64,000 bases of DNA from Xanthomonas fragariae (GTDB lineage Bacteria > Pseudomonadota > Gammaproteobacteria > Xanthomonadales > Xanthomonadaceae), in the NCBI RefSeq assembly GCF_900183975.1, contig NZ_LT853882.1, positions 1,977,501 to 2,041,500 on the forward strand, given 5' to 3'. The notes under the pieces are model-generated. The model was not told where the DNA came from. It ran no database searches and saw only the letters and a program-made list of their open reading frames with translations. The translations under genes were made by a program, and so were the position numbers. Shown in pieces: positions 1 through 64,000 of this stretch (the first letter of the stretch is position 1; each line of letters opens with the position of its first letter).

Positions 1-499
1 TGGTGAATGGGATCGGCAGCGTCAGCAAGAAACCGGTTAACACCAGCAGCAACCCGGTAAACACCTGCGCCGGTCTCCGATCCAGCATGCTGTGCAAACG
101 CGGCTTGAGCAGCCGATCCAGGCGTTGCAGCGTCGGCGCTAATTTCGCGACAAAGCGCTGACTGGTCCTGCGACGCGGCCCGCGCTCGCCGATGAAACGC
201 GGCACCCATGGCTTGCGCAGGCAGCACATTATCTGCACGCCGATCAGCATTGTCAGCGGACCGCTGATACCACCGGCCACGCCGGGAATCGGCATGAAGG
301 ACGGCAGGATCGCCAGGAACAAAAACACGCCGAAGGCGCTCTGTTGCAGATCGGCCAGAATCTCGCGCACACGCAGCACGTGCTCCGGGTCGCCTTCGCT
401 GAAGGCCGCCAGCAAACGGCGGATACCTTCATTGCGATAACGCATCTGTTCGCTGCCGGTGTCGTCGGATGGCGGCGCGTGGTTATCCGACGATGTCAT
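1..499 (-). CDS. ExoD-family membrane protein (partial, C-terminus outside window)
   Basis: About 166 residues are visible from an ATG at 499, which lies inside the end of the upstream corC-like gene (17-bp overlap), so the two are probably co-transcribed. The protein has a soluble N-terminus rich in charged residues (GDPEHVLRVREILADLQ), then hydrophobic stretches such as FGVFLFLAILPSFMPIPG and the segment running off the window end. This pattern, with a PxPG turn between membrane segments, is typical of the ExoD family, named from a Rhizobium gene affecting exopolysaccharide and alkali tolerance. Role in this organism is unknown; the family call is from recognition of the pattern, not a search. 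Confidence 0.75.
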   Translation of the reverse strand, partial: MTSSDNHAPPSDDTGSEQMRYRNEGIRRLLAAFSEGDPEHVLRVREILADLQQSAFGVFLFLAILPSFMPIPGVAGGISGPLTMLIGVQIMCCLRKPWVPRFIGERGPRRRTSQRFVAKLAPTLQRLDRLLKPRLHSMLDRRPAQVFTGLLLVLTGFLLTLPIPFT

Positions 500-1823
500 C
501 GCTGTCCTCGTCGCCGACGCGGCTCAACAACAACTTGTCCACGCGTGCGCCATCCAGATCGACGATCTCGATGCGCCAGCCGGCCCAATCGAAAAATTCG
601 CCGGCCTGCGGAATGCGTCCGAAGTAGTAAATGCACAGGCCGGCAAGCGTGTGGTAATCGCCTTCGTCGGCTTCTGGCAGCTCGGCGCCCAGCACTTCGC
701 GCAGTTCTTCCACTGGCAGCGAGCCATCGATCAGCAACGAGCCGTCGGCGCGTGTCACGACCAGCGCGTCTTCGTCGGTGTTTTCCACTGCCTGCAGACG
801 GCCAACCACCGCCCCCATCAGGTCGCTGATGGTCACCAGCCCGCGGATTTCGCCGTATTCGTCGACCACCAGTGCCATCGATTGCTGTTCTTCGCGGAAG
901 ATCTCCAGCAGCTTCATCGCATGCGTGGATTCGGACACGAACAAGGTGTCGCGCAAAGCCTGGAACAGGTGCGCGCCATGCCCATCCATACGCGTGACCA
1001 GCGATTTGACTTCCAGCACGCCGGCAATGTCCTGGTCGCTGCCGCGATACACCGGATAGCGCGAGAATTCGTGCTCGCGCATCACCTGCAGATTGCGTTC
1101 CGGCTCGGCGTTGGCATCCAGCCAGGCGATGCGGTTGCGCGGCGTCATCAGGCTGTCGGCGGTGCGGTCGCCCAGCCGCATCACGCGGTTCATCATGTCG
1201 CGCTCGTACGCATCGATCACGCCGGCTTCGTGGCTTTCGGCCACAAGCATGCGGATCTCTTCTTCGGTCACCGATGCCGATTCGTCTTTGCCCATGCCCA
1301 GCATGCGCAGCACCAGCCGGGTCGAGCGCGCCAGTACCCACACGCCTGGTGCGGCGATCTTGGCCAACCAGGCCATCGGCACTGCGACAACGCCAGCGAT
1401 GTCTTCGGAATTGCGCAGCGCCAGCCGCTTGGGCACAAGTTCGCCGAAAATCAGTGTCAGGAAGGTGATCAACGCGACTGCCAGCGTGCTGCCGATGACC
1501 ACCGAATACGGTTTGGGCTCGCCGATCAGGGCGAAGGTGGCTGACAGGGTGGGGAACACCTGCTGCAGCCAGACGCCGATGGCCTCGCCAATGGCTTCGC
1601 CGCCAAACAGGCCAGTCAGGATGCCGATCGAGGTGATGCCGATCTGTACCGTGGACAGAAAATTTTCGGGGCTTTCGGCCAATGCCAGGGCCCGCGCGGC
1701 GCGTTTGCTGGAGCCAGCCATCTGCTTCAGGCGGCTTTTGCGGGAGGTCATCAACGACATCTCCGACATGGCGAAGAAGCCGTTCACCAGGATCAGGGCG
1801 ATGACGATCAGAAACTCAATCAC
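483..1823 (-). CDS. HlyC/CorC (CNNM-type) membrane protein with CBS pair
   Basis: 446 residues from a GTG at 1823 preceded by a purine-rich GGGGAAG; a longer in-frame reading to 1955 passes through a G tract and looks like non-coding leader. Residues 1-190 form a DUF21/CNNM membrane domain (start VIEFLIVIALILVNGFFAMS, then GELVPKRLALRN), about 205-330 a CBS pair (the LMTPRNRIAWLD stretch begins it), and the last ~85 residues a CorC_HlyC domain (DGSLLIDGSLPVEEL). Family members act in Mg2+/Co2+ handling at the inner membrane; older annotations call them hemolysins. Downstream exoD-like gene overlaps it. The homopolymer upstream could influence expression. Confidence 0.88.
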   Translation of the reverse strand: MIEFLIVIALILVNGFFAMSEMSLMTSRKSRLKQMAGSSKRAARALALAESPENFLSTVQIGITSIGILTGLFGGEAIGEAIGVWLQQVFPTLSATFALIGEPKPYSVVIGSTLAVALITFLTLIFGELVPKRLALRNSEDIAGVVAVPMAWLAKIAAPGVWVLARSTRLVLRMLGMGKDESASVTEEEIRMLVAESHEAGVIDAYERDMMNRVMRLGDRTADSLMTPRNRIAWLDANAEPERNLQVMREHEFSRYPVYRGSDQDIAGVLEVKSLVTRMDGHGAHLFQALRDTLFVSESTHAMKLLEIFREEQQSMALVVDEYGEIRGLVTISDLMGAVVGRLQAVENTDEDALVVTRADGSLLIDGSLPVEELREVLGAELPEADEGDYHTLAGLCIYYFGRIPQAGEFFDWAGWRIEIVDLDGARVDKLLLSRVGDEDSDDIVG

Positions 1824-1855
1824 GGGCGTCTTCCCCGGTCGGTGAAGGGAAGGGC

Positions 1856-1869
1856 GGGGGGGGGGGGGG
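1856..1869. repeat. G14 homopolymer upstream of the CorC-family gene
   Basis: An uninterrupted run of 14 G on the plus strand (14 C in the sense of the minus-strand gene) lies 33-46 bp upstream of the chosen GTG start, in the intergenic region shared with the divergent DUF47 gene. Such long mononucleotide runs are rare in this GC-rich genome and are prone to slippage. Confidence 0.95.
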
Positions 1870-2090
1870 CGGCGCGCGCAAAGGCTGGGCGGTAACGGGG
1901 GGGATAGGGTCGTCTTCCATAGGGTGCACCCGAGGGCGCGCTGCCATGTTAGCAAACCGAAGGGTGGTTCGAGCCGGGAAATGCCGATGTGAAGGCCCGT
2001 CCTGGCAGCAAGATACCCAGACAGGCGATGGAACGGTCATAATTGTTGCTTGGCGTCCGTCTCTCTCTTACGGCAGGAAGTGGTCTACCC

Positions 2091-2717
2091 ATGTTCTCGT
2101 TGCAGACCATCTTCGGTTCAGGCAAGCAGCTTTATTGGCTTCTGAACGAAGCGGCGCAGGCCGCCTACGACAGTACCAAAGCGTTGCAAGTCATGATGCG
2201 CGAGTCCGACCGCCAACCCGTGCTGGACGCCTTCAAGCTGGCTCGGCTGCGTGAACGCGCCGCCTCCGACAAGATCGGACAGGCGCTGGTGGACAGTTTC
2301 ATGACTCCGATCGAGCGCGAAGACATCGAGGCGCTTGGCTCGGCGCTGTACAAGATTCCCAAGCAGGTCGAAAAGTTTGCCGACCGTTATTCGCTGGCCA
2401 TCCAGCACCTGGAGCACATCGACTTCGCCCCGCGCGCGGCGATGCTGGAACAGGCAGCCGCGGTAGTGGTGGACATGGTCAACGACCTGCCACGCATGAA
2501 CGTCGATCGTATGACCGCGCTCAACGACAAGCTGCGTATGCTGGAAAACGAGGCCGACCGGCTGATGCTGGAGCTGTATCGCGACATCTATTCCGGCCGC
2601 CTGGACACGCTGCAGATGTTTCTGCTCAAGGAGTTCTTCGAGATTCTGGAAAAGGCCATCGACCGTTGCCGTGAGGCAGGGGTGGTGGTTTATCAGATCG
2701 TGCTGAAGAACAGCTGA
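2091..2717 (+). CDS. DUF47 / PhoU-like Pit accessory protein
   Basis: 208 residues from ATG 2091, chosen because AGGAAG sits about 12 bp upstream and the N-terminus MFSLQTIFGSGKQLYWLLNE is the normal start of the family; an earlier in-frame start adds a non-conserved leader. The protein is almost entirely helical with acidic patches (ENEADRLMLELYRDI), as in PhoU-like four-helix repeats that bind metal clusters. It ends 9 bp before pit. DUF47 proteins are regularly encoded next to Pit and are thought to modulate phosphate uptake through it; that role here is inferred from context. Confidence 0.92.
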   Translation: MFSLQTIFGSGKQLYWLLNEAAQAAYDSTKALQVMMRESDRQPVLDAFKLARLRERAASDKIGQALVDSFMTPIEREDIEALGSALYKIPKQVEKFADRYSLAIQHLEHIDFAPRAAMLEQAAAVVVDMVNDLPRMNVDRMTALNDKLRMLENEADRLMLELYRDIYSGRLDTLQMFLLKEFFEILEKAIDRCREAGVVVYQIVLKNS

Positions 2718-2726
2718 GGTCGCCGC

Positions 2727-3854
2727 GTGTTTGCCCTTGTCCTGGTGGTGATTCTGGCTGCGTTGGTGTTCGAGTTCATCAACGGCTTTCACGACACCGC
2801 CAACTCCATCGCCACCGTGGTCGCCACCAAGGTGTTGTCGCCGGGTTGGGCAGTGATGCTGGCCGCTGGCATGAACCTGATCGGCGCACTCACCGGCTCG
2901 GCCGTGGCGCTGACCATCGCTTCCGGGCTGCTCAACACCAACGTGGTCGACGTCACCCCGCAGGTGATTTTGTGCGCGTTGCTGGGCGGCATCATCTGGA
3001 ACCTGATCACCTGGTGGAAAGGCCTGCCGTCGTCCTCCTCGCACGCCTTGATCGGTGGCCTGTGCGGCGCCGGCCTGGCTGCCGCGCACAACGACTGGGA
3101 CGCGCTGATCTGGTCGGAGAACATCGGCAACTGGGCCGGGAACAAGGGCTTGTTGTGGAAAGTGTTCGTGCCGATGATCACCTCGCCGATTGCCGGCTTC
3201 CTGCTCGGTATTGTGGTGATGCTGTTGCTGTGGGCGATCATCGCCGGCATGGCCGAGCTGGGCGGCGCGATCGGCCGGCTCGCGCGTCCGCGCTGGGTCA
3301 ACGCGTTCTTCGGCAAGGCGCAGATCGCCTCTGCCGCTTACATGGGGTACGCGCACGGCCATAACGACGCACAGAAGACCATGGGCGTCATCGCCATGAC
3401 TTTGATCGGCGCGCAGTCGGCCGGTGCGCTGGACGATCTGCCGAGCTGGCTGGCGTTTTTGCATCCAGGCACTGGGGTGGCTACGGGCGCCGGCATCCCG
3501 ATGTGGATCGTGCTGACTTGCGCGGTGGTGATTGCCGCAGGTACTGCCTCGGGCGGTTGGAAGATCATCAAAACGCTCGGTCACAAAATGGTCAAGCTGC
3601 ATCCCATCCACGGCTTTGCCGCAGAAACCAGCGCGGCGACGGTGCTCACCGTCGCCGCGCATTTCGGCATGCCGGTGTCGACCACGCACAGCATTTCCAC
3701 CGCCATCATGGGCGTGGGCTTTGCCAAGAATCCGCGCTCGCTGCGGCTAGGCGTGATCGAACGTATCGTTTGGGCCTGGATTCTGACCATTCCGGCGGCC
3801 GGTGGTGTGGCGTATCTGATCCTGCGCTGCTTGGAAGCGTTTGGCTGGACATGA
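2727..3854 (+). CDS. pit: Low-affinity inorganic phosphate transporter Pit
   Basis: 375 residues, GTG start 9 bp after the DUF47 stop. The two inverted Pit signatures are both present: GFHDTANSIATVVATKVLSP near residue 20 and GYAHGHNDAQKTMGVIAM near residue 208, each at the start of a membrane-rich half; about ten hydrophobic segments in total. The PiT family moves phosphate (as metal-phosphate) with protons across the inner membrane. Pairing with DUF47 supports phosphate rather than sulfate as substrate. Confidence 0.93.
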   Translation: MFALVLVVILAALVFEFINGFHDTANSIATVVATKVLSPGWAVMLAAGMNLIGALTGSAVALTIASGLLNTNVVDVTPQVILCALLGGIIWNLITWWKGLPSSSSHALIGGLCGAGLAAAHNDWDALIWSENIGNWAGNKGLLWKVFVPMITSPIAGFLLGIVVMLLLWAIIAGMAELGGAIGRLARPRWVNAFFGKAQIASAAYMGYAHGHNDAQKTMGVIAMTLIGAQSAGALDDLPSWLAFLHPGTGVATGAGIPMWIVLTCAVVIAAGTASGGWKIIKTLGHKMVKLHPIHGFAAETSAATVLTVAAHFGMPVSTTHSISTAIMGVGFAKNPRSLRLGVIERIVWAWILTIPAAGGVAYLILRCLEAFGWT

Positions 3855-3971
3855 GCCTTGTCGTCGCGCGGTCAGCTTGGCCGGCGGCGCTGCGCCTCTG
3901 CCGCTGCGGGTCAGCCCGTTCGGCGTGCTTGTGTGATTGGCTAACACGTCCTGCTCAAGGAAAACGCAACG

Positions 3972-4730
3972 ATGATGCTCGCCTTGGTATGCCTGCTGTT
4001 TCTGCTGTCCTGGCTGATTGGCCGTCGTGGTTGGTTGCGCAGTGCACCGATACTGGCGGCGGCCACGTTGTTGTTGTTGCTGGTCGGCTGCGGCCCGTTG
4101 CCGGCCTGGATGCTGCATGGGTTGCAGCAGACTGGGGTCAACGATTTCAATGATTGGCGCGCCCGTAACATGATCGTGTTGCTGGGCGCAGGCACCGTAC
4201 GCCCGGATGGCCCTGATGCCACCGCCGAAGCCAACATGTTCGCTTATGGCCGCATCGTTGAGTCGGCGCGGCTGTACCGGCAGTGCCGTACGCACGGCGG
4301 CGACTGCAAGATCGAGATCAGTGGCGGCGATGCGCGCGGCCTGGGGTTGTCCGAGGCGGTGGTGTATCGGCAGGTGCTGATCGGGCTGGGTATCGATAAA
4401 GCCGATCTGATCATGGAGCCATCCAGCGTGAATACCTGGCAGAACGCGCAGTTCAGCCAGCCATTGCTGCGCAAGTACCGCCCCGATCGGGTTTTGCTGG
4501 TGTCGTCGGCTACCCATCTGCGTCGCGCCGAGTTGTATTTCCGGCACTTCGGCATCGATGCCACGCCGGTACGTTCGGACTGGTTGACCGCCTCCTGGGC
4601 ATGGTTGCCGCAGAGCTACAACTTCACCGTGGCCGATGTCGCCTTGCACGAGTATCTCGGCATCGCGCGTTATCGTGTTTACGAGTGGATGGGCTGGAAT
4701 CTCAAGGCCATGCAGCCCGGTGCGTTGTGA
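3972..4730 (+). CDS. YdcF/ElyC/SanA-family (DUF218) membrane-anchored protein
   Basis: 252 residues. Two N-terminal hydrophobic segments (MLALVCLLFLLSWLI and APILAAATLLLLLVGC) anchor a periplasmic or cytoplasmic DUF218 domain starting at MIVLLGAGTVRPDGPD. Typical family elements follow: YGRIVESARLY, IEISGGDARGLGLSEA, MEPSSVNTWQNA and LLVSSATHLRRAELYF. ElyC and SanA relatives act in envelope (peptidoglycan or enterobacterial common antigen) homeostasis; the exact substrate is not known. The 117 bp between pit and this gene contain no obvious gene, and the 221 bp after it show nothing recognisable. Confidence 0.82.
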   Translation: MMLALVCLLFLLSWLIGRRGWLRSAPILAAATLLLLLVGCGPLPAWMLHGLQQTGVNDFNDWRARNMIVLLGAGTVRPDGPDATAEANMFAYGRIVESARLYRQCRTHGGDCKIEISGGDARGLGLSEAVVYRQVLIGLGIDKADLIMEPSSVNTWQNAQFSQPLLRKYRPDRVLLVSSATHLRRAELYFRHFGIDATPVRSDWLTASWAWLPQSYNFTVADVALHEYLGIARYRVYEWMGWNLKAMQPGAL

Positions 4731-4951
4731 GCCGGGATTGGGAATTCGTAGTAGCCGGCGCGCGTCACCGCATACGCGGTTAGTTCACAACGGCGCCTGG
4801 CGCGGTTTCCAACTCGGCAATGGCTGAAGGACGCGCGTGGTGGCTGGAAGGTCAGCAAGAGCAGGTCCGGTAGCTCTGCAATCACACGTGCACTCGCTCG
4901 CAGTTGGTCCGATGCATCGCCGACCGCTGCTGCGGCCGGCGATGTTTGTGC

Positions 4952-6463
4952 TCAACGCGTTTCGTACATCGCCTTGACGTCGTTGCGGAACGCGGCCTGG
5001 CTGGCGGCGCGGTTATAGAACATGTGGCCGCCCGGATACTCGCGCACCTGCACGCGTTTCGGGTCGCTGCCCATCGCCGGCATCTGATCCACCGTCAGCA
5101 CCGAGCCCATGAATGGGCAGGAGAGATCGTTCCAGCCGTGCGCGATCAACACGTGTAGCTTGGGGTCGATGGCAACCGACTGACGCAGTTGTGTCACCGC
5201 TCCCTTGCGTAGCTCGTCGTTCCAGTCCCACAGTTTGTTGACGTCGTAATTGAGCGCCTGATAACGCGCATCGATTTTCCAGCCGACCACACGGGTAACG
5301 AAGTCCACCATCGCGGTGGTTGTCGGCGCGATGATGCTGTCCAGCAGCGGGTCGTTGGCGCGTTGCTCGGGGTCGTTGGGGAAAGGGTCGAATGCGGTCA
5401 CGTTGGAGTCGTAACGGCTGCCCAGCTCACCCTTGTCGCGGAACACTTCGCGTAGGTACGCCTGGGTTTCCAGCCGTCCACCAGAGCGTCGCACATAGGC
5501 TTGATCCAGCCCGGTCATGCGAGTGACCTGTTGCAGCATCGCTTCAGTCGCTTGCGGGTCGGTGCGCCCCTTCATCAGCGCCACCGCGTAATCGCTGCGG
5601 GTGTAATCGATCACCTGACGCATCGCTGCGTCGCTCAGCTGGCCCTGGCGCTCCAGGTGCGCGGCGGCAATCGACGGCAGCGTCATCATCCACGCCAGCG
5701 GTGACACATCGCTGTTGTCGTCCAGGGTCGGATTGAGATACGGTGAAACCAGCACCACGCCATTCATCGCCACGCCCAACCTTGTCTGCAGGTAATGGGT
5801 GATGCGCGGGCCACGGAAGCCGCCATAGCTTTCGCCAACCAGATACTTGCGTGCCTGCAGACGACGGTTTTTGAGCAGCCAGTCGTAGACCACGCGCGAG
5901 AGATATTCCACATCGGCCTGCGGGTTGTAGAACTGCTTCTTCGCGTCATCGTCGCCGATCAAGGCGCGGCTGAAGCCTGTGCCGACCGGATCGATGAACA
6001 CCAGATCGGTGAAATCCAGCCAGGTGCCCGGATTGTCGCGCAGCGCCGTCGGTGCCGAAGCGCTATCGCCTTCGGCGCCAAAGCCCACCACCTTCGGCCC
6101 GATTGCGCCCATGTTCAGATACACCGACGAGGCGCCTGGTCCGCCGTTCAATGCAAAGGTCACCGGGCGGTCCTTGCCATCGACGGTGTAGGCGGTAAAC
6201 ACCACTTCGCCAGTGGTCTTGCCCTGCGCATCGCGCACCGGCAGCGTGCCGATGGTTGCGGTGTATGTCAGCGTTCGGCCGGCCACGCGCGTACTCTGGC
6301 GCAGGCTGGCATCGGCCGGCAACGGTGCGGGTTTGGCAACGGCGCTGGCATCGGGTTTAGCGTCGTTTTTACTCTCGTTTTTATTTGGCGCATCGGCCAG
6401 CGCCATCCCGCTGAGCAGGACACAGGCCAGCAAACTGGCACGGACAAAGAAGGGCATGAGCAT
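4952..6463 (-). CDS. Secreted S10-family serine carboxypeptidase-like protein
   Basis: 503 residues from ATG 6463 (a second ATG at 6457 is equally possible). Residues 1-24 form a signal peptide ending ALADA, followed by a low-complexity N/K/D/A linker. The S10 catalytic pattern is visible: LNGGPGASSVYLNMGA (oxyanion region), GESYGGFRGPR (nucleophile Ser), an Asp in AHGWNDLSCPF, and His in EYPGGHMFYNR. S10 enzymes remove C-terminal residues in acidic conditions; bacterial members are periplasmic or secreted and frequent in Xanthomonas. The gene is single, convergent with the ydcF-like gene. Confidence 0.88.
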   Translation of the reverse strand: MLMPFFVRASLLACVLLSGMALADAPNKNESKNDAKPDASAVAKPAPLPADASLRQSTRVAGRTLTYTATIGTLPVRDAQGKTTGEVVFTAYTVDGKDRPVTFALNGGPGASSVYLNMGAIGPKVVGFGAEGDSASAPTALRDNPGTWLDFTDLVFIDPVGTGFSRALIGDDDAKKQFYNPQADVEYLSRVVYDWLLKNRRLQARKYLVGESYGGFRGPRITHYLQTRLGVAMNGVVLVSPYLNPTLDDNSDVSPLAWMMTLPSIAAAHLERQGQLSDAAMRQVIDYTRSDYAVALMKGRTDPQATEAMLQQVTRMTGLDQAYVRRSGGRLETQAYLREVFRDKGELGSRYDSNVTAFDPFPNDPEQRANDPLLDSIIAPTTTAMVDFVTRVVGWKIDARYQALNYDVNKLWDWNDELRKGAVTQLRQSVAIDPKLHVLIAHGWNDLSCPFMGSVLTVDQMPAMGSDPKRVQVREYPGGHMFYNRAASQAAFRNDVKAMYETR

Positions 6464-6567
6464 CGACGTCAGCGTAGGGAACGACGATGGTAGGCCGTTG
6501 CAGAGTGCGTTGGATGTGCACAAAGGCATGTCTGTCGCGCCGACCGATGTGGCCTGCTGAGCGTGCT

Positions 6568-6602
6568 TCCTTGTCCCGCTCGGGAGAAGGTGTTCGGTAG
6601 GG
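6568..6602. repeat. Dispersed intergenic repeat, type 'CTCGGGAGAAGGTG'
   Basis: In the 237-bp gap between the S10 peptidase and parE, a stretch containing CCGCTCGGGAGAAGGTG resembles that at 10929 (CCTGGGGAGAAGGTGCCCCG). No gene is seen in the gap. I read both as copies of a short GC-rich intergenic repeat spread through the genome. Confidence 0.45.
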
Positions 6603-6766
6603 GTGATGAAGATACGGGCGAAGCCTTCGCATCATTCCTTACCGAGTGGCTTAGCTCTGTAACTACCCCAGCGCCGCGGGCCGGGCGCTCGAATGCACGC
6701 GCGCCTGTAGCGCGCACGCTGCCTCATCGCCACGCAAGAGAGGAACTCTAGAGCTCTTCGGTGGTT

Positions 6767-8656
6767 TTAGACTTCCAGCGAAGCTAGATCGCCCTTGGTT
6801 TCCAGCCACTGCTTGCGGTCGCCAGCGCGCTTCTTGGCCAGCAGCATGTCCATCAACAATCGGGTCTGTTCGCCGTCGTCGATGGTCAGCTGTACCAGGC
6901 GGCGCGTGTCCGGGTGGATGGTCGATTCGCGCAACTGTTGCGGATTCATTTCGCCCAGACCCTTGAAGCGGGTGACGCTGACTTGTCCCTTAATCTTCTC
7001 GCGCGCGATCTTGTCCAGCAGCGTGGCCTTTTCTTCTTCGTCCAGCGCGTAGAACACCTGCTTGCCCACGTCCACACGGAACAGCGGCGGCATCGCAACG
7101 AAAACATGGCCGGCCGCAACCAACGCCGGGAAGTGCTTCAAAAATAACGCGGTCAGCAGCGTGGCGATATGCAGACCGTCGGAGTCCGCGTCGGCCAGAA
7201 TCACCACCTTGCCGTAGCGCAGCCCGGTGATGTCGTGCTTGCCCGGGTCGCAGCCGATCGCGATCGCCAGATTATGCACTTCTTCGGAGGCCAGCACGCT
7301 GCCCGATGCCACTTCCCAGGTGTTGAGGATCTTGCCGCGCAACGGCAGGATCGCCTGGAAATCCTTGTCACGCGCCTGCTTGGCCGAGCCGCCGGCGGAG
7401 TCGCCTTCGACCAGAAACAGTTCGGTACGCGATAGATCCTGGCTGATGCAATCGGCCAGCTTGCCGGGCAGTGCAGGACCTTGGGTGACCTTCTTGCGGA
7501 CGATCTGCTTTTCGGTCTTCAAGCGCGCACTGGCCCGATCGATGGCGATCTGCGCGATTTTCTGGCCGATCTCAACGTTCTGATTGAGATACAGACTGAA
7601 GGCATCGTGCGCGGCGCCTTCGATGAAGCCTGCCGCCTGGCGTGAAGACAAACGCTCCTTGGTCTGCCCGGAAAATTGCGGGTCGGTCATCTTCAGGCTG
7701 AGCACGAAGGTGACCCGGTCCCACACGTCTTCCGGCGCCAGCTTAACGCCGCGCGGCAGCAGATTACGGAAATCGCAGAACTCGCGCAGCGCATCGGTCA
7801 GGCCCGAACGCAGGCCGTTGACGTGGGTGCCGTGCTGCGCGGTGGGAATCAGATTGACGTAGCTTTCCTGCACCAGCTCGCCTTCCGGCACCCAGGCCGC
7901 GGCCCAGTCGACGATTTCGGTGTCCTTCTTCAGGCTGCCCGCGAACAGATCAGCCGGCAGCATCTCGTGCTCGGCCATCTCGCCTTTCAGGTAATCGCGC
8001 AGGCCGTTCTCGAAGTACCAGCTGTCCTGCTCGCCGGTGGCCTCGTCATGCAGCTTGACGGTCAGGCTCGGACACAACACCGCTTTGGCACGCAGCAAAT
8101 GACGCAGCGCACGCACGTTGAATTTTGGGGTGTCGAAATACTTCGGGTCGGCCCAGAAGCGCAGCCGCGTGCCGGTGTTTTTTTTTCCGACAGTGCCAAC
8201 CACTTCCAGCTTGGAGGCGGCGATGCCATCGCGGAATTCCATGCGGTGCTCGCTGCCTTCGCGCTTGATGAACAGCTCGACCTTGGTCGACAGCGCATTG
8301 ACCACGCTCACGCCCACGCCGTGCAGACCGCCGGAGAAGGTGTAGTTGCGGTTATTGAACTTGCCGCCGGCATGCAGGCGGGTCAGGATCAGTTCGACAC
8401 CGGGGATCTTCTCTTCCGGATGCATGTCCACCGGCATGCCACGGCCATCGTCGGACACCTCGCAGCTGCCATCCTTGTACAGGGTCACTTCGACTTGTTT
8501 GGCGTGACCGGCTAGCGCCTCGTCGACCGAGTTGTCGATCACTTCCTGCGCCAGATGGTTCGGGCGCGCAGTGTCGGTATACATGCCAGGGCGGCGTTTG
8601 ACCGGGTCCAGGCCCGACAGCACTTCAATATCGGCGGCGTTATAACGGGTGTTCAT
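6767..8656 (-). CDS. parE: DNA topoisomerase IV subunit B
   Basis: 629 residues from ATG 8656 (MNTRYNAADIEVLSGLDPVK), the standard ParE start and length. GHKL ATPase motifs: EVIDNSVDEALAGHA, DDGRGMPVD and GGLHGVGVSVVNALS; TOPRIM domain: FLVEGDSAGGSAKQARDK and DADSDGLHIATLL; C-terminus ends in the typical RLLMDMLLAKKRA tail region. Absence of the ~165-residue insert found in GyrB fits ParE. With ParC it decatenates daughter chromosomes. The coding strand contains A9 (plus-strand T9 at 8178-8186) encoding GKKN. Confidence 0.95.
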   Translation of the reverse strand: MNTRYNAADIEVLSGLDPVKRRPGMYTDTARPNHLAQEVIDNSVDEALAGHAKQVEVTLYKDGSCEVSDDGRGMPVDMHPEEKIPGVELILTRLHAGGKFNNRNYTFSGGLHGVGVSVVNALSTKVELFIKREGSEHRMEFRDGIAASKLEVVGTVGKKNTGTRLRFWADPKYFDTPKFNVRALRHLLRAKAVLCPSLTVKLHDEATGEQDSWYFENGLRDYLKGEMAEHEMLPADLFAGSLKKDTEIVDWAAAWVPEGELVQESYVNLIPTAQHGTHVNGLRSGLTDALREFCDFRNLLPRGVKLAPEDVWDRVTFVLSLKMTDPQFSGQTKERLSSRQAAGFIEGAAHDAFSLYLNQNVEIGQKIAQIAIDRASARLKTEKQIVRKKVTQGPALPGKLADCISQDLSRTELFLVEGDSAGGSAKQARDKDFQAILPLRGKILNTWEVASGSVLASEEVHNLAIAIGCDPGKHDITGLRYGKVVILADADSDGLHIATLLTALFLKHFPALVAAGHVFVAMPPLFRVDVGKQVFYALDEEEKATLLDKIAREKIKGQVSVTRFKGLGEMNPQQLRESTIHPDTRRLVQLTIDDGEQTRLLMDMLLAKKRAGDRKQWLETKGDLASLEV

Positions 8657-8818
8657 GCATCTCGTTGGCACGTGAAACGACGCGCAAGTGTGGGGGCTGT
8701 AGCAACTTTTTGCACGCGACAGACGTTCAGTGCAGGGCCGGGTGCCACTGGCTACCCTGATGTTTAATTCGGAACCAAATGTCCCCACCTGAGGATGTAA
8801 CCGAAACCGGAGGACACC

Positions 8819-9058
8819 ATGAAGTTCAAGCACATCCTGATGCTCACCCTGGGTGCGGCCGCAGTGGCCGCGCTTCCTGCCCTGACCCAGGCGGCCCCGC
8901 AGCAGACCGGGCAGGGCGCCATCGCGCAGAAGGCCGACGACGCAAAGGCCAAGACCGAAGCCGAGCGCAAGGCCGAGCGCCGCGCCGCCGCCGCTGCGCA
9001 GAAGCCGAAGGGCGACGTCGCTCCGCGCGAGGAAGAAGAAGAGAAGCCGGCGCGCTGA
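8819..9058 (+). CDS. Small secreted Lys/Glu/Ala-rich protein, unknown function
   Basis: 79 residues, preceded by GGAGG 5-6 bp upstream of the ATG. Residues 1-26 are a clear signal peptide (MKFKHILMLTLGAAAVAALP...TQAA). The mature part is a charged, probably helical segment (KTEAERKAERRAAAAAQKP) ending in five consecutive Glu before KPAR. Divergent from parE and followed at once by a strong terminator, so it is a monocistronic gene with its own promoter. No family recognised. Confidence 0.7.
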   Translation: MKFKHILMLTLGAAAVAALPALTQAAPQQTGQGAIAQKADDAKAKTEAERKAERRAAAAAQKPKGDVAPREEEEEKPAR

Positions 9059-9087
9059 TGACGCTGCGCCTCGGGCACTCGTGACAC

Positions 9088-9115
9088 AGACGCCCCGGCT
9101 TTGGCCGGGGCGTCT
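9088..9115 (+). terminator. Rho-independent terminator after the small secreted protein
   Basis: Perfect 12-bp stem (AGACGCCCCGGC pairing with GCCGGGGCGTCT) with a TTTG loop, followed by GCATTTT. It lies 30 bp after the stop of the 79-residue gene and separates it from pyrG. Confidence 0.9.
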
Positions 9116-9204
9116 GCATTTTGCGGCCTGCACCGCTGGCGTTCTTCACTGTGGGATGACCTCGTCCTCACACAACCCTTGGGCATTCGCCCGGCACCCG
9201 TTAA

Positions 9205-10899
<1,695 letters not shown>

Positions 10900-10928
10900 G
10901 CGTTGCCTTTTTCCGCCGTGACCTCGCC

Positions 10929-11120
10929 TCCCTTCCTGGGGAGAAGGTGCCCCGAAGGGGCGGATAACGGTCGCCGCAGCACGCTGAAGGATGGTAGCCA
11001 TGCCGAACGCGCCGCCACGCGCCATCCAAAGCAAAACCATCGGGCTCCTCTCAAGCGCTTCGCAACCGTCCCCTCACCCAACCCCTCTCCCCTTAAGGGG
11101 GACAATGTTCCGAGGGCAGA
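10929..11120. repeat. REP-like GC-rich palindromes between pyrG and kdsA
   Basis: The 247-bp gap holds no convincing gene. It contains TGGGGAGAAGGTGCCCCGAAGGGGCGG (small GCCCC/GGGGC hairpin at about 10948-10960) and, around 11070-11105, CCCAACCCCTCTCCCC-TTAA-GGGGG, an inverted-repeat arrangement. Both resemble the dispersed element near 6580. Likely intergenic repeat copies; function unknown. Confidence 0.5.
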
Positions 11121-11146
11121 GGGGCATACCTCAAATAGGTGATCTG

Positions 11147-13448
<2,302 letters not shown>

Positions 13449-13451
13449 GCC

Positions 13452-13808
13452 GTGCGCAACTGGCGCTGGCTACTGCTGGTGCTGGCGGTTCTGCTGGCCT
13501 GGCTGCAGTACCGCTTCTGGTTCGGGCCTGGGAATTCCGGTGAAGTCATGATGCTGGAATCCCAGGTCGCGCATCAGACACAGGACAACGAAGGTCTGCG
13601 CCAACGCAACCAGGCGTTGGCGGCAGAGGTGAAGGATTTGAAGGACGGCGAGGCGGCAATCGAGGAACGTGCACGTAGCGAGCTGGGCATGATTAAGCCG
13701 GGCGAGACGTTTTATCGGGTGGTCGAGGATGCACTGCCGCTGCCGCCCGCAGTGGCCGCACCGTCGGCCGAGCCAACCGCATCTGCTGCTCAGGTGGAAA
13801 GGCCATGA
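13452..13808 (+). CDS. ftsB: Cell division protein FtsB
   Basis: 118 residues, GTG start 3 bp after the eno stop. One N-terminal transmembrane segment ([20 protein letters not shown]), then a coiled coil (residues ~35-75: [20 protein letters not shown]) and [20 protein letters not shown], the conserved FtsB motif. The Ala/Pro-rich C-terminus is species-variable. With FtsL and FtsQ it forms the periplasmic divisome subcomplex that activates FtsWI. Overlaps ispD by 4 bp. Confidence 0.93.
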
Positions 13809-14599
13809 CCGGTTCGATCTGGGCGATCGTGCCGGCCGCCGGGCGCGGCACGCGCTTTGGTGGGCGGATTCCCAAACAATATCTGCCTGCCGCCGGTCAG
13901 CCATTGATCGCCTACACGCTGGCGGCTCTGGCAGTGCATCCGGCAGTGGCTGGCATCGTGGTGGCGATCGCGCCCGACGATGCCGACTGGCCAGGCTGGA
14001 CGGCGGTACAGTCCAAACCGGTGCTGACTTGTGTGGGAGGAGCGACGCGTGCCGCGTCGGTATTGGCTGGATTGCTGGCCTTGCCTGACAGTGTGCGTGC
14101 CGACGACTTTGTGCTGGTGCACGATGCGGCGCGTCCGAATTTGGCATCGGCCGATCTGGACCGACTGCTAGAAATCGGTCGCGGCGACCCGGTCGGCGCC
14201 ATTTTGGCCGCACCGGTGCGCGACACGCTCAAGCGTGCCGGCGACGATGGCGGAATCGATGCCACCGAGCCGCGCGAACGCCTGTGGCGCGCGTTGACCC
14301 CGCAACTGTTTCGTCGCCATCAATTGATTCGTGGCCTCACCGAGGCCTCGGTGGCGGGTGTTGACGTCACTGATGAGGCGATGGCGATGGAGCGGCTGGG
14401 ATTGCGCCCACTGCTGGTGGAAGGTGCCGAGGACAACTTCAAGGTAACCACACCAGTGGATCTGGCACGCTTCGAATTTGAACTGGCGAATCGGGATCGG
14501 GGACCGGAGGCCGGGGATTGGGTGCAAGCCAGTCCGCAGAGTTCGGCCTCCGCTTTCTCTGGTCCTCGGTCCCCGGTCCTCGGTCCCGAACAGGCCTGA
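13805..14599 (+). CDS. ispD: 2-C-methyl-D-erythritol 4-phosphate cytidylyltransferase
   Basis: 264 residues, ATGA overlap with ftsB. CTP-binding loop [26 protein letters not shown] and [10 protein letters not shown] are the other conserved blocks; [15 protein letters not shown] ends the normal fold at about residue 228. The remaining ~36 residues are encoded by an inverted, GGTCC/GGACC-rich repeat and look like an in-frame acquisition of intergenic repeat sequence. Second committed step of the MEP isoprenoid pathway, coupled to ispF directly downstream. Confidence 0.95.
14489..14590. repeat. Inverted GGATCGGGGACCGG repeat forming the ispD 3' end
   Basis: The arm GATCGGGGACCGGAGG at about 14493 is mirrored by CCTCGGTCCCCGGTCC around 14565-14580, separated by about 60 bp, so the transcript can form a long hairpin. 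Similar GGGAATCGGG or GGGGACC strings occur at 27970, 33830, 34010, 38320 and 39160 in intergenic DNA, supporting a dispersed repeat. Confidence 0.6.
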
Positions 14600-14602
14600 T
14601 CC

Positions 14603-15094
14603 ATGTCTTTCAATTTTCGAATCGGCCAAGGCTACGACGTGCATGCGTTCGGTCCCGGCGACCATGTGATGCTGGGCGGCGTGCGCGTGGCCCATAGCCA
14701 TGGCGTGCTCGCGCATAGCGATGGCGACGTGGTCCTGCATGCGCTGTGCGATGCGCTGCTGGGCGCGTTGGCGCTGGGCGATATCGGTCAGCACTTTCCG
14801 CCCTCCGACGAGCGTTGGAAGGATGCCGATAGCGCGCAGTTTCTGCAGCACTGCGATTTCTTGCTACGCGAGCGTGGCTGGCGCGTCGGCAATGCCGACA
14901 TCACCGTGGTCTGCGAGCGGCCCAAGGTCGGCCCGCATGCCTTGGCCATGCGCGAACGGATTGCCGCTCTGCTGGCGATCGAGCTCGACGCGGTCAGCGT
15001 CAAGGCCACCACGAGCGAAAAGTTGGGCTTTACCGGCCGCAGCGAAGGCATCGCCGCACAGGCGGCGGTGTTGCTGGGCAAGATCGCTGCGTAA
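14603..15094 (+). CDS. ispF: 2-C-methyl-D-erythritol 2,4-cyclodiphosphate synthase
   Basis: 163 residues, starting 3 bp after ispD. Zn-binding and active-site motifs: [12 protein letters not shown] (Asp/His ligands), [29 protein letters not shown] and [21 protein letters not shown]. Cyclises CDP-ME 2-phosphate to MEcPP in the MEP pathway. ispD-ispF-truD-surE order is shared with other gamma-proteobacteria. Confidence 0.97.
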
Positions 15095-15202
15095 ACCGCA
15101 GCGATCCACGCCGGAGCGCTGCCGGCGTTGCGACACGACATCACCGCGCCGAAAGATTCGGCACACAGCGCGCGACACACAGGCGCGAAGGCGAACGACA
15201 CC

Positions 15203-16312
15203 ATGACCGATACTTCCTTCCTGCCACGCGCGCACGGCGCTGCGGTACTCAGCGCGGCAATGCGCAGCGCGCCGGAAGACTTTCAAGTCGACGAGCTGCC
15301 GGCATTCGAGGCGTCGGGCGAAGGCGAGCACTTACTGTTGACCGTGCGCAAGCGTGGCCAGAACACTGCATATATCGCCAGGAAACTCGCTCAGTGGGCC
15401 GGCATCGCAGAGATGGGTGTGAGTTATGCGGGTTTGAAGGATCGCCATGCGATGACCACGCAGCGTTTTAGCGTGCATCTGCCCAAGCGCATTGCACCGG
15501 ACATCGCTACGCTCAATGATGCCGAGATGCAGGTGGTCGACCGCACTTGGCACAACCGCAAGCTGCAACGCGGTGCGCTGCATGGAAATCGTTTCGTACT
15601 TACCTTGCGTCAAGTGAAGGGCGAACACGCTGCGATCGAACAACGGCTGCAAGCGATCACCGTGCGTGGCATTCCCAACTGGTTCGGCGAACAACGTTTC
15701 GGCCGCGACGGCGCCAATGTAGCTTCCGCGCTGGCGATGTTCGGCTATGTGCAGAATGCCGATGGAACGTTTGCTGCGGCGCCGGTATCGAAGCGGCGGC
15801 TACGGAACGATCAACGGTCGATGTTGCTGTCGGCAGCGCGCTCGTCGTTATTCAATCGCGTGCTCAGCGCACGTGTGGAGCAGGGCAGTTGGGACGCTGC
15901 CCTAGAGGGTGAAGTGTGGATGCTGGATGGCTCACGTAGCGTGTTCGGCCCGGAGCCGTGGAGCGAGGTGCTGGCAGAGCGCCTGGCGCGCTTCGATATT
16001 CATCCCAGTGGCCCGTTGTGGGGTGCCGGCGAACTGCGTTCGACCGATCAGGCTGCAGCGGTGGAGCAGGGTGCCTTGGCCAATCCACAATCCGAGGCAT
16101 TGCGGCAGGGCCTGGAAGCGGCTGGACTGAAGCACGAACGCCGCGCATTGCGCTTGCGTCCGCAATGCATGGACTACTGCTGGCTCGACGCGCAGAGCTT
16201 GCAAATCGAATTTGCGCTGCCGCCAGGCTGTTACGCCACCGCAGTGTTGTGGGAATTGGGCGAGGTCAGCGACGCAGGTCGCTTCAACGCCAACGTGCGC
16301 TCTGAAGAGTGA
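15203..16312 (+). CDS. truD: tRNA pseudouridine(13) synthase
   Basis: 369 residues from ATG 15203 ([17 protein letters not shown]). The TruD catalytic block [20 protein letters not shown] holds the catalytic Asp; [19 protein letters not shown] and the terminal [15 protein letters not shown] are also family-typical. Modifies U13 in tRNA-Glu. An in-frame start 75 bp earlier would add a non-conserved leader and was rejected. Confidence 0.95.
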
Positions 16313-16390
16313 AGTGGTAGGTCCGCTGTCGGCCGCACAGCGTGACGCGAGCGACGATCTCCAAGGTACGCGGGGTAGTAGTAGTAGCGG

Positions 16391-16453
16391 CCTTGGCCGC
16401 GATGAGCGTTACCTATAAAGCGCCGCCATGCGCAGGGGCGCCTTGGCCGCGAT
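16391..16453. repeat. Two direct copies of CCTTGGCCGCGAT in the truD-smr gap
   Basis: Identical 13-mers start at 16391 and 16441 within the 212-bp intergenic space between convergent truD and the Smr gene. A (GTA)4-like run, GTAGTAGTAGTA, precedes them. No gene is seen here; the block is probably a small dispersed repeat. Confidence 0.55.
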
Positions 16454-16524
16454 AGGCATCCCCGATACGCCTAACCTGGCGCAAACGCGTCCCTACGACC
16501 CCAGATCTTTGTCGCGCAATCGGC

Positions 16525-17064
16525 TTATCGCCGTGCCAGCAACACCAACAACGCACCGGTCCCACCCTGTGTCGGCGGCGCCGAATGAAACGCCAGCACA
16601 TCGTTGCGCTGGCGCAGCAGCCGGTCCATCAGATTCTTCAGCACCGGCGCGCCGTTGTCAGACTGCAACCCCTTGCCGTGGATGATGCGCACGCAGCCAT
16701 GTTCGTGCGCGTGCGCCTCGAGCAGGAACTGCCGCAATAACGACTCGGCCTGCGCCGCAGTGGCGCCATGCAGATCCAACTCGTCCTGGATCGAAAACTG
16801 CCCGCGCTTGAGACGCTGAAACAATCGGGTGGGAAGATTCTCGCGCCGATAGCTGGCGGTATCGCCCGCTTCCAGCGGCGTGCTGCCGCGTAGCGAACGC
16901 GCGAATTCGGTGTGCGCCTCGGCATCGTCGCGCTCGGCCATACGCGCGCGGGGCTTGGGGCGCGGTTTGGCATTGGCCGGTGGTGCGACTTCACGCATCG
17001 GCTTGACAGCGCCGATCGCTGCGCGGAACAGCGCGCCGCCGTCTTCGTCTTTGGGATGCGACAT
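16525..17064 (-). CDS. Smr-domain protein
   Basis: 179 residues from ATG 17064; a GTG two codons earlier is possible. N-terminal ~85 residues are charged and Pro/Ala/Arg-rich linker. The C-terminal Smr domain carries LDLHGATAAQAESLLRQFL and the nuclease-associated HGKGLQSDNGAPVLK, then LAFHSAPPTQGGTGALLVLL. Stand-alone Smr proteins (YdaH/SmrA/B type) are implicated in endonuclease action, SmrB in cleaving mRNA at collided ribosomes; which role applies cannot be told from sequence. Convergent with truD, divergent from surE. Confidence 0.88.
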   Translation of the reverse strand: MSHPKDEDGGALFRAAIGAVKPMREVAPPANAKPRPKPRARMAERDDAEAHTEFARSLRGSTPLEAGDTASYRRENLPTRLFQRLKRGQFSIQDELDLHGATAAQAESLLRQFLLEAHAHEHGCVRIIHGKGLQSDNGAPVLKNLMDRLLRQRNDVLAFHSAPPTQGGTGALLVLLARR

Positions 17065-17163
17065 GCGCACAGCGTAACGTGACGGACCTCAGGTGCAAGC
17101 GAAGATCAAGCGCGAAGGGCGCTGACGCATCCGGTATCATAGTTCGGTTTTCCGAGGAGTCTC

Positions 17164-17943
17164 ATGCGCGTACTGGTTAGCAATGATGACGGTGTCGACG
17201 CCCCCGGCATCCAGATATTGGCCGAGGCGCTGCGCCATGCCGGTCATGAAGTGATGGTGGTCGCCCCCGACCGCGACCGCTCCGGCGCCAGCAATTCGCT
17301 GACGCTGGATGTGCCGATCCGCACCCGCCGCATCGACGCGCAGACCTGCGCGGTTGCCGGTACACCCACCGACTGCGTGCATCTGGCACTGACCGGCATG
17401 CTGGATGACGACCCGGACATCGTGGTCTCCGGCATCAATAACTCGGCTAATCTTGGCGACGACGTGATCTATTCGGGCACCGTCTCTGCCGCGATGGAGG
17501 GTCGCTTCCTTGGGCTGCCGGCGGTGGCGGTCTCGTTGGTGACGCACAACCACCAAGCGCATCACTACGACACTGCCGCGCGCGCGGCGGTGGAGATCGT
17601 AGCGCGCTTGAAGGACGACCCGTTGCCTGCCGACACCATCCTCAACGTCAATGTGCCGGATCTGGCCTGGTCGGATGTGCTCGGTTTCGAAGTCACCCGG
17701 CTCGGCAATCGCCACCGTTCCGAGCCATGCGTGCCGCAACGCGATCCGCGCGGCCGCACCGTGTACTGGATCGGCCCGGCCGGACCAGAGCAGGACGCCG
17801 GCGCCGGCACCGACTTCCATGCCGTGCGCACCGGGCATATCTCGATCACCCCGATCCACGTCGATCTCACCCGCTACCAAGCGCTGGAGACCGTGGCTGG
17901 CTGGGTCGGCGGGTTGACCGCTGCATTGGACGCATCGGCATGA
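17164..17943 (+). CDS. surE: 5'-nucleotidase SurE
   Basis: 259 residues, GAGGAG six bases before the ATG. Metal-binding NDDG at residues 8-11 ([15 protein letters not shown]), [19 protein letters not shown] and SLTLDVPIR are conserved SurE blocks; [16 protein letters not shown] closes the core. Survival protein E dephosphorylates nucleoside monophosphates and short polyphosphate. Its stop overlaps pcm (ATGA), part of the surE-pcm-yqaA-nlpD operon. Confidence 0.96.
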
Positions 17944-18617
17944 CGCCGAGGCTGCGCCTGCAACCGGAGTCGGTGGGGATCGGTATGACCTCGCAACGTG
18001 TGCGCGACCGTCTGGTCGAGCGCCTGCGTGAGGCCGGCATCCAGGATGAAGCCACGCTAAACGCGATGCGCACCGTGCCGCGTCATTTGTTCATCGAGGA
18101 AGCGCTGGCTTCGCGCGCATATGAAGACACTGCGCTGCCGATCGGCCACGGCCAGACCATCTCCCAACCTTGGGTGGTCGCACGCATGACCGAAGCGGTG
18201 CTGCGGGTCACACCGACAAAAGTGCTCGAAGTGGGCACCGGCTCCGGCTATCAGGGCGCGATTCTTGCCGCGCTGGGTCTGGAGGTTTACACCGTCGAGC
18301 GCATCGGCGATCTGCTGCGGCAGGCGCGCAAGCGCTTCCGGCATCTGGGCATGAATGTGCGCAGCAAGCATGACGATGGCCGCATCGGCTGGCCCGAGCA
18401 CGGCCCTTACGACGCCATCGTGGTCACGGCTGCTGCGCCTGCGCTGATCGATGCCTTGGTCGATCAATTGGCTGTCGGCGGGCGTCTAGTTGCTCCGGTC
18501 GGTGGTGCCTCCTCGCAGTCGCTGGTGCAACTCACACGCGGTGCCGACGGTGCGATCGAACAACAGGTTCTGGCGCCGGTCACGTTCGTCCCGCTGTTGT
18601 CGGGCATGCTGGATTGA
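17940..18617 (+). CDS. pcm: Protein-L-isoaspartate O-methyltransferase
   Basis: 225 residues from ATG 17940 overlapping the surE stop by 4 bp; a second plausible start, [14 protein letters not shown], lies 15 codons in. Conserved PCMT sequence: [37 protein letters not shown], the SAM-binding [16 protein letters not shown], and [10 protein letters not shown]. Repairs isoaspartyl damage in aged proteins. Co-transcribed with surE as in enterics. Confidence 0.95.
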
Positions 18618-18635
18618 ATCCATGAGAGTTCCTCG

Positions 18636-19250
18636 ATGAAGATATTCGGGCCGTTGTACGACGTGGCCATTCGTTGGTCCCGCCATCGCCGCGCACCAGC
18701 GCTGCTGACCGGCCTCAGCTTCGTGGAAGGCTTCATCTTTCCGGTGCCGCCGGAAGTGATGCTGGCTCCGATGTCGCTTGCCGAACCCAAGCGTTCGTTG
18801 TGGTTTGCCACCTTGAGTCTGATGGGCTCGCTGTGTGGCGCTTTGGTCGGCTACCTGCTGGGCCACTTTGCGTTTGCCGCGTTGCAGCCGCTGATCGAAT
18901 GGCTGGGCTGGAGCGTGAAGATTCATGCGCAGATAGAGACGTTGCGCGCGCTGGTGGCCGAATCGCCGTGGAAGGCGTTCTGGGCTCTGGTGCTGGTGGG
19001 TTTTACCCCGATCCCGCTGAAAATCTTTACCTGGGCGTCCGGTGTGGTCGGCGTGCCGATCCTGCCGTTTATCGCCAGCATGTTGGTAGGGCGCGGCAAG
19101 CGCGTGTATCTGGTCGCAAGCGCGATACGCTTGGGCGGTGCGCGTGCCGAAGCGGCATTGCATCGATGGATTGAGCCACTGGGCTGGGTTGCCATGGCCG
19201 TATTGGCGGCGGGTGCGGGTTGGTTGGTGTGGAAGACGATGAACGGATGA
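18636..19250 (+). CDS. YqaA/DedA-type (SNARE-associated) inner-membrane protein
   Basis: 204 residues. Has the DedA-like re-entrant elements FVEGFIFPVPPEVMLAPMSL and VGFTPIPLKIFTWASGVVG, with additional hydrophobic segments at LMGSLCGALVGYLLGHFAF and a C-terminal helix. DedA-superfamily members move or flip undecaprenyl phosphate or phospholipids; YqaA itself is uncharacterised. Sits between pcm and nlpD with a 4-bp overlap to the latter, so it shares the operon. Confidence 0.85.
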   Translation: MKIFGPLYDVAIRWSRHRRAPALLTGLSFVEGFIFPVPPEVMLAPMSLAEPKRSLWFATLSLMGSLCGALVGYLLGHFAFAALQPLIEWLGWSVKIHAQIETLRALVAESPWKAFWALVLVGFTPIPLKIFTWASGVVGVPILPFIASMLVGRGKRVYLVASAIRLGGARAEAALHRWIEPLGWVAMAVLAAGAGWLVWKTMNG

Positions 19251-20026
19251 GCAAGACCCAGATGAATTCGGTAGGCAAGACTGCAGTCATGCTCGCGATG
19301 GTCATTGGGTTGACCGCCTGCAGTAGCGCCACGGTAGTGCGTTCGCCTGGCCCAGGCGGCGGCGGTTCGTCGTCTTCGCGTCCGGCAGCAGCGCCGCGAC
19401 CGTCGGTGCCGCGCCCAGGTGCGACTGTCACCGTCCAGCGTGGCGACACCCTGTATGCGATATCGCGCCGAACCAACATCACCGCACCGGATCTGGCCGC
19501 CTGGAACGGCCTGGCGTCGCCGAACACGATCTATCCGGGCCAGACCCTCAAGCTCTATCCGCCTGGAGCCAGCAAGCCGGGCGCCAGCGCGCCGATCGCC
19601 GGCACGGTGGTTCCGTCGCGTCCGGCCGCGACGATCGTCGCACCGGTCGGTAGCGGGTTTCCGTGGCGTTGGCCGGCCGAAGGCGTGGTGGTTGGTACCT
19701 TCGTGACCGGCGAGACCACCAAGCAGGGCGTAGACATCGCAGGTGCCAGCGGACAGGCGGTGCGTGCCGCAGCCGATGGTGTCGTCGTGTATTCGGGCGC
19801 TGGCTTGGTCGGCTATGGCGAGTTGATCATCATCAAGCACAACGACCAGTGGCTATCTGCCTATGGGCACAACCGCAAGCGCTTGCTCAACGAAGGTCAG
19901 AGCGTGAAGGCAGGCCAGCAGATTGCCGAAATGGGGCGCAGCGGCGCTGCCCGCGACATGCTCCACTTCGAAATTCGCTACAACGGCAAGCCGGTCGACC
20001 CGTTGCTGTATCTTCCGAAGAAATAA
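19247..20026 (+). CDS. nlpD: NlpD-like lipoprotein with LysM and degenerate LytM (M23) domain
   Basis: 259 residues. Lipobox LTAC gives acylation at Cys27. A G/S/P/A-rich linker leads to LysM (VTVQRGDTLYAISRRTNIT...YPGQTLKLY, about residues 62-106), then the M23/LytM domain (about 145-255). Two zinc ligands are gone: the His four before the Asp in KQGVDIAG is Lys, and the first His of the HxH pair is Met (DMLHFEIRY). That is how E. coli NlpD looks, an activator of amidase AmiC rather than a peptidase. Operon partner of surE and pcm. The enteric downstream neighbour rpoS is not seen; an IS relic follows. Confidence 0.9.
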   Translation: MSKTQMNSVGKTAVMLAMVIGLTACSSATVVRSPGPGGGGSSSSRPAAAPRPSVPRPGATVTVQRGDTLYAISRRTNITAPDLAAWNGLASPNTIYPGQTLKLYPPGASKPGASAPIAGTVVPSRPAATIVAPVGSGFPWRWPAEGVVVGTFVTGETTKQGVDIAGASGQAVRAAADGVVVYSGAGLVGYGELIIIKHNDQWLSAYGHNRKRLLNEGQSVKAGQQIAEMGRSGAARDMLHFEIRYNGKPVDPLLYLPKK

Positions 20027-20119
20027 CAGCACGGCCATCGAGATCGACAGCCATGTAGTGATTGGTCTGGCAACCAGGCATCGTCGAACATCGGGGGCAT
20101 CAGCAAGTCGGCTGTGAAT

Positions 20120-20345
20120 CGGTCAGGCCAGCCTTCCACAGAGCCTCAAAGACAGCGCCTCAAACAAGCCCGCAGCTTCCCATTCCAGGAAGCGCTTATG
20201 GATGGCGCTAGCACTGCCGAAGCGATCCTTGGGCAGCGCCTTCCACTGGCAGCCGGTGCGCAGTCCGTAGACGATGGCCTCCAACACCAGTCGAGTCGAG
20301 CCGGCTTCGCGGGTCGGCCCGCACCGGGCTTGCGTACGTAGACCC
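20120..20345 (-). pseudogene. N-terminal relic of an IS5-family transposase
   Basis: Reading the minus strand gives a continuous ~75-codon stretch with TREAGSTRLVLEAIVYGLRT, GCQWKALPKDRFGSASAIHK and RFLEWEAAGLFEAL, the N-terminal DUF4096-like part of an IS5-type transposase, followed by a small tandem duplication (GAGGCGCTGT / GAGGCTCTGT) and a stop. No DDE catalytic part and no terminal repeats are seen, so it is an old fragment. Confidence 0.75.
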
Positions 20346-20582
20346 TGTCAGCCACTGCACGCGTCAGGAATAAGCGGTTCTACCCGCTGCCAACTCATCG
20401 GTTACCACCCAGGACGCTACACGTTTGGCCATGATCTCGATCCAGCGCTGCTTACCATGCGGCTCGAATCGATAGTTTGCGTATTTGCGGATACATTCTA
20501 AGTTGATCTGGCCCAGCCTGCCCGGCACAAAAAAAGTCGCAAAATGCGCGGCTATGGGATACGCCTGCGTTGAAGACGCGCC
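20346..20582. other. Non-coding or relic DNA between IS5 remnant and broken sensory genes
   Basis: About 240 bp without a gene I can support. Short open frames exist but none has recognisable motifs. The base composition drops locally (for example CACAAAAAAAGTCGCAAAATGCG near 20525), unlike neighbouring coding DNA, consistent with degraded mobile-element or junction sequence. Confidence 0.4.
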
Positions 20583-21201
20583 TCAACGCACCTTGCCCAG
20601 CGCCACACGGGCATCGGCCGTGAAGCGCTGGGTTTCTTGCGGGGTGGAGAGGTTGGCGCCAAGCTGATTGAGCACCTGTTCGATATCGCTCGATGCTTCC
20701 CACGCTTTGTCGCAGAGCATGCCGGCGATCGGGCCGAGATAGTTTAGGCGACCTTTTCCAAGCCCTCGCGCACGCGTTCGTCGGGTGCAGATCCACCACC
20801 AGCGGAGGCAAGCGCTGCGCTCGGTGCCGTGACAGGCACTGCTGCTGCCAATACTGGCGCGACCGGTGCACGCGGCGCGGCCGAAGCACCGCCCAGATCC
20901 TGTTCGGAACTGCCCATCAGCCACTGACGCGAGTCATCGCTCAGCAGCGAAGGCTTGCCCATGCCGGCGCCGGGATCGAACTGGAAACGGGCCTTTGCGG
21001 CATTGACCATAGTGAGGCGTTGCACCGCCTCATCATTGCGCAGCATGCGCAACACCACTTCGTCGATCTGCCCGGCGTTATGCGGACGATGCAGGAATGG
21101 TTCTCCTCGGTGACGATGAACAGAAGGCCGGACGCCTTCTTCAATGCCAGCGCGTTGAGCTCGCGCAGGATGTCGATCAGCGCACGGAATTCAGCGGACA
21201 T
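20583..21201 (-). pseudogene. Hypothetical protein, broken by two frameshifts, partner of a Cache/HAMP sensor
   Basis: Starts MSAEFRALIDILRELNALAL at 21201. The frame breaks around 21075-21085 (after HSCIVR), resumes as HNAGQIDEVVLRMLRN, runs through FDPGAGMGKPSLL, DDSRQWLMG and an Ala/Pro/Val-rich linker, breaks again near 20750 after EGLEKV, and resumes as YLGPIAGMLCDKAWE, ending GKVR at 20583. Reassembled length is about 205 residues. No family recognised. It begins 45 bp after the end of the Cache/HAMP gene, so the two form a decayed sensory operon. Assembly error cannot be excluded but three breaks in two adjacent genes suggest real decay. Confidence 0.7.
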
Positions 21202-21245
21202 AGCATCTTTCTTGAACCATCTGGTGCGCAATGGGTGACAGCGGC

Positions 21246-22375
21246 TCAGCGTTTGCTGAGGCGCTCCATGGCTAACCGGACGCTGTTGGACAGGCGAGAG
21301 ATGGCGCGTGCCAAAGTACCAATTTCATCTTTGAAATCGACCTCGGCGATGGTGTGGTTCCATTTGCCCAGGCTTAGTTCTTCGGCCACGGTGGTCAAGT
21401 GCTGGATCGGGCGCAACACGCGGTTCCAGATCAACGCCCACTGCATGCCGAACAGCAAGGCGCAGACCAGCAAGCCGATGCCGGCGATCCACAGCGACTG
21501 GCGCACGATCACGCCATTGACATCGCTCTTGGGATACGCCGAGACCAGGGTGAAGCCCCAATCGGGCACTTCCTGCTTGATCACGACCCAGTCGTCGGGG
21601 CTTTTCTTGACGATGCGCTCGATGGTGGCGGCGTCGGTGGTGGCGCCGGTGGTCGACTGGAAACGCAGCTTGTTCTTGCTGTCGAACACGGCGATGAAGC
21701 CGGAGTCGAGCACGCGACGGCTGCTGACCACGTTCGCCAGCGGCTGCGTGTCGGCCTTGTAGCTGACGTACCAAGCACCGATGACGCGCTTGTCGTTGCC
21801 GGCGAAGATAGGCTCGTAGCCGGTAACGTACGTGTTGCCGAGGATGTCCACCACGCCGTAGAAGCTTTCGCCGTTGCGCAGCTTGGCGGCGGCTTGGCCG
21901 TTCGGATCAAGCACGATGCCGATGGCGCGGCTGCCGTCATCCTTCTTGACGTTGGTGGAGATGCCCACGAAATCGTCGCCGGTGAGCGAGAACAGCGTGG
22001 CGGTGCCTTCATGGATGGCAGTGATGTCGTCAAGCATGCCGAACACGTTGGCCTGTGCTTTCTGGCCCAGCAGCAGGTCGTTGGCGTAGCGGTCGGCGAC
22101 GCGCACCTGGCTGCCGACGCTTGCCACGCCCTGTGCACTGGCTTCCTTTTGCGCAGCTGGCGCATGGATGAATTGACGCGGTCGAGCATCATCGAGCGGG
22201 TGACCGCAAACAAGGTCTGCAAGGACGCCGACTGGCGCTCAATGAGGCCGCTGGCCTCGAACTTGACCCGGTACGCTTCGGTAATCGCCAGAATGGCCGT
22301 CAGTGCCATCGCCACGGCCAGCACCAAGGCCATCACCGGCAGCAGCAGGCGCATCCGCACAGAGTGACGAAGCAT
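21246..22375 (-). pseudogene. Membrane sensor with Cache domain and HAMP, frameshifted
   Basis: Begins at ATG 22375 after GGGGGAA. N-terminal membrane segment (RLLLPVMALVLAVAMALTAI), then a periplasmic Cache 3/Cache 2-type domain (GSQVRVADRYANDLLLGQKA, GNTYVTGYEPIFAGNDKRV), a second membrane helix (LWIAGIGLLVCALLFGMQWA) and a HAMP segment (RVLRPIQHLTTVAEELSLGK) ending NSVRLAMERLSKR. There is no methyl-accepting signalling domain. Frame is lost at an A-run, AAAA at 22147-22150 (minus strand), between RQLRK and EASAQGVASVG; one extra A would restore it. Ligand unknown. Confidence 0.82.
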
Positions 22376-22515
22376 CGCAATTCCCCCGGAAGCGTTTAAA
22401 TGATTGAGTCGAGTGCCGCCGCAGCGCAATGCTTCCATTGGACACAGCATTTATCGGCGTTCACACAAGATACTGAAGCGGCCCCTGTGCCGCTTGGCGG
22501 TGCAGACGATAACAA

Positions 22516-24004
22516 GTCGCCCCTGAAAAACCCCAACCACCCAACGACCGCAAGGCCTTGATGTCTGCACCGGCGTGCCAGAACTACCAGTGTTCGCTAC
22601 GCTGAAGGCTGGTTTCTTGCAATTTGCGCCCATGCGTACACGCCGTCCTGCTGCCGAAGACAGACCCGCCGACGAGTTGTTTCGTTCGCGGCTGGAGAAC
22701 CAGATCGATCTGCGTCATCCGCTGGCGCGGCTGAGCCAACAGATGCCGTGGACGGCGTTGGAGCAAGCACTTTCATCGCGCTTGCCGGCCACCCAGGCCG
22801 GTGGCGGTCGGCCGGCATTGCCGGTGCGGCTGATTGCCGGTTTGCTCTACCTCAAACACGCCTACGACCTGTCCGATGAAGCGGTGTGCGAGCGCTGGCT
22901 GGAGAATCCGTACTGGCAGTTCTTCACCGGTGAGGTCGTGTTCCAGACGCGCTTGCCGAGCGATGCCAGCTCGCTGACGCGCTGGCGGCAGCGCCTGGGT
23001 GAGGCCGGGATGGAAGAGCTGCTGGCGCACACCATCAACGCCGCGCATGCGATGCAGGCGGTGGACGCACGCGAGTTGTCGCGGGTGATCGTGGACACCA
23101 CGGTGCAGGAAAAGGCGATCGCCTATCCGACCGACAGCCGTTTGCTGGAGGTGGCACGCAAGAAGCTGGTGTTACTGGCCAAGCGGCACGGCATCGGATT
23201 GCGGCAGAGCTACGCGCGGCAAGGCCCGGCCCTGAGCCGCAAGGCAGGTCGGTATGCGCATGCGCGCCAGTTCAAGCGGATGCGGCGCATCTTGCGACGT
23301 CAACGCACAGTGCTGGAACGGCTCGTGCGCGACATCCAACGCAAACTCGATCAGGTAAACACCGGCGTGCGCGAGCGCATCGCTGTCTGGCTGGAACGTG
23401 CGCAACGGCTGTACACGCAGCGTCCGAAGGACAAACAAAAACTGTACGCATTGCATGCCCCGGAAGTGGAATGCATCGGCAAGGGCAAGGCGCGTCAAGC
23501 GTACGAATTCGGCGTCAAGGTCGGCATTGCGGTCACCGCCTGCAAGGGATTGGTCGTGGGTGCGCGCAGCTTCCCGGGCAACCCGTACGACGGCGATACC
23601 TTGGCCGAGCAGCTGGAGCAGACACGCGGGTTGCTGCAGGATGTGAGCGTAGAACCGACGGTGGCGATCGCGGGCGCGAAGTCGATGGCGTGCAGGTCCT
23701 GCATCGCGGCAAGGCCAAGACGCTGACGCGACGGCAATGGCGCTGGATCAAGCGACGGCAGGCGGTGGAGCCGGTGATCGGACATCTGAAAGACGACTGC
23801 CGGTTGCGTCGCTGCAGGCTGAAAGGTGCCCAAGGCGATGCGCTGCACGTGCTCGGCTGCGCGGCCGGCTACAACCTGCGCTGGCTGCTGCGCTGGATCG
23901 CGTTTTTGCGTGCCTGGATGCGGGCGATGGGATGGTCATCCTTGAGTACCGTGCCGCTGTCACCGACGGCACCTGGCGCTTGAAGGGGATTTTTCAGGGA
24001 CGAC
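22516..24004 (+). mobile_element. IS5-family element, copy A (defective)
   Basis: Bounded by near-identical inverted ends GTCGCCCCTGAAAAACCCC and (right end, reverse complement) GTCGTCCCTGAAAAATCCCC. Flanks read TAACAA and TAACCA, a 5/6 match to a 6-bp target duplication. 1489 bp: it is 16 bp shorter than the intact copies owing to one deletion in the transposase. Same orientation as copies C and D, opposite to B and E. Element family judged from transposase; size and host would fit IS1478-like elements, to be checked at ISfinder. Confidence 0.93.
22575..23983 (+). pseudogene. Transposase of IS copy A, disrupted by a 16-bp deletion
   Basis: Same protein as intact copies from PELPVFATLKAGFLQF to VEPTVAI, then 16 bp are missing at about 23668 and the frame shifts; the original frame (KTLTRRQWRWIKRRQAVEPV...) continues to 23983 in another phase. 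The deleted segment lies between two GGCGATCG octamers present in the intact copies, leaving one. The lost stretch falls in the DLGDRGREV region, part of the DDE catalytic core, so the product is inactive. Confidence 0.9.
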
Positions 24005-24005
24005 T

Positions 24006-24607
24006 AACCACTGTCGCACAGCAGGCTTTGTACATGCGTCAAGTTTGACTGACAGCGCTCCAGCGCCTGCAGCGCACCTTTGCGGTCGGTCACCTCCGCC
24101 GTCGTCACCGCGATGGCATGGGGCAACCCCTGGGTATCAACAGCGATATGCCGCTTGATGCCCGACACCTTTTTGCCCGCGTCATATCCCTTTTGCCCGG
24201 CTGTGTCCGTGTTCTTGACGCTCTGCGCGTCCACGATCAAGAACCTGCTGAAGATGTTGCGCTCCTGTTTCTGGCGGGCCACGCCAACCTGATTTTTTGA
24301 GCGCCCGCTCCAGCAGGCTCACTCCTTCATCGTCGCACTCGCTCCACTTGGCAAAGTACGCGTGCACGGTCCGCCACTTCGGAAAGTCGCTGGGTAGCGC
24401 TCGCCATTGGCAACCGGTTCGCAGCACGTACAACACTGCGCACCACACCTCATACATATCCACTCGGCGTGGCTTGGTGCGCTTGCGCGCTTGTTCCAGG
24501 ATCGGGAGGATGTGTTCGAAACGCTCCCGGCTCATGTCGCTCGGATAGGTTTTTTGGCGCATCCGCAGAGTCTGCACCAATCAGGAAAGATCGTGAACAG
24601 GTTCTAA
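24006..24607 (-). mobile_element. Second IS5-type element (copy F), truncated by copy A
   Basis: Minus-strand element whose outer end lies near 24607 (GAACCTGTTCACGATC...). Transposase starts at about 24562 (MRQKTYPSDMSRERFEHILP) and runs CQWRALPSDFPKWRTVHAYF to LLERALKKSG, where an A6 run (24293-24298) marks the usual two-frame switch, then ARQKQERNIFSRFLIVDAQS, the first catalytic Asp region, through GIKRHIAVDTQGLPHAIAV to LLCDSG, ending at copy A. The C-terminal third and far end are absent. Frame change at the A-run is normal for IS427/IS1031-like IS5 members. Confidence 0.85.
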
Positions 24608-24707
24608 GACATTTCGAACGATGAACCGTTGCGATATCCACGCTATCTGACGGTGCGTTCGTGACGATCGGAGGTAGCAACGGTTGATCAGTATCCCGTG
24701 GGGCTGA

Positions 24708-24975
24708 TCACTGCGCGCTCAGCGCCACCTTGTAAGCATTGAATGCTCGGGCAAACTCGCCTGCCGCGATAGCGTCAGAAAACTGATGCTCCTCTTGAAC
24801 GCCTCCCGGGCTGGTGAACAGCAAGCGTCCATACTGGACGATCGGGATTTGGTTGTTGTCCCGGAAGCGCATGTCGCGCGAGCCGTTCTTATTCACCTTT
24901 GCCCATGTCTGCCCCACGACGGCAGCGTCGGGTGGCACGACCTCATCCTCAATGAAGCGAACGACGTGGCATTGA
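24708..24975 (-). pseudogene. C-terminal fragment of an unidentified host gene cut by IS copy B
   Basis: About 88 residues in frame up to a TGA at 24708: VVRFIEDEVVPPDAAVVGQT, WAKVNKNGSRDMRFRDNNQI, PIVQYGRLLFTSPGGVQEEH, ending NAYKVALSAQ. The 5' part is replaced by the left end of copy B. The pattern (a TWxxVNK-DxRFxxN-xPIVxYGxLxFTSPxG module) looks like a small beta-rich C-terminal domain, but I do not recognise the parent protein. No continuation is visible beyond copy B, implying a rearrangement as well as insertion. The 100 bp between this and copy F contain nothing recognisable. Confidence 0.6.
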
Positions 24976-26480
24976 GTCGTCCCTGAAAAATCCCCGTCAA
25001 GCGCCAAGTGCCGTCGGTGACAGCGGCACGGCACTCAAGGATGACCATCCCATCGCCCGCATCCAGGCACGCAAAAACGCGATCCAGCGCAGCAGCCAGC
25101 GCAGGTTGTAGCCGGCCGCGCAGCCGAGCACGTGCAGCGCATCGCCTTGGGCACCTTTCAGCCTGCAGCGACGCAACCGGCAGTCGTCTTTCAGATGTCC
25201 GATCACCGGCTCCACCGCCTGCCGTCGCTTGATCCAGCGCCATTGCCGTCGCGTCAGCGTCTTGGCCTTGCCGCGATGCAGGACCTGCACGCCATCGACC
25301 TCGCGCCCGCGATCGCCCAGGTCCACGATCGCCACCGTCGGTTCTACGCTCACATCCTGCAGCAACCCGCGTGTCTGCTCCAGCTGCTCGGCCAAGGTAT
25401 CGCCGTCGTACGGGTTGCGCGGGAAGCTGCGCGCACCCACGACCAATCCCTTGCAGGCGGTGACCGCAATGCCGACCTTGACGCCGAATTCGTACGCTTG
25501 ACGCGCCTTGCCCTTGCCGATGCATTCCACTTCCGGGGCATGCAATGCGTACAGTTTTTGTTTGTCCTTCGGACGCTGCGTGTACAGCCGTTGCGCACGT
25601 TCCAGCCAGACAGCGATGCGCTCGCGCACGCCGGTGTTTACCTGATCGAGTTTGCGTTGGATGTCGCGCACGAGCCGTTCCAGCACTGTGCGTTGACGTC
25701 GCAAGATGCGCCGCATCCGCTTGAACTGGCGCGCATGCGCATACCGACCTGCCTTGCGGCTCAGGGCCGGGCCTTGCCGCGCGTAGCTCTGCCGCAATCC
25801 GATGCCGTGCCGCTTGGCCAGTAACACCAGCTTCTTGCGTGCCACCTCCAGCAAACGGCTGTCGGTCGGATAGGCGATCGCCTTTTCCTGCACCGTGGTG
25901 TCCACGATCACCCGCGACAACTCGCGTGCGTCCACCGCCTGCATCGCATGCGCGGCGTTGATGGTGTGCGCCAGCAGCTCTTCCATCCCGGCCTCACCCA
26001 GGCGCTGCCGCCAGCGCGTCAGCGAGCTGGCATCGCTCGGCAAGCGCGTCTGGAACACGACCTCACCGGTGAAGAACTGCCAGTACGGATTCTCCAGCCA
26101 GCGCTCGCACACCGCTTCATCGGACAGGTCGTAGGCGTGTTTGAGGTAGAGCAAACCGGCAATCAGCCGCACCGGCAATGCCGGCCGACCGCCACCGGCC
26201 TGGGTGGCCGGCAAGCGCGATGAAAGTGCTTGCTCCAACGCCGTCCACGGCATCTGTTGGCTCAGCCGCGCCAGCGGATGACGCAGATCGATCTGGTTCT
26301 CCAGCCGCGAACGAAACAACTCGTCGGCGGGTCTGTCTTCGGCAGCAGGACGGCGTGTACGCATGGGCGGAAATTGCAAGAAACCAGCCTTCAGCGTAGC
26401 GAACACTGGTAGTTTTGGCACGCCGGTGCAGACATCAAGGCCTTGCGGTCGTTGGGTGGTTGGGGTTTTTCAGGGGCGAC
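24976..26480 (-). mobile_element. IS5-family element, copy B (intact transposase)
   Basis: 1505 bp with ends GTCGTCCCTGAAAAATCCCC (left) and CAGGGGCGAC (right). Flanking hexamers CATTGA and TCCTAA differ, so there is no target duplication; left flank is a truncated host gene and right flank is a fragment of the second IS. This suggests the copy is a junction left by recombination between copies. Confidence 0.93.
24997..26421 (-). CDS. IS5-family transposase (copy B)
   Basis: 474 residues from GTG 26421, or 455 from the ATG of MRTRRPAAEDRPADELF. N-terminal DUF772-type region (LRHPLARLSQQMPWTALEQA, ALPVRLIAGLLYLKHAYDLS) precedes the DDE core: VIVDTTVQEKAIAYPTD (first Asp), VEPTVAIVDLGDRGREV (second Asp) and VIGHLKDDCRLRRCRLKGAQ (Glu-less HLKxD/E region near the end). 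Basic linker of ~100 residues lies between. Full length and uninterrupted, so it may supply transposition activity to the defective copies. Confidence 0.93.
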   Translation of the reverse strand: MPKLPVFATLKAGFLQFPPMRTRRPAAEDRPADELFRSRLENQIDLRHPLARLSQQMPWTALEQALSSRLPATQAGGGRPALPVRLIAGLLYLKHAYDLSDEAVCERWLENPYWQFFTGEVVFQTRLPSDASSLTRWRQRLGEAGMEELLAHTINAAHAMQAVDARELSRVIVDTTVQEKAIAYPTDSRLLEVARKKLVLLAKRHGIGLRQSYARQGPALSRKAGRYAHARQFKRMRRILRRQRTVLERLVRDIQRKLDQVNTGVRERIAVWLERAQRLYTQRPKDKQKLYALHAPEVECIGKGKARQAYEFGVKVGIAVTACKGLVVGARSFPRNPYDGDTLAEQLEQTRGLLQDVSVEPTVAIVDLGDRGREVDGVQVLHRGKAKTLTRRQWRWIKRRQAVEPVIGHLKDDCRLRRCRLKGAQGDALHVLGCAAGYNLRWLLRWIAFLRAWMRAMGWSSLSAVPLSPTALGA

Positions 26481-26637
26481 TCCTAAGAACTTGTTCACGA
26501 TCTTTCCTGATTGGTGCAGACTCTGCGGATGCGCCAAAAAACCTATCCGAGCGACATGAGCCGGGAGCGTTTCGAACACATCCTCCCGATCCTAGAACAA
26601 GCGCGCAAGCGCACCAAGCCACGCCGAGTGGATATGA
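26481..26637 (+). mobile_element. Left-end fragment of the second IS5-type element (copy G)
   Basis: Begins directly at the right end of copy B with CTAAGAACTTGTTCACGATC and matches copy F in reverse. It contains the transposase start at 26529 (MRQKTYPSDMSRERFEHILP) and stops matching after GTGGATATG at 26637, where unrelated sequence (ATCGATACACGTTAG) starts. Only ~155 bp of the element remain. Confidence 0.85.
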
Positions 26638-26731
26638 TCGATACACGTTAGTCGCGTAGTGCAGCATGCGCCAGAATGGCTGCCGCGTATCTGAAGCATC
26701 GCTCGCCCGCACGGACTCAGCGCAGCATCGG

Positions 26732-27934
26732 TCACAGTGCGTCGAGGAAGGTCCGCAATGCCGGCCCGAAACGAGCGAAATCGACCAAGAAGGCGTCGTG
26801 GCCTTGGGGCGAATCCAGTCCGAGGAAGCGCGCGTCGGCACCGCCAGCGCGCAGGCCTTCGGCGATCTGTCCCTGCTGCTGCACCGGAAACAGGATGTCG
26901 GTGTTGGCGCCGATTGCCAGCGCACGCGCGATGCGGATCTGCGCCAGGCCAGCCAGTACGGCGGCTTCGGTCGAAACGCCGGTGTCTTGCCGGACGGCGA
27001 CACACGAGCCGTCGGCCTGCTTGTCATCGACACTCGCATCAGTGGCCGGCGCCTGATCGACATGCTCGGCCACATCGAACCAGTCCATCGAGCGACTCAG
27101 ATACAAATAGCAATTGGGATCGAAGAAGCGCACGAAGCGGCGCGCATGCCCCTCCAGATAGCTTTCGACCTGAAATTCCAGGCCGAACGGATCATCGGCG
27201 GCCTGTTCGGAATCCAGGCGCACGCGGCCGAAGCGGCCATCCCATTCCAGTGCCGAGCGATAGGTGATCACGCCGAGTTTGCGGGCCATGCGCATGCCCG
27301 ATTCCGGGTAACGGGAATCGTCGTAATGGCCACCGTCCCAATGCGGATCCAGCCGGATCGCTTCGCGCTGCAGCGAGCGGATCGCGATCGAAAACGGCAA
27401 CGCCTGTGCGCTGCCGGAAATGTTGATGTGGCTACGCGCAATGCCGGGATGACGCAGCAACAGCGCCAACGCGGTCATGCCGCCCATTGAGTTGCCGATC
27501 AGGCAGGCTAGTTGTTCAATACCCGAGGCGCGCACGACATCGGCCGCGGCATCGGCGATATCTTCGATCGACAGCTCCGGGAATGTCAGGCGATACAGCT
27601 TGCCGGTGGACGGATCCACCGAGGCCGGCCCGGTCGAGCCTTTGCAACTGCCCAGCGAGTTGACGCAGAGCACGAACCAGCGGCTCGTATCGATCGGCTT
27701 GCCCGGCCCGACCATCCCCTCCCACCAACCTGGCTCGGGATTGGCCTGATTCGCAGCGGCATGCGCATCGGGCGACAAGCCGGTGACGATCAGCACCGCA
27801 TTGTTGCGATCGGCGGCTAGCCTGCCCCAGGTTTCATAGGCGACGTGCGCTTGGTGCAGCACGCCGCCACGTTTCATCGGGAACGGCGAGCGCAGGGCAT
27901 GGAACAGCGTGCCGGTGGGGATGAATTCAGTCAT
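26732..27934 (-). CDS. metX: MetX-family acyltransferase (homoserine O-acetyl/succinyltransferase or serine O-succinyltransferase)
   Basis: 400 residues from ATG 27934. Alpha/beta-hydrolase acyltransferase with nucleophile Ser149 in LIGNSMGGMTALAL, Asp346 in IGANTDILFPVQQQ and His379 in DSPQGHDAFLVDF. The family opens methionine synthesis by acylating homoserine; some Xanthomonadaceae members have been reported as serine O-succinyltransferases used for cysteine, and sequence reading alone does not settle which. Expected downstream partners are missing: the 3' side runs into IS fragment G. The gene is bracketed by inverted IS copies B and C. Confidence 0.88.
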   Translation of the reverse strand: MTEFIPTGTLFHALRSPFPMKRGGVLHQAHVAYETWGRLAADRNNAVLIVTGLSPDAHAAANQANPEPGWWEGMVGPGKPIDTSRWFVLCVNSLGSCKGSTGPASVDPSTGKLYRLTFPELSIEDIADAAADVVRASGIEQLACLIGNSMGGMTALALLLRHPGIARSHINISGSAQALPFSIAIRSLQREAIRLDPHWDGGHYDDSRYPESGMRMARKLGVITYRSALEWDGRFGRVRLDSEQAADDPFGLEFQVESYLEGHARRFVRFFDPNCYLYLSRSMDWFDVAEHVDQAPATDASVDDKQADGSCVAVRQDTGVSTEAAVLAGLAQIRIARALAIGANTDILFPVQQQGQIAEGLRAGGADARFLGLDSPQGHDAFLVDFARFGPALRTFLDAL

Positions 27935-28107
27935 GGGCCAATTTTAGCCGCCATCGCGCGAGCCAGCGTGGGGAATCGGGAATCGGCTTGAGCCCCGTGC
28001 TCTCACGCATTGGGGCTTTGCGTTGCCGGCGACGCGTTGCCGACGACCTGTGTAGGCCGGCGCATTTGTGCTCGCTGTGTTCTTCGAGCGCGTGCCGGCT
28101 TTAGAGA

Positions 28108-29517
28108 GTCGCCCCTGAAAAACCCCAACCACCCAACGACCGCAAGGCCTTGATGTCTGCACCGGCGTGCCAGAACTACCAGTGTTCGCTACGCTGAAGG
28201 CTGGTTTCTTGCAATTTCCGCCCATGCGTACACGCCGTCCTGCTGCCGAGACAGACCCGCCGATGAGTTGTTTCGTTCGCGGCTGGAGAACCAGATCGAT
28301 CTGCGTCATCCGCTGGCGCGGCTGAGCCAACAGATGCCGTGGGCGGCGTTGGAGCAAGCACTTTCATCGCGCTTGCCGGCCACCCAGGCCGGTGGCGGTC
28401 GGCCGGCATTGCCGGTGCGGCTGATTGCCGGTTTGCTCTACCTCAAACACGCCTACGACCTGTCCGATGAAGCGGTGTGCGAGCGTTGGCTGGAGAATCC
28501 GTACTGGCAGTTCTTCACTGGCGAGGTCGTGTTCCAGACGCGTTTGCCGTGCGATGCCAGCTCGCTGACGCGCTGGCGGCAGCGCCTGGGTGAGGCCGGG
28601 ATGGAAGAGCTGCTGGCGCACACCATCAACGCCGCGCATGCGATGCAGGCGGTAGACGCACGCGAGTTGTCGCGGGTGATCGTGGACACCACGGTGCAGG
28701 AAAAGGCGATCGCCTATCCGACCGACAGCCGTTTGCTGGAGGTGGCACGCAAGAAGCTGGTGTTACTGGCCAAGATGCGGCGCGTCCTGCGACGTCAACG
28801 CACAGTGCTGGGACGGCTCATGCGCGACATCCAACGCAAACTCGATCAGGTAAACACCGGCGTGCGCGAGCGCATCGCTGTCTGGCTGGAACGTGCGCAA
28901 CGGCTGTACACGCAGCGTCCGAAGGACAAACAAAAACTGTACGCATTGCATGCCCCGGAAGTGGAATGCATCGGCAAGGGCAAGGCGCGTCAAGCGTACG
29001 AATTCGGCGTCAAGGTCGGCATTGCAGTCACCGCCTGCAAGGGATTGGTCGTGGGTGCGCGCAGCTTCCCGGGCAACCCGTACGACGGCGATACCTTGGC
29101 CGAGCAGCTGGAGCAGACACGCGGGTTGCTGCAGGATGTGAGCGTAGAACCGACGGTGGCGATCGTGGACCTGGGCGATCGCGGGCGCGAGGTCGATGTG
29201 GCGTGCAGGTCCTGCATCGCGGCAAGGCCAAGACGCTGACGCGACGGCAATGGCGCTGGATCAAGCGACGGCAGGCGGTGGAGCCGGTGATCGGACATCT
29301 GAAAGACGACTGCCGGTTGCGTCGCTGCAGGCTGAAAGGTGCCCAAGGCGATGCGCTGCACGTGCTCGGCTGCGCCGCCGGCTACAACCTGCGCTGGCTG
29401 CTGCGCTGGATCGCATTTTTGCGTGCCTGGATGCGGGCGATGGGATGGTCATCCTTGAGTACCGTGCCGCTGTCACCGACGGCACTTGGCGCTTGAAGGG
29501 GATTTTTCAGGGACGAC
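28108..29517 (+). mobile_element. IS5-family element, copy C (defective, with target duplication)
   Basis: 1410 bp, left end GTCGCCCCTGAAAAACCCC and right end GGGGATTTTTCAGGGACGAC. Flanked by perfect 6-bp repeats TAGAGA (28102-28107 and 29518-29523), so this copy marks a real insertion event and fixes the element boundaries. The insertion lies in intergenic DNA upstream of metX; flank at 27970 carries a GGGAATCGGGAATCGG repeat. Confidence 0.94.
28167..29496 (+). pseudogene. Transposase of IS copy C, multiply disrupted
   Basis: Compared with copy B, three lesions are visible: loss of one A near 28250 (GCCGAGACAG for GCCGAAGACAG) which separates the normal start from the body; a 96-bp in-frame deletion at about 28774 removing 32 residues (RHGIGLRQSYARQ... 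to QFKR); and a 2-bp insertion near 29197 (GATGTGGCG for GATGGCG). The largest surviving frame is 323 residues. Confidence 0.9.
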
Positions 29518-29843
29518 TAGAGAAGGTCTGAACAACTCTTCCATCCAACAACTGAAGCAGTTGCCTTTATATGTAAGTGCTTGATTTTCAGCATGGACGC
29601 TCGTCGCGTTTGAGCAAAATTCTACGTTCACTCGCAATGTCGCGAGTTATTCACAATTTCCCCAGGACGGCGAATGAAGCGTGGAGCGTGATCGCTGGAC
29701 ACGATGGACCGCGCGCTTCGAACCGGAGTGTGCGAGTGGTATTTAAGGATCCACGGCACCGTTAGAGCTCGCTTGGCGTAGCAGCTTTGTTGTTGACATT
29801 TAGCCCAGTGCACGCAGTTGCAGCCATGCAACACGGCGGGCGG
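29518..29843. other. Gene-free stretch between IS copy C and ccmI
   Basis: About 320 bp beginning with the TAGAGA target duplication. I see no supportable gene, tRNA or clear terminator. Local composition is more AT-rich than its surroundings (for example TTGCCTTTATATGTAAGTGC). It includes the 3' flank of the ccm operon. Confidence 0.5.
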
Positions 29844-30857
29844 TCAACGCCCAAGAACCAGCTCCACCGGCGCGTTTACTGGCAGTTCCAGCATCACCGG
29901 TACGCTTTCCACATCGTCGGTCTGGCGTATCGCGTTGCCGCTGCGCGACAGGCGCGCAACGACCTGCACCTTATCCAGCGACGACAGCGTGCGGGTCGGC
30001 ATCGGGCTGTCGCCATCGTCTAGCGTGATGGTCAAGGGGAGTTTGCTGAGCGCGTGTTTTTCCACCGCCACTGGCATCGGCGTGTCTGCGGCGCGTGCGA
30101 TGACGAACACACTGGTATCGGCGGGGAATTCGGCGCGTTTGGCGAACTCGGTATCAAGTCGCAGGTGCACTCGGATGCGTCTGTCGCTGGCGGCATCGGC
30201 AGCAGGCGCAGACGATGCGTGAATTGGCGACAGATTGGCTTCATGCCGTGCGGCATTGATCTGTTCGAGCAGGCCGGGGCGGGTGTTGGAGTCGACCACG
30301 CTGAGCAAGGGCGTCCAGGTGTCGCTGGCCTTGGCCGGCTGGCCGGCCTGACGTTGCACCACACCGAGAAACCAACGTGCGCGCTGATGTTCCGGTTGCA
30401 CCGCCAGCGCATGTTCGAGCAACCGCATGGCCTCCGGGTCCGGGCGCCCGCTGTTGTCGGCGAGCATGCGCGACTGCGCGGCAGCCACCAGCACATCCGG
30501 CTCGTCTGGCCGTAAGGCGACCGCGCGCGCAAACGCGTCGCGCGCTTCGGCGAATTTCTGCTGGCTGGACAGCGAACGTCCCAGCAGCACCCAACCTTCG
30601 GGCTGATCGGGATTGCTTGCCAGCGCAGCGCGTAATTGCACGATGGCCTCGTCCAACGAGCGTGGCGTGGTTGAGCGATTGGCCGGCTGTTGAATCGCAC
30701 TCGGCGTGCCGACCAACCCATACAGCGCCGCACTCGCGGCCAGCAGCAACACCGCGACGCTGGCGGCAAGGCTGCGCGTGCCGCGCCATAACGGCCGCAG
30801 TGCGAGGCCGAAGGCGAGCAACGCGACCACGACCACCGCAATGACGAAGCCGACCAT
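29844..30857 (-). CDS. ccmI: Cytochrome c maturation TPR protein CcmI (CycH)
   Basis: 337 residues; ATG 30857 overlaps the ccmH stop (ATGA). Two N-terminal membrane helices (VGFVIAVVVVALLAFGLALR and a second near residues 32-52) flank a short loop, then TPR repeats (about 70-190: NPDQPEGWVLLGRSLSSQQK, ALRPDEPDVLVAAAQSRML, AVQPEHQRARWFLGVVQRQ) and a beta-rich C-terminal domain (FVIARAADTPMPVAVEKHAL). Chaperones apocytochrome c to CcmF/CcmH. Last gene of the minus-strand ccmABCDEFGHI operon. Confidence 0.93.
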   Translation of the reverse strand: MVGFVIAVVVVALLAFGLALRPLWRGTRSLAASVAVLLLAASAALYGLVGTPSAIQQPANRSTTPRSLDEAIVQLRAALASNPDQPEGWVLLGRSLSSQQKFAEARDAFARAVALRPDEPDVLVAAAQSRMLADNSGRPDPEAMRLLEHALAVQPEHQRARWFLGVVQRQAGQPAKASDTWTPLLSVVDSNTRPGLLEQINAARHEANLSPIHASSAPAADAASDRRIRVHLRLDTEFAKRAEFPADTSVFVIARAADTPMPVAVEKHALSKLPLTITLDDGDSPMPTRTLSSLDKVQVVARLSRSGNAIRQTDDVESVPVMLELPVNAPVELVLGR

Positions 30858-31288
30858 CACCACTCCTGCTCATCGGCGGGCAAGGCGGGCGCGGCAGCAC
30901 TGCGTCGGCGCACCACGAAGACTACGGCAGCACCACCTAGCAGCAGCACCAGTAGCGGCCCGAACCACAACAACCAGGTGCGTGATTCGACGCGTGGGCG
31001 ATACAGCACGAACTCGCCATAGCGCGCGACCAGGAACTGGCGGATCTGCGCATCGCTGCGGCCTTCGTGCATCAGCGCCAGCACTTCGCGACGCAGATCC
31101 TGCGCGATCTGCGCATTGGAATCGGCCAACGACTGGTTCTGGCACTGCACGCAACGCAGTTCAGCGGTCAACGCATGGAAGCGTGCTTCTTCTTCGGCTG
31201 ACGCGTAGCGCGGCGGCGCCGGGTCGCCGACCGGCTGGGCCAATGCCATCCAGGGCAACAACAGCAGCGTCAGCAGCCAGGCGCGCAT
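30857..31288 (-). CDS. ccmH: Cytochrome c maturation thioredoxin-like protein CcmH
   Basis: 143 residues: signal peptide (1-17), the redox motif Cys46-Val-Gln-Cys49 in LRCVQCQNQSLADSN, a three-helix domain (HEGRSDAQIRQFLVARYGEF) and a C-terminal membrane anchor (LLWFGPLLVLLLGGAAVVF). Reduces apocytochrome c thiols for heme ligation. Its ATG overlaps the ccmG stop by one base (TAATG). Confidence 0.95.
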   Translation of the reverse strand: MRAWLLTLLLLPWMALAQPVGDPAPPRYASAEEEARFHALTAELRCVQCQNQSLADSNAQIAQDLRREVLALMHEGRSDAQIRQFLVARYGEFVLYRPRVESRTWLLWFGPLLVLLLGGAAVVFVVRRRSAAAPALPADEQEW

Positions 31289-31890
31289 TATTTTTTGGCG
31301 TGCAGTTCCGGTGCGGCGGTAGGCGAGCGTTCGATCTTTGTCAGTGCTGGAATCAGCTGCGCGTCGATGATGGATTGAGTGAGCATGCCGCTGTATTTCC
31401 AGCGCACCACGCCGCGCCCGTCGATCAGAAAAGTCTCCGGCGCCGCGGCGATACCGAAGTCGATCGCGGTGCGGCCATCTTTATCGGCGACCACCAGCAG
31501 ATACGGGTTGCCGAGTTGTTCGAGCCAGCGTAGTGCATCGGCGCGCTCGTCCTTCCAGTTGTAGCCGATCACGCGCACCCGCTTGGTCAGCGCAAAGCGG
31601 CTCAGAACCGGGTGTTCTTCGCGGCAGGCCGGGCACCAGCTGCCCCACACATTGATGATGTACGGCGCGCCACGCAGCTCGCGTGCATGCACCACGATGC
31701 TGGGATCGTGCAGCAGTGGTAGCGCGAATTCCGGCGCAGGTTTGCCGATCAGTGCGGAGGGCAGGGCGTCGCGATTGTCCTGACCGGAGCGCAACACCGC
31801 ATAGACCAACAGCGCTGCAAGTGCGAGCAGAAGCGCGATGGCGCCCACGAGTACCGCAGTGGGCAGGCGGGGTGAACGTGACTCAGACAT
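31288..31890 (-). CDS. ccmG: Periplasmic thiol:disulfide oxidoreductase CcmG/DsbE
   Basis: 200 residues from ATG 31890, inside the end of ccmF (8-bp overlap). N-terminal membrane anchor (residues 10-33) and a thioredoxin fold with INVWGSWCPACREEHP, catalytic Cys86 and Cys89, plus the family's GYNWKDERADALRWL insert and AAPETFLIDGRGVV (cis-Pro). Supplies reductant to CcmH and apocytochrome. Confidence 0.95.
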   Translation of the reverse strand: MSESRSPRLPTAVLVGAIALLLALAALLVYAVLRSGQDNRDALPSALIGKPAPEFALPLLHDPSIVVHARELRGAPYIINVWGSWCPACREEHPVLSRFALTKRVRVIGYNWKDERADALRWLEQLGNPYLLVVADKDGRTAIDFGIAAAPETFLIDGRGVVRWKYSGMLTQSIIDAQLIPALTKIERSPTAAPELHAKK

Positions 31891-33820
31891 CTTGGATCTC
31901 CGTAGAACGACGAAAACGCCGGTCGGCCGCAGTGACCAGACCACCAAGCGCCATCAGCAGCGCTCCGAGCCAGATCCAGCGGACAAACGGTTTGAGGTGA
32001 ACGCGCACCGCCCAGGCCTGATTACCCAGCGGTTCGCCAAAAGCGACATACAGATCGCCGAACGGACCGGGACGGATCGCCGCCTCGGTCAAGGTCTGCC
32101 CGCCGCTGGCGTAGCGGCGTTTTTCTGCGTGCAACATACCGACCGGCGCATCGTCCTTGAATACCTGTAGGTTGGCACGATCGGAGACGTAATTGGGCCC
32201 GTGCAGTTCTTCGACATTCTCGAAATGCAGCGCATAACGGCCGATCTGCACCTGCTCACCGGGCGCCAGCGCGACCTCGCGTTGCAGGCTCAGCGATTCC
32301 ACCAACAATGCACCGGCCAGGAACACGGCCACGCCAAGATGCGCGAGCACCATGCCCAGCATTTCGGCAGTGAGGCGCCGTCCCTTGGCCGCGCGCCGTG
32401 TCCATAGGAAGCGCAACGTGCCGAACAGCACCCAGGCCGCGCCCGCCACCCCAATGGCCGCTTTCAACTGCCCTTGCGGTGCAGCGAACCATGCCAGCAA
32501 ACCTGCTGCAATCGCCAAGCCAACCCAGGGCGCCAGCATCGCCAGCGGACGCGATGCCTGCTCGCGTTGCCAGCGGGTGAGCGGACCGAACGGCAGCAGC
32601 GCCACCAGCGGCACCATCAACACCACGAACAGCGTGCCGAAGTAGGGCGGGCCGACCGACAACTTGCCCAGGCCCAACGCGTCGGCCAGCAGCGGATACA
32701 GTGTGCCCAGCAACACCATCGCGCAGGCGCAGGTGAGCAGCAGATTGTTCAACAGCAACAGCGTCTCGCGCGAGCTGCCGGCAAACGCGCGGCGCGGGTC
32801 GTCGACCAGCGACAGGCGCGGTGCACGGATTGCGTATAGCAGCAGCGAACCGCCGACGACCGTCAGCAGGAATACCAGAATGAACATGCCGCGCGATGGC
32901 TCGGCAGCAAACGAATGCACGCTGGTCAGCACGCCCGAGCGCACCAGGAATGTACCGAGCAGCGACAACGCAAACGCGGCAATCGCCAGCAACAAGGTCC
33001 AGCTCGCGAAGCTGCCGCGCTTTTCGGTAACCGCCTGCGAATGCAGCAACGCGGTGCCTACCAGCCATGGCATGAAGCTGGCATTTTCCACCGGATCCCA
33101 GAACCACCAACCGCCCCAGCCCAGTTCGTAATACGCCCACCAACTGCCGAGCGCGATGCCGACGGTGAGCATCGACCAGGCGATGTTGGTCCACGGCCGC
33201 GTCCAACGCAGCCAGCGTGCATCCATCCGCCCTTCCAGCAATGCGGCGATGGCGAACGCAAATGGCACCGCAAAGCCGACATAGCCGCAATACAACATCG
33301 GGGGATGGATGATCAGGCCGGGGTCCTGCAGCAGCGGATTGAGATCGGCGCCTTCCAGCGGCACCGGAAACAGGCGCGCAAACGGATTGGAGGTGAACAA
33401 TAAGAAGGCCACAAAGCCGATGCTCACCAGCGCCATCACCCCGAGCACGCGCGCAATGATTTGCGCAGGCAACTGCCGCGACCAGGTCGCCACTGCGCCT
33501 GTCCACAACGCGAGTATCAAGGTCCACAGCAGTAACGAGCCTTCGTGGGCTCCCCATACCGCCGAGTAGCGATACATCACCGGCAGCAGGCTGTTGGAAT
33601 TCTCGGCGACGTAGCGCACCGAAAAGTCCTGCACTAAAAATGCATGCGCCAACAGCGCGAATGCCGCCGCGATCAGGGCCAATTGCACCAATGCCGCCGG
33701 CCGTGCGACCGCCATCCAGCTGCTGCGCCCGCGCTGTGCGCCGGCCAGCGGCAACGCGGCCTGCACCAGCGCCACCAGCAAGGACAGGACCAGTAGAAAG
33801 GTGCCCAGTTCAGGCAGCAT
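31883..33820 (-). CDS. ccmF: Heme lyase subunit CcmF
   Basis: 645 residues from ATG 33820 (MLPELGTFLLVLSLLVALVQ); a longer frame reaching 33907 reads through repeat sequence and was rejected. About 14-15 membrane helices. The heme-handling WWD motif is GWGGWWFWDPVENASFMPWL; YSAVWGAHEGSLLLW and HPPMLYCGYVGFA provide conserved His/periplasmic loops. Attaches heme from CcmE to apocytochrome c with CcmH and CcmI. Confidence 0.95.
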   Translation of the reverse strand: MLPELGTFLLVLSLLVALVQAALPLAGAQRGRSSWMAVARPAALVQLALIAAAFALLAHAFLVQDFSVRYVAENSNSLLPVMYRYSAVWGAHEGSLLLWTLILALWTGAVATWSRQLPAQIIARVLGVMALVSIGFVAFLLFTSNPFARLFPVPLEGADLNPLLQDPGLIIHPPMLYCGYVGFAVPFAFAIAALLEGRMDARWLRWTRPWTNIAWSMLTVGIALGSWWAYYELGWGGWWFWDPVENASFMPWLVGTALLHSQAVTEKRGSFASWTLLLAIAAFALSLLGTFLVRSGVLTSVHSFAAEPSRGMFILVFLLTVVGGSLLLYAIRAPRLSLVDDPRRAFAGSSRETLLLLNNLLLTCACAMVLLGTLYPLLADALGLGKLSVGPPYFGTLFVVLMVPLVALLPFGPLTRWQREQASRPLAMLAPWVGLAIAAGLLAWFAAPQGQLKAAIGVAGAAWVLFGTLRFLWTRRAAKGRRLTAEMLGMVLAHLGVAVFLAGALLVESLSLQREVALAPGEQVQIGRYALHFENVEELHGPNYVSDRANLQVFKDDAPVGMLHAEKRRYASGGQTLTEAAIRPGPFGDLYVAFGEPLGNQAWAVRVHLKPFVRWIWLGALLMALGGLVTAADRRFRRSTEIQDV

Positions 33821-34033
33821 TGGCGAGCCGGGAGCGGGGATCCGGGATTTGGGACCCTGGAAAAGTGAAAGGCCGGAACCCTGGAAAAGCAAAAGATCGG
33901 GTCCCAAAACACATTGTCCGGTGCGTCCCGGTCGTACGCTTCCTGGCGGCTACGTCCCGCTTCCCGGCCCTGGCAAAAGACCCAGCACTCGGCTTTGCCT
34001 GGGTTCCCGGTCGGTGGTCCCCGGTCCCGATCT
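33821..34033. repeat. Repeat-rich spacer between ccmE and ccmF
   Basis: The 213-bp gap is the only large break inside the ccm operon. It holds two direct copies of ACCCTGGAAAAG (about 33855 and 33879), the string GGGATCCGGGATTTGGGA at the ccmF side and CCCGGTCGGTGGTCCCCGGTCCC at the ccmE side, again the GGGAATCGGG/GGGGACC-type dispersed repeat. The inverted ends could form a long hairpin in the operon mRNA. Confidence 0.6.
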
Positions 34034-34646
<613 letters not shown>

Positions 34647-34650
<4 letters not shown>

Positions 34651-35399
34651 GCCGCGCCCTCCTGCGCGTCGCGCACGATCCATGCCTTGCCGGCCTCGCG
34701 TTGCAGATTGTCGGCACGCGCGCGCGTCAACAGCGAACCGGCGAACCAGAACTTGGTGCCGATCACCATCAACCACAGCGGCAGCAGCATGCTGGCGTCG
34801 ATGGTCGAGGGGCCGAGCAAGCGAATGCTCTGGCCTTGATGCAGCGAGTTCCACCAAACCACCGAATAGCGGATCACCGGCAGCAGCGCCACCCCGACGA
34901 TCGCCAGCAGCGCGGCCGCGCGCGCAGCCTGACGGCGGTCATCGATGGCGTAGTACAGACCGATCACGCCCAGATAGAGAAACAGCAGGATCAACTCGGC
35001 GGTCAGGCGCGGATCCCAATCCCACCAGGCGCCCCACATCGGCTTGCCCCAGATGCTGCCGGTCAGCAGGGTGATGACGGTAAACGCGGCACCGATTGGC
35101 GCGCAGGCCATCGCCAGGATCTCGCAGATTTTAATGCGCCAGATCAGCGCGATCGCCGCATACAACGCCATCAGCCCGAACACGAACAGGCTCATCCACG
35201 CGCTCGGCACATGGATATAGAGAATGCGGAAACTATCACCTTGCTTGTAGTCGGCCGGCACTGCAAACAAGGCCTGCCAAATGCCGACTCCCAGCAACAG
35301 CGCAGCCAGCGCGTAGCACCACGGCGCCCAGCGCGCAGTGAAACGGTCGAAGATCGGGGGGGAGGCGAGTTGGTGGAACCAGCGGACGACAACGTTCAT
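34647..35399 (-). CDS. ccmC: Heme exporter/handling protein CcmC
   Basis: 250 residues, six membrane helices. WWD motif GAWWDWDPRLTAELIL between helices, flanked by conserved His in LYIHVPSAWMSL and WWNSLHQGQSIRLLG. Binds heme at the periplasmic face and loads it on CcmE. Follows ccmB after 94 bp without a visible gene. Confidence 0.95.
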
Positions 35400-35493
35400 G
35401 CGATGGCAGTAGCCTTTGGAATGGCGTTGGCTCTCGAAACAGCAACAACGCGCTGAGCGGAGCGTCCTATCGACAGCGCATCGACTGCACGGC

Positions 35494-36189
35494 TCAACTC
35501 AACGAAATGCGGATCGCGGCAGCTGCCGCCAGCGGTGCCAGGACCACCCCGATTACCAATCCGGCGCTCAACAACAACAACGCACCCACCGCATCCTGGC
35601 CTTGTCCGCTTGCCGCCACGCTACCGGCACCGAACACCAACACCGGCACATACAGCGGCAACGCTAGCAACGCCACAAGAATACCAGAGCGTTTCATTGT
35701 CACCGTCAGCGCTGCAACCACCGCGCCGAGCAGGCTTAGAAGCGGTGTTCCCAGCGCCAACGATGCCAGCAATACCGGGAGTTGGTCATGTGGCAGGTGC
35801 AGCAATTCGCCCAGCAGCGGCGTCACCGCGATCAACGGCAACGCACTGGTCGCCCAATGCAGCAGTACGCGCACCGCGATCAGCCACGCCAGCGGCACCG
35901 GTGCCAGCAGCCATTGCTCCATCGAGCCGTCTTCCACATCGCTACGGAACAGCGCATCCAGCGACAGCAAACCGGCCAGCAGCACCGACAACCACAGCAC
36001 CGCCGGCGCAGCCTGCGCGAGCAGGTCCGGGCGCCCGCCCAGGCCCAGCGCGAACAAGACCACGATCAGCAGCGCGAACAGGGCAGGCTGCAAGGCATCG
36101 CTGCGACGGCGCCACAGCAGTTGCAGGTCGCGACTCAGTAATGCGCGCGCCGCCTGCCAGAGCGAGGGCTGTGGCGAATGGGTGCTCAC
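35494..36189 (-). CDS. ccmB: Heme ABC exporter permease CcmB
   Basis: 231 residues from GTG 36189, overlapping the ccmA stop (GTGA). Six hydrophobic segments; conserved stretches [20 protein letters not shown] near the start and [20 protein letters not shown]. Forms the transmembrane part of CcmAB, which powers release of CcmE. Confidence 0.93.
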
Positions 36190-36830
36190 GCCGCAGCCTC
36201 CAACGTGAGCATGCGGGTGCGCACCGGCGGCGCTGCGTAGGCGCCGTGAGTGGTCACCAGCGCCGCACCGCCACCGCGCAGATGCGCGCAGATCATCCGG
36301 TTGACCAGGGTGATGCCGTCCAGATCCAGGTTGGCGTAGGGCTCGTCCAGCAGCCACAGCGGCGCCGGCGACAGCCAGATCCGGGCAAGCGCCAGGCGCT
36401 TGCGTTGGCCGGCCGACAACTGCCGCACCAGTGCATCTTCGTAACCGGCCAGACCGACGATCGCCAGCGCGCTTCCAGGCATCTGCTTGGCCCGGCGGCC
36501 ATGCAGGCCACACAGGAAATGCAGGTTCTCCAGCGTGCTGAGGTCGGCCTTCAGACCGGGTAGGTGACCTAGATAGACAATGAAGCGGCTGCGGTCGCCG
36601 CGCCGCACGGTCTTGCCGTCGATCTGGATCTCGCCACGCTCCACATGCAGCAAGCCGGCCAGCACGCGCAATAGCGTGGTCTTGCCGGCGCCGTTGTCGC
36701 CTTGCACCAGCAACGCCTCGCCCGCATCGACGTGGAAATCCAGCGGGCCGAACACCGGCTCCTCGTTGCGGCTGAAAGCCAGGGCGCGCGCCGCCAGCAG
36801 CGGTGGCGCAGTGAGCAGCGGTTCGATCAT
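36186..36830 (-). CDS. ccmA: Heme ABC exporter ATPase CcmA
   Basis: 214 residues from ATG 36830 ([20 protein letters not shown]), which fits the usual ~205-215 length; an in-frame ATG at 36884 is an alternative. Walker [23 protein letters not shown] signature [14 protein letters not shown], Walker [14 protein letters not shown]-loop [10 protein letters not shown]. First gene of the ccm operon; the promoter must lie in the ~200 bp shared with the divergent aminotransferase. Confidence 0.94.
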
Positions 36831-37049
36831 CGGTGCAGCGGGCTCCCGTCGCCGGACGGTAGTAAGGGGAAAAGGCTGGCGCATGACGCGCTCCACACAG
36901 GACGCGCATTGTAGCGACGATGGCCGCGTGCCGGGAGCGCGTCGCGCGGGGTGATGTGTCCGGGCACGCCGTTTTACACCGGCCGGGCGCATCGGCATGG
37001 CGGCTTTGCGTACACTCGCGGTCCTCCGTTTCTTGTCCGGACAGGCACG

Positions 37050-38198
37050 ATGCTCCTCACGACCAAGTTGCCCAAGGTGGGCACCACCATCTTCACCGTC
37101 ATGTCGCAGCTGGCGGCCGAGCACGGCGCGGTCAACCTTGGCCAGGGCTTTCCCGATTTCGAGGTGCCGTTGCGGCTGGTCGAAGAGCTCGAACGCGCCA
37201 TGCGCGCCGGCCACAATCAGTACCCGCCCATGACCGGGGTGGCGGCGTTGCGTCAAGCCATCGCCGGCAAGGCGCAGCGTTGCTATGGCGCGCAGGTCGA
37301 TGCCGATGCCGAGATCACCGTCACCAGCGGCGCCACCGAGGCGATCTTCAACGCCATCCACGCGGTGGTGCGGGCGGGCGAAGAGGTCATCGTGCTGGAC
37401 CCGGCCTACGACTGCTACGAGCCGGCGATCGATCTGGCCGGTGCGCGCGCAGTGCACGTGGCGCTAGAGCCGCAGACCTTCGCTGTCGACTGGGATGCAT
37501 TGCGCGCAGCAATCACACCGAACACGCGCTTGTTGATGATCAATTCGCCGCATAACCCGTCCGGCGCGATGCTCTCTGCCAGCGACATGCAGACGCTGAC
37601 CGAGTTGCTGCATGGCACTGATATCTTCCTATTGTCGGACGAAGTTTACGAACACATCGTGTTCGACGGACGCCGTCACGAGTCGGTCCTGTATTGGCCG
37701 GAACTGCGCGAACGCGCATTCGTAATTTCCAGCTTCGGCAAGACCTATCACTGCACCGGCTGGAAGATCGGCTACGCCATCGCACCGCCGGCACTGAGCG
37801 CTGAATTCCGCAAGGTGCATCAGTACAACACCTTCACCAGCTTCGGCCCGGCCCAGCACGCCTTTGCCGCGATGATCCGCGACGAACCCGAACACGACCA
37901 ACACCTCGGCGCTTTTTATCAAGCCAAGCGCGACCGTTTCCGCGAGCAGTTGCTGACCACGCGCTTGACGCCATTGCCAGTACCCGGCGGTTATTTTCAG
38001 TTGGTCGACTATTCGGCGATCAGCGATCTGCCCGATACCGAGTTCGTGAAGTGGCTGACGGTGGAGAAGGGCGTGGCTGCGATTCCGTTGTCGCCGTTCT
38101 ACAAGACCGCCCCCGCCAGCCAGCGTTTGGCCAGGCTGTGCTTCGCCAAAAACGAGGCGACATTGGATGCGGCAATCGCGCGCTTGCAGAAGCTCTGA
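37050..38198 (+). CDS. PLP-dependent aminotransferase (methionine/glutamine transaminase type)
   Basis: 382 residues from ATG 37050 ([20 protein letters not shown]). Fold type I, class [82 protein letters not shown], and PLP Lys in [16 protein letters not shown]. This is the YbdL/kynurenine-aminotransferase-like subgroup, which prefers Met, Gln and aromatic acids. The next gene, an omega-amidase, would remove the alpha-ketoglutaramate produced when Gln is donor, drawing the reaction forward. Confidence 0.9.
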
Positions 38199-38354
38199 CG
38201 AGCTGGGATCAGTGAGTCAGGATATGGAATTTGCAACGGCGGTTGGTCATTTTTTGATGTGAATCCGCAGAAAGCACGATGACTTGAAGCCGCACCAAAA
38301 CCCGCTGTCCGAATCCCGATTTTCCATTCTCCGTTCTCCATTCTTGAGCTTCCC

Positions 38355-39155
38355 ATGCACGAGCTCCGCATCTCGCTCATCCAAGGCGACACCCGCTGGC
38401 ACGACCCCGCTGGCAATCGCGACTACTACGGCGCACTGCTGGAGCCATTGGCGGGGCAGACCGATCTGGTGATCCTGCCGGAGACCTTTACCACCGGGTT
38501 CTCCAACGATCTCATTGACAAAGCCGAGGGGATGGACGGGCCGACCGTAGCCTGGGTGAGTGCCCAAGCCGCCCGTCTGGGCGCGGCGGTGACCGGCAGC
38601 GTGCAGCTGAGCACCGAACAGGGCGTATTCAATCGGCTGCTGTGGGCCACACCCGATGGCGCGCTACAGTATTACGACAAGCGCCATCTGTTCCGCTTCG
38701 GCAACGAGCACCTGCGCTATGCGGCCGGGCGGGAGCGTCTGACGGTGCAATGGAAGGGCTGGCGGATCAATCCGCAGGTCTGTTACGACCTGCGTTTTCC
38801 AGTGTTCTGCCGCAACCGCTTCGATGTCGAGCGACCGGGTCAGCTGGATTTCGATCTGCAGTTGTTCGTGGCCAACTGGCCGTCTGCCCGTGCGTATGCT
38901 TGGAAGACGCTGCTACGCGCACGGGCGATCGAAAACCTGTGCTTTGTCGCGGCGGTCAATCGCGTCGGCGTTGATGGCAACCAGCTGCACTACGCCGGAG
39001 ATAGTGCGGTGATCGATTTCCTCGGCCAGACGCAGGTGGAGATCCGCCAGCAGCCGCAAGTGGTTACCACCACCATCAGTGCAGCGGCATTGGTAGAACA
39101 TCGCGCGCGTTTCCCGGCGATGCTGGATGCCGATGCCTTTGCGCTGACGGAATAA
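38355..39155 (+). CDS. Carbon-nitrogen hydrolase, omega-amidase (YafV/NIT2 type)
   Basis: 266 residues. Nitrilase-superfamily triad: Glu43 (VILPETFTTGFSND), Lys109 (YYDKRHLFRFG) and Cys143 (NPQVCYDLRFPVF); the DLRFPVFCRN context and the following NWPSARAYAWKTLLRARAIEN are typical of YafV. Predicted to hydrolyse alpha-ketoglutaramate or alpha-ketosuccinamate. The 156-bp spacer from the aminotransferase contains a CCATTCTCC/CCGTTCTCC repeat next to a CGAATCCCGATT string. Confidence 0.9.
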   Translation: MHELRISLIQGDTRWHDPAGNRDYYGALLEPLAGQTDLVILPETFTTGFSNDLIDKAEGMDGPTVAWVSAQAARLGAAVTGSVQLSTEQGVFNRLLWATPDGALQYYDKRHLFRFGNEHLRYAAGRERLTVQWKGWRINPQVCYDLRFPVFCRNRFDVERPGQLDFDLQLFVANWPSARAYAWKTLLRARAIENLCFVAAVNRVGVDGNQLHYAGDSAVIDFLGQTQVEIRQQPQVVTTTISAAALVEHRARFPAMLDADAFALTE

Positions 39156-39240
39156 GTCGGGAGTCGGGATTGAGGATTCGCAACAGCGAGCACACTATCG
39201 CCTGTGTCAATAACGCTTGCACTAATCCCCGATCCCGGCT
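39155..39240. terminator. Inverted repeat between convergent genes, probable bidirectional terminator
   Basis: AGTCGGGAGTCGGGATT just after the omega-amidase stop is mirrored imperfectly by AATCCCCGATCCCGGCT at about 39224, overlapping the end of the glutaminyl cyclotransferase gene. The arms belong to the same GGGAATCGGG-type repeat seen elsewhere. No U-run, so termination is an inference from position. Confidence 0.45.
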
Positions 39241-40042
39241 ACTCAGAGCCCGAGTTGACCGCAGCCGGCAACAAAGGCTCCAGCTGGATTTGGTAAACCT
39301 TCGGCCAGCGCTTGCCGGTCACGAATAGTCGATCGTGCTCGGTGTCGTAGGCGATGCCGTTGAGCACATCGTTAGTGGGGTTCGTCAGCGTGTCGGCATC
39401 CGGTACCAGCGCCTTCAGATCGATCCATGCAACCACTTTGCCGCTGGCCGGATCGATGCGTGCGATGCGCGTGGTCAGCCAAACGTTTGCCAATAACTCG
39501 CCTTTGACCCATTCCAACTCGTTGAGATTATCCAGCGGTTTGCCGCGCTCTGTGACCTTGATGCGGCCGACCTGCTGCAACGTCTGCGGATCCAGCCGGC
39601 GGATGCTGGCGGTGCCATCGCTCATGTACAGGCTGGTGGCGTCGCGGGTCAGTGCCCAGCCTTCACCGGAATAGGCGAACTGCGATCGCGGCTTTAGCGT
39701 GGCCAGGTCGTAGAGAAAGCCACGCTGATTGCGCCAGGTCAGCTGGATCAGCCGGTCGTGCCAGGCCACGATGCCTTCGCCGTAATAAGGCGGTGGCGTA
39801 GTGACCTGCTGCAGGACTCGACCGGTCTCCAGATCGACCTTGCGCACGCTGGACTGGCCAAGTTCGCCGGTACCCTCGTACAGATGTCCGTCGAGATAAA
39901 ACAGGCCTTCGGTAAAGGCAGCAGTGTCGTGCGGATAGATCCTGACGACGGTATAGCCCTGAGTCGGAATCGCCTCGCTGCAATGGGCGAGAGACGGAAG
40001 CAGCAGGGCGACGAAGAGTAAGCTGTAGGCGGTGCGTGACAT
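39239..40042 (-). CDS. Glutaminyl-peptide cyclotransferase (plant/bacterial type II, beta-propeller)
   Basis: 267 residues with a signal peptide ending AHC-S (possible lipoprotein, LAHCSEA). Repeated blades: YPHDTAAFTEGLFYLDGHLY, EGTGELGQSSVRKVDLETG, YYGEGIVAWHDRLIQLTW, SGEGWALTRDATSLYMSDG, NELEWVKGELLANVW, and NDVLNGIAYDTEHDRLFVTG. These match the five-bladed plant-type QC family, of which a Xanthomonas campestris enzyme has a known structure. Forms pyroglutamate at N-termini of secreted proteins in the periplasm. Confidence 0.93.
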   Translation of the reverse strand: MSRTAYSLLFVALLLPSLAHCSEAIPTQGYTVVRIYPHDTAAFTEGLFYLDGHLYEGTGELGQSSVRKVDLETGRVLQQVTTPPPYYGEGIVAWHDRLIQLTWRNQRGFLYDLATLKPRSQFAYSGEGWALTRDATSLYMSDGTASIRRLDPQTLQQVGRIKVTERGKPLDNLNELEWVKGELLANVWLTTRIARIDPASGKVVAWIDLKALVPDADTLTNPTNDVLNGIAYDTEHDRLFVTGKRWPKVYQIQLEPLLPAAVNSGSE

Positions 40043-40212
40043 GCCGTGATCATCCCATGCCTATGCTTAGGCAGTGGGTCGCAGCGTTGCAGACCTGTAG
40101 CTTGCGAAGTAGTGATTCGCTGAACAGTCGCATGCGCCACGCCGTCACGTTGTCGCGGCTGCCCCATGGGCGCTGCTAGGCTCGGCGCCACATCCGCTAT
40201 GGGAATACTCAC

Positions 40213-40650
40213 ATGATCAAGTCGCTCTGTCTTCTCGCGCTGCTTGGCGCCGCCATGCTTGCACCGCAGGCGCAGGCCGCAGGCAATATCGACTGCAAGC
40301 TGTCATTCGACCTGTCGAGCTGGTCGGTGTTCTACAAGACTGCCAAGGGCACCGGCACCATCACGTGCGACAACGGCGCGGTGATCCCGATCAAGATCTC
40401 CAGCAAGGGCGGTGGTCTGACCGTCGGTAAGTCGACGATCGTCGGCGGCCGCGGCACCTTCTCCGGCGCCTATAGTCTCAATGATCTGTTCGGCACCTAT
40501 GCAGCTGCCGAAGCGCATGCCGGTATCATGAAGTCCAGTACCGCGCAGGTGGTCACCAAGGGCGATATCTCGCTGGCCCTGGCCGGTACGGGTGAGGGCG
40601 TCGATCTGGGCATCAACGTCGGCAACTTCGTGATCGAGCGTCGCAAGTAA
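40213..40650 (+). CDS. Secreted glycine-rich protein of unknown function
   Basis: 145 residues. Signal peptide MIKSLCLLALLGAAMLAPQAQA, then a compact Gly/Ser/Thr-rich domain with two Cys (NIDCKLSFDLSSW and GTITCDNGAVIPIKI) that may pair, and repeated GG turns (KGGGLTVGKSTIVGGRGTFSG). Ends GINVGNFVIERRK. Looks like a small beta-barrel or beta-sandwich periplasmic protein; I do not recognise the family. Single gene divergent from the cyclotransferase. Confidence 0.7.
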   Translation: MIKSLCLLALLGAAMLAPQAQAAGNIDCKLSFDLSSWSVFYKTAKGTGTITCDNGAVIPIKISSKGGGLTVGKSTIVGGRGTFSGAYSLNDLFGTYAAAEAHAGIMKSSTAQVVTKGDISLALAGTGEGVDLGINVGNFVIERRK

Positions 40651-40803
40651 GGCACGGCTTGCCGCATGTCCTCGCCGCATGTCGTAGAGGTTGCAGCCTG
40701 GGTGCGAGACGCTTGCGATACAGCCTCATCGCACCCTGGTCTACTCGGTCCGGGTAGCTGTCGATGCGCTTGCTATATGCGCTTCGCAACACGACCTCAG
40801 CAC

Positions 40804-40839
40804 CACTAAAAACGGCCCCATGCAGGGCCGTTTTTAGTG
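40804..40839. terminator. Bidirectional rho-independent terminator
   Basis: Perfect 15-bp stem CACTAAAAACGGCCC / GGGCCGTTTTTAGTG with a 6-base CATGCA loop. A/T-rich stem bases give a U-run in both directions. It ends the scpA-scpB-rluB operon on the minus strand and can also stop transcription from the secreted protein gene. Confidence 0.93.
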
Positions 40840-40852
40840 CGCGTGTCGCAGC

Positions 40853-42484
40853 TTAGCGCCCGCGATTGCCACCGCCACCGGGCGGTCGACGGTTTCCGCC
40901 TGGCGGACGGCTACCCGGGCCACCTGGACCGCGGGGTGCACCACCCGGACCGCCGGGACAGCGATTATCGCCAGGGCCACGGTTGCCACCAGGGCCGCCA
41001 GGACGCGCACCGGTCGGACGACCGTCCGCCGGGCGTGCCGTACCGTACGGGCTGAATCCCGGATTGGCATGATCGGACGGGAAGCTCGGTGCATTGCCCG
41101 GGTGACCATAGGGGTGCTTGCGCTGACCCTGGCCTTGACCCTGCGACTGACCCTGGCCGCCACCGGCGCCGCCACGACCTGGGCCGCCCGCACCGGGACG
41201 TGGGTTGCCCTGACCGCTGGCGCCTGGACCCTTCTTCGCATACGGGCGTGCCTGGCCAGTGCCCGGGCCGCTGGGGCCGGCATTGCGGTGGCCACTTGGG
41301 CCGGTACTCACGCCATCAGGCACATACCAGCTACGGAACGCGGCCGGGTTGCCATCTGGCAGCGCGCGGTCGCCCTTGCCGGGCGCGCGCTGCTTGAACG
41401 GCCGCTGCTGCGACTGTCGGGCGGCGGCTTCGCCGCTGACGGTGAGGCCACCGTTGTAACCGCCGGGCTTACCGCGACCACGGCCGCCGCGCTCTTCGCG
41501 CGGGTTGTCGAAACGGCGCAGCTCGCGGCCTTCATCGGCGCCGGAGGTCTGGCCGTTGACATAAGCGTTACTGCGGCCCTCGCGTGAGACATGCACGGTG
41601 GACTTGGCCGCGCGACGCTGGCCGATCACCGGCTGTAGCGTCAGTGCCGACGGCGCGCCTTCTTCCAGCTTGAGTTCGGCGCGTAGCGCGTCGACCTTTT
41701 CCTGCGGCACTTCGACCGATTTGCCACGCAGCAGTTCGCGCGGCAGCGAGATCTTGCCGTAGCGGCTGCGCTTGAGGCGACTGACCTGGCAGCCTTGTGA
41801 CTCCCACAAGCGGCGCACTTCGCGGTTGCGGCCTTCCTTGACCACCACCCGGAACCAGTCGTGCGAGTCGGTGCCGCCGATGCGTTCGATCTGGTCGAAC
41901 TTGGCGCCGCCGTCTTCCAGCAGTACGCCGCGCGACAGGCGCTCGATGATGGCGTCGGAGACTTTTTCTTCGTTTTCCGGGGCGCGCACGCGTACCACGT
42001 ATTCGCGCTCGACCTCGTAGGAGGGATGCATCATTGCGTTGGCCAACTCGCCGTCGGTGGTCAGCAGCAACAGGCCGGTGGTGTTGATGTCCAGGCGACC
42101 GATCGCGATCCAGCGCGAGCCTTTCAGTGCCGGCAGCGACTCGAACACGGTTGGGCGGCCTTCGGGGTCTTCGCGCGTGGTCACTTCGCCTTCGGGCTTG
42201 TTGTAGATCAGCACGCGCGAAGGTTCGGTCAGCGCGCTGGCTACGAAACTGCGGCCGTCCAGCTCGATCTTGTCGCCGCTGCGCACCGACATGCCGGTCT
42301 GCGCAACGGCGCCATTGACCTTGATCAGGCCATCGGCAATGCGCTGTTCCAGCGCGCGACGCGAACCCAGGCCGGCCTGGGCCAGCACCTTGTGCAGGCG
42401 CTCTTCCAGCTTCGGTACTTCGGGCGCGCTGTCGCGCTTGAGGGAAAGCTTGTTCAACGACAGCTTGCGGGGGGTGTCACTCAT
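40853..42484 (-). CDS. rluB: 23S rRNA pseudouridine(2605) synthase with long Gly/Pro/Arg-rich tail
   Basis: 543 residues from ATG 42484, overlapping the scpB stop by 8 bp. S4 domain (LEERLHKVLAQAGLGSRRAL, about residues 28-85), then the RsuA/RluB catalytic domain with GRLDINTTGLLLLTTDGELA holding the catalytic Asp, and EGRNREVRRLWESQGCQVSR. The fold ends near residue 260; the remaining ~280 residues are low-complexity Gly/Pro/Arg/Gln/Asn (GQGQSQGQGQGQR, GGPGGAPRGPGGPGSRPPGG), almost certainly disordered and RNA-binding in character. E. coli RluB is about 290 residues with a shorter basic tail. Confidence 0.92.
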   Translation of the reverse strand: MSDTPRKLSLNKLSLKRDSAPEVPKLEERLHKVLAQAGLGSRRALEQRIADGLIKVNGAVAQTGMSVRSGDKIELDGRSFVASALTEPSRVLIYNKPEGEVTTREDPEGRPTVFESLPALKGSRWIAIGRLDINTTGLLLLTTDGELANAMMHPSYEVEREYVVRVRAPENEEKVSDAIIERLSRGVLLEDGGAKFDQIERIGGTDSHDWFRVVVKEGRNREVRRLWESQGCQVSRLKRSRYGKISLPRELLRGKSVEVPQEKVDALRAELKLEEGAPSALTLQPVIGQRRAAKSTVHVSREGRSNAYVNGQTSGADEGRELRRFDNPREERGGRGRGKPGGYNGGLTVSGEAAARQSQQRPFKQRAPGKGDRALPDGNPAAFRSWYVPDGVSTGPSGHRNAGPSGPGTGQARPYAKKGPGASGQGNPRPGAGGPGRGGAGGGQGQSQGQGQGQRKHPYGHPGNAPSFPSDHANPGFSPYGTARPADGRPTGARPGGPGGNRGPGDNRCPGGPGGAPRGPGGPGSRPPGGNRRPPGGGGNRGR

Positions 42485-43664
42485 GTGTCTGGCTCCGGCC
42501 GGCGCGTTCTGCGTCGGCCTTTGGGTCGGAATCGGCTTCGTCAACAGCCAAGGTCGTCGTCGCGACTGCGTTGTCTTCGTCTTCGTTCACTGCATCCGCG
42601 CACGTTCCCGGCGCGGTGTCGGGCTTGCCCTCACAGGCGTCATCTGGGTCCTGCGTGTTGGGGTCTTGCGCCGAGACATCCTCGGAGCGCTGCGGTGTTT
42701 CGTCGATCAACTCTTCGGCGTCAGCGGCATTGTCTGCATCGCCGGAGTCGTGGTGGTCTTCATCGGCATCGGCATCGGCATCGGTGCTGGATGCCTGGTC
42801 GCTCTGCTCAGCCTCGGCATCGACCGCCGACTCTGCATCAAGATCAACGTTCGCCTCATGGTCGGTGTCGTTCGCTGCGTCGGCACTGCTGTTCGGCTCT
42901 GGCAAGGTGTCGGCCTCGCGGTCTTCCGGACCGTTGTCGTTTTCGTCAGCGTTGGTGCCGACAGCTGCATCAGCGCCCGCATCCTTCGCGTCGCCAGCAA
43001 CTGCATCGGCGCTGGCGCTGTCAGCGTTTGCCGCATCGGCATCGGCTTGACCCTGCGTTGCATCAATTGCCGCCGACGCCGGCACTGCGCCGTCCAGTTG
43101 GCCGTCTCGGTCCAGCGGCAATTGCGGTTCCAGCTCGGCAATGTCCTTCAGCTCAGACAATGGCGGCAACTCGTCTAATCGCTTGAGTCCGAAGTAATCC
43201 AGAAAGCCCTTGGTGGTGCCGAACAAGGCTGGCTTGCCGGGTACGTCGCGGTGGCCCACCACGCGGATCCACTCGCGCTCTTCCAGTGCCTGGATGATGT
43301 TGCTGCTGACCGCCACGCCGCGCACCTGTTCGATTTCGCCGCGGGTGATCGGCTGGCGGTAGGCGATCAGCGCCAGGGTTTCCAGCGTGGCGCGGGTGTA
43401 CCTGGTGCGGCGCTCGGTCCACAGGCGTGCGACCCAGCCGTGCACATCGGCCTTGACCTGGAAGCGGAAGCCCGACGCCACCTCGACCAGTTCCACGCCG
43501 CGCTCGGCGCAGCCATCGCGCAGTAATTCCAGCGCACGCTCGACGCTGCCCGGCGGTGCAGGCTCTTCATCGGGAAACAAACCCTGCAGCTGCGCCAGCG
43601 TCAGCGGCTGGCTGCTCGCCAACAGAGCGGCTTCGAGAATGCGGGTGATCAGCGCTTGATCCAT
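42477..43664 (-). CDS. scpB: Segregation and condensation protein B with long acidic tail
   Basis: 395 residues from ATG 43664 (MDQALITRILEAALLASSQP). Two winged-helix domains in residues 1-185 (FPDEEPAPPGSVERALELL, LETLALIAYRQPITRGEIEQ, RGVAVSSNIIQALEEREWIR, LFGTTKGFLDYFGLKRLDEL) define ScpB. The last ~205 residues are Asp/Ala/Glu/Ser repeats (for example SSTDADADADEDHHDSGDAD), highly acidic and disordered. ScpB dimers bind ScpA in the SMC condensin. Lies 13 bp after scpA and overlaps rluB. Confidence 0.93.
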   Translation of the reverse strand: MDQALITRILEAALLASSQPLTLAQLQGLFPDEEPAPPGSVERALELLRDGCAERGVELVEVASGFRFQVKADVHGWVARLWTERRTRYTRATLETLALIAYRQPITRGEIEQVRGVAVSSNIIQALEEREWIRVVGHRDVPGKPALFGTTKGFLDYFGLKRLDELPPLSELKDIAELEPQLPLDRDGQLDGAVPASAAIDATQGQADADAANADSASADAVAGDAKDAGADAAVGTNADENDNGPEDREADTLPEPNSSADAANDTDHEANVDLDAESAVDAEAEQSDQASSTDADADADEDHHDSGDADNAADAEELIDETPQRSEDVSAQDPNTQDPDDACEGKPDTAPGTCADAVNEDEDNAVATTTLAVDEADSDPKADAERAGRSQTHE

Positions 43665-43677
43665 TCGGTGATCGGCT

Positions 43678-44583
43678 TCAGATAGGTTCGTTGGCTGCAT
43701 CGCTGTCGTCGAATTCGCTGGAGAACTGCAACGGCGCGTTGGTATTGCCCAACGCAAGCGACTTCACGTAGATCGGCGCCAGCGGCGCTTCCTGCACGAT
43801 GTCCAGCAACTGCTCCTTGGCTAATTCGAGCAGCGCCAGGAAAGTGACCAGCACGCCGAGCTTGCCTTCTTCGGCAGTGAACAGCGATTCGAATCGATAA
43901 AACTTGCCATCGTCCAGACGGCTCAGCACATCGCCCATACGCTGGCGCACACTCAGCGCCTCGCGCTTGATCGCATGGCCGGTGAAAAGCTCGGCGCGCT
44001 TGAGCACGTCGTACAGCGCCATCAGCATTTCTTTCAATTCCACCGGCGGTGGCAGCTTGACCGCGGCCCGCTCGGGCAGATGCACCTGCACCGGCGCGCT
44101 ATCGCGGCCCATGCGGGGCAGGGTGTCCAGATCCTCGGCCGCTTGCTTGAAGCGTTCGTATTCCTGCAGGCGGCGCACCAACTCGGCGCGCGGGTCGTCC
44201 TCTTCGCCTTCCTGGCTGGGTGGGCGCGGCAACAGCATGCGCGACTTAATCTCGGCCAGAATCGCGGCCATGACCAGATATTCGGCTGCCAGTTCAAAGC
44301 GCAGTTCCTGCATCACATTGATGTAGTCCACGTACTGCCGGGTGATCTCGGCGACGGGGATGTCCAGAATGTCCAGATTCTGGCGGCGGATCAGATATAG
44401 CAGCAGATCCAGTGGACCTTCGAAGGCATCCAGTATGACTTCCAGCGCGTCCGGTGGAATGTACAGATCCTGCGGAATCTGCAGCACCGGTTGCCCATGC
44501 ACGACCGCCAGCGGCATTTCCTGCTGCTGTGGCGGCTCGCTCGTGGCTGGCGGATTCGCGTCGTGCGCGAGTTCGGAATTCAT
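43678..44583 (-). CDS. scpA: Segregation and condensation protein A (kleisin)
   Basis: 301 residues. N-terminal SMC-neck-binding part FEGPLDLLLYLIRRQNLDIL-DIPVAEITRQYVDYI, middle ScpB-binding segment, LLPRPPSQEGEEDDPRAELV linker, and C-terminal winged helix (FLALLELAKEQLLDIVQEAP). First 35 residues are extra compared with short homologues. First gene of scpA-scpB-rluB. Confidence 0.94.
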   Translation of the reverse strand: MNSELAHDANPPATSEPPQQQEMPLAVVHGQPVLQIPQDLYIPPDALEVILDAFEGPLDLLLYLIRRQNLDILDIPVAEITRQYVDYINVMQELRFELAAEYLVMAAILAEIKSRMLLPRPPSQEGEEDDPRAELVRRLQEYERFKQAAEDLDTLPRMGRDSAPVQVHLPERAAVKLPPPVELKEMLMALYDVLKRAELFTGHAIKREALSVRQRMGDVLSRLDDGKFYRFESLFTAEEGKLGVLVTFLALLELAKEQLLDIVQEAPLAPIYVKSLALGNTNAPLQFSSEFDDSDAANEPI

Positions 44584-44936
44584 CAGGTCGACATCAGGTC
44601 TTACGGTCGCTGGCAGCGGTCTGACGCCGCGCCTGCAGGGCTTTGCTTTGAGTTATTGCGATCAATGTCGTGCCTGTGCCGGCACGATCCCATAAATCCA
44701 CATACCAAACGTTCGCCGCGTGGCATGCGGCGACGGAACAGCGAGGAGGTCGTCTACGCGAGCCGGCGGTAGACAGCGAATCGGTCGTCGAGTGAGGCGT
44801 GGAACCAGAGACGACGTGCCGCTGCGTCCGGTTGCGCGTTCAGTGGTCTTAAGGGTAATGCGTGTGCGGGGGCAGTGTCCAGCGCTGGCGCGGCTAGAAT
44901 CCCTGCGGTGATCTTCAAGTCTTGGCGAGGTGGCGT
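44584..44936. other. Divergent intergenic region between scpA and yciI
   Basis: 353 bp with no supportable gene. Contains a small hairpin TCGCCGC-GTGGCAT-GCGGCGA near 44711-44731 and must carry promoters for both flanking operons. Open frames present on either strand have no recognisable sequence. Confidence 0.5.
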
Positions 44937-45236
44937 GTGTGGTACGTAATCGAAGGGTATGACCTGGCCGAGGCGTTGGCTGCGCGGCAGCATGCGCGAC
45001 CGGCGCATCTGGCGCGTTTGCAGGCGCTTGCGGCGGCCGGCCGTTTGCTGGTGGCGGGGCCATGTCCGGCTATTGATGCGGAAGATCCGGGCCCGGCCGG
45101 TTTCAGCGGCAGCGTGGTAATTGCCGAGTTCGACGCGCTGGAAGACGCGCGCGCCTGGGCCGATGCCGACCCGTATGTGGATGCGGGCGTATATGCGCGC
45201 ACCGAGATCCGCCCGTTCTGCCGGGTGTTGCCATGA
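44937..45236 (+). CDS. YciI-family protein
   Basis: 99 residues from GTG 44937 giving [20 protein letters not shown], the normal family start; a TTG five codons earlier is less likely. YCII-domain ferredoxin-like fold: [20 protein letters not shown] with the catalytic-type His, [20 protein letters not shown], and [20 protein letters not shown]. Function of stand-alone YciI proteins is poorly defined. Stop overlaps the bolA start (ATGA). Confidence 0.9.
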
Positions 45237-45503
45237 GCCGGGTCGAGCGGATCCGTATCGCATTGCAGACCGCGTTGGCGCCGAGCGAGCTGGAAGTGGT
45301 TGACGATAGCCATCGGCATGCCGGCCACGCCGGTGCGCGTGATGGTCGCGGACATTTCAATGTGCGCATGGTAAGCGCCGCCTTCGCCGATAAGCCGCAA
45401 GCTGGCGCGCCATCGTGCGATCTATGCCGCGGTCGGCGAGATGATGCAGACCGATATCCACGCCTTGTCGATCAAAGCACTCGCGCCGGGCGAGGCTGGA
45501 TAG
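45233..45503 (+). pseudogene. bolA-like gene with a +1 frameshift
   Basis: Starts [20 protein letters not shown] and continues through VVDDSHRHAGHAGARDGRGH-FNVRMVSAAFADK, the N-terminal half of a BolA protein including the invariant His of HAGH. At about 45395-45398 (CCGCAAGCTG) an extra base shifts the frame; the correct continuation KLARHRAIYAAVGEMMQTDI-HALSIKALAPGEAG ends at 45503. The C-terminal RHR and HALSIKA elements are needed for the fold and Fe-S ligand binding with Grx4, so the product as written would be defective. The shifted frame reads on to 45772. A sequencing error is possible. Confidence 0.8.
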
Positions 45504-45774
45504 GCCGGAGGGCAGAAAGGCCAGAATGGCAGGTCTGGTGGACGGGCAGACACGCGTGCGGCCGCCCGCTTTTAGCAGCTCATCGGCCAAGCCAATATCA
45601 GAAAGTCCCGAAACTACCAGAAAAGCTGTCCATTCTTGTCCAGCCGTCAGCGTGCGAGCAATCCAACTCAGCGACCGTGATTGCCGGTTCTGCTTCGCTC
45701 GTGGACACGTGGGCAAGTGATTGTTGCGACGCAGCACATTCATTCACGTATCCATCACTTGCAGATGCTTGATC
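45504..45774. other. Region between bolA relic and lacI operators
   Basis: About 270 bp without a gene I can support on either strand once the bolA frameshift is recognised. Acts as upstream region of the LacI-controlled locus. Confidence 0.45.
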
Positions 45775-45788
45775 TGTAAGCGTTTCCA
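45775..45788. promoter_or_regulatory. LacI-type operator 1 upstream of lacI
   Basis: TGTAAGCGTTTCCA matches the LacI/CcpA-family operator consensus TGWNANCGNTNWCA at all but one position. Lies 90 bp before the regulator start and 46 bp (centre to centre) from operator 2. Confidence 0.7.
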
Positions 45789-45820
45789 TGGCGGTCGCAA
45801 CAGGGGTTTACGCTCCTGTG

Positions 45821-45834
45821 TGAAAACGCTTACA
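45821..45834. promoter_or_regulatory. LacI-type operator 2 upstream of lacI
   Basis: TGAAAACGCTTACA fits TGWNANCGNTNWCA perfectly. It is nearly the reverse complement of operator 1 and lies 44 bp before the lacI-like start, suggesting autoregulation, possibly by looping between the two sites. Confidence 0.75.
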
Positions 45835-45877
45835 GTCCGCGCCAGTTGTGGGAACTCGGTCCCAGAGGGTGACACGA

Positions 45878-46900
45878 ATGGCCAAGGGTGCGGTGACCAT
45901 CAAAGATGTTGCTCGGGAAGCACAGGTCTCTGTTGCAACCGTGTCGCGTGCGCTCAATGGTCACCATAACGTTGCCGTGTCGGTGCGCCAGCAGGTGCTC
46001 GAAGTGGCTCAGCGGCTGCGTTACAGCCCCCATGCGGCCGCACGCAGTTTAAGCAGCCGGCGCACGCAGACCCTGGGCGTGGTACTGCCCGACCTGTACG
46101 GCGAGTTCTTTTCCGAATTGATCCGCGGTATCGATGGCGCCGCGCGTGCCGCCGGTCAGTATTTGTTGGTGTCCAGTTATCACGGCGACCCGGAAGCGCA
46201 GGGCAGGGCGCTACGCGCGATGCGCGGACGCGTAGATGGACTGCTGGTGTTGTCGCCGTATGCCGAGCAGCCGGGGTTTCTCACCGACAACCTGCCGCAG
46301 GCGTTGCCGACGGTGCTGATCAACGCGCATCTGCCAGGCGCGGATTACCCGGTATTGAGCATCGACGACCATACCGGCGCAATGACCATGACCGAGCACC
46401 TGCTGCGTGCCGGCCACCGGCGTATCGCCTTCATCGGCGGCCCAGCGCTCAATTTCGATGCACGCGAACGCCTGCGCGGTTTTCGCGATGCGCTCGCTGC
46501 GCATGGCGACCAGGCGCAAGGCATCGAATATCCGGGCGACTTTGATGAAGCCTCTGGTTACCGCGCCGGGCTGGCGATGCTAGCCGATGGCGCGCTGCCC
46601 GATGCGGTGTTCGCCGCCAACGACATGACCGCGCTGGGTTGTCTGTACGCGTTTGCTCAGGCCGACGTGTCGGTGCCCGGCGACGTGGCTCTGGCCGGTT
46701 TCGACGATATTCCATTGGCCCGTTTCGTCCATCCGGCACTGACCACGATGCGGGTCAGCATTGCGCGCCTGGGCGAGCAGGCGATGACCCGGCTGATGCG
46801 GCTGGTGGACCAGCCTGGCTGCGACGACGGAATCCGCCAACTGCTCGCACCCGAGCTGGTGATTCGTGCCTCCTGCGGTGCCGACGAGCCAGGCCCCTGA
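45878..46900 (+). CDS. LacI-family transcriptional regulator of the adjacent glycan locus
   Basis: 340 residues from ATG 45878. HTH and hinge at residues 5-60 (VTIKDVAREAQVSVATVSRA, RQQVLEVAQRLRYSPHAAAR), then a periplasmic-binding-protein-like effector domain (TLGVVLPDLYGEFFSELIRG, HRRIAFIGGPALNFDARERL, DAVFAANDMTALGCLYAF, VPGDVALAGFDDIPLARFVH, PALTTMRVSIARLGEQAMTR). Encoded just before the TonB receptor on the same strand, with operators in front of itself and in front of the glycosidase-ABC operon. Effector likely a sugar released by the locus enzymes. Confidence 0.93.
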   Translation: MAKGAVTIKDVAREAQVSVATVSRALNGHHNVAVSVRQQVLEVAQRLRYSPHAAARSLSSRRTQTLGVVLPDLYGEFFSELIRGIDGAARAAGQYLLVSSYHGDPEAQGRALRAMRGRVDGLLVLSPYAEQPGFLTDNLPQALPTVLINAHLPGADYPVLSIDDHTGAMTMTEHLLRAGHRRIAFIGGPALNFDARERLRGFRDALAAHGDQAQGIEYPGDFDEASGYRAGLAMLADGALPDAVFAANDMTALGCLYAFAQADVSVPGDVALAGFDDIPLARFVHPALTTMRVSIARLGEQAMTRLMRLVDQPGCDDGIRQLLAPELVIRASCGADEPGP

Positions 46901-47018
46901 CCCTGATCCTGATCCTTTTCGCGGGCGGTCTGTCCGCTCCCGTTGCCCCCGAAGTGGTCGTTTCTACAAGACCGCAACGCTACAACACAACACACTGTAC
47001 TGATCCCTGGAGGGACCA

Positions 47019-49997
47019 ATGCGCCACGACCACCCCCATTTCGCCAGTCCGGCGCGCAAGCTGCTCAGCTGCGCCTTGGCCAGTTGTCTTGTCCTTAGCG
47101 CCGCACCCGTGTTCGCGCAGAGCACGGCCGCGACCATCCGCGGCCAAGTCACGGTCGACTCGGCACCTGCGGCCCAGGCCCGAGTCACCGCGACCAATCT
47201 GGCAACAGGCCTGACCCGCACCGTGCAGGTCAGCAACGGCGGCTATTCGGTCGGTGGCCTGCCGCCGGGCGCGTACCGCATCGATGTCACGGCCGACGGC
47301 CAGACCAGCTCGCAAAACGTCACTGTGCAGGTCGGCCAGACGGCAACCTTGAACCTCGGTGTCGGCGGCACCCCGGCCACGGCCGACGGTGGTAAAGCCA
47401 CCACGTTGGACGCGGTGCAGGTAAAGGCGCCGCCGGTGCTGGTCGAAACGCGCACCTCCGAAAACGCCACCTATATTTCCAACGTACAGATCCAGAACCT
47501 GCCGCGTGCCACGCGCAACTTCCTGGAAGTGGCCGACACCGTGCCAAACGTGCAATTCACCCGCGAAGCCAACGGCACCACCAAGGTGCGCTCTGGCGTC
47601 ACCTCGGCCGAAGGCACCAACGTCTACATCGACGGCGTGAGTCAGAAGAACTATGTGCTGACCGGCGGCGTCAGCGGCCAGGATTCCAGCCGCGGCAACC
47701 CGTTCCCGCAGTCGGCGATCGGTGAGTACAAGGTCATCACCTCTAACTACAAGGCCGAGTTCGACCAGGTCAGCGGTGCGGCCATCGTGGCCTCGTCCAA
47801 GTCTGGGACCAACGATTTCCACGGCAGCTTCTTCTGGGACACCAGCAACGACGGCTGGCGCGAGGAAAGCCCGCTGGAAAAGACGGCCGGTGTGCGCGAC
47901 GACTTCAAGGAGACCCAGTACGGCGCCACCTTCAGCGGCCCGATCCTCAAGGACCAGGCGCACTTCTTCATCGCCTACGAGGCCAAGGAATACACCACCC
48001 CGAACGTGGTGATTCCCGGCTCGATCTATTCCGACCGCGTCGATCAGCTGCCCGCGCAGTTGCAGCCGCTGGTGGTCACTTCCAGCACGCCGTTCAAGGA
48101 AGACCTGTATTTCGGCAAGATCGACTGGACCATCGGCGAGAACAGCCTGTTCGAACTGACCGGCAAGTACCGCAAGGAAGATGAGCTCAACGACGTCGGC
48201 GGCACCTCGACCTATGAACACGGCAGCATCAACGGCCAGGAAGAAAAACGCGCCAATCTGCGTTGGCAGTACAGCGGCGCCAACTTCCTCAACGAAGCTA
48301 ACCTGAGCTACGAAAGCGCGTTCTGGAATCAGGCGCCGCTCAACAATGGCAGCGGTTACGTGCTGAGCTACGCGCCGGTGCCCGGAATCGACGATGAAGT
48401 GCTGTCTGCAGGCGCCGGCAGCAGCTTCCAGCGCAAGGGCCAGAAGGGCTCGACCTTACAGGACGACCTGACCTTGAACAGCCTGGACTGGCACGGCGCG
48501 CACACCATCAAAATGGGTGTGAAGTTCAAGAGCATCGATCTGGATTCCACCCAGTTCAACCCGGCCAACCCGCAGTACCACTACAATATCCTCACCGACT
48601 TTGACACGCCGTTCCGGGTGCGCTTCGGTGCGCCGCTGGTCGAAGGCGGCGGTTCGGTGATGTCCAAGAACAAGCAGTACGGCATCTACCTGCAGGACGA
48701 TTGGGAGGTCAACGAGCACTGGACCTTGAACCTGGGCGCGCGCTACGACTACGAAGAAACCCCGGCGTTCCTGGACTTTGTGACCCCGTCCGACATTGCC
48801 GGTGCGCTGCAGAACTGGACCAACCTGCGCAACGCCAACTACGACATCAACAACTTCATCAGCACCGGCAATAACCGCAAGGCGTTCAAGAATGCCTGGC
48901 AGCCACGCCTGGGTGCCTCCTACGACCTGTTCGGGGATCAGGCCCATGTCATCTACGGCGGCGCCGGGCGTGCCTACGACCGCAACATCTTCGATTACCT
49001 GGCGCTCGAGCAGCTCAATAGCTCGTTCAATTCCTATAGCTACTATTTCACCAGCGCCAACAACCCCAACTGCCTGGGCGACCCGTGCACCGCATGGAAC
49101 CCGGCCTACAACACCCAGGAAGGTCTCGATGCGCTGGCGGCGACCAGCAGTGGCGGCGGTGGGCGTGAGATCTATCTGATCGACAACAACATCAAGACTC
49201 CGTACTCGGACCAATTCAGCATCGGCATGCGCAACATGGTGCCGCTGTGGGGCCAGGACTGGTTCACCGATGTGACCTTGAGCCGCATCGAAAGCCATGA
49301 CGGTTTTGCGTTCGTGCGCGGCAACCGTTTGCCGGATGGCTCGTTCTTCGAGCCGGGCACCACCTCCGGCTCGCCGACCGACGGCCCGGACGGCTACAGC
49401 GCCATCGTGCTGGGCATCAATGGTGTGGAAACCCGCAACAATCAGCTCGCCCTGCAGGTCGAAAAGCCCTATGACGAAGAGTCCGGTTGGGGGCTGACCG
49501 TGGCCTACACGTACTCCGACGCCAAGGAAAACCGTCAGTTCGGCGAGCACTACGCCCTGGATCGCGAACGCATCGAAGACTACGGCTGGCGCGAGGCCGG
49601 CGGCATTCCGAAGAACCGCCTGGTGGTCACCGGCATCTACGGGTTGCCGTACGCGATCAAACTGTCCGGCAAGCTGTCGCTGGCCAGCCAGACCGCGCGC
49701 TACGGCCAGAATTGTCTGGCCGGCGACAGGCAGTGCGAGATCATCCAGTTCAAGCCGGACGGTACGCTGGGCTACAAGGAATTCAGCATCGCAGCCAGCA
49801 AAGAATGGGACACCGGTGGAGGTGTTAAATTCAACGTGCGTGCGGATATCCTCAACGTGTTCAATTGGGTGAACTACGCCGAGTTTAACGGCGAGACCGG
49901 GACACTCGGAAACTTGAACACGGCTTACGGCACACCGACCGGTGTGCTGGCGTCGCCGATGCGTACCTTCCGTCTGGCCTTTGGTCTGAACTGGTGA
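47019..49997 (+). CDS. TonB-dependent outer-membrane receptor (carbohydrate, Oar-like with N-terminal carboxypeptidase-like domain)
   Basis: 992 residues, GGAGGG before the ATG. Signal peptide ends PVFAQ (residue 34). A CarboxypepD_reg-like beta-sandwich follows (ATIRGQVTVDSAPAAQARVT to TATLNLGVGG, about 37-117), then a TonB-box-like TLDAVQVKA near 128, a plug (NVQIQNLPRATRNFLEVADT, VYIDGVSQKNYVL, GAAIVASSKSGTNDFHGSFF) and a C-terminal barrel ending in the aromatic FRLAFGLNW. Receptors of this build import large ligands; placement with a LacI gene, glycosidases and a sugar ABC importer points to an oligosaccharide. Preceded by 118 bp with no obvious operator. Confidence 0.92.
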   Translation: MRHDHPHFASPARKLLSCALASCLVLSAAPVFAQSTAATIRGQVTVDSAPAAQARVTATNLATGLTRTVQVSNGGYSVGGLPPGAYRIDVTADGQTSSQNVTVQVGQTATLNLGVGGTPATADGGKATTLDAVQVKAPPVLVETRTSENATYISNVQIQNLPRATRNFLEVADTVPNVQFTREANGTTKVRSGVTSAEGTNVYIDGVSQKNYVLTGGVSGQDSSRGNPFPQSAIGEYKVITSNYKAEFDQVSGAAIVASSKSGTNDFHGSFFWDTSNDGWREESPLEKTAGVRDDFKETQYGATFSGPILKDQAHFFIAYEAKEYTTPNVVIPGSIYSDRVDQLPAQLQPLVVTSSTPFKEDLYFGKIDWTIGENSLFELTGKYRKEDELNDVGGTSTYEHGSINGQEEKRANLRWQYSGANFLNEANLSYESAFWNQAPLNNGSGYVLSYAPVPGIDDEVLSAGAGSSFQRKGQKGSTLQDDLTLNSLDWHGAHTIKMGVKFKSIDLDSTQFNPANPQYHYNILTDFDTPFRVRFGAPLVEGGGSVMSKNKQYGIYLQDDWEVNEHWTLNLGARYDYEETPAFLDFVTPSDIAGALQNWTNLRNANYDINNFISTGNNRKAFKNAWQPRLGASYDLFGDQAHVIYGGAGRAYDRNIFDYLALEQLNSSFNSYSYYFTSANNPNCLGDPCTAWNPAYNTQEGLDALAATSSGGGGREIYLIDNNIKTPYSDQFSIGMRNMVPLWGQDWFTDVTLSRIESHDGFAFVRGNRLPDGSFFEPGTTSGSPTDGPDGYSAIVLGINGVETRNNQLALQVEKPYDEESGWGLTVAYTYSDAKENRQFGEHYALDRERIEDYGWREAGGIPKNRLVVTGIYGLPYAIKLSGKLSLASQTARYGQNCLAGDRQCEIIQFKPDGTLGYKEFSIAASKEWDTGGGVKFNVRADILNVFNWVNYAEFNGETGTLGNLNTAYGTPTGVLASPMRTFRLAFGLNW

Positions 49998-50002
49998 GGT
50001 GC

Positions 50003-50036
50003 TCGACCGCTTTGGCAGCGATGCCAGGGCGGTCGA
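50003..50036 (+). other. Stem-loop between TonB receptor and glycosidase genes
   Basis: TCGACCGC (50003-50010) pairs with GCGGTCGA (50029-50036); inside, TGGCA-GCGA-TGCCA forms an inner helix with a GNRA tetraloop. No T-run follows, so it is not a classical terminator. It may stabilise the receptor mRNA end or attenuate read-through into the glycosidase operon. Confidence 0.5.
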
Positions 50037-50075
50037 ACTTGGCGTTTGGAGAGTAGGGTAAGTTGGCGTGCAAGA

Positions 50076-50089
50076 TGTAATCGATTACA
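50076..50089. promoter_or_regulatory. LacI-type operator before the glycosidase-ABC operon
   Basis: TGTAATCGATTACA is a perfect 14-bp palindrome and a perfect match to TGWNANCGNTNWCA. It sits 14 bp upstream of the ATG at 50104 and could block transcription or read-through from the receptor gene when the repressor is bound. Confidence 0.8.
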
Positions 50090-50103
50090 GAGTTGGGGAG
50101 CGG

Positions 50104-51723
50104 ATGGACAGGGGCAATACGTCGCGTTGGTTGACGATTCCGCTATTGCTGGGCGCGCTGGTGCTGGCGTCGTGCAAACAGGCTGAGCAACCCAAGGTGG
50201 CCGAAAAGAAGGCGCCGGTAAACGTCATCCTGATGGAGGCGCAACTGCCGCCCAAGCCGGTCAAGCCGCCGCTGCCACCGCTGTTTTCGGACATCGAGCG
50301 CCGCACCTTCCAGTTTTTCTGGGATACCGCCAACGAACTCAACGGACTGTCGCCGGATCGGTTTCCGTCGCGCCCGTTCGCCAGCATCGCCTCGGTCGGA
50401 TTTGCGCTCACCGCGTATCCGATCGGTATCGAAAACGGCTGGGTCAGCCGCAATCAGGGGATCGACCGCACCTTGACCACACTGAGGTTCTTTCGCGACG
50501 CGCGGATGGGGCCGCAGCGGACCGGTAGGGCCGGTTACAAGGGCTTCTACTACCACTTTCTGGACATGCAGCAGGGCAACCGGTACGACAGCTGGGTCGA
50601 GCTGTCGAGCGTGGACACCGCAATGCTGATGATGGGCGTGTTGTTCACACAGTCGTATTACGACGGCGAGGACCCGCGCGAAAAAGAAATTCGCCAGATC
50701 GCCGACATGCTGTACAAGCGCGTGGACTGGCGCTGGCTGCAGCAGCGTGCGCCGTTGATCTCGATGGGCTGGTTTCCCGAGAGCGGTTTCATCGATCACG
50801 ACTGGATGGGCTACAACGAGGCGATGATGCTGTACATCCTTGCGCTCGGCTCGCCCACCCACGGGGTCGATCCGGACGCGTGGACCAGCTGGAGCCGCAC
50901 CTACAACAACGACTGGGGCGTGTACCAGGGACAGGAATACCTGTCGTTCGGCCCGCTGTTCGGTCACCAATACAGCCATGTCTGGATCGACTTCCGCGAT
51001 ATCCAGGACCATTACATGCGCGAACACGGCATCGACTACTTCCTCAACAGCCGCCGCGCCACGCTGGCACAGCGCGACTACGCCATCGACAACCCGATGA
51101 AGTGGAAGGACTACGGCGAGAACGTCTGGGGCCTCACCGCCGGCGACGGCCCGCAGAACACCAGTCAGGACTACCGCGGCGAACAGCGCCAGTTCCGGCA
51201 TTATTCCTCGCGCGGCGCCGGCCTGCGCGAGAACTTCGACGATGGCACCATCGTGCCATCTGCGGCAATTTCCTCGATCGTGTTCGCGCCGGAAGTGGTG
51301 ATCCCTGCCACCGAGGAAATGCACAAGCGCTACGGCGACTTCCTGTATTCGAGCTATGGCTTTCTGGATTCGTTCAACCCCAGCTTCAACTACGATATCC
51401 CGCTCAAGACCGGGCGGATGGTGCCCGATCGCGGTTGGGTAGCCAGCGACTACATCGCCATCGATCAGGGCCCGATTCTGGCGATGATTTCCAACTATCA
51501 GAACGAATTCGTCTGGAATGTAATGAAGAAAAACGCTTACATCCGCTCCGGTCTGGAACGCGCCGGTTTTACCGGCGGCTGGCTGACGCACGAAGGCGAG
51601 CCGCAGCCGTTGCCCAAGAAAGATGAGCAGGCCGCCACTGCGCGCGCGCTGGGCATTGCCGAGTCGCGTGCGGCTGCTGCCCAGGCTCAGCACGACCCCT
51701 CGCAAAACTTGAAACCCGAGTAA
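50104..51723 (+). CDS. Lipoprotein glycosidase, GH144/COG5368 (PF10091 'glucoamylase') type
   Basis: 539 residues from ATG 50104 with GGGGAG 4-9 bases upstream. Lipobox LASC gives a lipid-anchored Cys25. After a Pro/Lys linker, the (alpha/alpha)6 catalytic domain runs from about 72 to 500: DIERRTFQFFWDTANELNGL, ASVGFALTAYPIGIENGW, SSVDTAMLMMGVLFTQSYYD, SMGWFPESGFIDHDWMGYNE, GPLFGHQYSHVWIDFRDIQD, TAGDGPQN and YDIPLKTGRMVPDRGWVASD. Characterised GH144 members are endo-beta-1,2-glucanases; COG5368 also occurs in cyclic beta-1,2-glucan synthases. Substrate here is inferred, not shown. First gene of a five-gene unit. Confidence 0.85.
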   Translation: MDRGNTSRWLTIPLLLGALVLASCKQAEQPKVAEKKAPVNVILMEAQLPPKPVKPPLPPLFSDIERRTFQFFWDTANELNGLSPDRFPSRPFASIASVGFALTAYPIGIENGWVSRNQGIDRTLTTLRFFRDARMGPQRTGRAGYKGFYYHFLDMQQGNRYDSWVELSSVDTAMLMMGVLFTQSYYDGEDPREKEIRQIADMLYKRVDWRWLQQRAPLISMGWFPESGFIDHDWMGYNEAMMLYILALGSPTHGVDPDAWTSWSRTYNNDWGVYQGQEYLSFGPLFGHQYSHVWIDFRDIQDHYMREHGIDYFLNSRRATLAQRDYAIDNPMKWKDYGENVWGLTAGDGPQNTSQDYRGEQRQFRHYSSRGAGLRENFDDGTIVPSAAISSIVFAPEVVIPATEEMHKRYGDFLYSSYGFLDSFNPSFNYDIPLKTGRMVPDRGWVASDYIAIDQGPILAMISNYQNEFVWNVMKKNAYIRSGLERAGFTGGWLTHEGEPQPLPKKDEQAATARALGIAESRAAAAQAQHDPSQNLKPE

Positions 51724-51726
51724 TCC

Positions 51727-53073
51727 GTGCGCCTTTTAAAACTGTTGATGATGGCCGTCGCCCTGTGTGCAGGCGCGGCGGGATGTGGACGTTCCGACCC
51801 CGCCAAGACCACGGTGCGCTTCTGGGCGATGGGCAAGGAAGCCGAAGGAGTCGCCGAGCTGGTGCAGGACTTCGAAAAGCAAAACCCCCGCATCCAGGTC
51901 GATGTGCAGAACATCCCGATGACCGCCGCACACGAGAAACTGCTGACCGCCTTCGCCGCCGATGGCCTGCCAGACGTGTGCCAGCTAGGCAATACCTGGC
52001 TGCCGGAGTTTGCGTTGCTGGGCACGCTGGAGCCGATGCAGCCGTACGTGGCGCGCTCCAGGGTCATCGACCCACAGGATTATTTCTCCGGCGTGTGGGA
52101 CACCAATCTGGTCGATGGCACGTTGTACGGAGTGCCGTGGTATGTGGATACGCGGCTACTTTTCTATCGCAAGGATCTGCTGCGCGAGGCCGGCTACAGC
52201 CAGATGCCCAAGACTTGGGCCGAGATGGAGCAGGTGATGGCGGCGATCAAGCGCAAGGTCGGGCCGGGCCGTTACGCCATCCTGATGCTGCTCAACGAGT
52301 TCGAGCCGCAGTTGTCGTTTGAGCTGCAACAGGATGATCGTTTGCTGCGCAACCACGACAGTTACGGCAACTTCCGCGGCGAAGGCTTCCGCAAGGCGCT
52401 GGGCTTCTACGACAACATGTATCAAAAAGACTGGGCGCCGAAGATTTCCGAGAGCCAGTTGTCTAACGTCTGGTACGAATTCTTCAACGGCTATTACGCG
52501 TTCTATCTGTCCGGGCCCTGGAACGTGCGCGAATTCAAGCTGCGCCAGCCGCCGGGCATGGAAGGCAAGTGGGGCACGGCACCTTTGCCGGGTCCCGATG
52601 GGTTGGGCGCCGGTATTGCCGGCGGTTCCAGCCTGGTGATCTTCAAGTCGTCCCAGCACAAGGACGCCAGCTGGAAGCTGATCGAATATCTGTCGCAGCC
52701 GCGGGTGCAGGCGCGCTTCCACGCCATCATCGGAGACCTGCCGCCGCGTCGCAGTACCTGGAAGTTGCCCTCGCTGGCCAACGACGAATTGGCGCATGCA
52801 TTCGGCGATCAGCTGGAGCGGGTCAAGGCCACGCCCAAGGTGTTGGAGTGGGAGCGCATTGTGCAGGAAATGCGCCTGGTGACCGAGCGGGTGGTGCGTG
52901 GAGGTCAATCGCACGAAGCCGCCGTGCAGGAACTGGACAAACGCGTGGACAAGATTCTGGCCAAACGCCGCTGGATTTTTGAGCAGAATCGCGGGCATGT
53001 CAGTCCGGCTGGTGAATCGCCCAAGCCTGCCGCCGCGCCGGCCGCGGCAGCGGGCGAGGGAGCTGCACAATGA
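51727..53073 (+). CDS. ABC transporter sugar-binding lipoprotein
   Basis: 448 residues, GTG start 3 bp after the glycosidase stop. Lipobox GAAGC (Cys20). Family 1 solute-binding fold: TTVRFWAMGKEAEGVAELVQ, FEKQNPRIQVDVQNIPMTAA, LLTAFAADGLPDVCQLGNTW, GTLYGVPWYVDTRLLFYRKD, SGPWNVREFKLRQPPGM, GIAGGSSLVIFKSSQHKDAS. The C-terminus has an unusual Ala/Pro tail (about 30 residues) beyond the normal fold. Delivers oligosaccharide to the two permeases directly downstream. Confidence 0.92.
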   Translation: MRLLKLLMMAVALCAGAAGCGRSDPAKTTVRFWAMGKEAEGVAELVQDFEKQNPRIQVDVQNIPMTAAHEKLLTAFAADGLPDVCQLGNTWLPEFALLGTLEPMQPYVARSRVIDPQDYFSGVWDTNLVDGTLYGVPWYVDTRLLFYRKDLLREAGYSQMPKTWAEMEQVMAAIKRKVGPGRYAILMLLNEFEPQLSFELQQDDRLLRNHDSYGNFRGEGFRKALGFYDNMYQKDWAPKISESQLSNVWYEFFNGYYAFYLSGPWNVREFKLRQPPGMEGKWGTAPLPGPDGLGAGIAGGSSLVIFKSSQHKDASWKLIEYLSQPRVQARFHAIIGDLPPRRSTWKLPSLANDELAHAFGDQLERVKATPKVLEWERIVQEMRLVTERVVRGGQSHEAAVQELDKRVDKILAKRRWIFEQNRGHVSPAGESPKPAAAPAAAAGEGAAQ

Positions 53074-53954
53074 TGAAGCGTAACTCCGTCGCCGGCTGGG
53101 TGTTCGTCGCGCCGTCGATTATGATGCTGGGCATGTTCTTCGGCGTGCCGGTGTTGGCCGCGCTGGTGCTCAGCGTCACCGACTTCGACCTGTACGCGCT
53201 GGCCGACAGCAGCCATCTTCGCTTCGTCGGCCTGGGCAACTACATCGAATTGTTGCGGACGCCGTTGTTCTGGAAGTCGTTGTGGAATACCACCTACTTC
53301 GCGCTGCTTGGCGTGCCGATGTCGATCGGCGTGTCGTTGGGTGCCGCACTGCTGCTCAATGCTAAAGCCTCGCGCTTCAAAGCGTTGTTCCGCACCGCCT
53401 TGTTCGCGCCGGTGGTCACCACGTTGGTGGCGGTGGCGGTGATCTGGCGCTACTTGTTCCATATCAAGTACGGCTTGGTGAACTTCGGCCTGAGCCATCT
53501 GGGGATTCAGCCGATCGACTGGCTGGGCGACCCGCGTTGGGCGATGCCGTCCATCATACTGTTCGCGGTGTGGAAGAACTTAGGCTACAACATGGTGATC
53601 TTTCTGGCCGGCCTGCAGGCGATTCCGCAAGACCTGTATGAGGCTGCGCGCATTGATGGTGCGTCGCGCTGGAAGCAATTCCTGCACATCACCTTGCCGA
53701 TGCTCGGGCCGGTGCTGATGGTAGTCGGTGTGATCACCATCTCCGGCTATTTCCAGCTCTTTGCCGAGCCATACGTGATGACCCGCGGCGACCCGCTGCA
53801 AAGCACCGTGAGCGTGCTGTATTTCATGTTCGAGGAAGGCTTCAAGTGGTGGAACCTCGGCCGCGCCTCGGCGGTAGCGTTCCTGTTGTTCCTGATCATT
53901 CTGGCGGTGACTACCGTGATGCTGCGCTTTGGCCGCAAGAAGGAGCTGATATGA
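53070..53954 (+). CDS. Sugar ABC transporter permease (MalF-type)
   Basis: 294 residues, ATGA overlap with the binding protein; a second ATG follows at once. Six membrane segments; begins RNSVAGWVFVAPSIMMLGMF. The EAA loop is EAARIDGASRWKQFLHITLP, the ATPase-contact site, followed by MLGPVLMVVGVITISGYFQL. Forms the heterodimeric channel with the next gene. Confidence 0.93.
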   Translation: MMKRNSVAGWVFVAPSIMMLGMFFGVPVLAALVLSVTDFDLYALADSSHLRFVGLGNYIELLRTPLFWKSLWNTTYFALLGVPMSIGVSLGAALLLNAKASRFKALFRTALFAPVVTTLVAVAVIWRYLFHIKYGLVNFGLSHLGIQPIDWLGDPRWAMPSIILFAVWKNLGYNMVIFLAGLQAIPQDLYEAARIDGASRWKQFLHITLPMLGPVLMVVGVITISGYFQLFAEPYVMTRGDPLQSTVSVLYFMFEEGFKWWNLGRASAVAFLLFLIILAVTTVMLRFGRKKELI

Positions 53955-54787
53955 GTCGTGATGTTGGCCAATCGCGCTGGCATGCCTTGCTGATCAACGG
54001 CGGCTTGCTGTTGCTGGCACTGATCAGCCTGGCGCCGCTGCTGTGGATGCTGTCGGTCTCGTTAATGCCGACCGGCGAGGCCAGCCGTTTCCCGCCACCG
54101 ATGCTGCCCTCGGCCTTCACCACGGCCAACTACCGCGAACTGTTCGCACGCACCCGCATGGCGCGCAACTTCGCCAACAGCCTGATGGTATCCGGGCTGA
54201 TCACGCTCGGCTCGCTGCTGATCAACACCATGGCCGGTTATGCGTTCGCCAAGCTGCAGTTCGTCGGCCGCGAGCGCATCTTCAAGATCCTGATGGCCGC
54301 GTTAGTGATCCCGGCACAGGTGGCGATGTTGCCGCTGTTCCTGCTGATGAAGCAGTTGCATCTGGTTAACAACATCGGCGGGGTGGTGGTGCCGGCGCTG
54401 GCGACGGTCTTCGGCATTTTTCTGGTACGTCAGTACGCCCGCAGCATTCCCGATGAGCTGATCGAAGCCGCGCGCATCGACGGCGCAAGCGAGATGCGGA
54501 TCTTCTTTCAGATCGTGCTGCCGATGCTCAAGCCGGTGCTAGTTACCTTGTCCATCTTCACCTTCATGGGCTCGTGGAACGACTTCATGTGGCCGCTGAT
54601 CGTGCTGACCGACCAGGAGCAACACACCTTGCCGGTGGCGCTGGCGGCGCTGTCGCGCGAGCACATGATGGACGTGGAATTGATGATGGCTGGCGCGGTG
54701 GTGACGGTGATTCCGGTGCTACTGTTGTTCCTGCTGCTGCAGCGTTACTACATTCAAGGTCTTCTGCTGGGGAGTGTGAAGGGGTGA
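53951..54787 (+). CDS. Sugar ABC transporter permease (MalG-type)
   Basis: 278 residues from ATG 53951 (ATGA overlap). Six membrane segments; EAA loop EAARIDGASEMRIFFQIVLP, then FTFMGSWNDFMWPLIVLTDQ, a CUT1-family hallmark. No gene for the ATP-binding subunit is present in the locus, so a shared MalK/MsiK-like ATPase must be encoded elsewhere. Confidence 0.93.
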   Translation: MSRDVGQSRWHALLINGGLLLLALISLAPLLWMLSVSLMPTGEASRFPPPMLPSAFTTANYRELFARTRMARNFANSLMVSGLITLGSLLINTMAGYAFAKLQFVGRERIFKILMAALVIPAQVAMLPLFLLMKQLHLVNNIGGVVVPALATVFGIFLVRQYARSIPDELIEAARIDGASEMRIFFQIVLPMLKPVLVTLSIFTFMGSWNDFMWPLIVLTDQEQHTLPVALAALSREHMMDVELMMAGAVVTVIPVLLLFLLLQRYYIQGLLLGSVKG

Positions 54788-57700
54788 TGCCGATGATCCG
54801 GGCAGTGCTTTCCATGGCTGCGGTCGCTAGCGTTGCGGGCGTGGCGCAGGCGCAGGAGCGCATGCTCGACGGCTTCGACGACATCGGCGCCTGGCGCTTG
54901 GTGGTCTCCAATCAGGTCAGCGGCTCGCTGCGCCCGGTGGCCACCACTTCTGGCGGACATGCGCTGTGCCTGGACTACAACTTCAACGGCGTGTCCGGTT
55001 ATGTCGGCATCCGTCGCAATTTGCCGATCGAGTATCCTGAAAACTACCGCATCGGCTTCGCGCTGCGCGGCGAGTCGCCGTCCAACGATCTGCAGGTCAA
55101 GCTGATCGATGCCAGCGGCGACAACGTGTGGTGGGTCAACCGGCCGGGCTTTAATTTCCCGAACAACTGGACCACCGTCAGTTACCGCAAGCGCAACATC
55201 GAAAAGGCCTGGGGCCCGGGCCAGGACAAGCAACTGCGCAGCAGCGCGGATGTGGAATTCACCATTTACAACAAGGTCGGTGGCAAGGGCACGGTGTGCT
55301 TCGACCACCTGACCCTGACCCCGCTAGCGCCGGAAGACACCTTGCCGCTCAAGGCCGAGGCCATCACCGATACTGCACCCGCATTGGAACAACGGCTGGC
55401 TGACGGCAAACCGGACACCTTCTGGCTCAGCGGCGCGGTCAAGCAACAGACGGTGACGCTGGATCTGGGCAAGGTGCGCGAATTCGGCGGCGCGGTGGTG
55501 CAGTGGGTGCCGGGCCTGCAGGCCTCCCAGTACACGGTGCGTGCGTCCAGCGACGGACGCGGCTGGCGCGATCTGCGCACCGTCACCGCCGGTGCCGGCG
55601 ACACCGATTGGCTGGCGCTGCCGGATACCGAAGCGCGCTATCTGCGTTTCGATCTCAAGGACGGCCCCAACTGGCGTTACGGCATCAAGGATGTGCAGCT
55701 GCAGCCGCTTGCGTTTGCGGCAACGCCAAACGATTTCATCAAGTCGCTGGCCGCGCAGATGCCTCGTGGCAGTTATCCGCGCGGCTTCTCCGGCGAGCAG
55801 CCGTACTGGACCATTCTGGGTCTTGACGGCGGCACCGAGCAGGGTCTGATCGGCGAAGACGGCGCGGTGGAAGTGGGCAAGGGCGGTTTCAGCATCGAGC
55901 CGTTCGTGGTGACCGGTGGCAAGCTGCTGCATTGGTCCGACGTCAGCAGCGAGCAAGGCCTGCAGGACGATTGCTTGCCAATTCCCAGCGTCGATTGGCA
56001 TCACGATCTGATGAATCTGCGTGTCACCGCATTCGTGCAGGGCACACCCGATCAGGCACAACTGGTCGCACGCTATCAACTGCATAACACCGGCAAGGAA
56101 GCGCGCGACTTCACCCTGGCACTGGCGGTGCGCCCGTTCCAGGTCAACCCGCCAGCGCAGTTGCTGAACACCTTGGGTGGCGTCAGTCGTATCGAGCAAC
56201 TGGCCGTGGATGGCGCGCAGGTCAGTGTCAACGGCAGACCGCGCGTGTTTGCCGCGCAGCGTCCGGATGCCGGTTTCGCCAGCGCTTTCGACAGCGGTAT
56301 GGATGTCAGTCATCTCACTGCCGCCACACCGCCCACGATCACCCAGGTGAAGGACGAAACCGGCCTGGCATCGGGCGTGCTGCTGTATCGCTGGAAGCTG
56401 CAGCCCGGCCAGCGTCGTGAAGTGGCACTGGTGATTCCGCAGACCGGCACGGCGCAGTTGCCAGCAGGTTTCGATGCCGACACGGCGCAGCAACAGGTTG
56501 CCCAGCAGTGGCGCAGCAAGCTCGATCGCGTGCGCATCAGCGTGCCGGCCGAAGGCAAGCCGATGGTCGATACACTGCGTACTGCCCTGGCGCATATGTT
56601 GATCTCGCGCATCGGCCCGCGCCTGCAGCCCGGCACGCGCTCGTATTCGCGCAGCTGGATCCGCGATGGCGCGATGATTTCCGAAGGCCTGTTGCGGCTC
56701 GGCCATGAGGATGTGGTGCGCGAGTACGTGGACTGGTTCGCGTCGTATCAGTTTGCCGATGGCATGGTGCCGTGCTGCGTGGACGATCGCGGCAGCGACC
56801 CGGTGCCGGAAAACGATAGCCATGGCGAGCTGATCTTCAACATCGCCGAGTACTACCGCTACACCGGCGACAAGGCGTTCCTGGAAAAGATGTGGCCGCA
56901 CGTCACCGGCGCCTACGACTACATGGAAAAGCTGCGCGCCAGCGAACGCACCGAAGACAACTTCATGCGCAACCCGGCCTTCTACGGAATGATGCCGGTG
57001 TCGATCAGTCACGAAGGCTATTCGGCCAAGCCGGTGCATTCGTATTGGGACAACTTTTGGGCGTTGCGCGGCTACAAGGACGCGGTGATGCTGGCCGGCG
57101 CGCTCAACAAGCCCGACGACGTTACCCGTTTCACTGCCGCACGCGATGAGTTCAGCGGCGATCTGATCGCTTCGCTAGGTGCGGCCGTGCGTCAGCACAA
57201 CCTCGCTTTTCTGCCCGGTTCGGCCGAGCTCGGCGATTTCGACGCGACCTCCACGACCATCGCATTGGCCCCGGGTGGCGAGCAGCAACGTCTGCCGCAA
57301 GACCTGCTGACCAATACCTTCGAGCGCTATTGGAAGGAGTTCTCCGATCGTCGCGACAGCAAGCGCGAATGGAAGGTCTACACGCCGTACGAGTGGCGAA
57401 ATGTGGCTGCATTTGTGCGCCTTGGCTGGCGCGACCGCGCCTGGGACGCCACCGCGTTTTTCTTCAAGGACCGTGCACCGCAACCGTGGAATCAGTGGAC
57501 CGAAGTGGTCTCACGCACACCGCGCACACCGTTCTTTGTCGGCGACCTGCCGCATGCCTGGGTTGCCTCGGACTTCGTGCGCTCAGTGCTTGACATGTTT
57601 GCCTATGGGCGCGAATCCGATGCCAGCCTGGTGATCGCCGCGGGCGCGCCGACGCGCTGGTTCGAAGGCAAGGGCATTGGCATCGCCGAACTGCGCACGC

Positions 57701-57951
57701 CGTACGGGCGCCTCAACTACACCTTACAGCGTGCCGACAAGCAACTGGTATTGCAGCTGCAGCCCGGCCTGATCCTGCCGCCGGGCGGCGTGGTGTTGCC
57801 CTGGCCTTACCAGGGCACGCCGGGCAAGGCCAGCATCAACGGCGAGTCGGCTGAGTGGCATAACGGTGAGCTACGCATCCAGCAACTGCCTGCCAACGTG
57901 CAGATCGATGTGCCCAGCGCGGTGCGGCGCGCCGAGCGCGCCACGCAATGA
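54787..57951 (+). CDS. Secreted 1054-residue enzyme: discoidin module plus (alpha/alpha)6 glycoside hydrolase-like domain
   Basis: ATG 54787 overlaps the permease stop (TGATG). Signal peptide MPMIRAVLSMAAVASVAGVA-QA. Residues ~25-200 form a carbohydrate-binding-like beta-sandwich (ERMLDGFDDIGAWRLVVSNQ; FDHLTLTPLAP), ~205-310 an F5/8 type C (discoidin) module (EQRLADGKPDTFWLSGAVKQ, YTVRASSDGRGWRDLRTVT, YLRFDLKDG), and ~590-960 a helical toroid (SYSRSWIRDGAMISEGLLRL, YQFADGMVPCCVDDRGSDPV, NDSHGELIFNIAEYYRYTGD, WKVYTPYEWRNVAAFVRLGW) resembling GH15/GH63/GH94-like folds. RDGAM and DSHGE carry candidate acid residues. Specific GH family not assigned; acts presumably in the periplasm on the imported glycan. 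Confidence 0.8.
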   Translation: MPMIRAVLSMAAVASVAGVAQAQERMLDGFDDIGAWRLVVSNQVSGSLRPVATTSGGHALCLDYNFNGVSGYVGIRRNLPIEYPENYRIGFALRGESPSNDLQVKLIDASGDNVWWVNRPGFNFPNNWTTVSYRKRNIEKAWGPGQDKQLRSSADVEFTIYNKVGGKGTVCFDHLTLTPLAPEDTLPLKAEAITDTAPALEQRLADGKPDTFWLSGAVKQQTVTLDLGKVREFGGAVVQWVPGLQASQYTVRASSDGRGWRDLRTVTAGAGDTDWLALPDTEARYLRFDLKDGPNWRYGIKDVQLQPLAFAATPNDFIKSLAAQMPRGSYPRGFSGEQPYWTILGLDGGTEQGLIGEDGAVEVGKGGFSIEPFVVTGGKLLHWSDVSSEQGLQDDCLPIPSVDWHHDLMNLRVTAFVQGTPDQAQLVARYQLHNTGKEARDFTLALAVRPFQVNPPAQLLNTLGGVSRIEQLAVDGAQVSVNGRPRVFAAQRPDAGFASAFDSGMDVSHLTAATPPTITQVKDETGLASGVLLYRWKLQPGQRREVALVIPQTGTAQLPAGFDADTAQQQVAQQWRSKLDRVRISVPAEGKPMVDTLRTALAHMLISRIGPRLQPGTRSYSRSWIRDGAMISEGLLRLGHEDVVREYVDWFASYQFADGMVPCCVDDRGSDPVPENDSHGELIFNIAEYYRYTGDKAFLEKMWPHVTGAYDYMEKLRASERTEDNFMRNPAFYGMMPVSISHEGYSAKPVHSYWDNFWALRGYKDAVMLAGALNKPDDVTRFTAARDEFSGDLIASLGAAVRQHNLAFLPGSAELGDFDATSTTIALAPGGEQQRLPQDLLTNTFERYWKEFSDRRDSKREWKVYTPYEWRNVAAFVRLGWRDRAWDATAFFFKDRAPQPWNQWTEVVSRTPRTPFFVGDLPHAWVASDFVRSVLDMFAYGRESDASLVIAAGAPTRWFEGKGIGIAELRTPYGRLNYTLQRADKQLVLQLQPGLILPPGGVVLPWPYQGTPGKASINGESAEWHNGELRIQQLPANVQIDVPSAVRRAERATQ

Positions 57952-58085
57952 GAGTGGTGCGTCGTGTGGCCGAGCCGTCCGCACGACGTGTTGCGCGCTT
58001 GTTTGTATGGTCGGTCGCGCTTGCGCTGTCGTGCGTGGCATTTGCACAGAAACGCAAACCTCTGCAGCGCCTGCACGTCAGATGA
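57948..58085 (+). pseudogene. Truncated next gene of the glycan operon (signal peptide only)
   Basis: An ATG overlapping the stop of the 1054-residue enzyme (ATGA) opens a frame MRVVRRVAEPSARRVARLFV-WSVALALSCVAFAQ, a convincing basic-plus-hydrophobic signal peptide, followed by 11 further codons and a stop at 58085, ten bases before IS copy D. The overlap style matches the rest of the operon, so a secreted enzyme (in analogous loci often a GH3 beta-glucosidase; this is inference) was lost to IS insertion. Confidence 0.55.
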
Positions 58086-58094
58086 GCCTGGCTA

Positions 58095-59047
58095 GGCGCC
58101 CCTGAAAAATCCTTAACACCCAACCACCGCAACGCTTTATAGGCTGCACAGGCGTGCCAGATCTGACGGTTTTCGCTACGCTGAGGCCTGCTTTCTTGCA
58201 ATTTGCGCCCATGCGTACACGTCGTTCTGCTGCTGAGCGCGTCTGCGCCGACGAGTTGTTTCGTTCGCGACTGGAGAATCAGATCGACCTTGCGTCGTCC
58301 GATGGCGCAGCTGAGCCAACGGATGCCGTGGACCGCGTTGGAACAGGCGCTTTTGTCGCGCTTGCCGGCCACTGCTGCCGCTGGCGGTCGTCCCTCACTG
58401 CCAGTGCGTTTGATGGCAGATTTGCTTTATCTCGAGCATGCATACGACCTGTCCGATGAAGCGGTCTGCGAACGATGGATGGAAAATCCGTATTGGCAGT
58501 TCTTCGCATGCGCCGGAAGTGGACTGCATCGGCAAGGGCAAAGCGCGTCAGCCGTACGCATTCGGCGTCAAGGTCGGTATTGCAGTCAGCGCCTGCAATG
58601 GGAGCGCGCAGTTTTTCGGGCAATCCGTATGACGGGGACACCTTGGTCGAGCAACTGGAGCAGACGCGCGGGTTGTGGGCATCCAACCAACCGTGGCGAT
58701 CGTTGATTTGGACTATCGCGGGCGCGAGATGGATGACGTGCGGGTGTTGCATCGTGGCAAGGCCAAGACCCTGACGCGACGGCCATGGCGCTGGATCGAA
58801 CGACGTCAGGCAGTGGAACCGGTGACCGGGCATCTGAAAGAAGACTGCCGGCTGCGTCGTTGTAGGCTCAAAGGCGCCTAGGGCGATGCGCTGCACGTGC
58901 TTGGTTGCGCCGCCGGCTACAACCTGCGTTGGCTGATGCGCTGGATCGCGTTTTTGCATGCCTGGATCTGGCCATCCTTGAGCAACGTGCACCTATCACC
59001 TATCACCGCTGGCGATTGGTGCTTGAAAGGGGTTTTTCAGGGACGAC
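58095..59047 (+). mobile_element. IS5-family element, copy D (old, degenerate)
   Basis: Ends GGCGCCCCTGAAAAATCC and GGGGTTTTTCAGGGACGAC match the other copies but the body differs at many positions, unlike copies A, B, C and E which look nearly identical to each other. 953 bp, about 550 bp shorter than an intact element. Flanking hexamers (TGGCTA / CGGTAA) do not match. It represents an earlier wave or a related subfamily. Confidence 0.88.
58154..59026 (+). pseudogene. Transposase relic of IS copy D
   Basis: N-terminal part (QRMPWTALEQALLSRLPATA, DLLYLEHAYDLSDEAVCERW) breaks off after NPYWQFF near 58505 and joins directly to the C-terminal half (GVKVGIAVSACNG, KTLTRRPWRWIERRQAVEPV), with additional frameshifts and a stop in LKGA at 58879. 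The middle third, including the first catalytic Asp, is gone. Confidence 0.88.
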
Positions 59048-59127
59048 CGGTAACGCTCAACCTGCATTTCCTCCAACAGCAAACAGGCACCGGTAGCAAT
59101 CGCCGACGATTTCAACACCGCTGCTTA
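59048..59127 (+). pseudogene. Endonuclease/exonuclease/phosphatase-family relic, part left of IS copy E
   Basis: The 80 bp between copies D and E read VTLNLHF in one frame and QAPVAIADDFNTAAY in another; the latter resembles the (G)DFN active-site motif of the EEP family. The same gene continues at 60639 beyond copy E. The 5' part has been removed together with the region now occupied by copy D. Confidence 0.5.
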
Positions 59128-60632
59128 GTCGTCCCTGAAAAATCCCCTTCAAGCGCCAAGTGCCGTCGGTGACAGCGGCGCGGTACTCAAGGATGACCAT
59201 CCCATCGCCCGCATCCAGGCACGCAAAAACGCGATCCAGCGCAGCAGCCAGCGCAGGTTGTAGCCGGCGGCGCAGCCGAGCACGTGCAGCGCATCGCCTT
59301 GGGCACCTTTCAGCCTGCAGCGACGCAACCGGCAGTCGTCTTTCAGATGTCCGATCACCGGCTCCACCGCCTGCCGTCGCTTGATCCAGCGCCATTGCCG
59401 TCGCGTCAGGGTCTTGGCCTTGCCGCGATGCAGGACCTGCACGCCATCGACCGCGCGCCCGCGATAGCCCAGGTCCACGATCGCCACCGTCGGTTCTACG
59501 CTCACATCCTGCAGCAACCCGCGTGTCTGCTCCAGCTGCTCGGCCAAGGTATCGCCGTCGTACGGGTTGCCCGGGAAGCTGCGCGCACCCACGACCAATC
59601 CCTTGCAGGCGGTGACCGCAATGCCGACCTTGACGCCGAATTCGTACGCTTGACGCGCCTTGCCCTTGCCGATGCATTCCACTTCCGGGGCATGCAATGC
59701 GTAGAGTTTTTGTTTGTCCTTCGGACGCTGCGTGTACAGCCGTTGCGCACGTTCCAGCCAGACAGCGATGCGCTCGCGCACGCCGGGTTCCACCTGGTCC
59801 AGCTTGCGCTCGATATCGCGCAACACCCGCCCCAATACCGTGCGTTGACGTCGCAGCACGCGCTGCATGCGCTTGAACTGGCGCGCATGCGCATACCGAC
59901 CTGCCTTGCGGCTCAGGGCCGGGCCTTGCCGCGCGTAGCTCTGCCGCAATCCGATGCCGTGCCGCCTGGCCACTAAAACCAGCTTCTTGCGTGCCACCTC
60001 CAGCAAACGGCTGTCGGTCGGATAGGCGATCGCCTTCTCTTGCACCGTGGTGTCCACGATCACCCGCGACAACTCGCGTGCGTCCACCGCCTGCATCGCA
60101 TGCGCGGCGTTGATGGTGTGCGCCAGCAGCTCTTCCATCCCGGCCTCACCCAGGCGCTGCCGCCAGCGCGTCAGCGAGCTGGCATCGCACGGCAAACGCG
60201 TCTGGAACACGACCTCACCGGTGAAGAACTGCCAGTACGGATTCTCCAGCCAGCGCTCGCACACCGCTTCATCGGACAGGTCGTAGGCGTGTTTGAGGTA
60301 GAGCAAACCGGCAATCAGCCGCACCGGCAATGCCGGCCGACCGCCACCGGCCTGGGTGGCCGGCAAGCGCGATGAAAGTGCTTGCTCCAACGCCGTCCAC
60401 GGCATCCGTTGGCTCAGCCGCGCCAGCGGATGACGCAGATCGATCTGGTTCTCCAGCCGCGATCGAAACAACTCATCGGCAGGCATGTCTTCGGCAGCAG
60501 GACGGCGTGTACGCATGGGCGGAAATTGCCAGAAACCAGCCTTCAGCGTAGCGAACACTGGTAGTTTTGGCACGCCGGTGCAGACATCAAGGCCTTGCGG
60601 TCGTTGGGTGGTTGGGGTTTTTCAGGGGCGAC
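59128..60632 (-). mobile_element. IS5-family element, copy E (intact, with perfect target duplication)
   Basis: 1505 bp, ends GTCGTCCCTGAAAAATCCCC and (right) GGGGTTTTTCAGGGGCGAC. Flanked by TGCTTA at 59122-59127 and 60633-60638, an exact 6-bp target duplication, so this is a recent simple insertion of a complete element. Same orientation as copy B, 34 kb away. Confidence 0.96.
59149..60573 (-). CDS. IS5-family transposase (copy E)
   Basis: 474 residues, uninterrupted, differing from copy B by scattered substitutions (for example GFWQF, EDMPADELF, SQRMPWTAL, LRDIERKLDQVEPGVRERIA). Same architecture: DUF772-type N-terminus, Asp in VIVDTTVQEKAIAYPTD, Asp in VAIVDLGYRGRAVDGV, and KRRQAVEPVIGHLKDDCRL near the C-terminus. 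Probably functional. Confidence 0.94.
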   Translation of the reverse strand: MPKLPVFATLKAGFWQFPPMRTRRPAAEDMPADELFRSRLENQIDLRHPLARLSQRMPWTALEQALSSRLPATQAGGGRPALPVRLIAGLLYLKHAYDLSDEAVCERWLENPYWQFFTGEVVFQTRLPCDASSLTRWRQRLGEAGMEELLAHTINAAHAMQAVDARELSRVIVDTTVQEKAIAYPTDSRLLEVARKKLVLVARRHGIGLRQSYARQGPALSRKAGRYAHARQFKRMQRVLRRQRTVLGRVLRDIERKLDQVEPGVRERIAVWLERAQRLYTQRPKDKQKLYALHAPEVECIGKGKARQAYEFGVKVGIAVTACKGLVVGARSFPGNPYDGDTLAEQLEQTRGLLQDVSVEPTVAIVDLGYRGRAVDGVQVLHRGKAKTLTRRQWRWIKRRQAVEPVIGHLKDDCRLRRCRLKGAQGDALHVLGCAAGYNLRWLLRWIAFLRAWMRAMGWSSLSTAPLSPTALGA

Positions 60633-60638
60633 TGCTTA

Positions 60639-60888
60639 CACTCTACGATCTGGAAGCCTTGTGCAAAGGCTACGGTGGCAGTTACGGCAGCGTGCATCGC
60701 AACAGCGACAGCACGGTCAGCGTCTTGAACCTGCATGTTTTCGACAGGCCGGCATGCATCGACCACGTGCTTCTTCCAGCAAGACCGTCTGCTCGCCGGC
60801 GAAGCCCGCATCCTGTTCGACGCGCCTTATGCGGAAGGCCGTTGGGCCTCAGACCACGACGGCGTCCGGGTACACCTGCAGTTGTAGC
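60639..60888 (+). pseudogene. Endonuclease/exonuclease/phosphatase-family relic, C-terminal part
   Basis: Immediately after the target duplication the frame LYDLEALCKGYGGSYGSVHR, NSDSTVSVLNLHVF, RPACIDHVLL is open, then shifts near 60775 to QQDRLLAGEARILFDAPYAE-GRWASDHDGVRVHLQL, ending at 60888. The closing RIDHV...WASDHDGV is the EEP-family C-terminal pattern with the catalytic SDH. Interrupted by copy E and by at least one frameshift. Confidence 0.7.
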
Positions 60889-61036
60889 TTTGCGCGGGCG
60901 TGACCGGCAAAGGACCGGCTATCGGATGTCGTAGGAGATGGGAATTTACCAGTACAGCCCCATCGCGCCCAATGGCGCTCCCACGGAAGGTGAAAGATGT
61001 TTGCGGATGCGCCCCAACAACTCGGCACCGCCGCAC

Positions 61037-62257
61037 TCACCCATGCAAGCGCTGAAAAATCTGCACGCCTGCCAACCCCACACCGGCCATGCTGCCGAAG
61101 TTGGTCAACAGGAACGTCAGCACCACACGCGACACGCGATTGCGGTACCAACCGCGCAGCGTCTGCGCATCGTCGCGTAGCGACAGGAAGTCGCCATAGG
61201 CCGGCTTGCGCATATGCACCTCGACCAGCGCCGCAAACGCGCCGGTCGGCACGCTCAAGCGGAACGGTTTAAATGGCGCCACCACGGCGGCGGTAAGAAT
61301 GCTCAGCGGGTGGCTGCCGGCCAATAAACAGCCCAGCGCGGCCAGGCCGCCGGTATACATCGCCCACTGCAACAGCAGGTCGGCGCCCATGCTCAGGCCG
61401 CCGCGCCAGAAGCCAATCGCGATGCCGGCGATGACGACGGTCAGAATGCCCAGCGTGATCCACGGAACGCGTTTGCGCTGCTGCACGTATTCCAACGACT
61501 CGCGCAGCGGGCCGGGCGCATCGGTGTCCTGTTCCAGATGCCGCGCCAGGCCGGCCAGATGCCCGGCACCAACGACCGCTAATACTTCGTGCTGGCTGGC
61601 AGTGGCTTCTTCGCGCAGACGCGTGGCCATGTACTGATCGCGCTCGGCAATCACGGTCTCATACAACTCGGGGCTTTCGCTGGCGAAGTCGCCGAAGCTC
61701 GCTTCCAGCATGTCGCCTTGTTTGAGCTTTTCGATTTCTTCCTCGCCCACCTCATCGGCCGCAAACAGGCCGCCGAGCAAGCCGCCGGCCAACTTCATCT
61801 TGCCGAAGAACCCAAGCCGCCCGGACGCACGCTTGAAGGTCAGGCCGACCTCGCGATCGATCAAGTGCACCGGCAAGCCTTGCGCGCGCGCCAGATTGAC
61901 CGCTTCCTTCAACTCCGCACCCGGCTCGATACCGAGCTGCTTGGCCAGGCGGCGCTGATAGGCAGCCAGTGCCAGGTTCGCGGCAAACAAGGCCACGCGG
62001 CCCTTGCGGATCACCTGCACCAGGTCCAGGCGGGCGAGGGCGTCCGGGTCGCTTAGCGCTTGTAGACGTTGCGCATCCAGCTCGACCGCCACCGCGTCGT
62101 AGCGTCCGCTGCCGATTGCCCGCTGCACTGCGGTGACACTTGCGAGCGACACGTGCGCAGTGCCGAGCAAGGTGTAGCGCACGCCATCGCGTTCGACGAT
62201 GCGGTGCGGCTGGCCGGACAGGGCATCGTCCAGAACGTAGGTAGTCTGCTCAGTCAT
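61037..62257 (-). CDS. TraB/PrgY-family membrane protein
   Basis: 406 residues from ATG 62257 (MTEQTTYVLDDALSGQPHRI); ATG 62269 is also possible. TraB-domain hallmarks: YTLLGTAHVSLASVTAVQRA near the start, YDAVAVELDAQRLQALSD, HLIDREVGLTFKRAS and VLAVVGAGHLAGLARHLEQD, i.e. GTAHVS, ELD and GxxH putative metallopeptidase residues. The last ~150 residues have several membrane helices (VPWITLGILTVVIAGIAIGF, WAMYTGGLAALGCLLAGSHP, VVLTFLLTNFGSMAGVGLAG). Biological role in bacteria of this group is unknown. Downstream 150 bp toward the EEP relic hold no gene. Confidence 0.88.
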   Translation of the reverse strand: MTEQTTYVLDDALSGQPHRIVERDGVRYTLLGTAHVSLASVTAVQRAIGSGRYDAVAVELDAQRLQALSDPDALARLDLVQVIRKGRVALFAANLALAAYQRRLAKQLGIEPGAELKEAVNLARAQGLPVHLIDREVGLTFKRASGRLGFFGKMKLAGGLLGGLFAADEVGEEEIEKLKQGDMLEASFGDFASESPELYETVIAERDQYMATRLREEATASQHEVLAVVGAGHLAGLARHLEQDTDAPGPLRESLEYVQQRKRVPWITLGILTVVIAGIAIGFWRGGLSMGADLLLQWAMYTGGLAALGCLLAGSHPLSILTAAVVAPFKPFRLSVPTGAFAALVEVHMRKPAYGDFLSLRDDAQTLRGWYRNRVSRVVLTFLLTNFGSMAGVGLAGVQIFQRLHG

Positions 62258-62261
62258 GGAG

Positions 62262-62660
62262 TCATTCATCAGAAGGAGGGGCGGTGTCACCGGTGCAGAG
62301 CGCGCTTTGCATCTGCACGCTGTCCAACCAGCGACTATGTTTGCGGTCGATTCCGGTGAACACTCCGACCGTGCGAAAACCAAAACGTTCATGCAGTCGT
62401 TGCGATGCACGGTTGCCGGCATCGCCGATCACCGTAATCATTTGCCGACGCTGCGGCCTTGCATGCCGGCAGCGAGATAGATCGAGTTCAGCGATCAGAC
62501 ACGGATATCCCGCATCCACGATTACACGCACGCGGATGCGTATTTCATCGCTCGATGTCGCGTTGTATTCGTAGGTATTGACCCCGGCGATCTGCTCCGT
62601 ATGAATTGCAGTGATCGCCGGGATGTCCGCGTCGCGGACCGCACGCAACTCGACGGGCAT
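62262..62660 (-). pseudogene. GNAT acetyltransferase with internal deletions
   Basis: Begins MPVELRAVRDADIPAITAIH five bases after the aguB stop and ends QMITVIGDAGNRASQRLHER-FGFRTVGVFTGIDRKHSRWL... PPSDE at 62262. Both ends are standard for a phosphinothricin-acetyltransferase-like GNAT (~170-190 residues) but only 132 codons remain. Between AELD and QMITVIGDAG, 45 bp at about 62441-62482 encode, in another frame, YLAAGMQGRSVGK, the acetyl-CoA pyrophosphate-binding Q-G-R-x-V-G motif. At least two deletions therefore removed the core and put the motif out of frame. Confidence 0.75.
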
Positions 62661-62664
62661 GCGG

Positions 62665-63549
62665 TCAGTCGATGTAGCGCTTGAGCAGATCGCCGTACGC
62701 ATCGATGCGCCGATCGCGCAGGAACGGCCAGATGCGCCGCACATGTTCGCTGCGCTGCAGATCGACATCGCAGACCAGCAAGGTCGGGTCCTGCCCGGCT
62801 TCGGCAATGAACTCGCCTTGCGGCCCCACCACATGGCTGTTGCCCCAGAACTGGATGCCCGATGCACCCATCGGTGAAGGTTCGTGGCCCGCGCGGTTGC
62901 ACGACAGCACCGGCACACCGTTGGCAACGGCATGGCCGCGGTGGCTAAGCACCCACGCATCGCGCTGCCGTTCCTGCTCGGGCTGCTCGTCGTCGGGATC
63001 CCAGCCGATTGCGGTGGGGTAAAGCAACAGTTCCGCACCGGCCAGCGCCATCAGGCGCGCAGCTTCGGGGTACCACTGATCCCAGCACACCAGCACGCCG
63101 AGACGACCGACCGATGTATCGATCGGCGTGAAGCCCAGGTCACCCGGCGTAAAATAGAACTTCTCGTAGAAGCCCGGATCGTCGGGGATATGCATCTTGC
63201 GGTATTTGCCGAGCAGGCGGCCGTCCTTCTCAAATACCACCGCCGTGTTGTGATACAGGCCGGCGGCGCGTCGCTCGAATAACGACGCTACCAGCACCAC
63301 ACCATGCTGTTTGGCCAGCGCGCCCAGATACTCGGTGCTTGGGCCAGGAATCGGTTCGGCCAGGTCGAATTCGTCCACCGACTCGTGCTGGCAGAAATAC
63401 GCGCCGTTGTGCAGTTCCTGCAGCAATACCAACTTGGTGCCCTGCGCGGCGGCTTCGGCCACGCGCGAGGCGATGACGGCCAGATTGGCCGCAGCGTCGC
63501 CGTGGTTGCGCTCCTGGATCAGCGCGACGGGAAGGAGATGATGGGTCAT
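62665..63549 (-). CDS. aguB: N-carbamoylputrescine amidase
   Basis: 294 residues. Nitrilase-superfamily triad Glu45 (LVLLQELHNGAYFCQ), Lys118 (LGKYRKMHIPDDPGF) and Cys155 (LGVLVCWDQWYPEAAR); YFTPGDLGFTPIDTSVGRLG and HRGHAVANGVPVLSCNR are typical of AguB. Hydrolyses N-carbamoylputrescine to putrescine, CO2 and ammonia. Directly downstream of aguA on the minus strand (77-bp spacer), so the pair converts agmatine to putrescine. Confidence 0.94.
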   Translation of the reverse strand: MTHHLLPVALIQERNHGDAAANLAVIASRVAEAAAQGTKLVLLQELHNGAYFCQHESVDEFDLAEPIPGPSTEYLGALAKQHGVVLVASLFERRAAGLYHNTAVVFEKDGRLLGKYRKMHIPDDPGFYEKFYFTPGDLGFTPIDTSVGRLGVLVCWDQWYPEAARLMALAGAELLLYPTAIGWDPDDEQPEQERQRDAWVLSHRGHAVANGVPVLSCNRAGHEPSPMGASGIQFWGNSHVVGPQGEFIAEAGQDPTLLVCDVDLQRSEHVRRIWPFLRDRRIDAYGDLLKRYID

Positions 63550-63626
63550 GGCAGCATCCGACTAGGTGGCACGCAGGTTAGCGCGCCATGGCATAACACC
63601 GGCCTGCCGGCCGGAACAGAAGCGGC

Positions 63627-64000
63627 TCATGCGGCCAGCAGGCCGGCGGGTAATTGCATGGTCAGGCAGTGCAGGCTGCCGTTCTGCCAGATCAGTGGAC
63701 GGCACGGCACCGGCACGATTTCGTGCTGCACAAACGCCTCGGCCAGCACGGCCTGCGCGGCCGCATCGGCCGGATCGCCGTAGGCTGGCATCAGCACTGC
63801 ACCGTTGACGATCAGGAAGTTGGCATACGACGCCGCCAGACGACGGCCGTGGTCGAGAATCGGCTCGGCCCACGGCAGTACGAACAGGCGGTACGGCTGC
63901 CCATCGGCCTTGCGCAGCGCAGCCAGCTCGGCACCCATCGCCTGCAATTCGCTGTAATGCGAATCGGTAGGCACATCGCAGCCCTGATAGACGATCGCAT
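63627..64000 (-). CDS. aguA: Agmatine deiminase (partial, N-terminus outside window)
   Basis: The last ~124 residues are visible, open through the window edge: AIVYQGCDVPTDSHYSELQA, YRLFVLPWAEPILDHGRRLA, ASYANFLIVNGAVLMPAYGD, and IWQNGSLHCLTMQLPAGLLA with the catalytic Cys in the HCxTxQ motif near the C-terminus. Converts agmatine to N-carbamoylputrescine, the substrate of the adjacent aguB product. Confidence 0.92.
   Translation of the reverse strand, partial: AIVYQGCDVPTDSHYSELQAMGAELAALRKADGQPYRLFVLPWAEPILDHGRRLAASYANFLIVNGAVLMPAYGDPADAAAQAVLAEAFVQHEIVPVPCRPLIWQNGSLHCLTMQLPAGLLAA

What the first reader, a model, noticed from the sequence alone, without database searches (positions are those of the whole stretch)
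45775..58085. Complete outer-membrane-to-cytoplasm glycan utilisation locus, plausibly for beta-1,2-glucan
One strand carries, in order, a LacI regulator, a 992-residue TonB receptor, a GH144/COG5368-type lipoprotein, a sugar-binding lipoprotein, two CUT1-type permeases, and a 1054-residue discoidin/toroid enzyme, with 4-bp overlaps from the binding protein onward. This would import a large glucan through the outer membrane, cut it in the periplasm and import the products by an ABC importer. Known GH144 enzymes act on beta-1,2-glucan, the backbone of bacterial osmoregulated periplasmic and cyclic glucans, which are themselves plant-interaction factors. A Xanthomonas scavenging or remodelling such glucans in planta would be notable. 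Substrate is inference.
Basis: partly seen in the sequence, partly recalled or inferred. Interest (0 to 1): 0.7.

Follow-up and report, generated by a model that had tools for sequence, protein, structure and literature searches.

The report
Beta-1,2-glucan uptake operon with detached ATPase
This is a plant-associated bacterium's gene set for taking in and cutting up beta-1,2-glucan, a sugar polymer that Xanthomonas itself makes during plant infection; the missing motor protein of the importer appears to sit elsewhere in the genome under the same switch.

Summary
The lipoprotein is the ortholog of XcSGL (XCC2207, PDB 8XUL), a published GH144 beta-1,2-glucanase, and keeps E239, F286 and Y367. 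The binding protein matches 'Xac-MalE' (3UOR, ligand unknown); the next PDB match is the Listeria beta-1,2-gluco-oligosaccharide binder Lin1841 (223 bits; next 128), so 'MalE' is probably a misnomer. The locus is not complete: it has no ATPase. The genome's only MalK-type ATPase lies about 0.6 Mb away, behind a LacI-type operator like the three in the locus, divergent from Entner-Doudoroff genes. Of 60 family genomes, 29 have this ATPase full length, all among the 30 with the GH144 gene; the two genes lie within 20 kb in 24 of 29, and the operator precedes the ATPase in 26 of 30. The 1054-residue enzyme has CBM-like domains and a six-hairpin barrel; its sequence leans weakly to GH15 alpha-glucosidases and its substrate is unknown. 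Boldest open reading: it cuts the alpha-1,6 closure of the cyclic glucan that this genome's own OpgD should make. Uptake, regulation and in-planta scavenging are untested.

The parts
45775..45788 (.). LacI-type operator O1 (TGTAAGCGTTTCCA), upstream of lacI
   Evidence: 1 mismatch to TGTAANCGNTTACA; a site of at most 1 mismatch lies within 400 bp upstream of lacI in 72 of the 73 named loci in which lacI was found
45821..45834 (.). LacI-type operator O2 (TGAAAACGCTTACA), upstream of lacI
   Evidence: 1 mismatch; two sites also upstream of lacI in the same-genus locus L125
45848..46900 (+). LacI-family regulator (likely start ATG 45878); predicted repressor of the locus and of the distant ATPase
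   Evidence: PF13377 E 6e-38, PF00356 E 1e-14; start by reading
47019..49997 (+). TonB-dependent-receptor-like outer-membrane barrel with an N-terminal CarboxypepD_reg extension; no Pfam plug match
   Evidence: PF25183 E 1e-47, PF00593 E 1e-14, PF13620 E 1e-11
50076..50089 (.). Perfect palindromic LacI-type operator O3 (TGTAATCGATTACA), 14 bp upstream of the GH144 start codon
   Evidence: The only exact match in the genome; same position in the close relatives L087 and L088
50104..51723 (+). GH144 endo-beta-1,2-glucanase, predicted lipoprotein (LASC lipobox, by eye), ortholog of XcSGL/XCC2207
51727..53073 (+). Solute-binding lipoprotein (lipobox by eye), ortholog of PDB 3UOR 'Xac-MalE'; predicted beta-1,2-gluco-oligosaccharide binder
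   Evidence: 897 bits to 3uor, 223 to Lin1841 (5ysb), next 128; 132 of 385 residues identical to Lin1841
53070..53954 (+). MalF-type ABC permease
   Evidence: PF00528 E 9e-20
53951..54787 (+). MalG-type ABC permease
   Evidence: PF00528 E 2e-21; start codon ATG 53951 by reading
54787..57951 (+). 1054-aa protein with signal peptide (by eye): N-terminal beta-sandwich (CBM11-like in some relatives), discoidin domain, beta-sandwich and (alpha/alpha)6 barrel; weak GH15-type profile match; substrate unknown

Best explanation
The locus is a beta-1,2-glucan utilisation system. A TonB-type receptor takes beta-1,2-glucan (linear or cyclic) across the outer membrane (inferred). The GH144 lipoprotein cuts it in the periplasm into short gluco-oligosaccharides (activity shown for the ortholog XcSGL; cellular place inferred from the lipobox). 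The lipid-anchored binding protein hands these to the MalFG-type permeases (inferred from similarity to Lin1841). The importer is powered by an ATPase encoded about 0.6 Mb away (inferred: the only MalK-type ATPase found in the genome, co-inherited with the GH144 gene and preceded by the same operator). A LacI-family repressor controls lacI and the receptor, the GH144-to-enzyme operon and the ATPase (inferred from operators). The oligosaccharides would be finished in the cytoplasm, perhaps by the signal-less GH3 beta-glucosidase at C1:295 kb, and the glucose sent into the zwf-glk-edd-eda pathway whose genes lie next to the ATPase (inferred). The 1054-residue enzyme probably cuts a linkage that GH144 leaves, identity unknown.
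For: GH144; XcSGL biochemistry in PMC12102758 (sections 2.1, 2.2 and the first part of 2.3; passages and sections 3.2-3.3). Binding protein; 3UOR ligand given as 'Unknown' in PMC7676653 Table 3 (passage). ATPase: one PF17912 match in the genome. In 60 family genomes 29 have a full-length ATPase of at least 63% identity, all 29 among the 30 with the GH144 gene; the 30th has a partial 56% match (Fisher p 5e-16, kinship ignored). By the places the two genes lie within 20 kb on one contig in 24 of 29. Operator: at most 1 mismatch within 300 bp upstream of the ATPase in 26 of 30 loci, against 0.003 expected in base shuffles and 0 of 30 in the 300 bp downstream. zwf, glk, edd, eda next to the ATPase. 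A GH1 beta-glucosidase gene lies in the neighbourhood in 10 of 27 loci scanned, and G378 has LacI-GH144-SBP-MalF-MalG-enzyme-ATPase with a GH1 gene alongside.
Against: The binding protein is only 34% identical to Lin1841 and its sugar-contact residues were not checked (the Lin1841 paper is not held). The receptor has no Pfam plug match. The operator is a generic LacI-type palindrome: about 2.9 sites of at most 1 mismatch are expected in the genome by base composition (62.2% G+C assumed) and 6 were found, so the sites at C1:605273 and C1:2833237 may be chance. Only 13 of 30 family GH144 genes carry the site within 300 bp. Two of 30 GH144 genomes lack the 1054-aa enzyme. No induction or uptake data were found. 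The GH3 is one of five PF00933 matches and scores lower with Lin1840 (528 bits) than with other beta-glucosidases (586).
Confidence: 0.8

Rival explanations
1. It is a maltose/trehalose (mal) operon, as the name 'Xac-MalE' of the orthologous 3UOR structure implies, and GH144 is a side activity.
For: [quoted passage not shown] NCBIfam shows MalE, MalF and MalG matches, all far below cut-off.
Against: 3UOR is an apo structure with ligand listed as Unknown. Lin1841 scores 223 bits against 128 for the acarbose/maltose binder GacH and 81 for the trehalose/maltose binder 1eu8. Xanthomonas has a separate maltose locus: XCC2469, the one receptor gene listed as induced by maltose in X. campestris pv. 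campestris (PMC1790865 passages), and a separate starch locus XAC2595-2602 with an MFS carrier in X. citri (PMC10714752 passages). XcSGL had no detectable activity on soluble starch.
Confidence: 0.06
2. The locus mainly recycles the bacterium's own cyclic osmoregulated glucan rather than scavenging foreign glucan.
For: The genome's one MdoG-family match is an XccOpgD ortholog (1172 bits) with W76, D343, D379 and R477 kept, so it should make the alpha-1,6-cyclised 16-mer. All 13 of 60 family genomes with a close OpgD (at least 60% identity) also have the GH144 gene and the 1054-aa enzyme; 12 of these 13 keep W76, D343 and R477, L142 has W at 477. A GH144 enzyme, CpSGL, together with a beta-glucosidase was applied to the cyclic product on TLC (PMC11228985 legend; the outcome itself was not seen).
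Against: 12 of the 30 GH144-positive family genomes have no OpgD match, so self-recycling cannot be the general role. A TonB-type receptor suggests an outside source.
Confidence: 0.3
3. The 1054-residue enzyme is an exo-acting beta-1,2-glucosidase or a phosphorylase that finishes the oligosaccharides in the periplasm.
For: [quoted passage not shown]
Against: No GH94 profile match at E 0.01 in any of 43 relatives, whereas 37 of 43 match the glucoamylase-type profile TIGR01577. If it made glucose in the periplasm, the oligosaccharide importer beside it would have less to do. Fold alone does not decide: GH65, GH15, GH116 and GH94 all score alike.
Confidence: 0.3

Closest known systems
XcSGL (XCC2207, GH144, PDB 8XUL) of X. 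campestris pv. campestris
   Same: Ortholog; clan-defining residues kept at the same numbers
   Different: The paper treats the enzyme alone; in the passages and sections I read its operon is not described
Listeria innocua lin1839-lin1841 cluster
   Same: ABC-transporter binding protein for beta-1,2-gluco-oligosaccharides (Lin1841), the closest ligand-known PDB relative of the one here, with a GH3 beta-glucosidase (Lin1840) (PMC12369401 passages)
   Different: Gram-positive, so no outer-membrane receptor; lin1839 is, by recall, the phosphorylase SOGP rather than a GH144; whether it has a relative of the 1054-aa enzyme was not looked at
CUT loci of Xanthomonas (sucrose, maltose, xylan)
   Same: TonB-type receptor beside degradative enzymes, inner-membrane transporter and sugar regulator (definition in PMC1790865 passage)
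   Different: ABC importer; receptor without a recognised plug; ATPase in trans; this locus is not named in the passages I read
GH15/GH65 alpha-glucosidases (glucodextranase 1ug9, dextran dextrinase 9ju0, alpha-1,2-glucosidase 7fe3)
   Different: About 12% identity, family cut-off not reached, extra N-terminal CBM-like domains; substrate unknown
3UOR 'Xac-MalE'
   Same: Ortholog of the binding protein (897 bits)
   Different: Name implies maltose; evidence here points to beta-1,2-gluco-oligosaccharides

Membership tests
GH144 (SGL clan) | PF10091 / relation to assayed GH144 enzymes | tested here: met
   E 2.1e-89; XcSGL 1170 bits, CpSGL 5gzh 148 bits
GH144 (SGL clan) | E239, F286, Y367 (XcSGL numbering) | tested here: met
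   All three at identical positions (residues from PMC12102758)
GH144 (SGL clan) | Hydrolysis of beta-1,2-glucan | not testable with these tools
   Shown for the ortholog only
CUT locus | Receptor gene beside degradative enzymes, inner-membrane transporter and sugar regulator | tested here: met
   definition
CUT locus | Canonical TonB-dependent receptor with plug domain | tested here: inconclusive
   Barrel matches, no Pfam Plug match listed even at E 10; a divergent plug is not excluded
CUT1-type ABC importer | Binding protein plus two permeases | tested here: met
CUT1-type ABC importer | Cognate MalK-type ATPase | tested here: inconclusive
   Absent from the locus; the single candidate found lies about 0.6 Mb away; pairing inferred from co-inheritance and operator
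Lin1841-type Sop-binding proteins | Closest ligand-known relative by sequence among PDB chains | tested here: met
   Second only to the ligand-unknown ortholog 3uor; 223 bits against 128 for the next
Lin1841-type Sop-binding proteins | Conserved sugar-contact residues | not tested
   Paper not held
Maltose (MalE) binding proteins | NCBIfam MalE equivalog cut-off | tested here: not met
   42.7 bits against 291 required
GH15 | Profile match of the 1054-aa enzyme over the catalytic domain | tested here: inconclusive
   TIGR01577 35.5 bits against 820.7 required, residues 619-722 only; 37 of 43 relatives match at E 0.01, but 29 of 43 also match the alpha-L-rhamnosidase six-hairpin profile PF17389; no Pfam GH15 match listed
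GH15 | Two catalytic glutamates | tested here: inconclusive
   E743 and E906 are invariant in 74 sequences; their role is guessed from recalled motifs, no structural overlay was made
GH94 | Profile match | tested here: inconclusive
   No profile match at E 0.01 in 43 relatives, but GH94 folds rank high

The most novel reading that the evidence does not exclude
[quoted passage not shown] The locus plus the distant ATPase would then be a dedicated turnover system by which Xanthomonas takes back or remodels its own immune-suppressing glucan (cyclised by OpgD) and feeds the glucose to the Entner-Doudoroff pathway under one LacI switch.
Probability: 0.2. Interest if true: 0.82.

Novelty: new variant of a known kind. 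Interest (0 to 1): 0.56.

Why it matters
The alpha-1,6-cyclised beta-1,2-glucan is reported as an immune-avoidance and infection factor of X. campestris, and the enzyme that closes the ring was reported in 2024 (PMC11228985, passages). How the glucan is turned over or taken up was not described in the papers my searches found. This locus offers a concrete degradation and uptake route, a probable correction of the 'MalE' label on a solved structure, a predicted partner ATPase in trans, and an enzyme of unassigned family in most copies of the locus. Each can be tested with purified proteins.

Tried and rejected
Rejected: mal operon reading (see rivals). Rejected: a strict tie between the 1054-aa enzyme and self-made cyclic glucan: it is present in 13 of 13 genomes with a close OpgD but also in 15 of the other 17 GH144-positive genomes, so this does not discriminate. 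Rejected as evidence: naming the enzyme's chemistry from its fold, since GH65, GH15, GH116, GH78 and GH94 structures all rank high. Tried: a GH1 finishing enzyme in the own genome: no match. The beta-1,2-specific Streptomyces GH1 (8KAP, 9U98) is not among the 60 of 193 PDB rows shown for the relatives' GH1, so its specificity stays open. Tried: contexts of the paralogs of the 1054-aa enzyme at 33-34% identity (metallo-beta-lactamase fold, EAL, transporter genes): uninformative. The two further operator hits were looked at: one lies 76 bp upstream of the likely start of a class I fructose-bisphosphate aldolase, one between the 3' ends of two genes; both may be chance. My first two operator scans mis-oriented some loci; only, with the strands, is used. 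Its shuffles keep base composition only. Papers on Lin1841 and on 3UOR were not held. That I found no description of the locus as a whole rests on searches in an open-licence library only, and I looked into only some of the papers listed.
Full report
WHAT IS THERE. The window holds, on the + strand, lacI (45848 or 45878-46900), a TonB-type receptor (47019-49997), a GH144 lipoprotein (50104-51723), a binding lipoprotein (51727-53073), two permeases (53070-53954 and 53951-54787) and a 1054-residue enzyme (54787-57951), all open and with the expected Pfam domains. PF10091 matches once in the 4.33-Mb genome. SBP/MalF and MalF/MalG overlap by 4 bp; MalG and the enzyme overlap by one base; GH144 and SBP are 3 bp apart. 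Lipoboxes and the enzyme's signal peptide are read by eye.

THE GH144 STEP IS NO LONGER A GUESS. The protein aligns without gaps over 520 residues to XCC2207/XcSGL, PDB 8XUL (1170 bits). In PMC12102758 (sections 2.1, 2.2 and the first part of 2.3; passages and sections 3.2-3.3) XcSGL hydrolyses beta-1,2-glucan alditol at 3.85 U/mg and shows no detectable activity on the other glycans assayed; xylan was not examined for it. The residues that define the clan, E239, F286 and Y367, stand at the same numbers in the window protein.

THE BINDING PROTEIN. Its best PDB match is 3UOR, 'Xac-MalE' (897 bits); the next is Lin1841 of Listeria innocua (223 bits), a binder of beta-1,2-gluco-oligosaccharides, then GacH (128) and, lower, the trehalose/maltose protein 1eu8 (81). 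Identity to Lin1841 is 132 of 385 residues. PMC7676653 lists the specificity of 3UOR as Unknown (passage). X. campestris has a different, maltose-induced receptor locus (XCC2469, PMC1790865 passages), and X. citri a separate starch locus with an MFS carrier (PMC10714752 passages). XCC2208 is listed in PMC1790865 as lacking a canonical plug domain. It is not among the receptors that the passage names as induced by polygalacturonate, maltose, arabinose, xylan or xylose, though I did not see whether its mutant was tested. That XCC2208 is the ortholog of the receptor here rests on its number next to XCC2207, not on an alignment.

THE MISSING ATPASE. The genome has one PF17912 (MalK-type) match, an ATPase at C1:2637339-2638424, about 0.6 Mb from the locus, divergent from zwf, with glk, edd and eda following. 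Among 60 genomes of the family, 30 have the GH144 gene (E up to 1e-30) and 37 have some match to the ATPase (E up to 1e-60). Of the 37, 29 are full length at 63% identity or more, and all 29 are GH144-positive. The 30th GH144 genome (fragmented, 87% complete) has a partial 56% match. The other seven genomes, with matches of 40-44%, are GH144-negative. The places put the two genes within 20 kb on one contig in 24 of 29. The exceptions are the two genomes of the window's own genus (about 0.6 Mb and 71 kb apart) and three in which they lie on different contigs. Fisher p is 5e-16, without correction for kinship.

A SHARED SWITCH. A LacI-type palindrome, TGTAANCGNTTACA with at most one mismatch, occurs at 6 places in the genome (reversed-pattern control: 1); base composition predicts 2.9. 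Three are in the locus (45775, 45821 and the exact copy at 50076) and one lies 115 bp upstream of the ATPase start and 267 bp upstream of zwf. Of 30 ATPase loci in the family, 26 carry the site with at most 1 mismatch and 27 with at most 2 within 300 bp upstream, against 0.003 and 0.1 expected in shuffles and none in the 300 bp downstream; of 30 GH144 genes 13 carry it. In the 80 named loci 72 of 73 lacI genes have it within 400 bp and 60 of 80 GH144 genes within 300 bp. The genomes are related, so these are not independent trials, and LacI-family palindromes resemble each other.

FINISHING THE SUGAR. Ten of 27 neighbourhoods scanned hold a GH1 beta-glucosidase gene (some stretches end too early to tell). 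In G378 the cluster is LacI-GH144-SBP-MalF-MalG-enzyme-ATPase with a GH1 gene alongside. The window's genome has no GH1 match but five PF00933 matches. One, at C1:295 kb, has no signal peptide by eye and matches beta-glucosidases including Lin1840 (528 bits, its best being 586).

LINK TO THE OWN CYCLIC GLUCAN. The one MdoG-family match is an ortholog of XccOpgD, PDB 8X18 (1172 bits), with W76, D343, D379 and R477 kept, residues named in PMC11228985 (passages) for making the alpha-1,6-cyclised 16-mer. OpgD occurs in 20 of 60 family genomes, 18 GH144-positive and 2 negative; 12 of 30 GH144-positive genomes have no OpgD match. So the system cannot in general be for self-recycling, but in Xanthomonas both halves are present.

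VERDICT. New here: the candidate ATPase in trans and its operator, the probable misnaming of Xac-MalE, and an unassigned enzyme in most copies of the locus. Shown: homology, gene order, co-inheritance, operator-like sites. Inferred: transport, regulation, compartment, product fate. I rate it a new variant of CUT loci and beta-1,2-glucan clusters.

Noticed in passing
G000:C1:2638540 (L037:10541-10554): The LacI-type operator of the ATPase lies in the intergenic region shared with zwf, so the same regulator might also touch the Entner-Doudoroff genes.
   Followed up: partly
G000:C1:605273 (L054:6274): A one-mismatch LacI-type site lies 76 bp upstream of the likely start of a class I fructose-bisphosphate aldolase gene; may be chance.
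   Followed up: partly
window 58203-60573: Insertion-sequence-like transposase reading frames (a 474-aa frame on the - strand at 59149-60573 and a shorter related piece from 58203 on the + strand) follow the operon; called by eye.
   Followed up: no
L192: A record titled Bacillus subtilis SK7B5 carries this operon with a GH144 gene 79% identical to the window's, among Stenotrophomonas records in the list; probably mislabelled or contaminated.
   Followed up: no
G000:C1:107866-108711 (L007): A GH3 gene match with an in-frame TAA, apparently a decaying copy.
   Followed up: no
L020-L023: Paralogs of the 1054-aa enzyme at 33-34% identity sit elsewhere in several family genomes, beside a metallo-beta-lactamase-fold gene in L029; function unknown.
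   Followed up: partly
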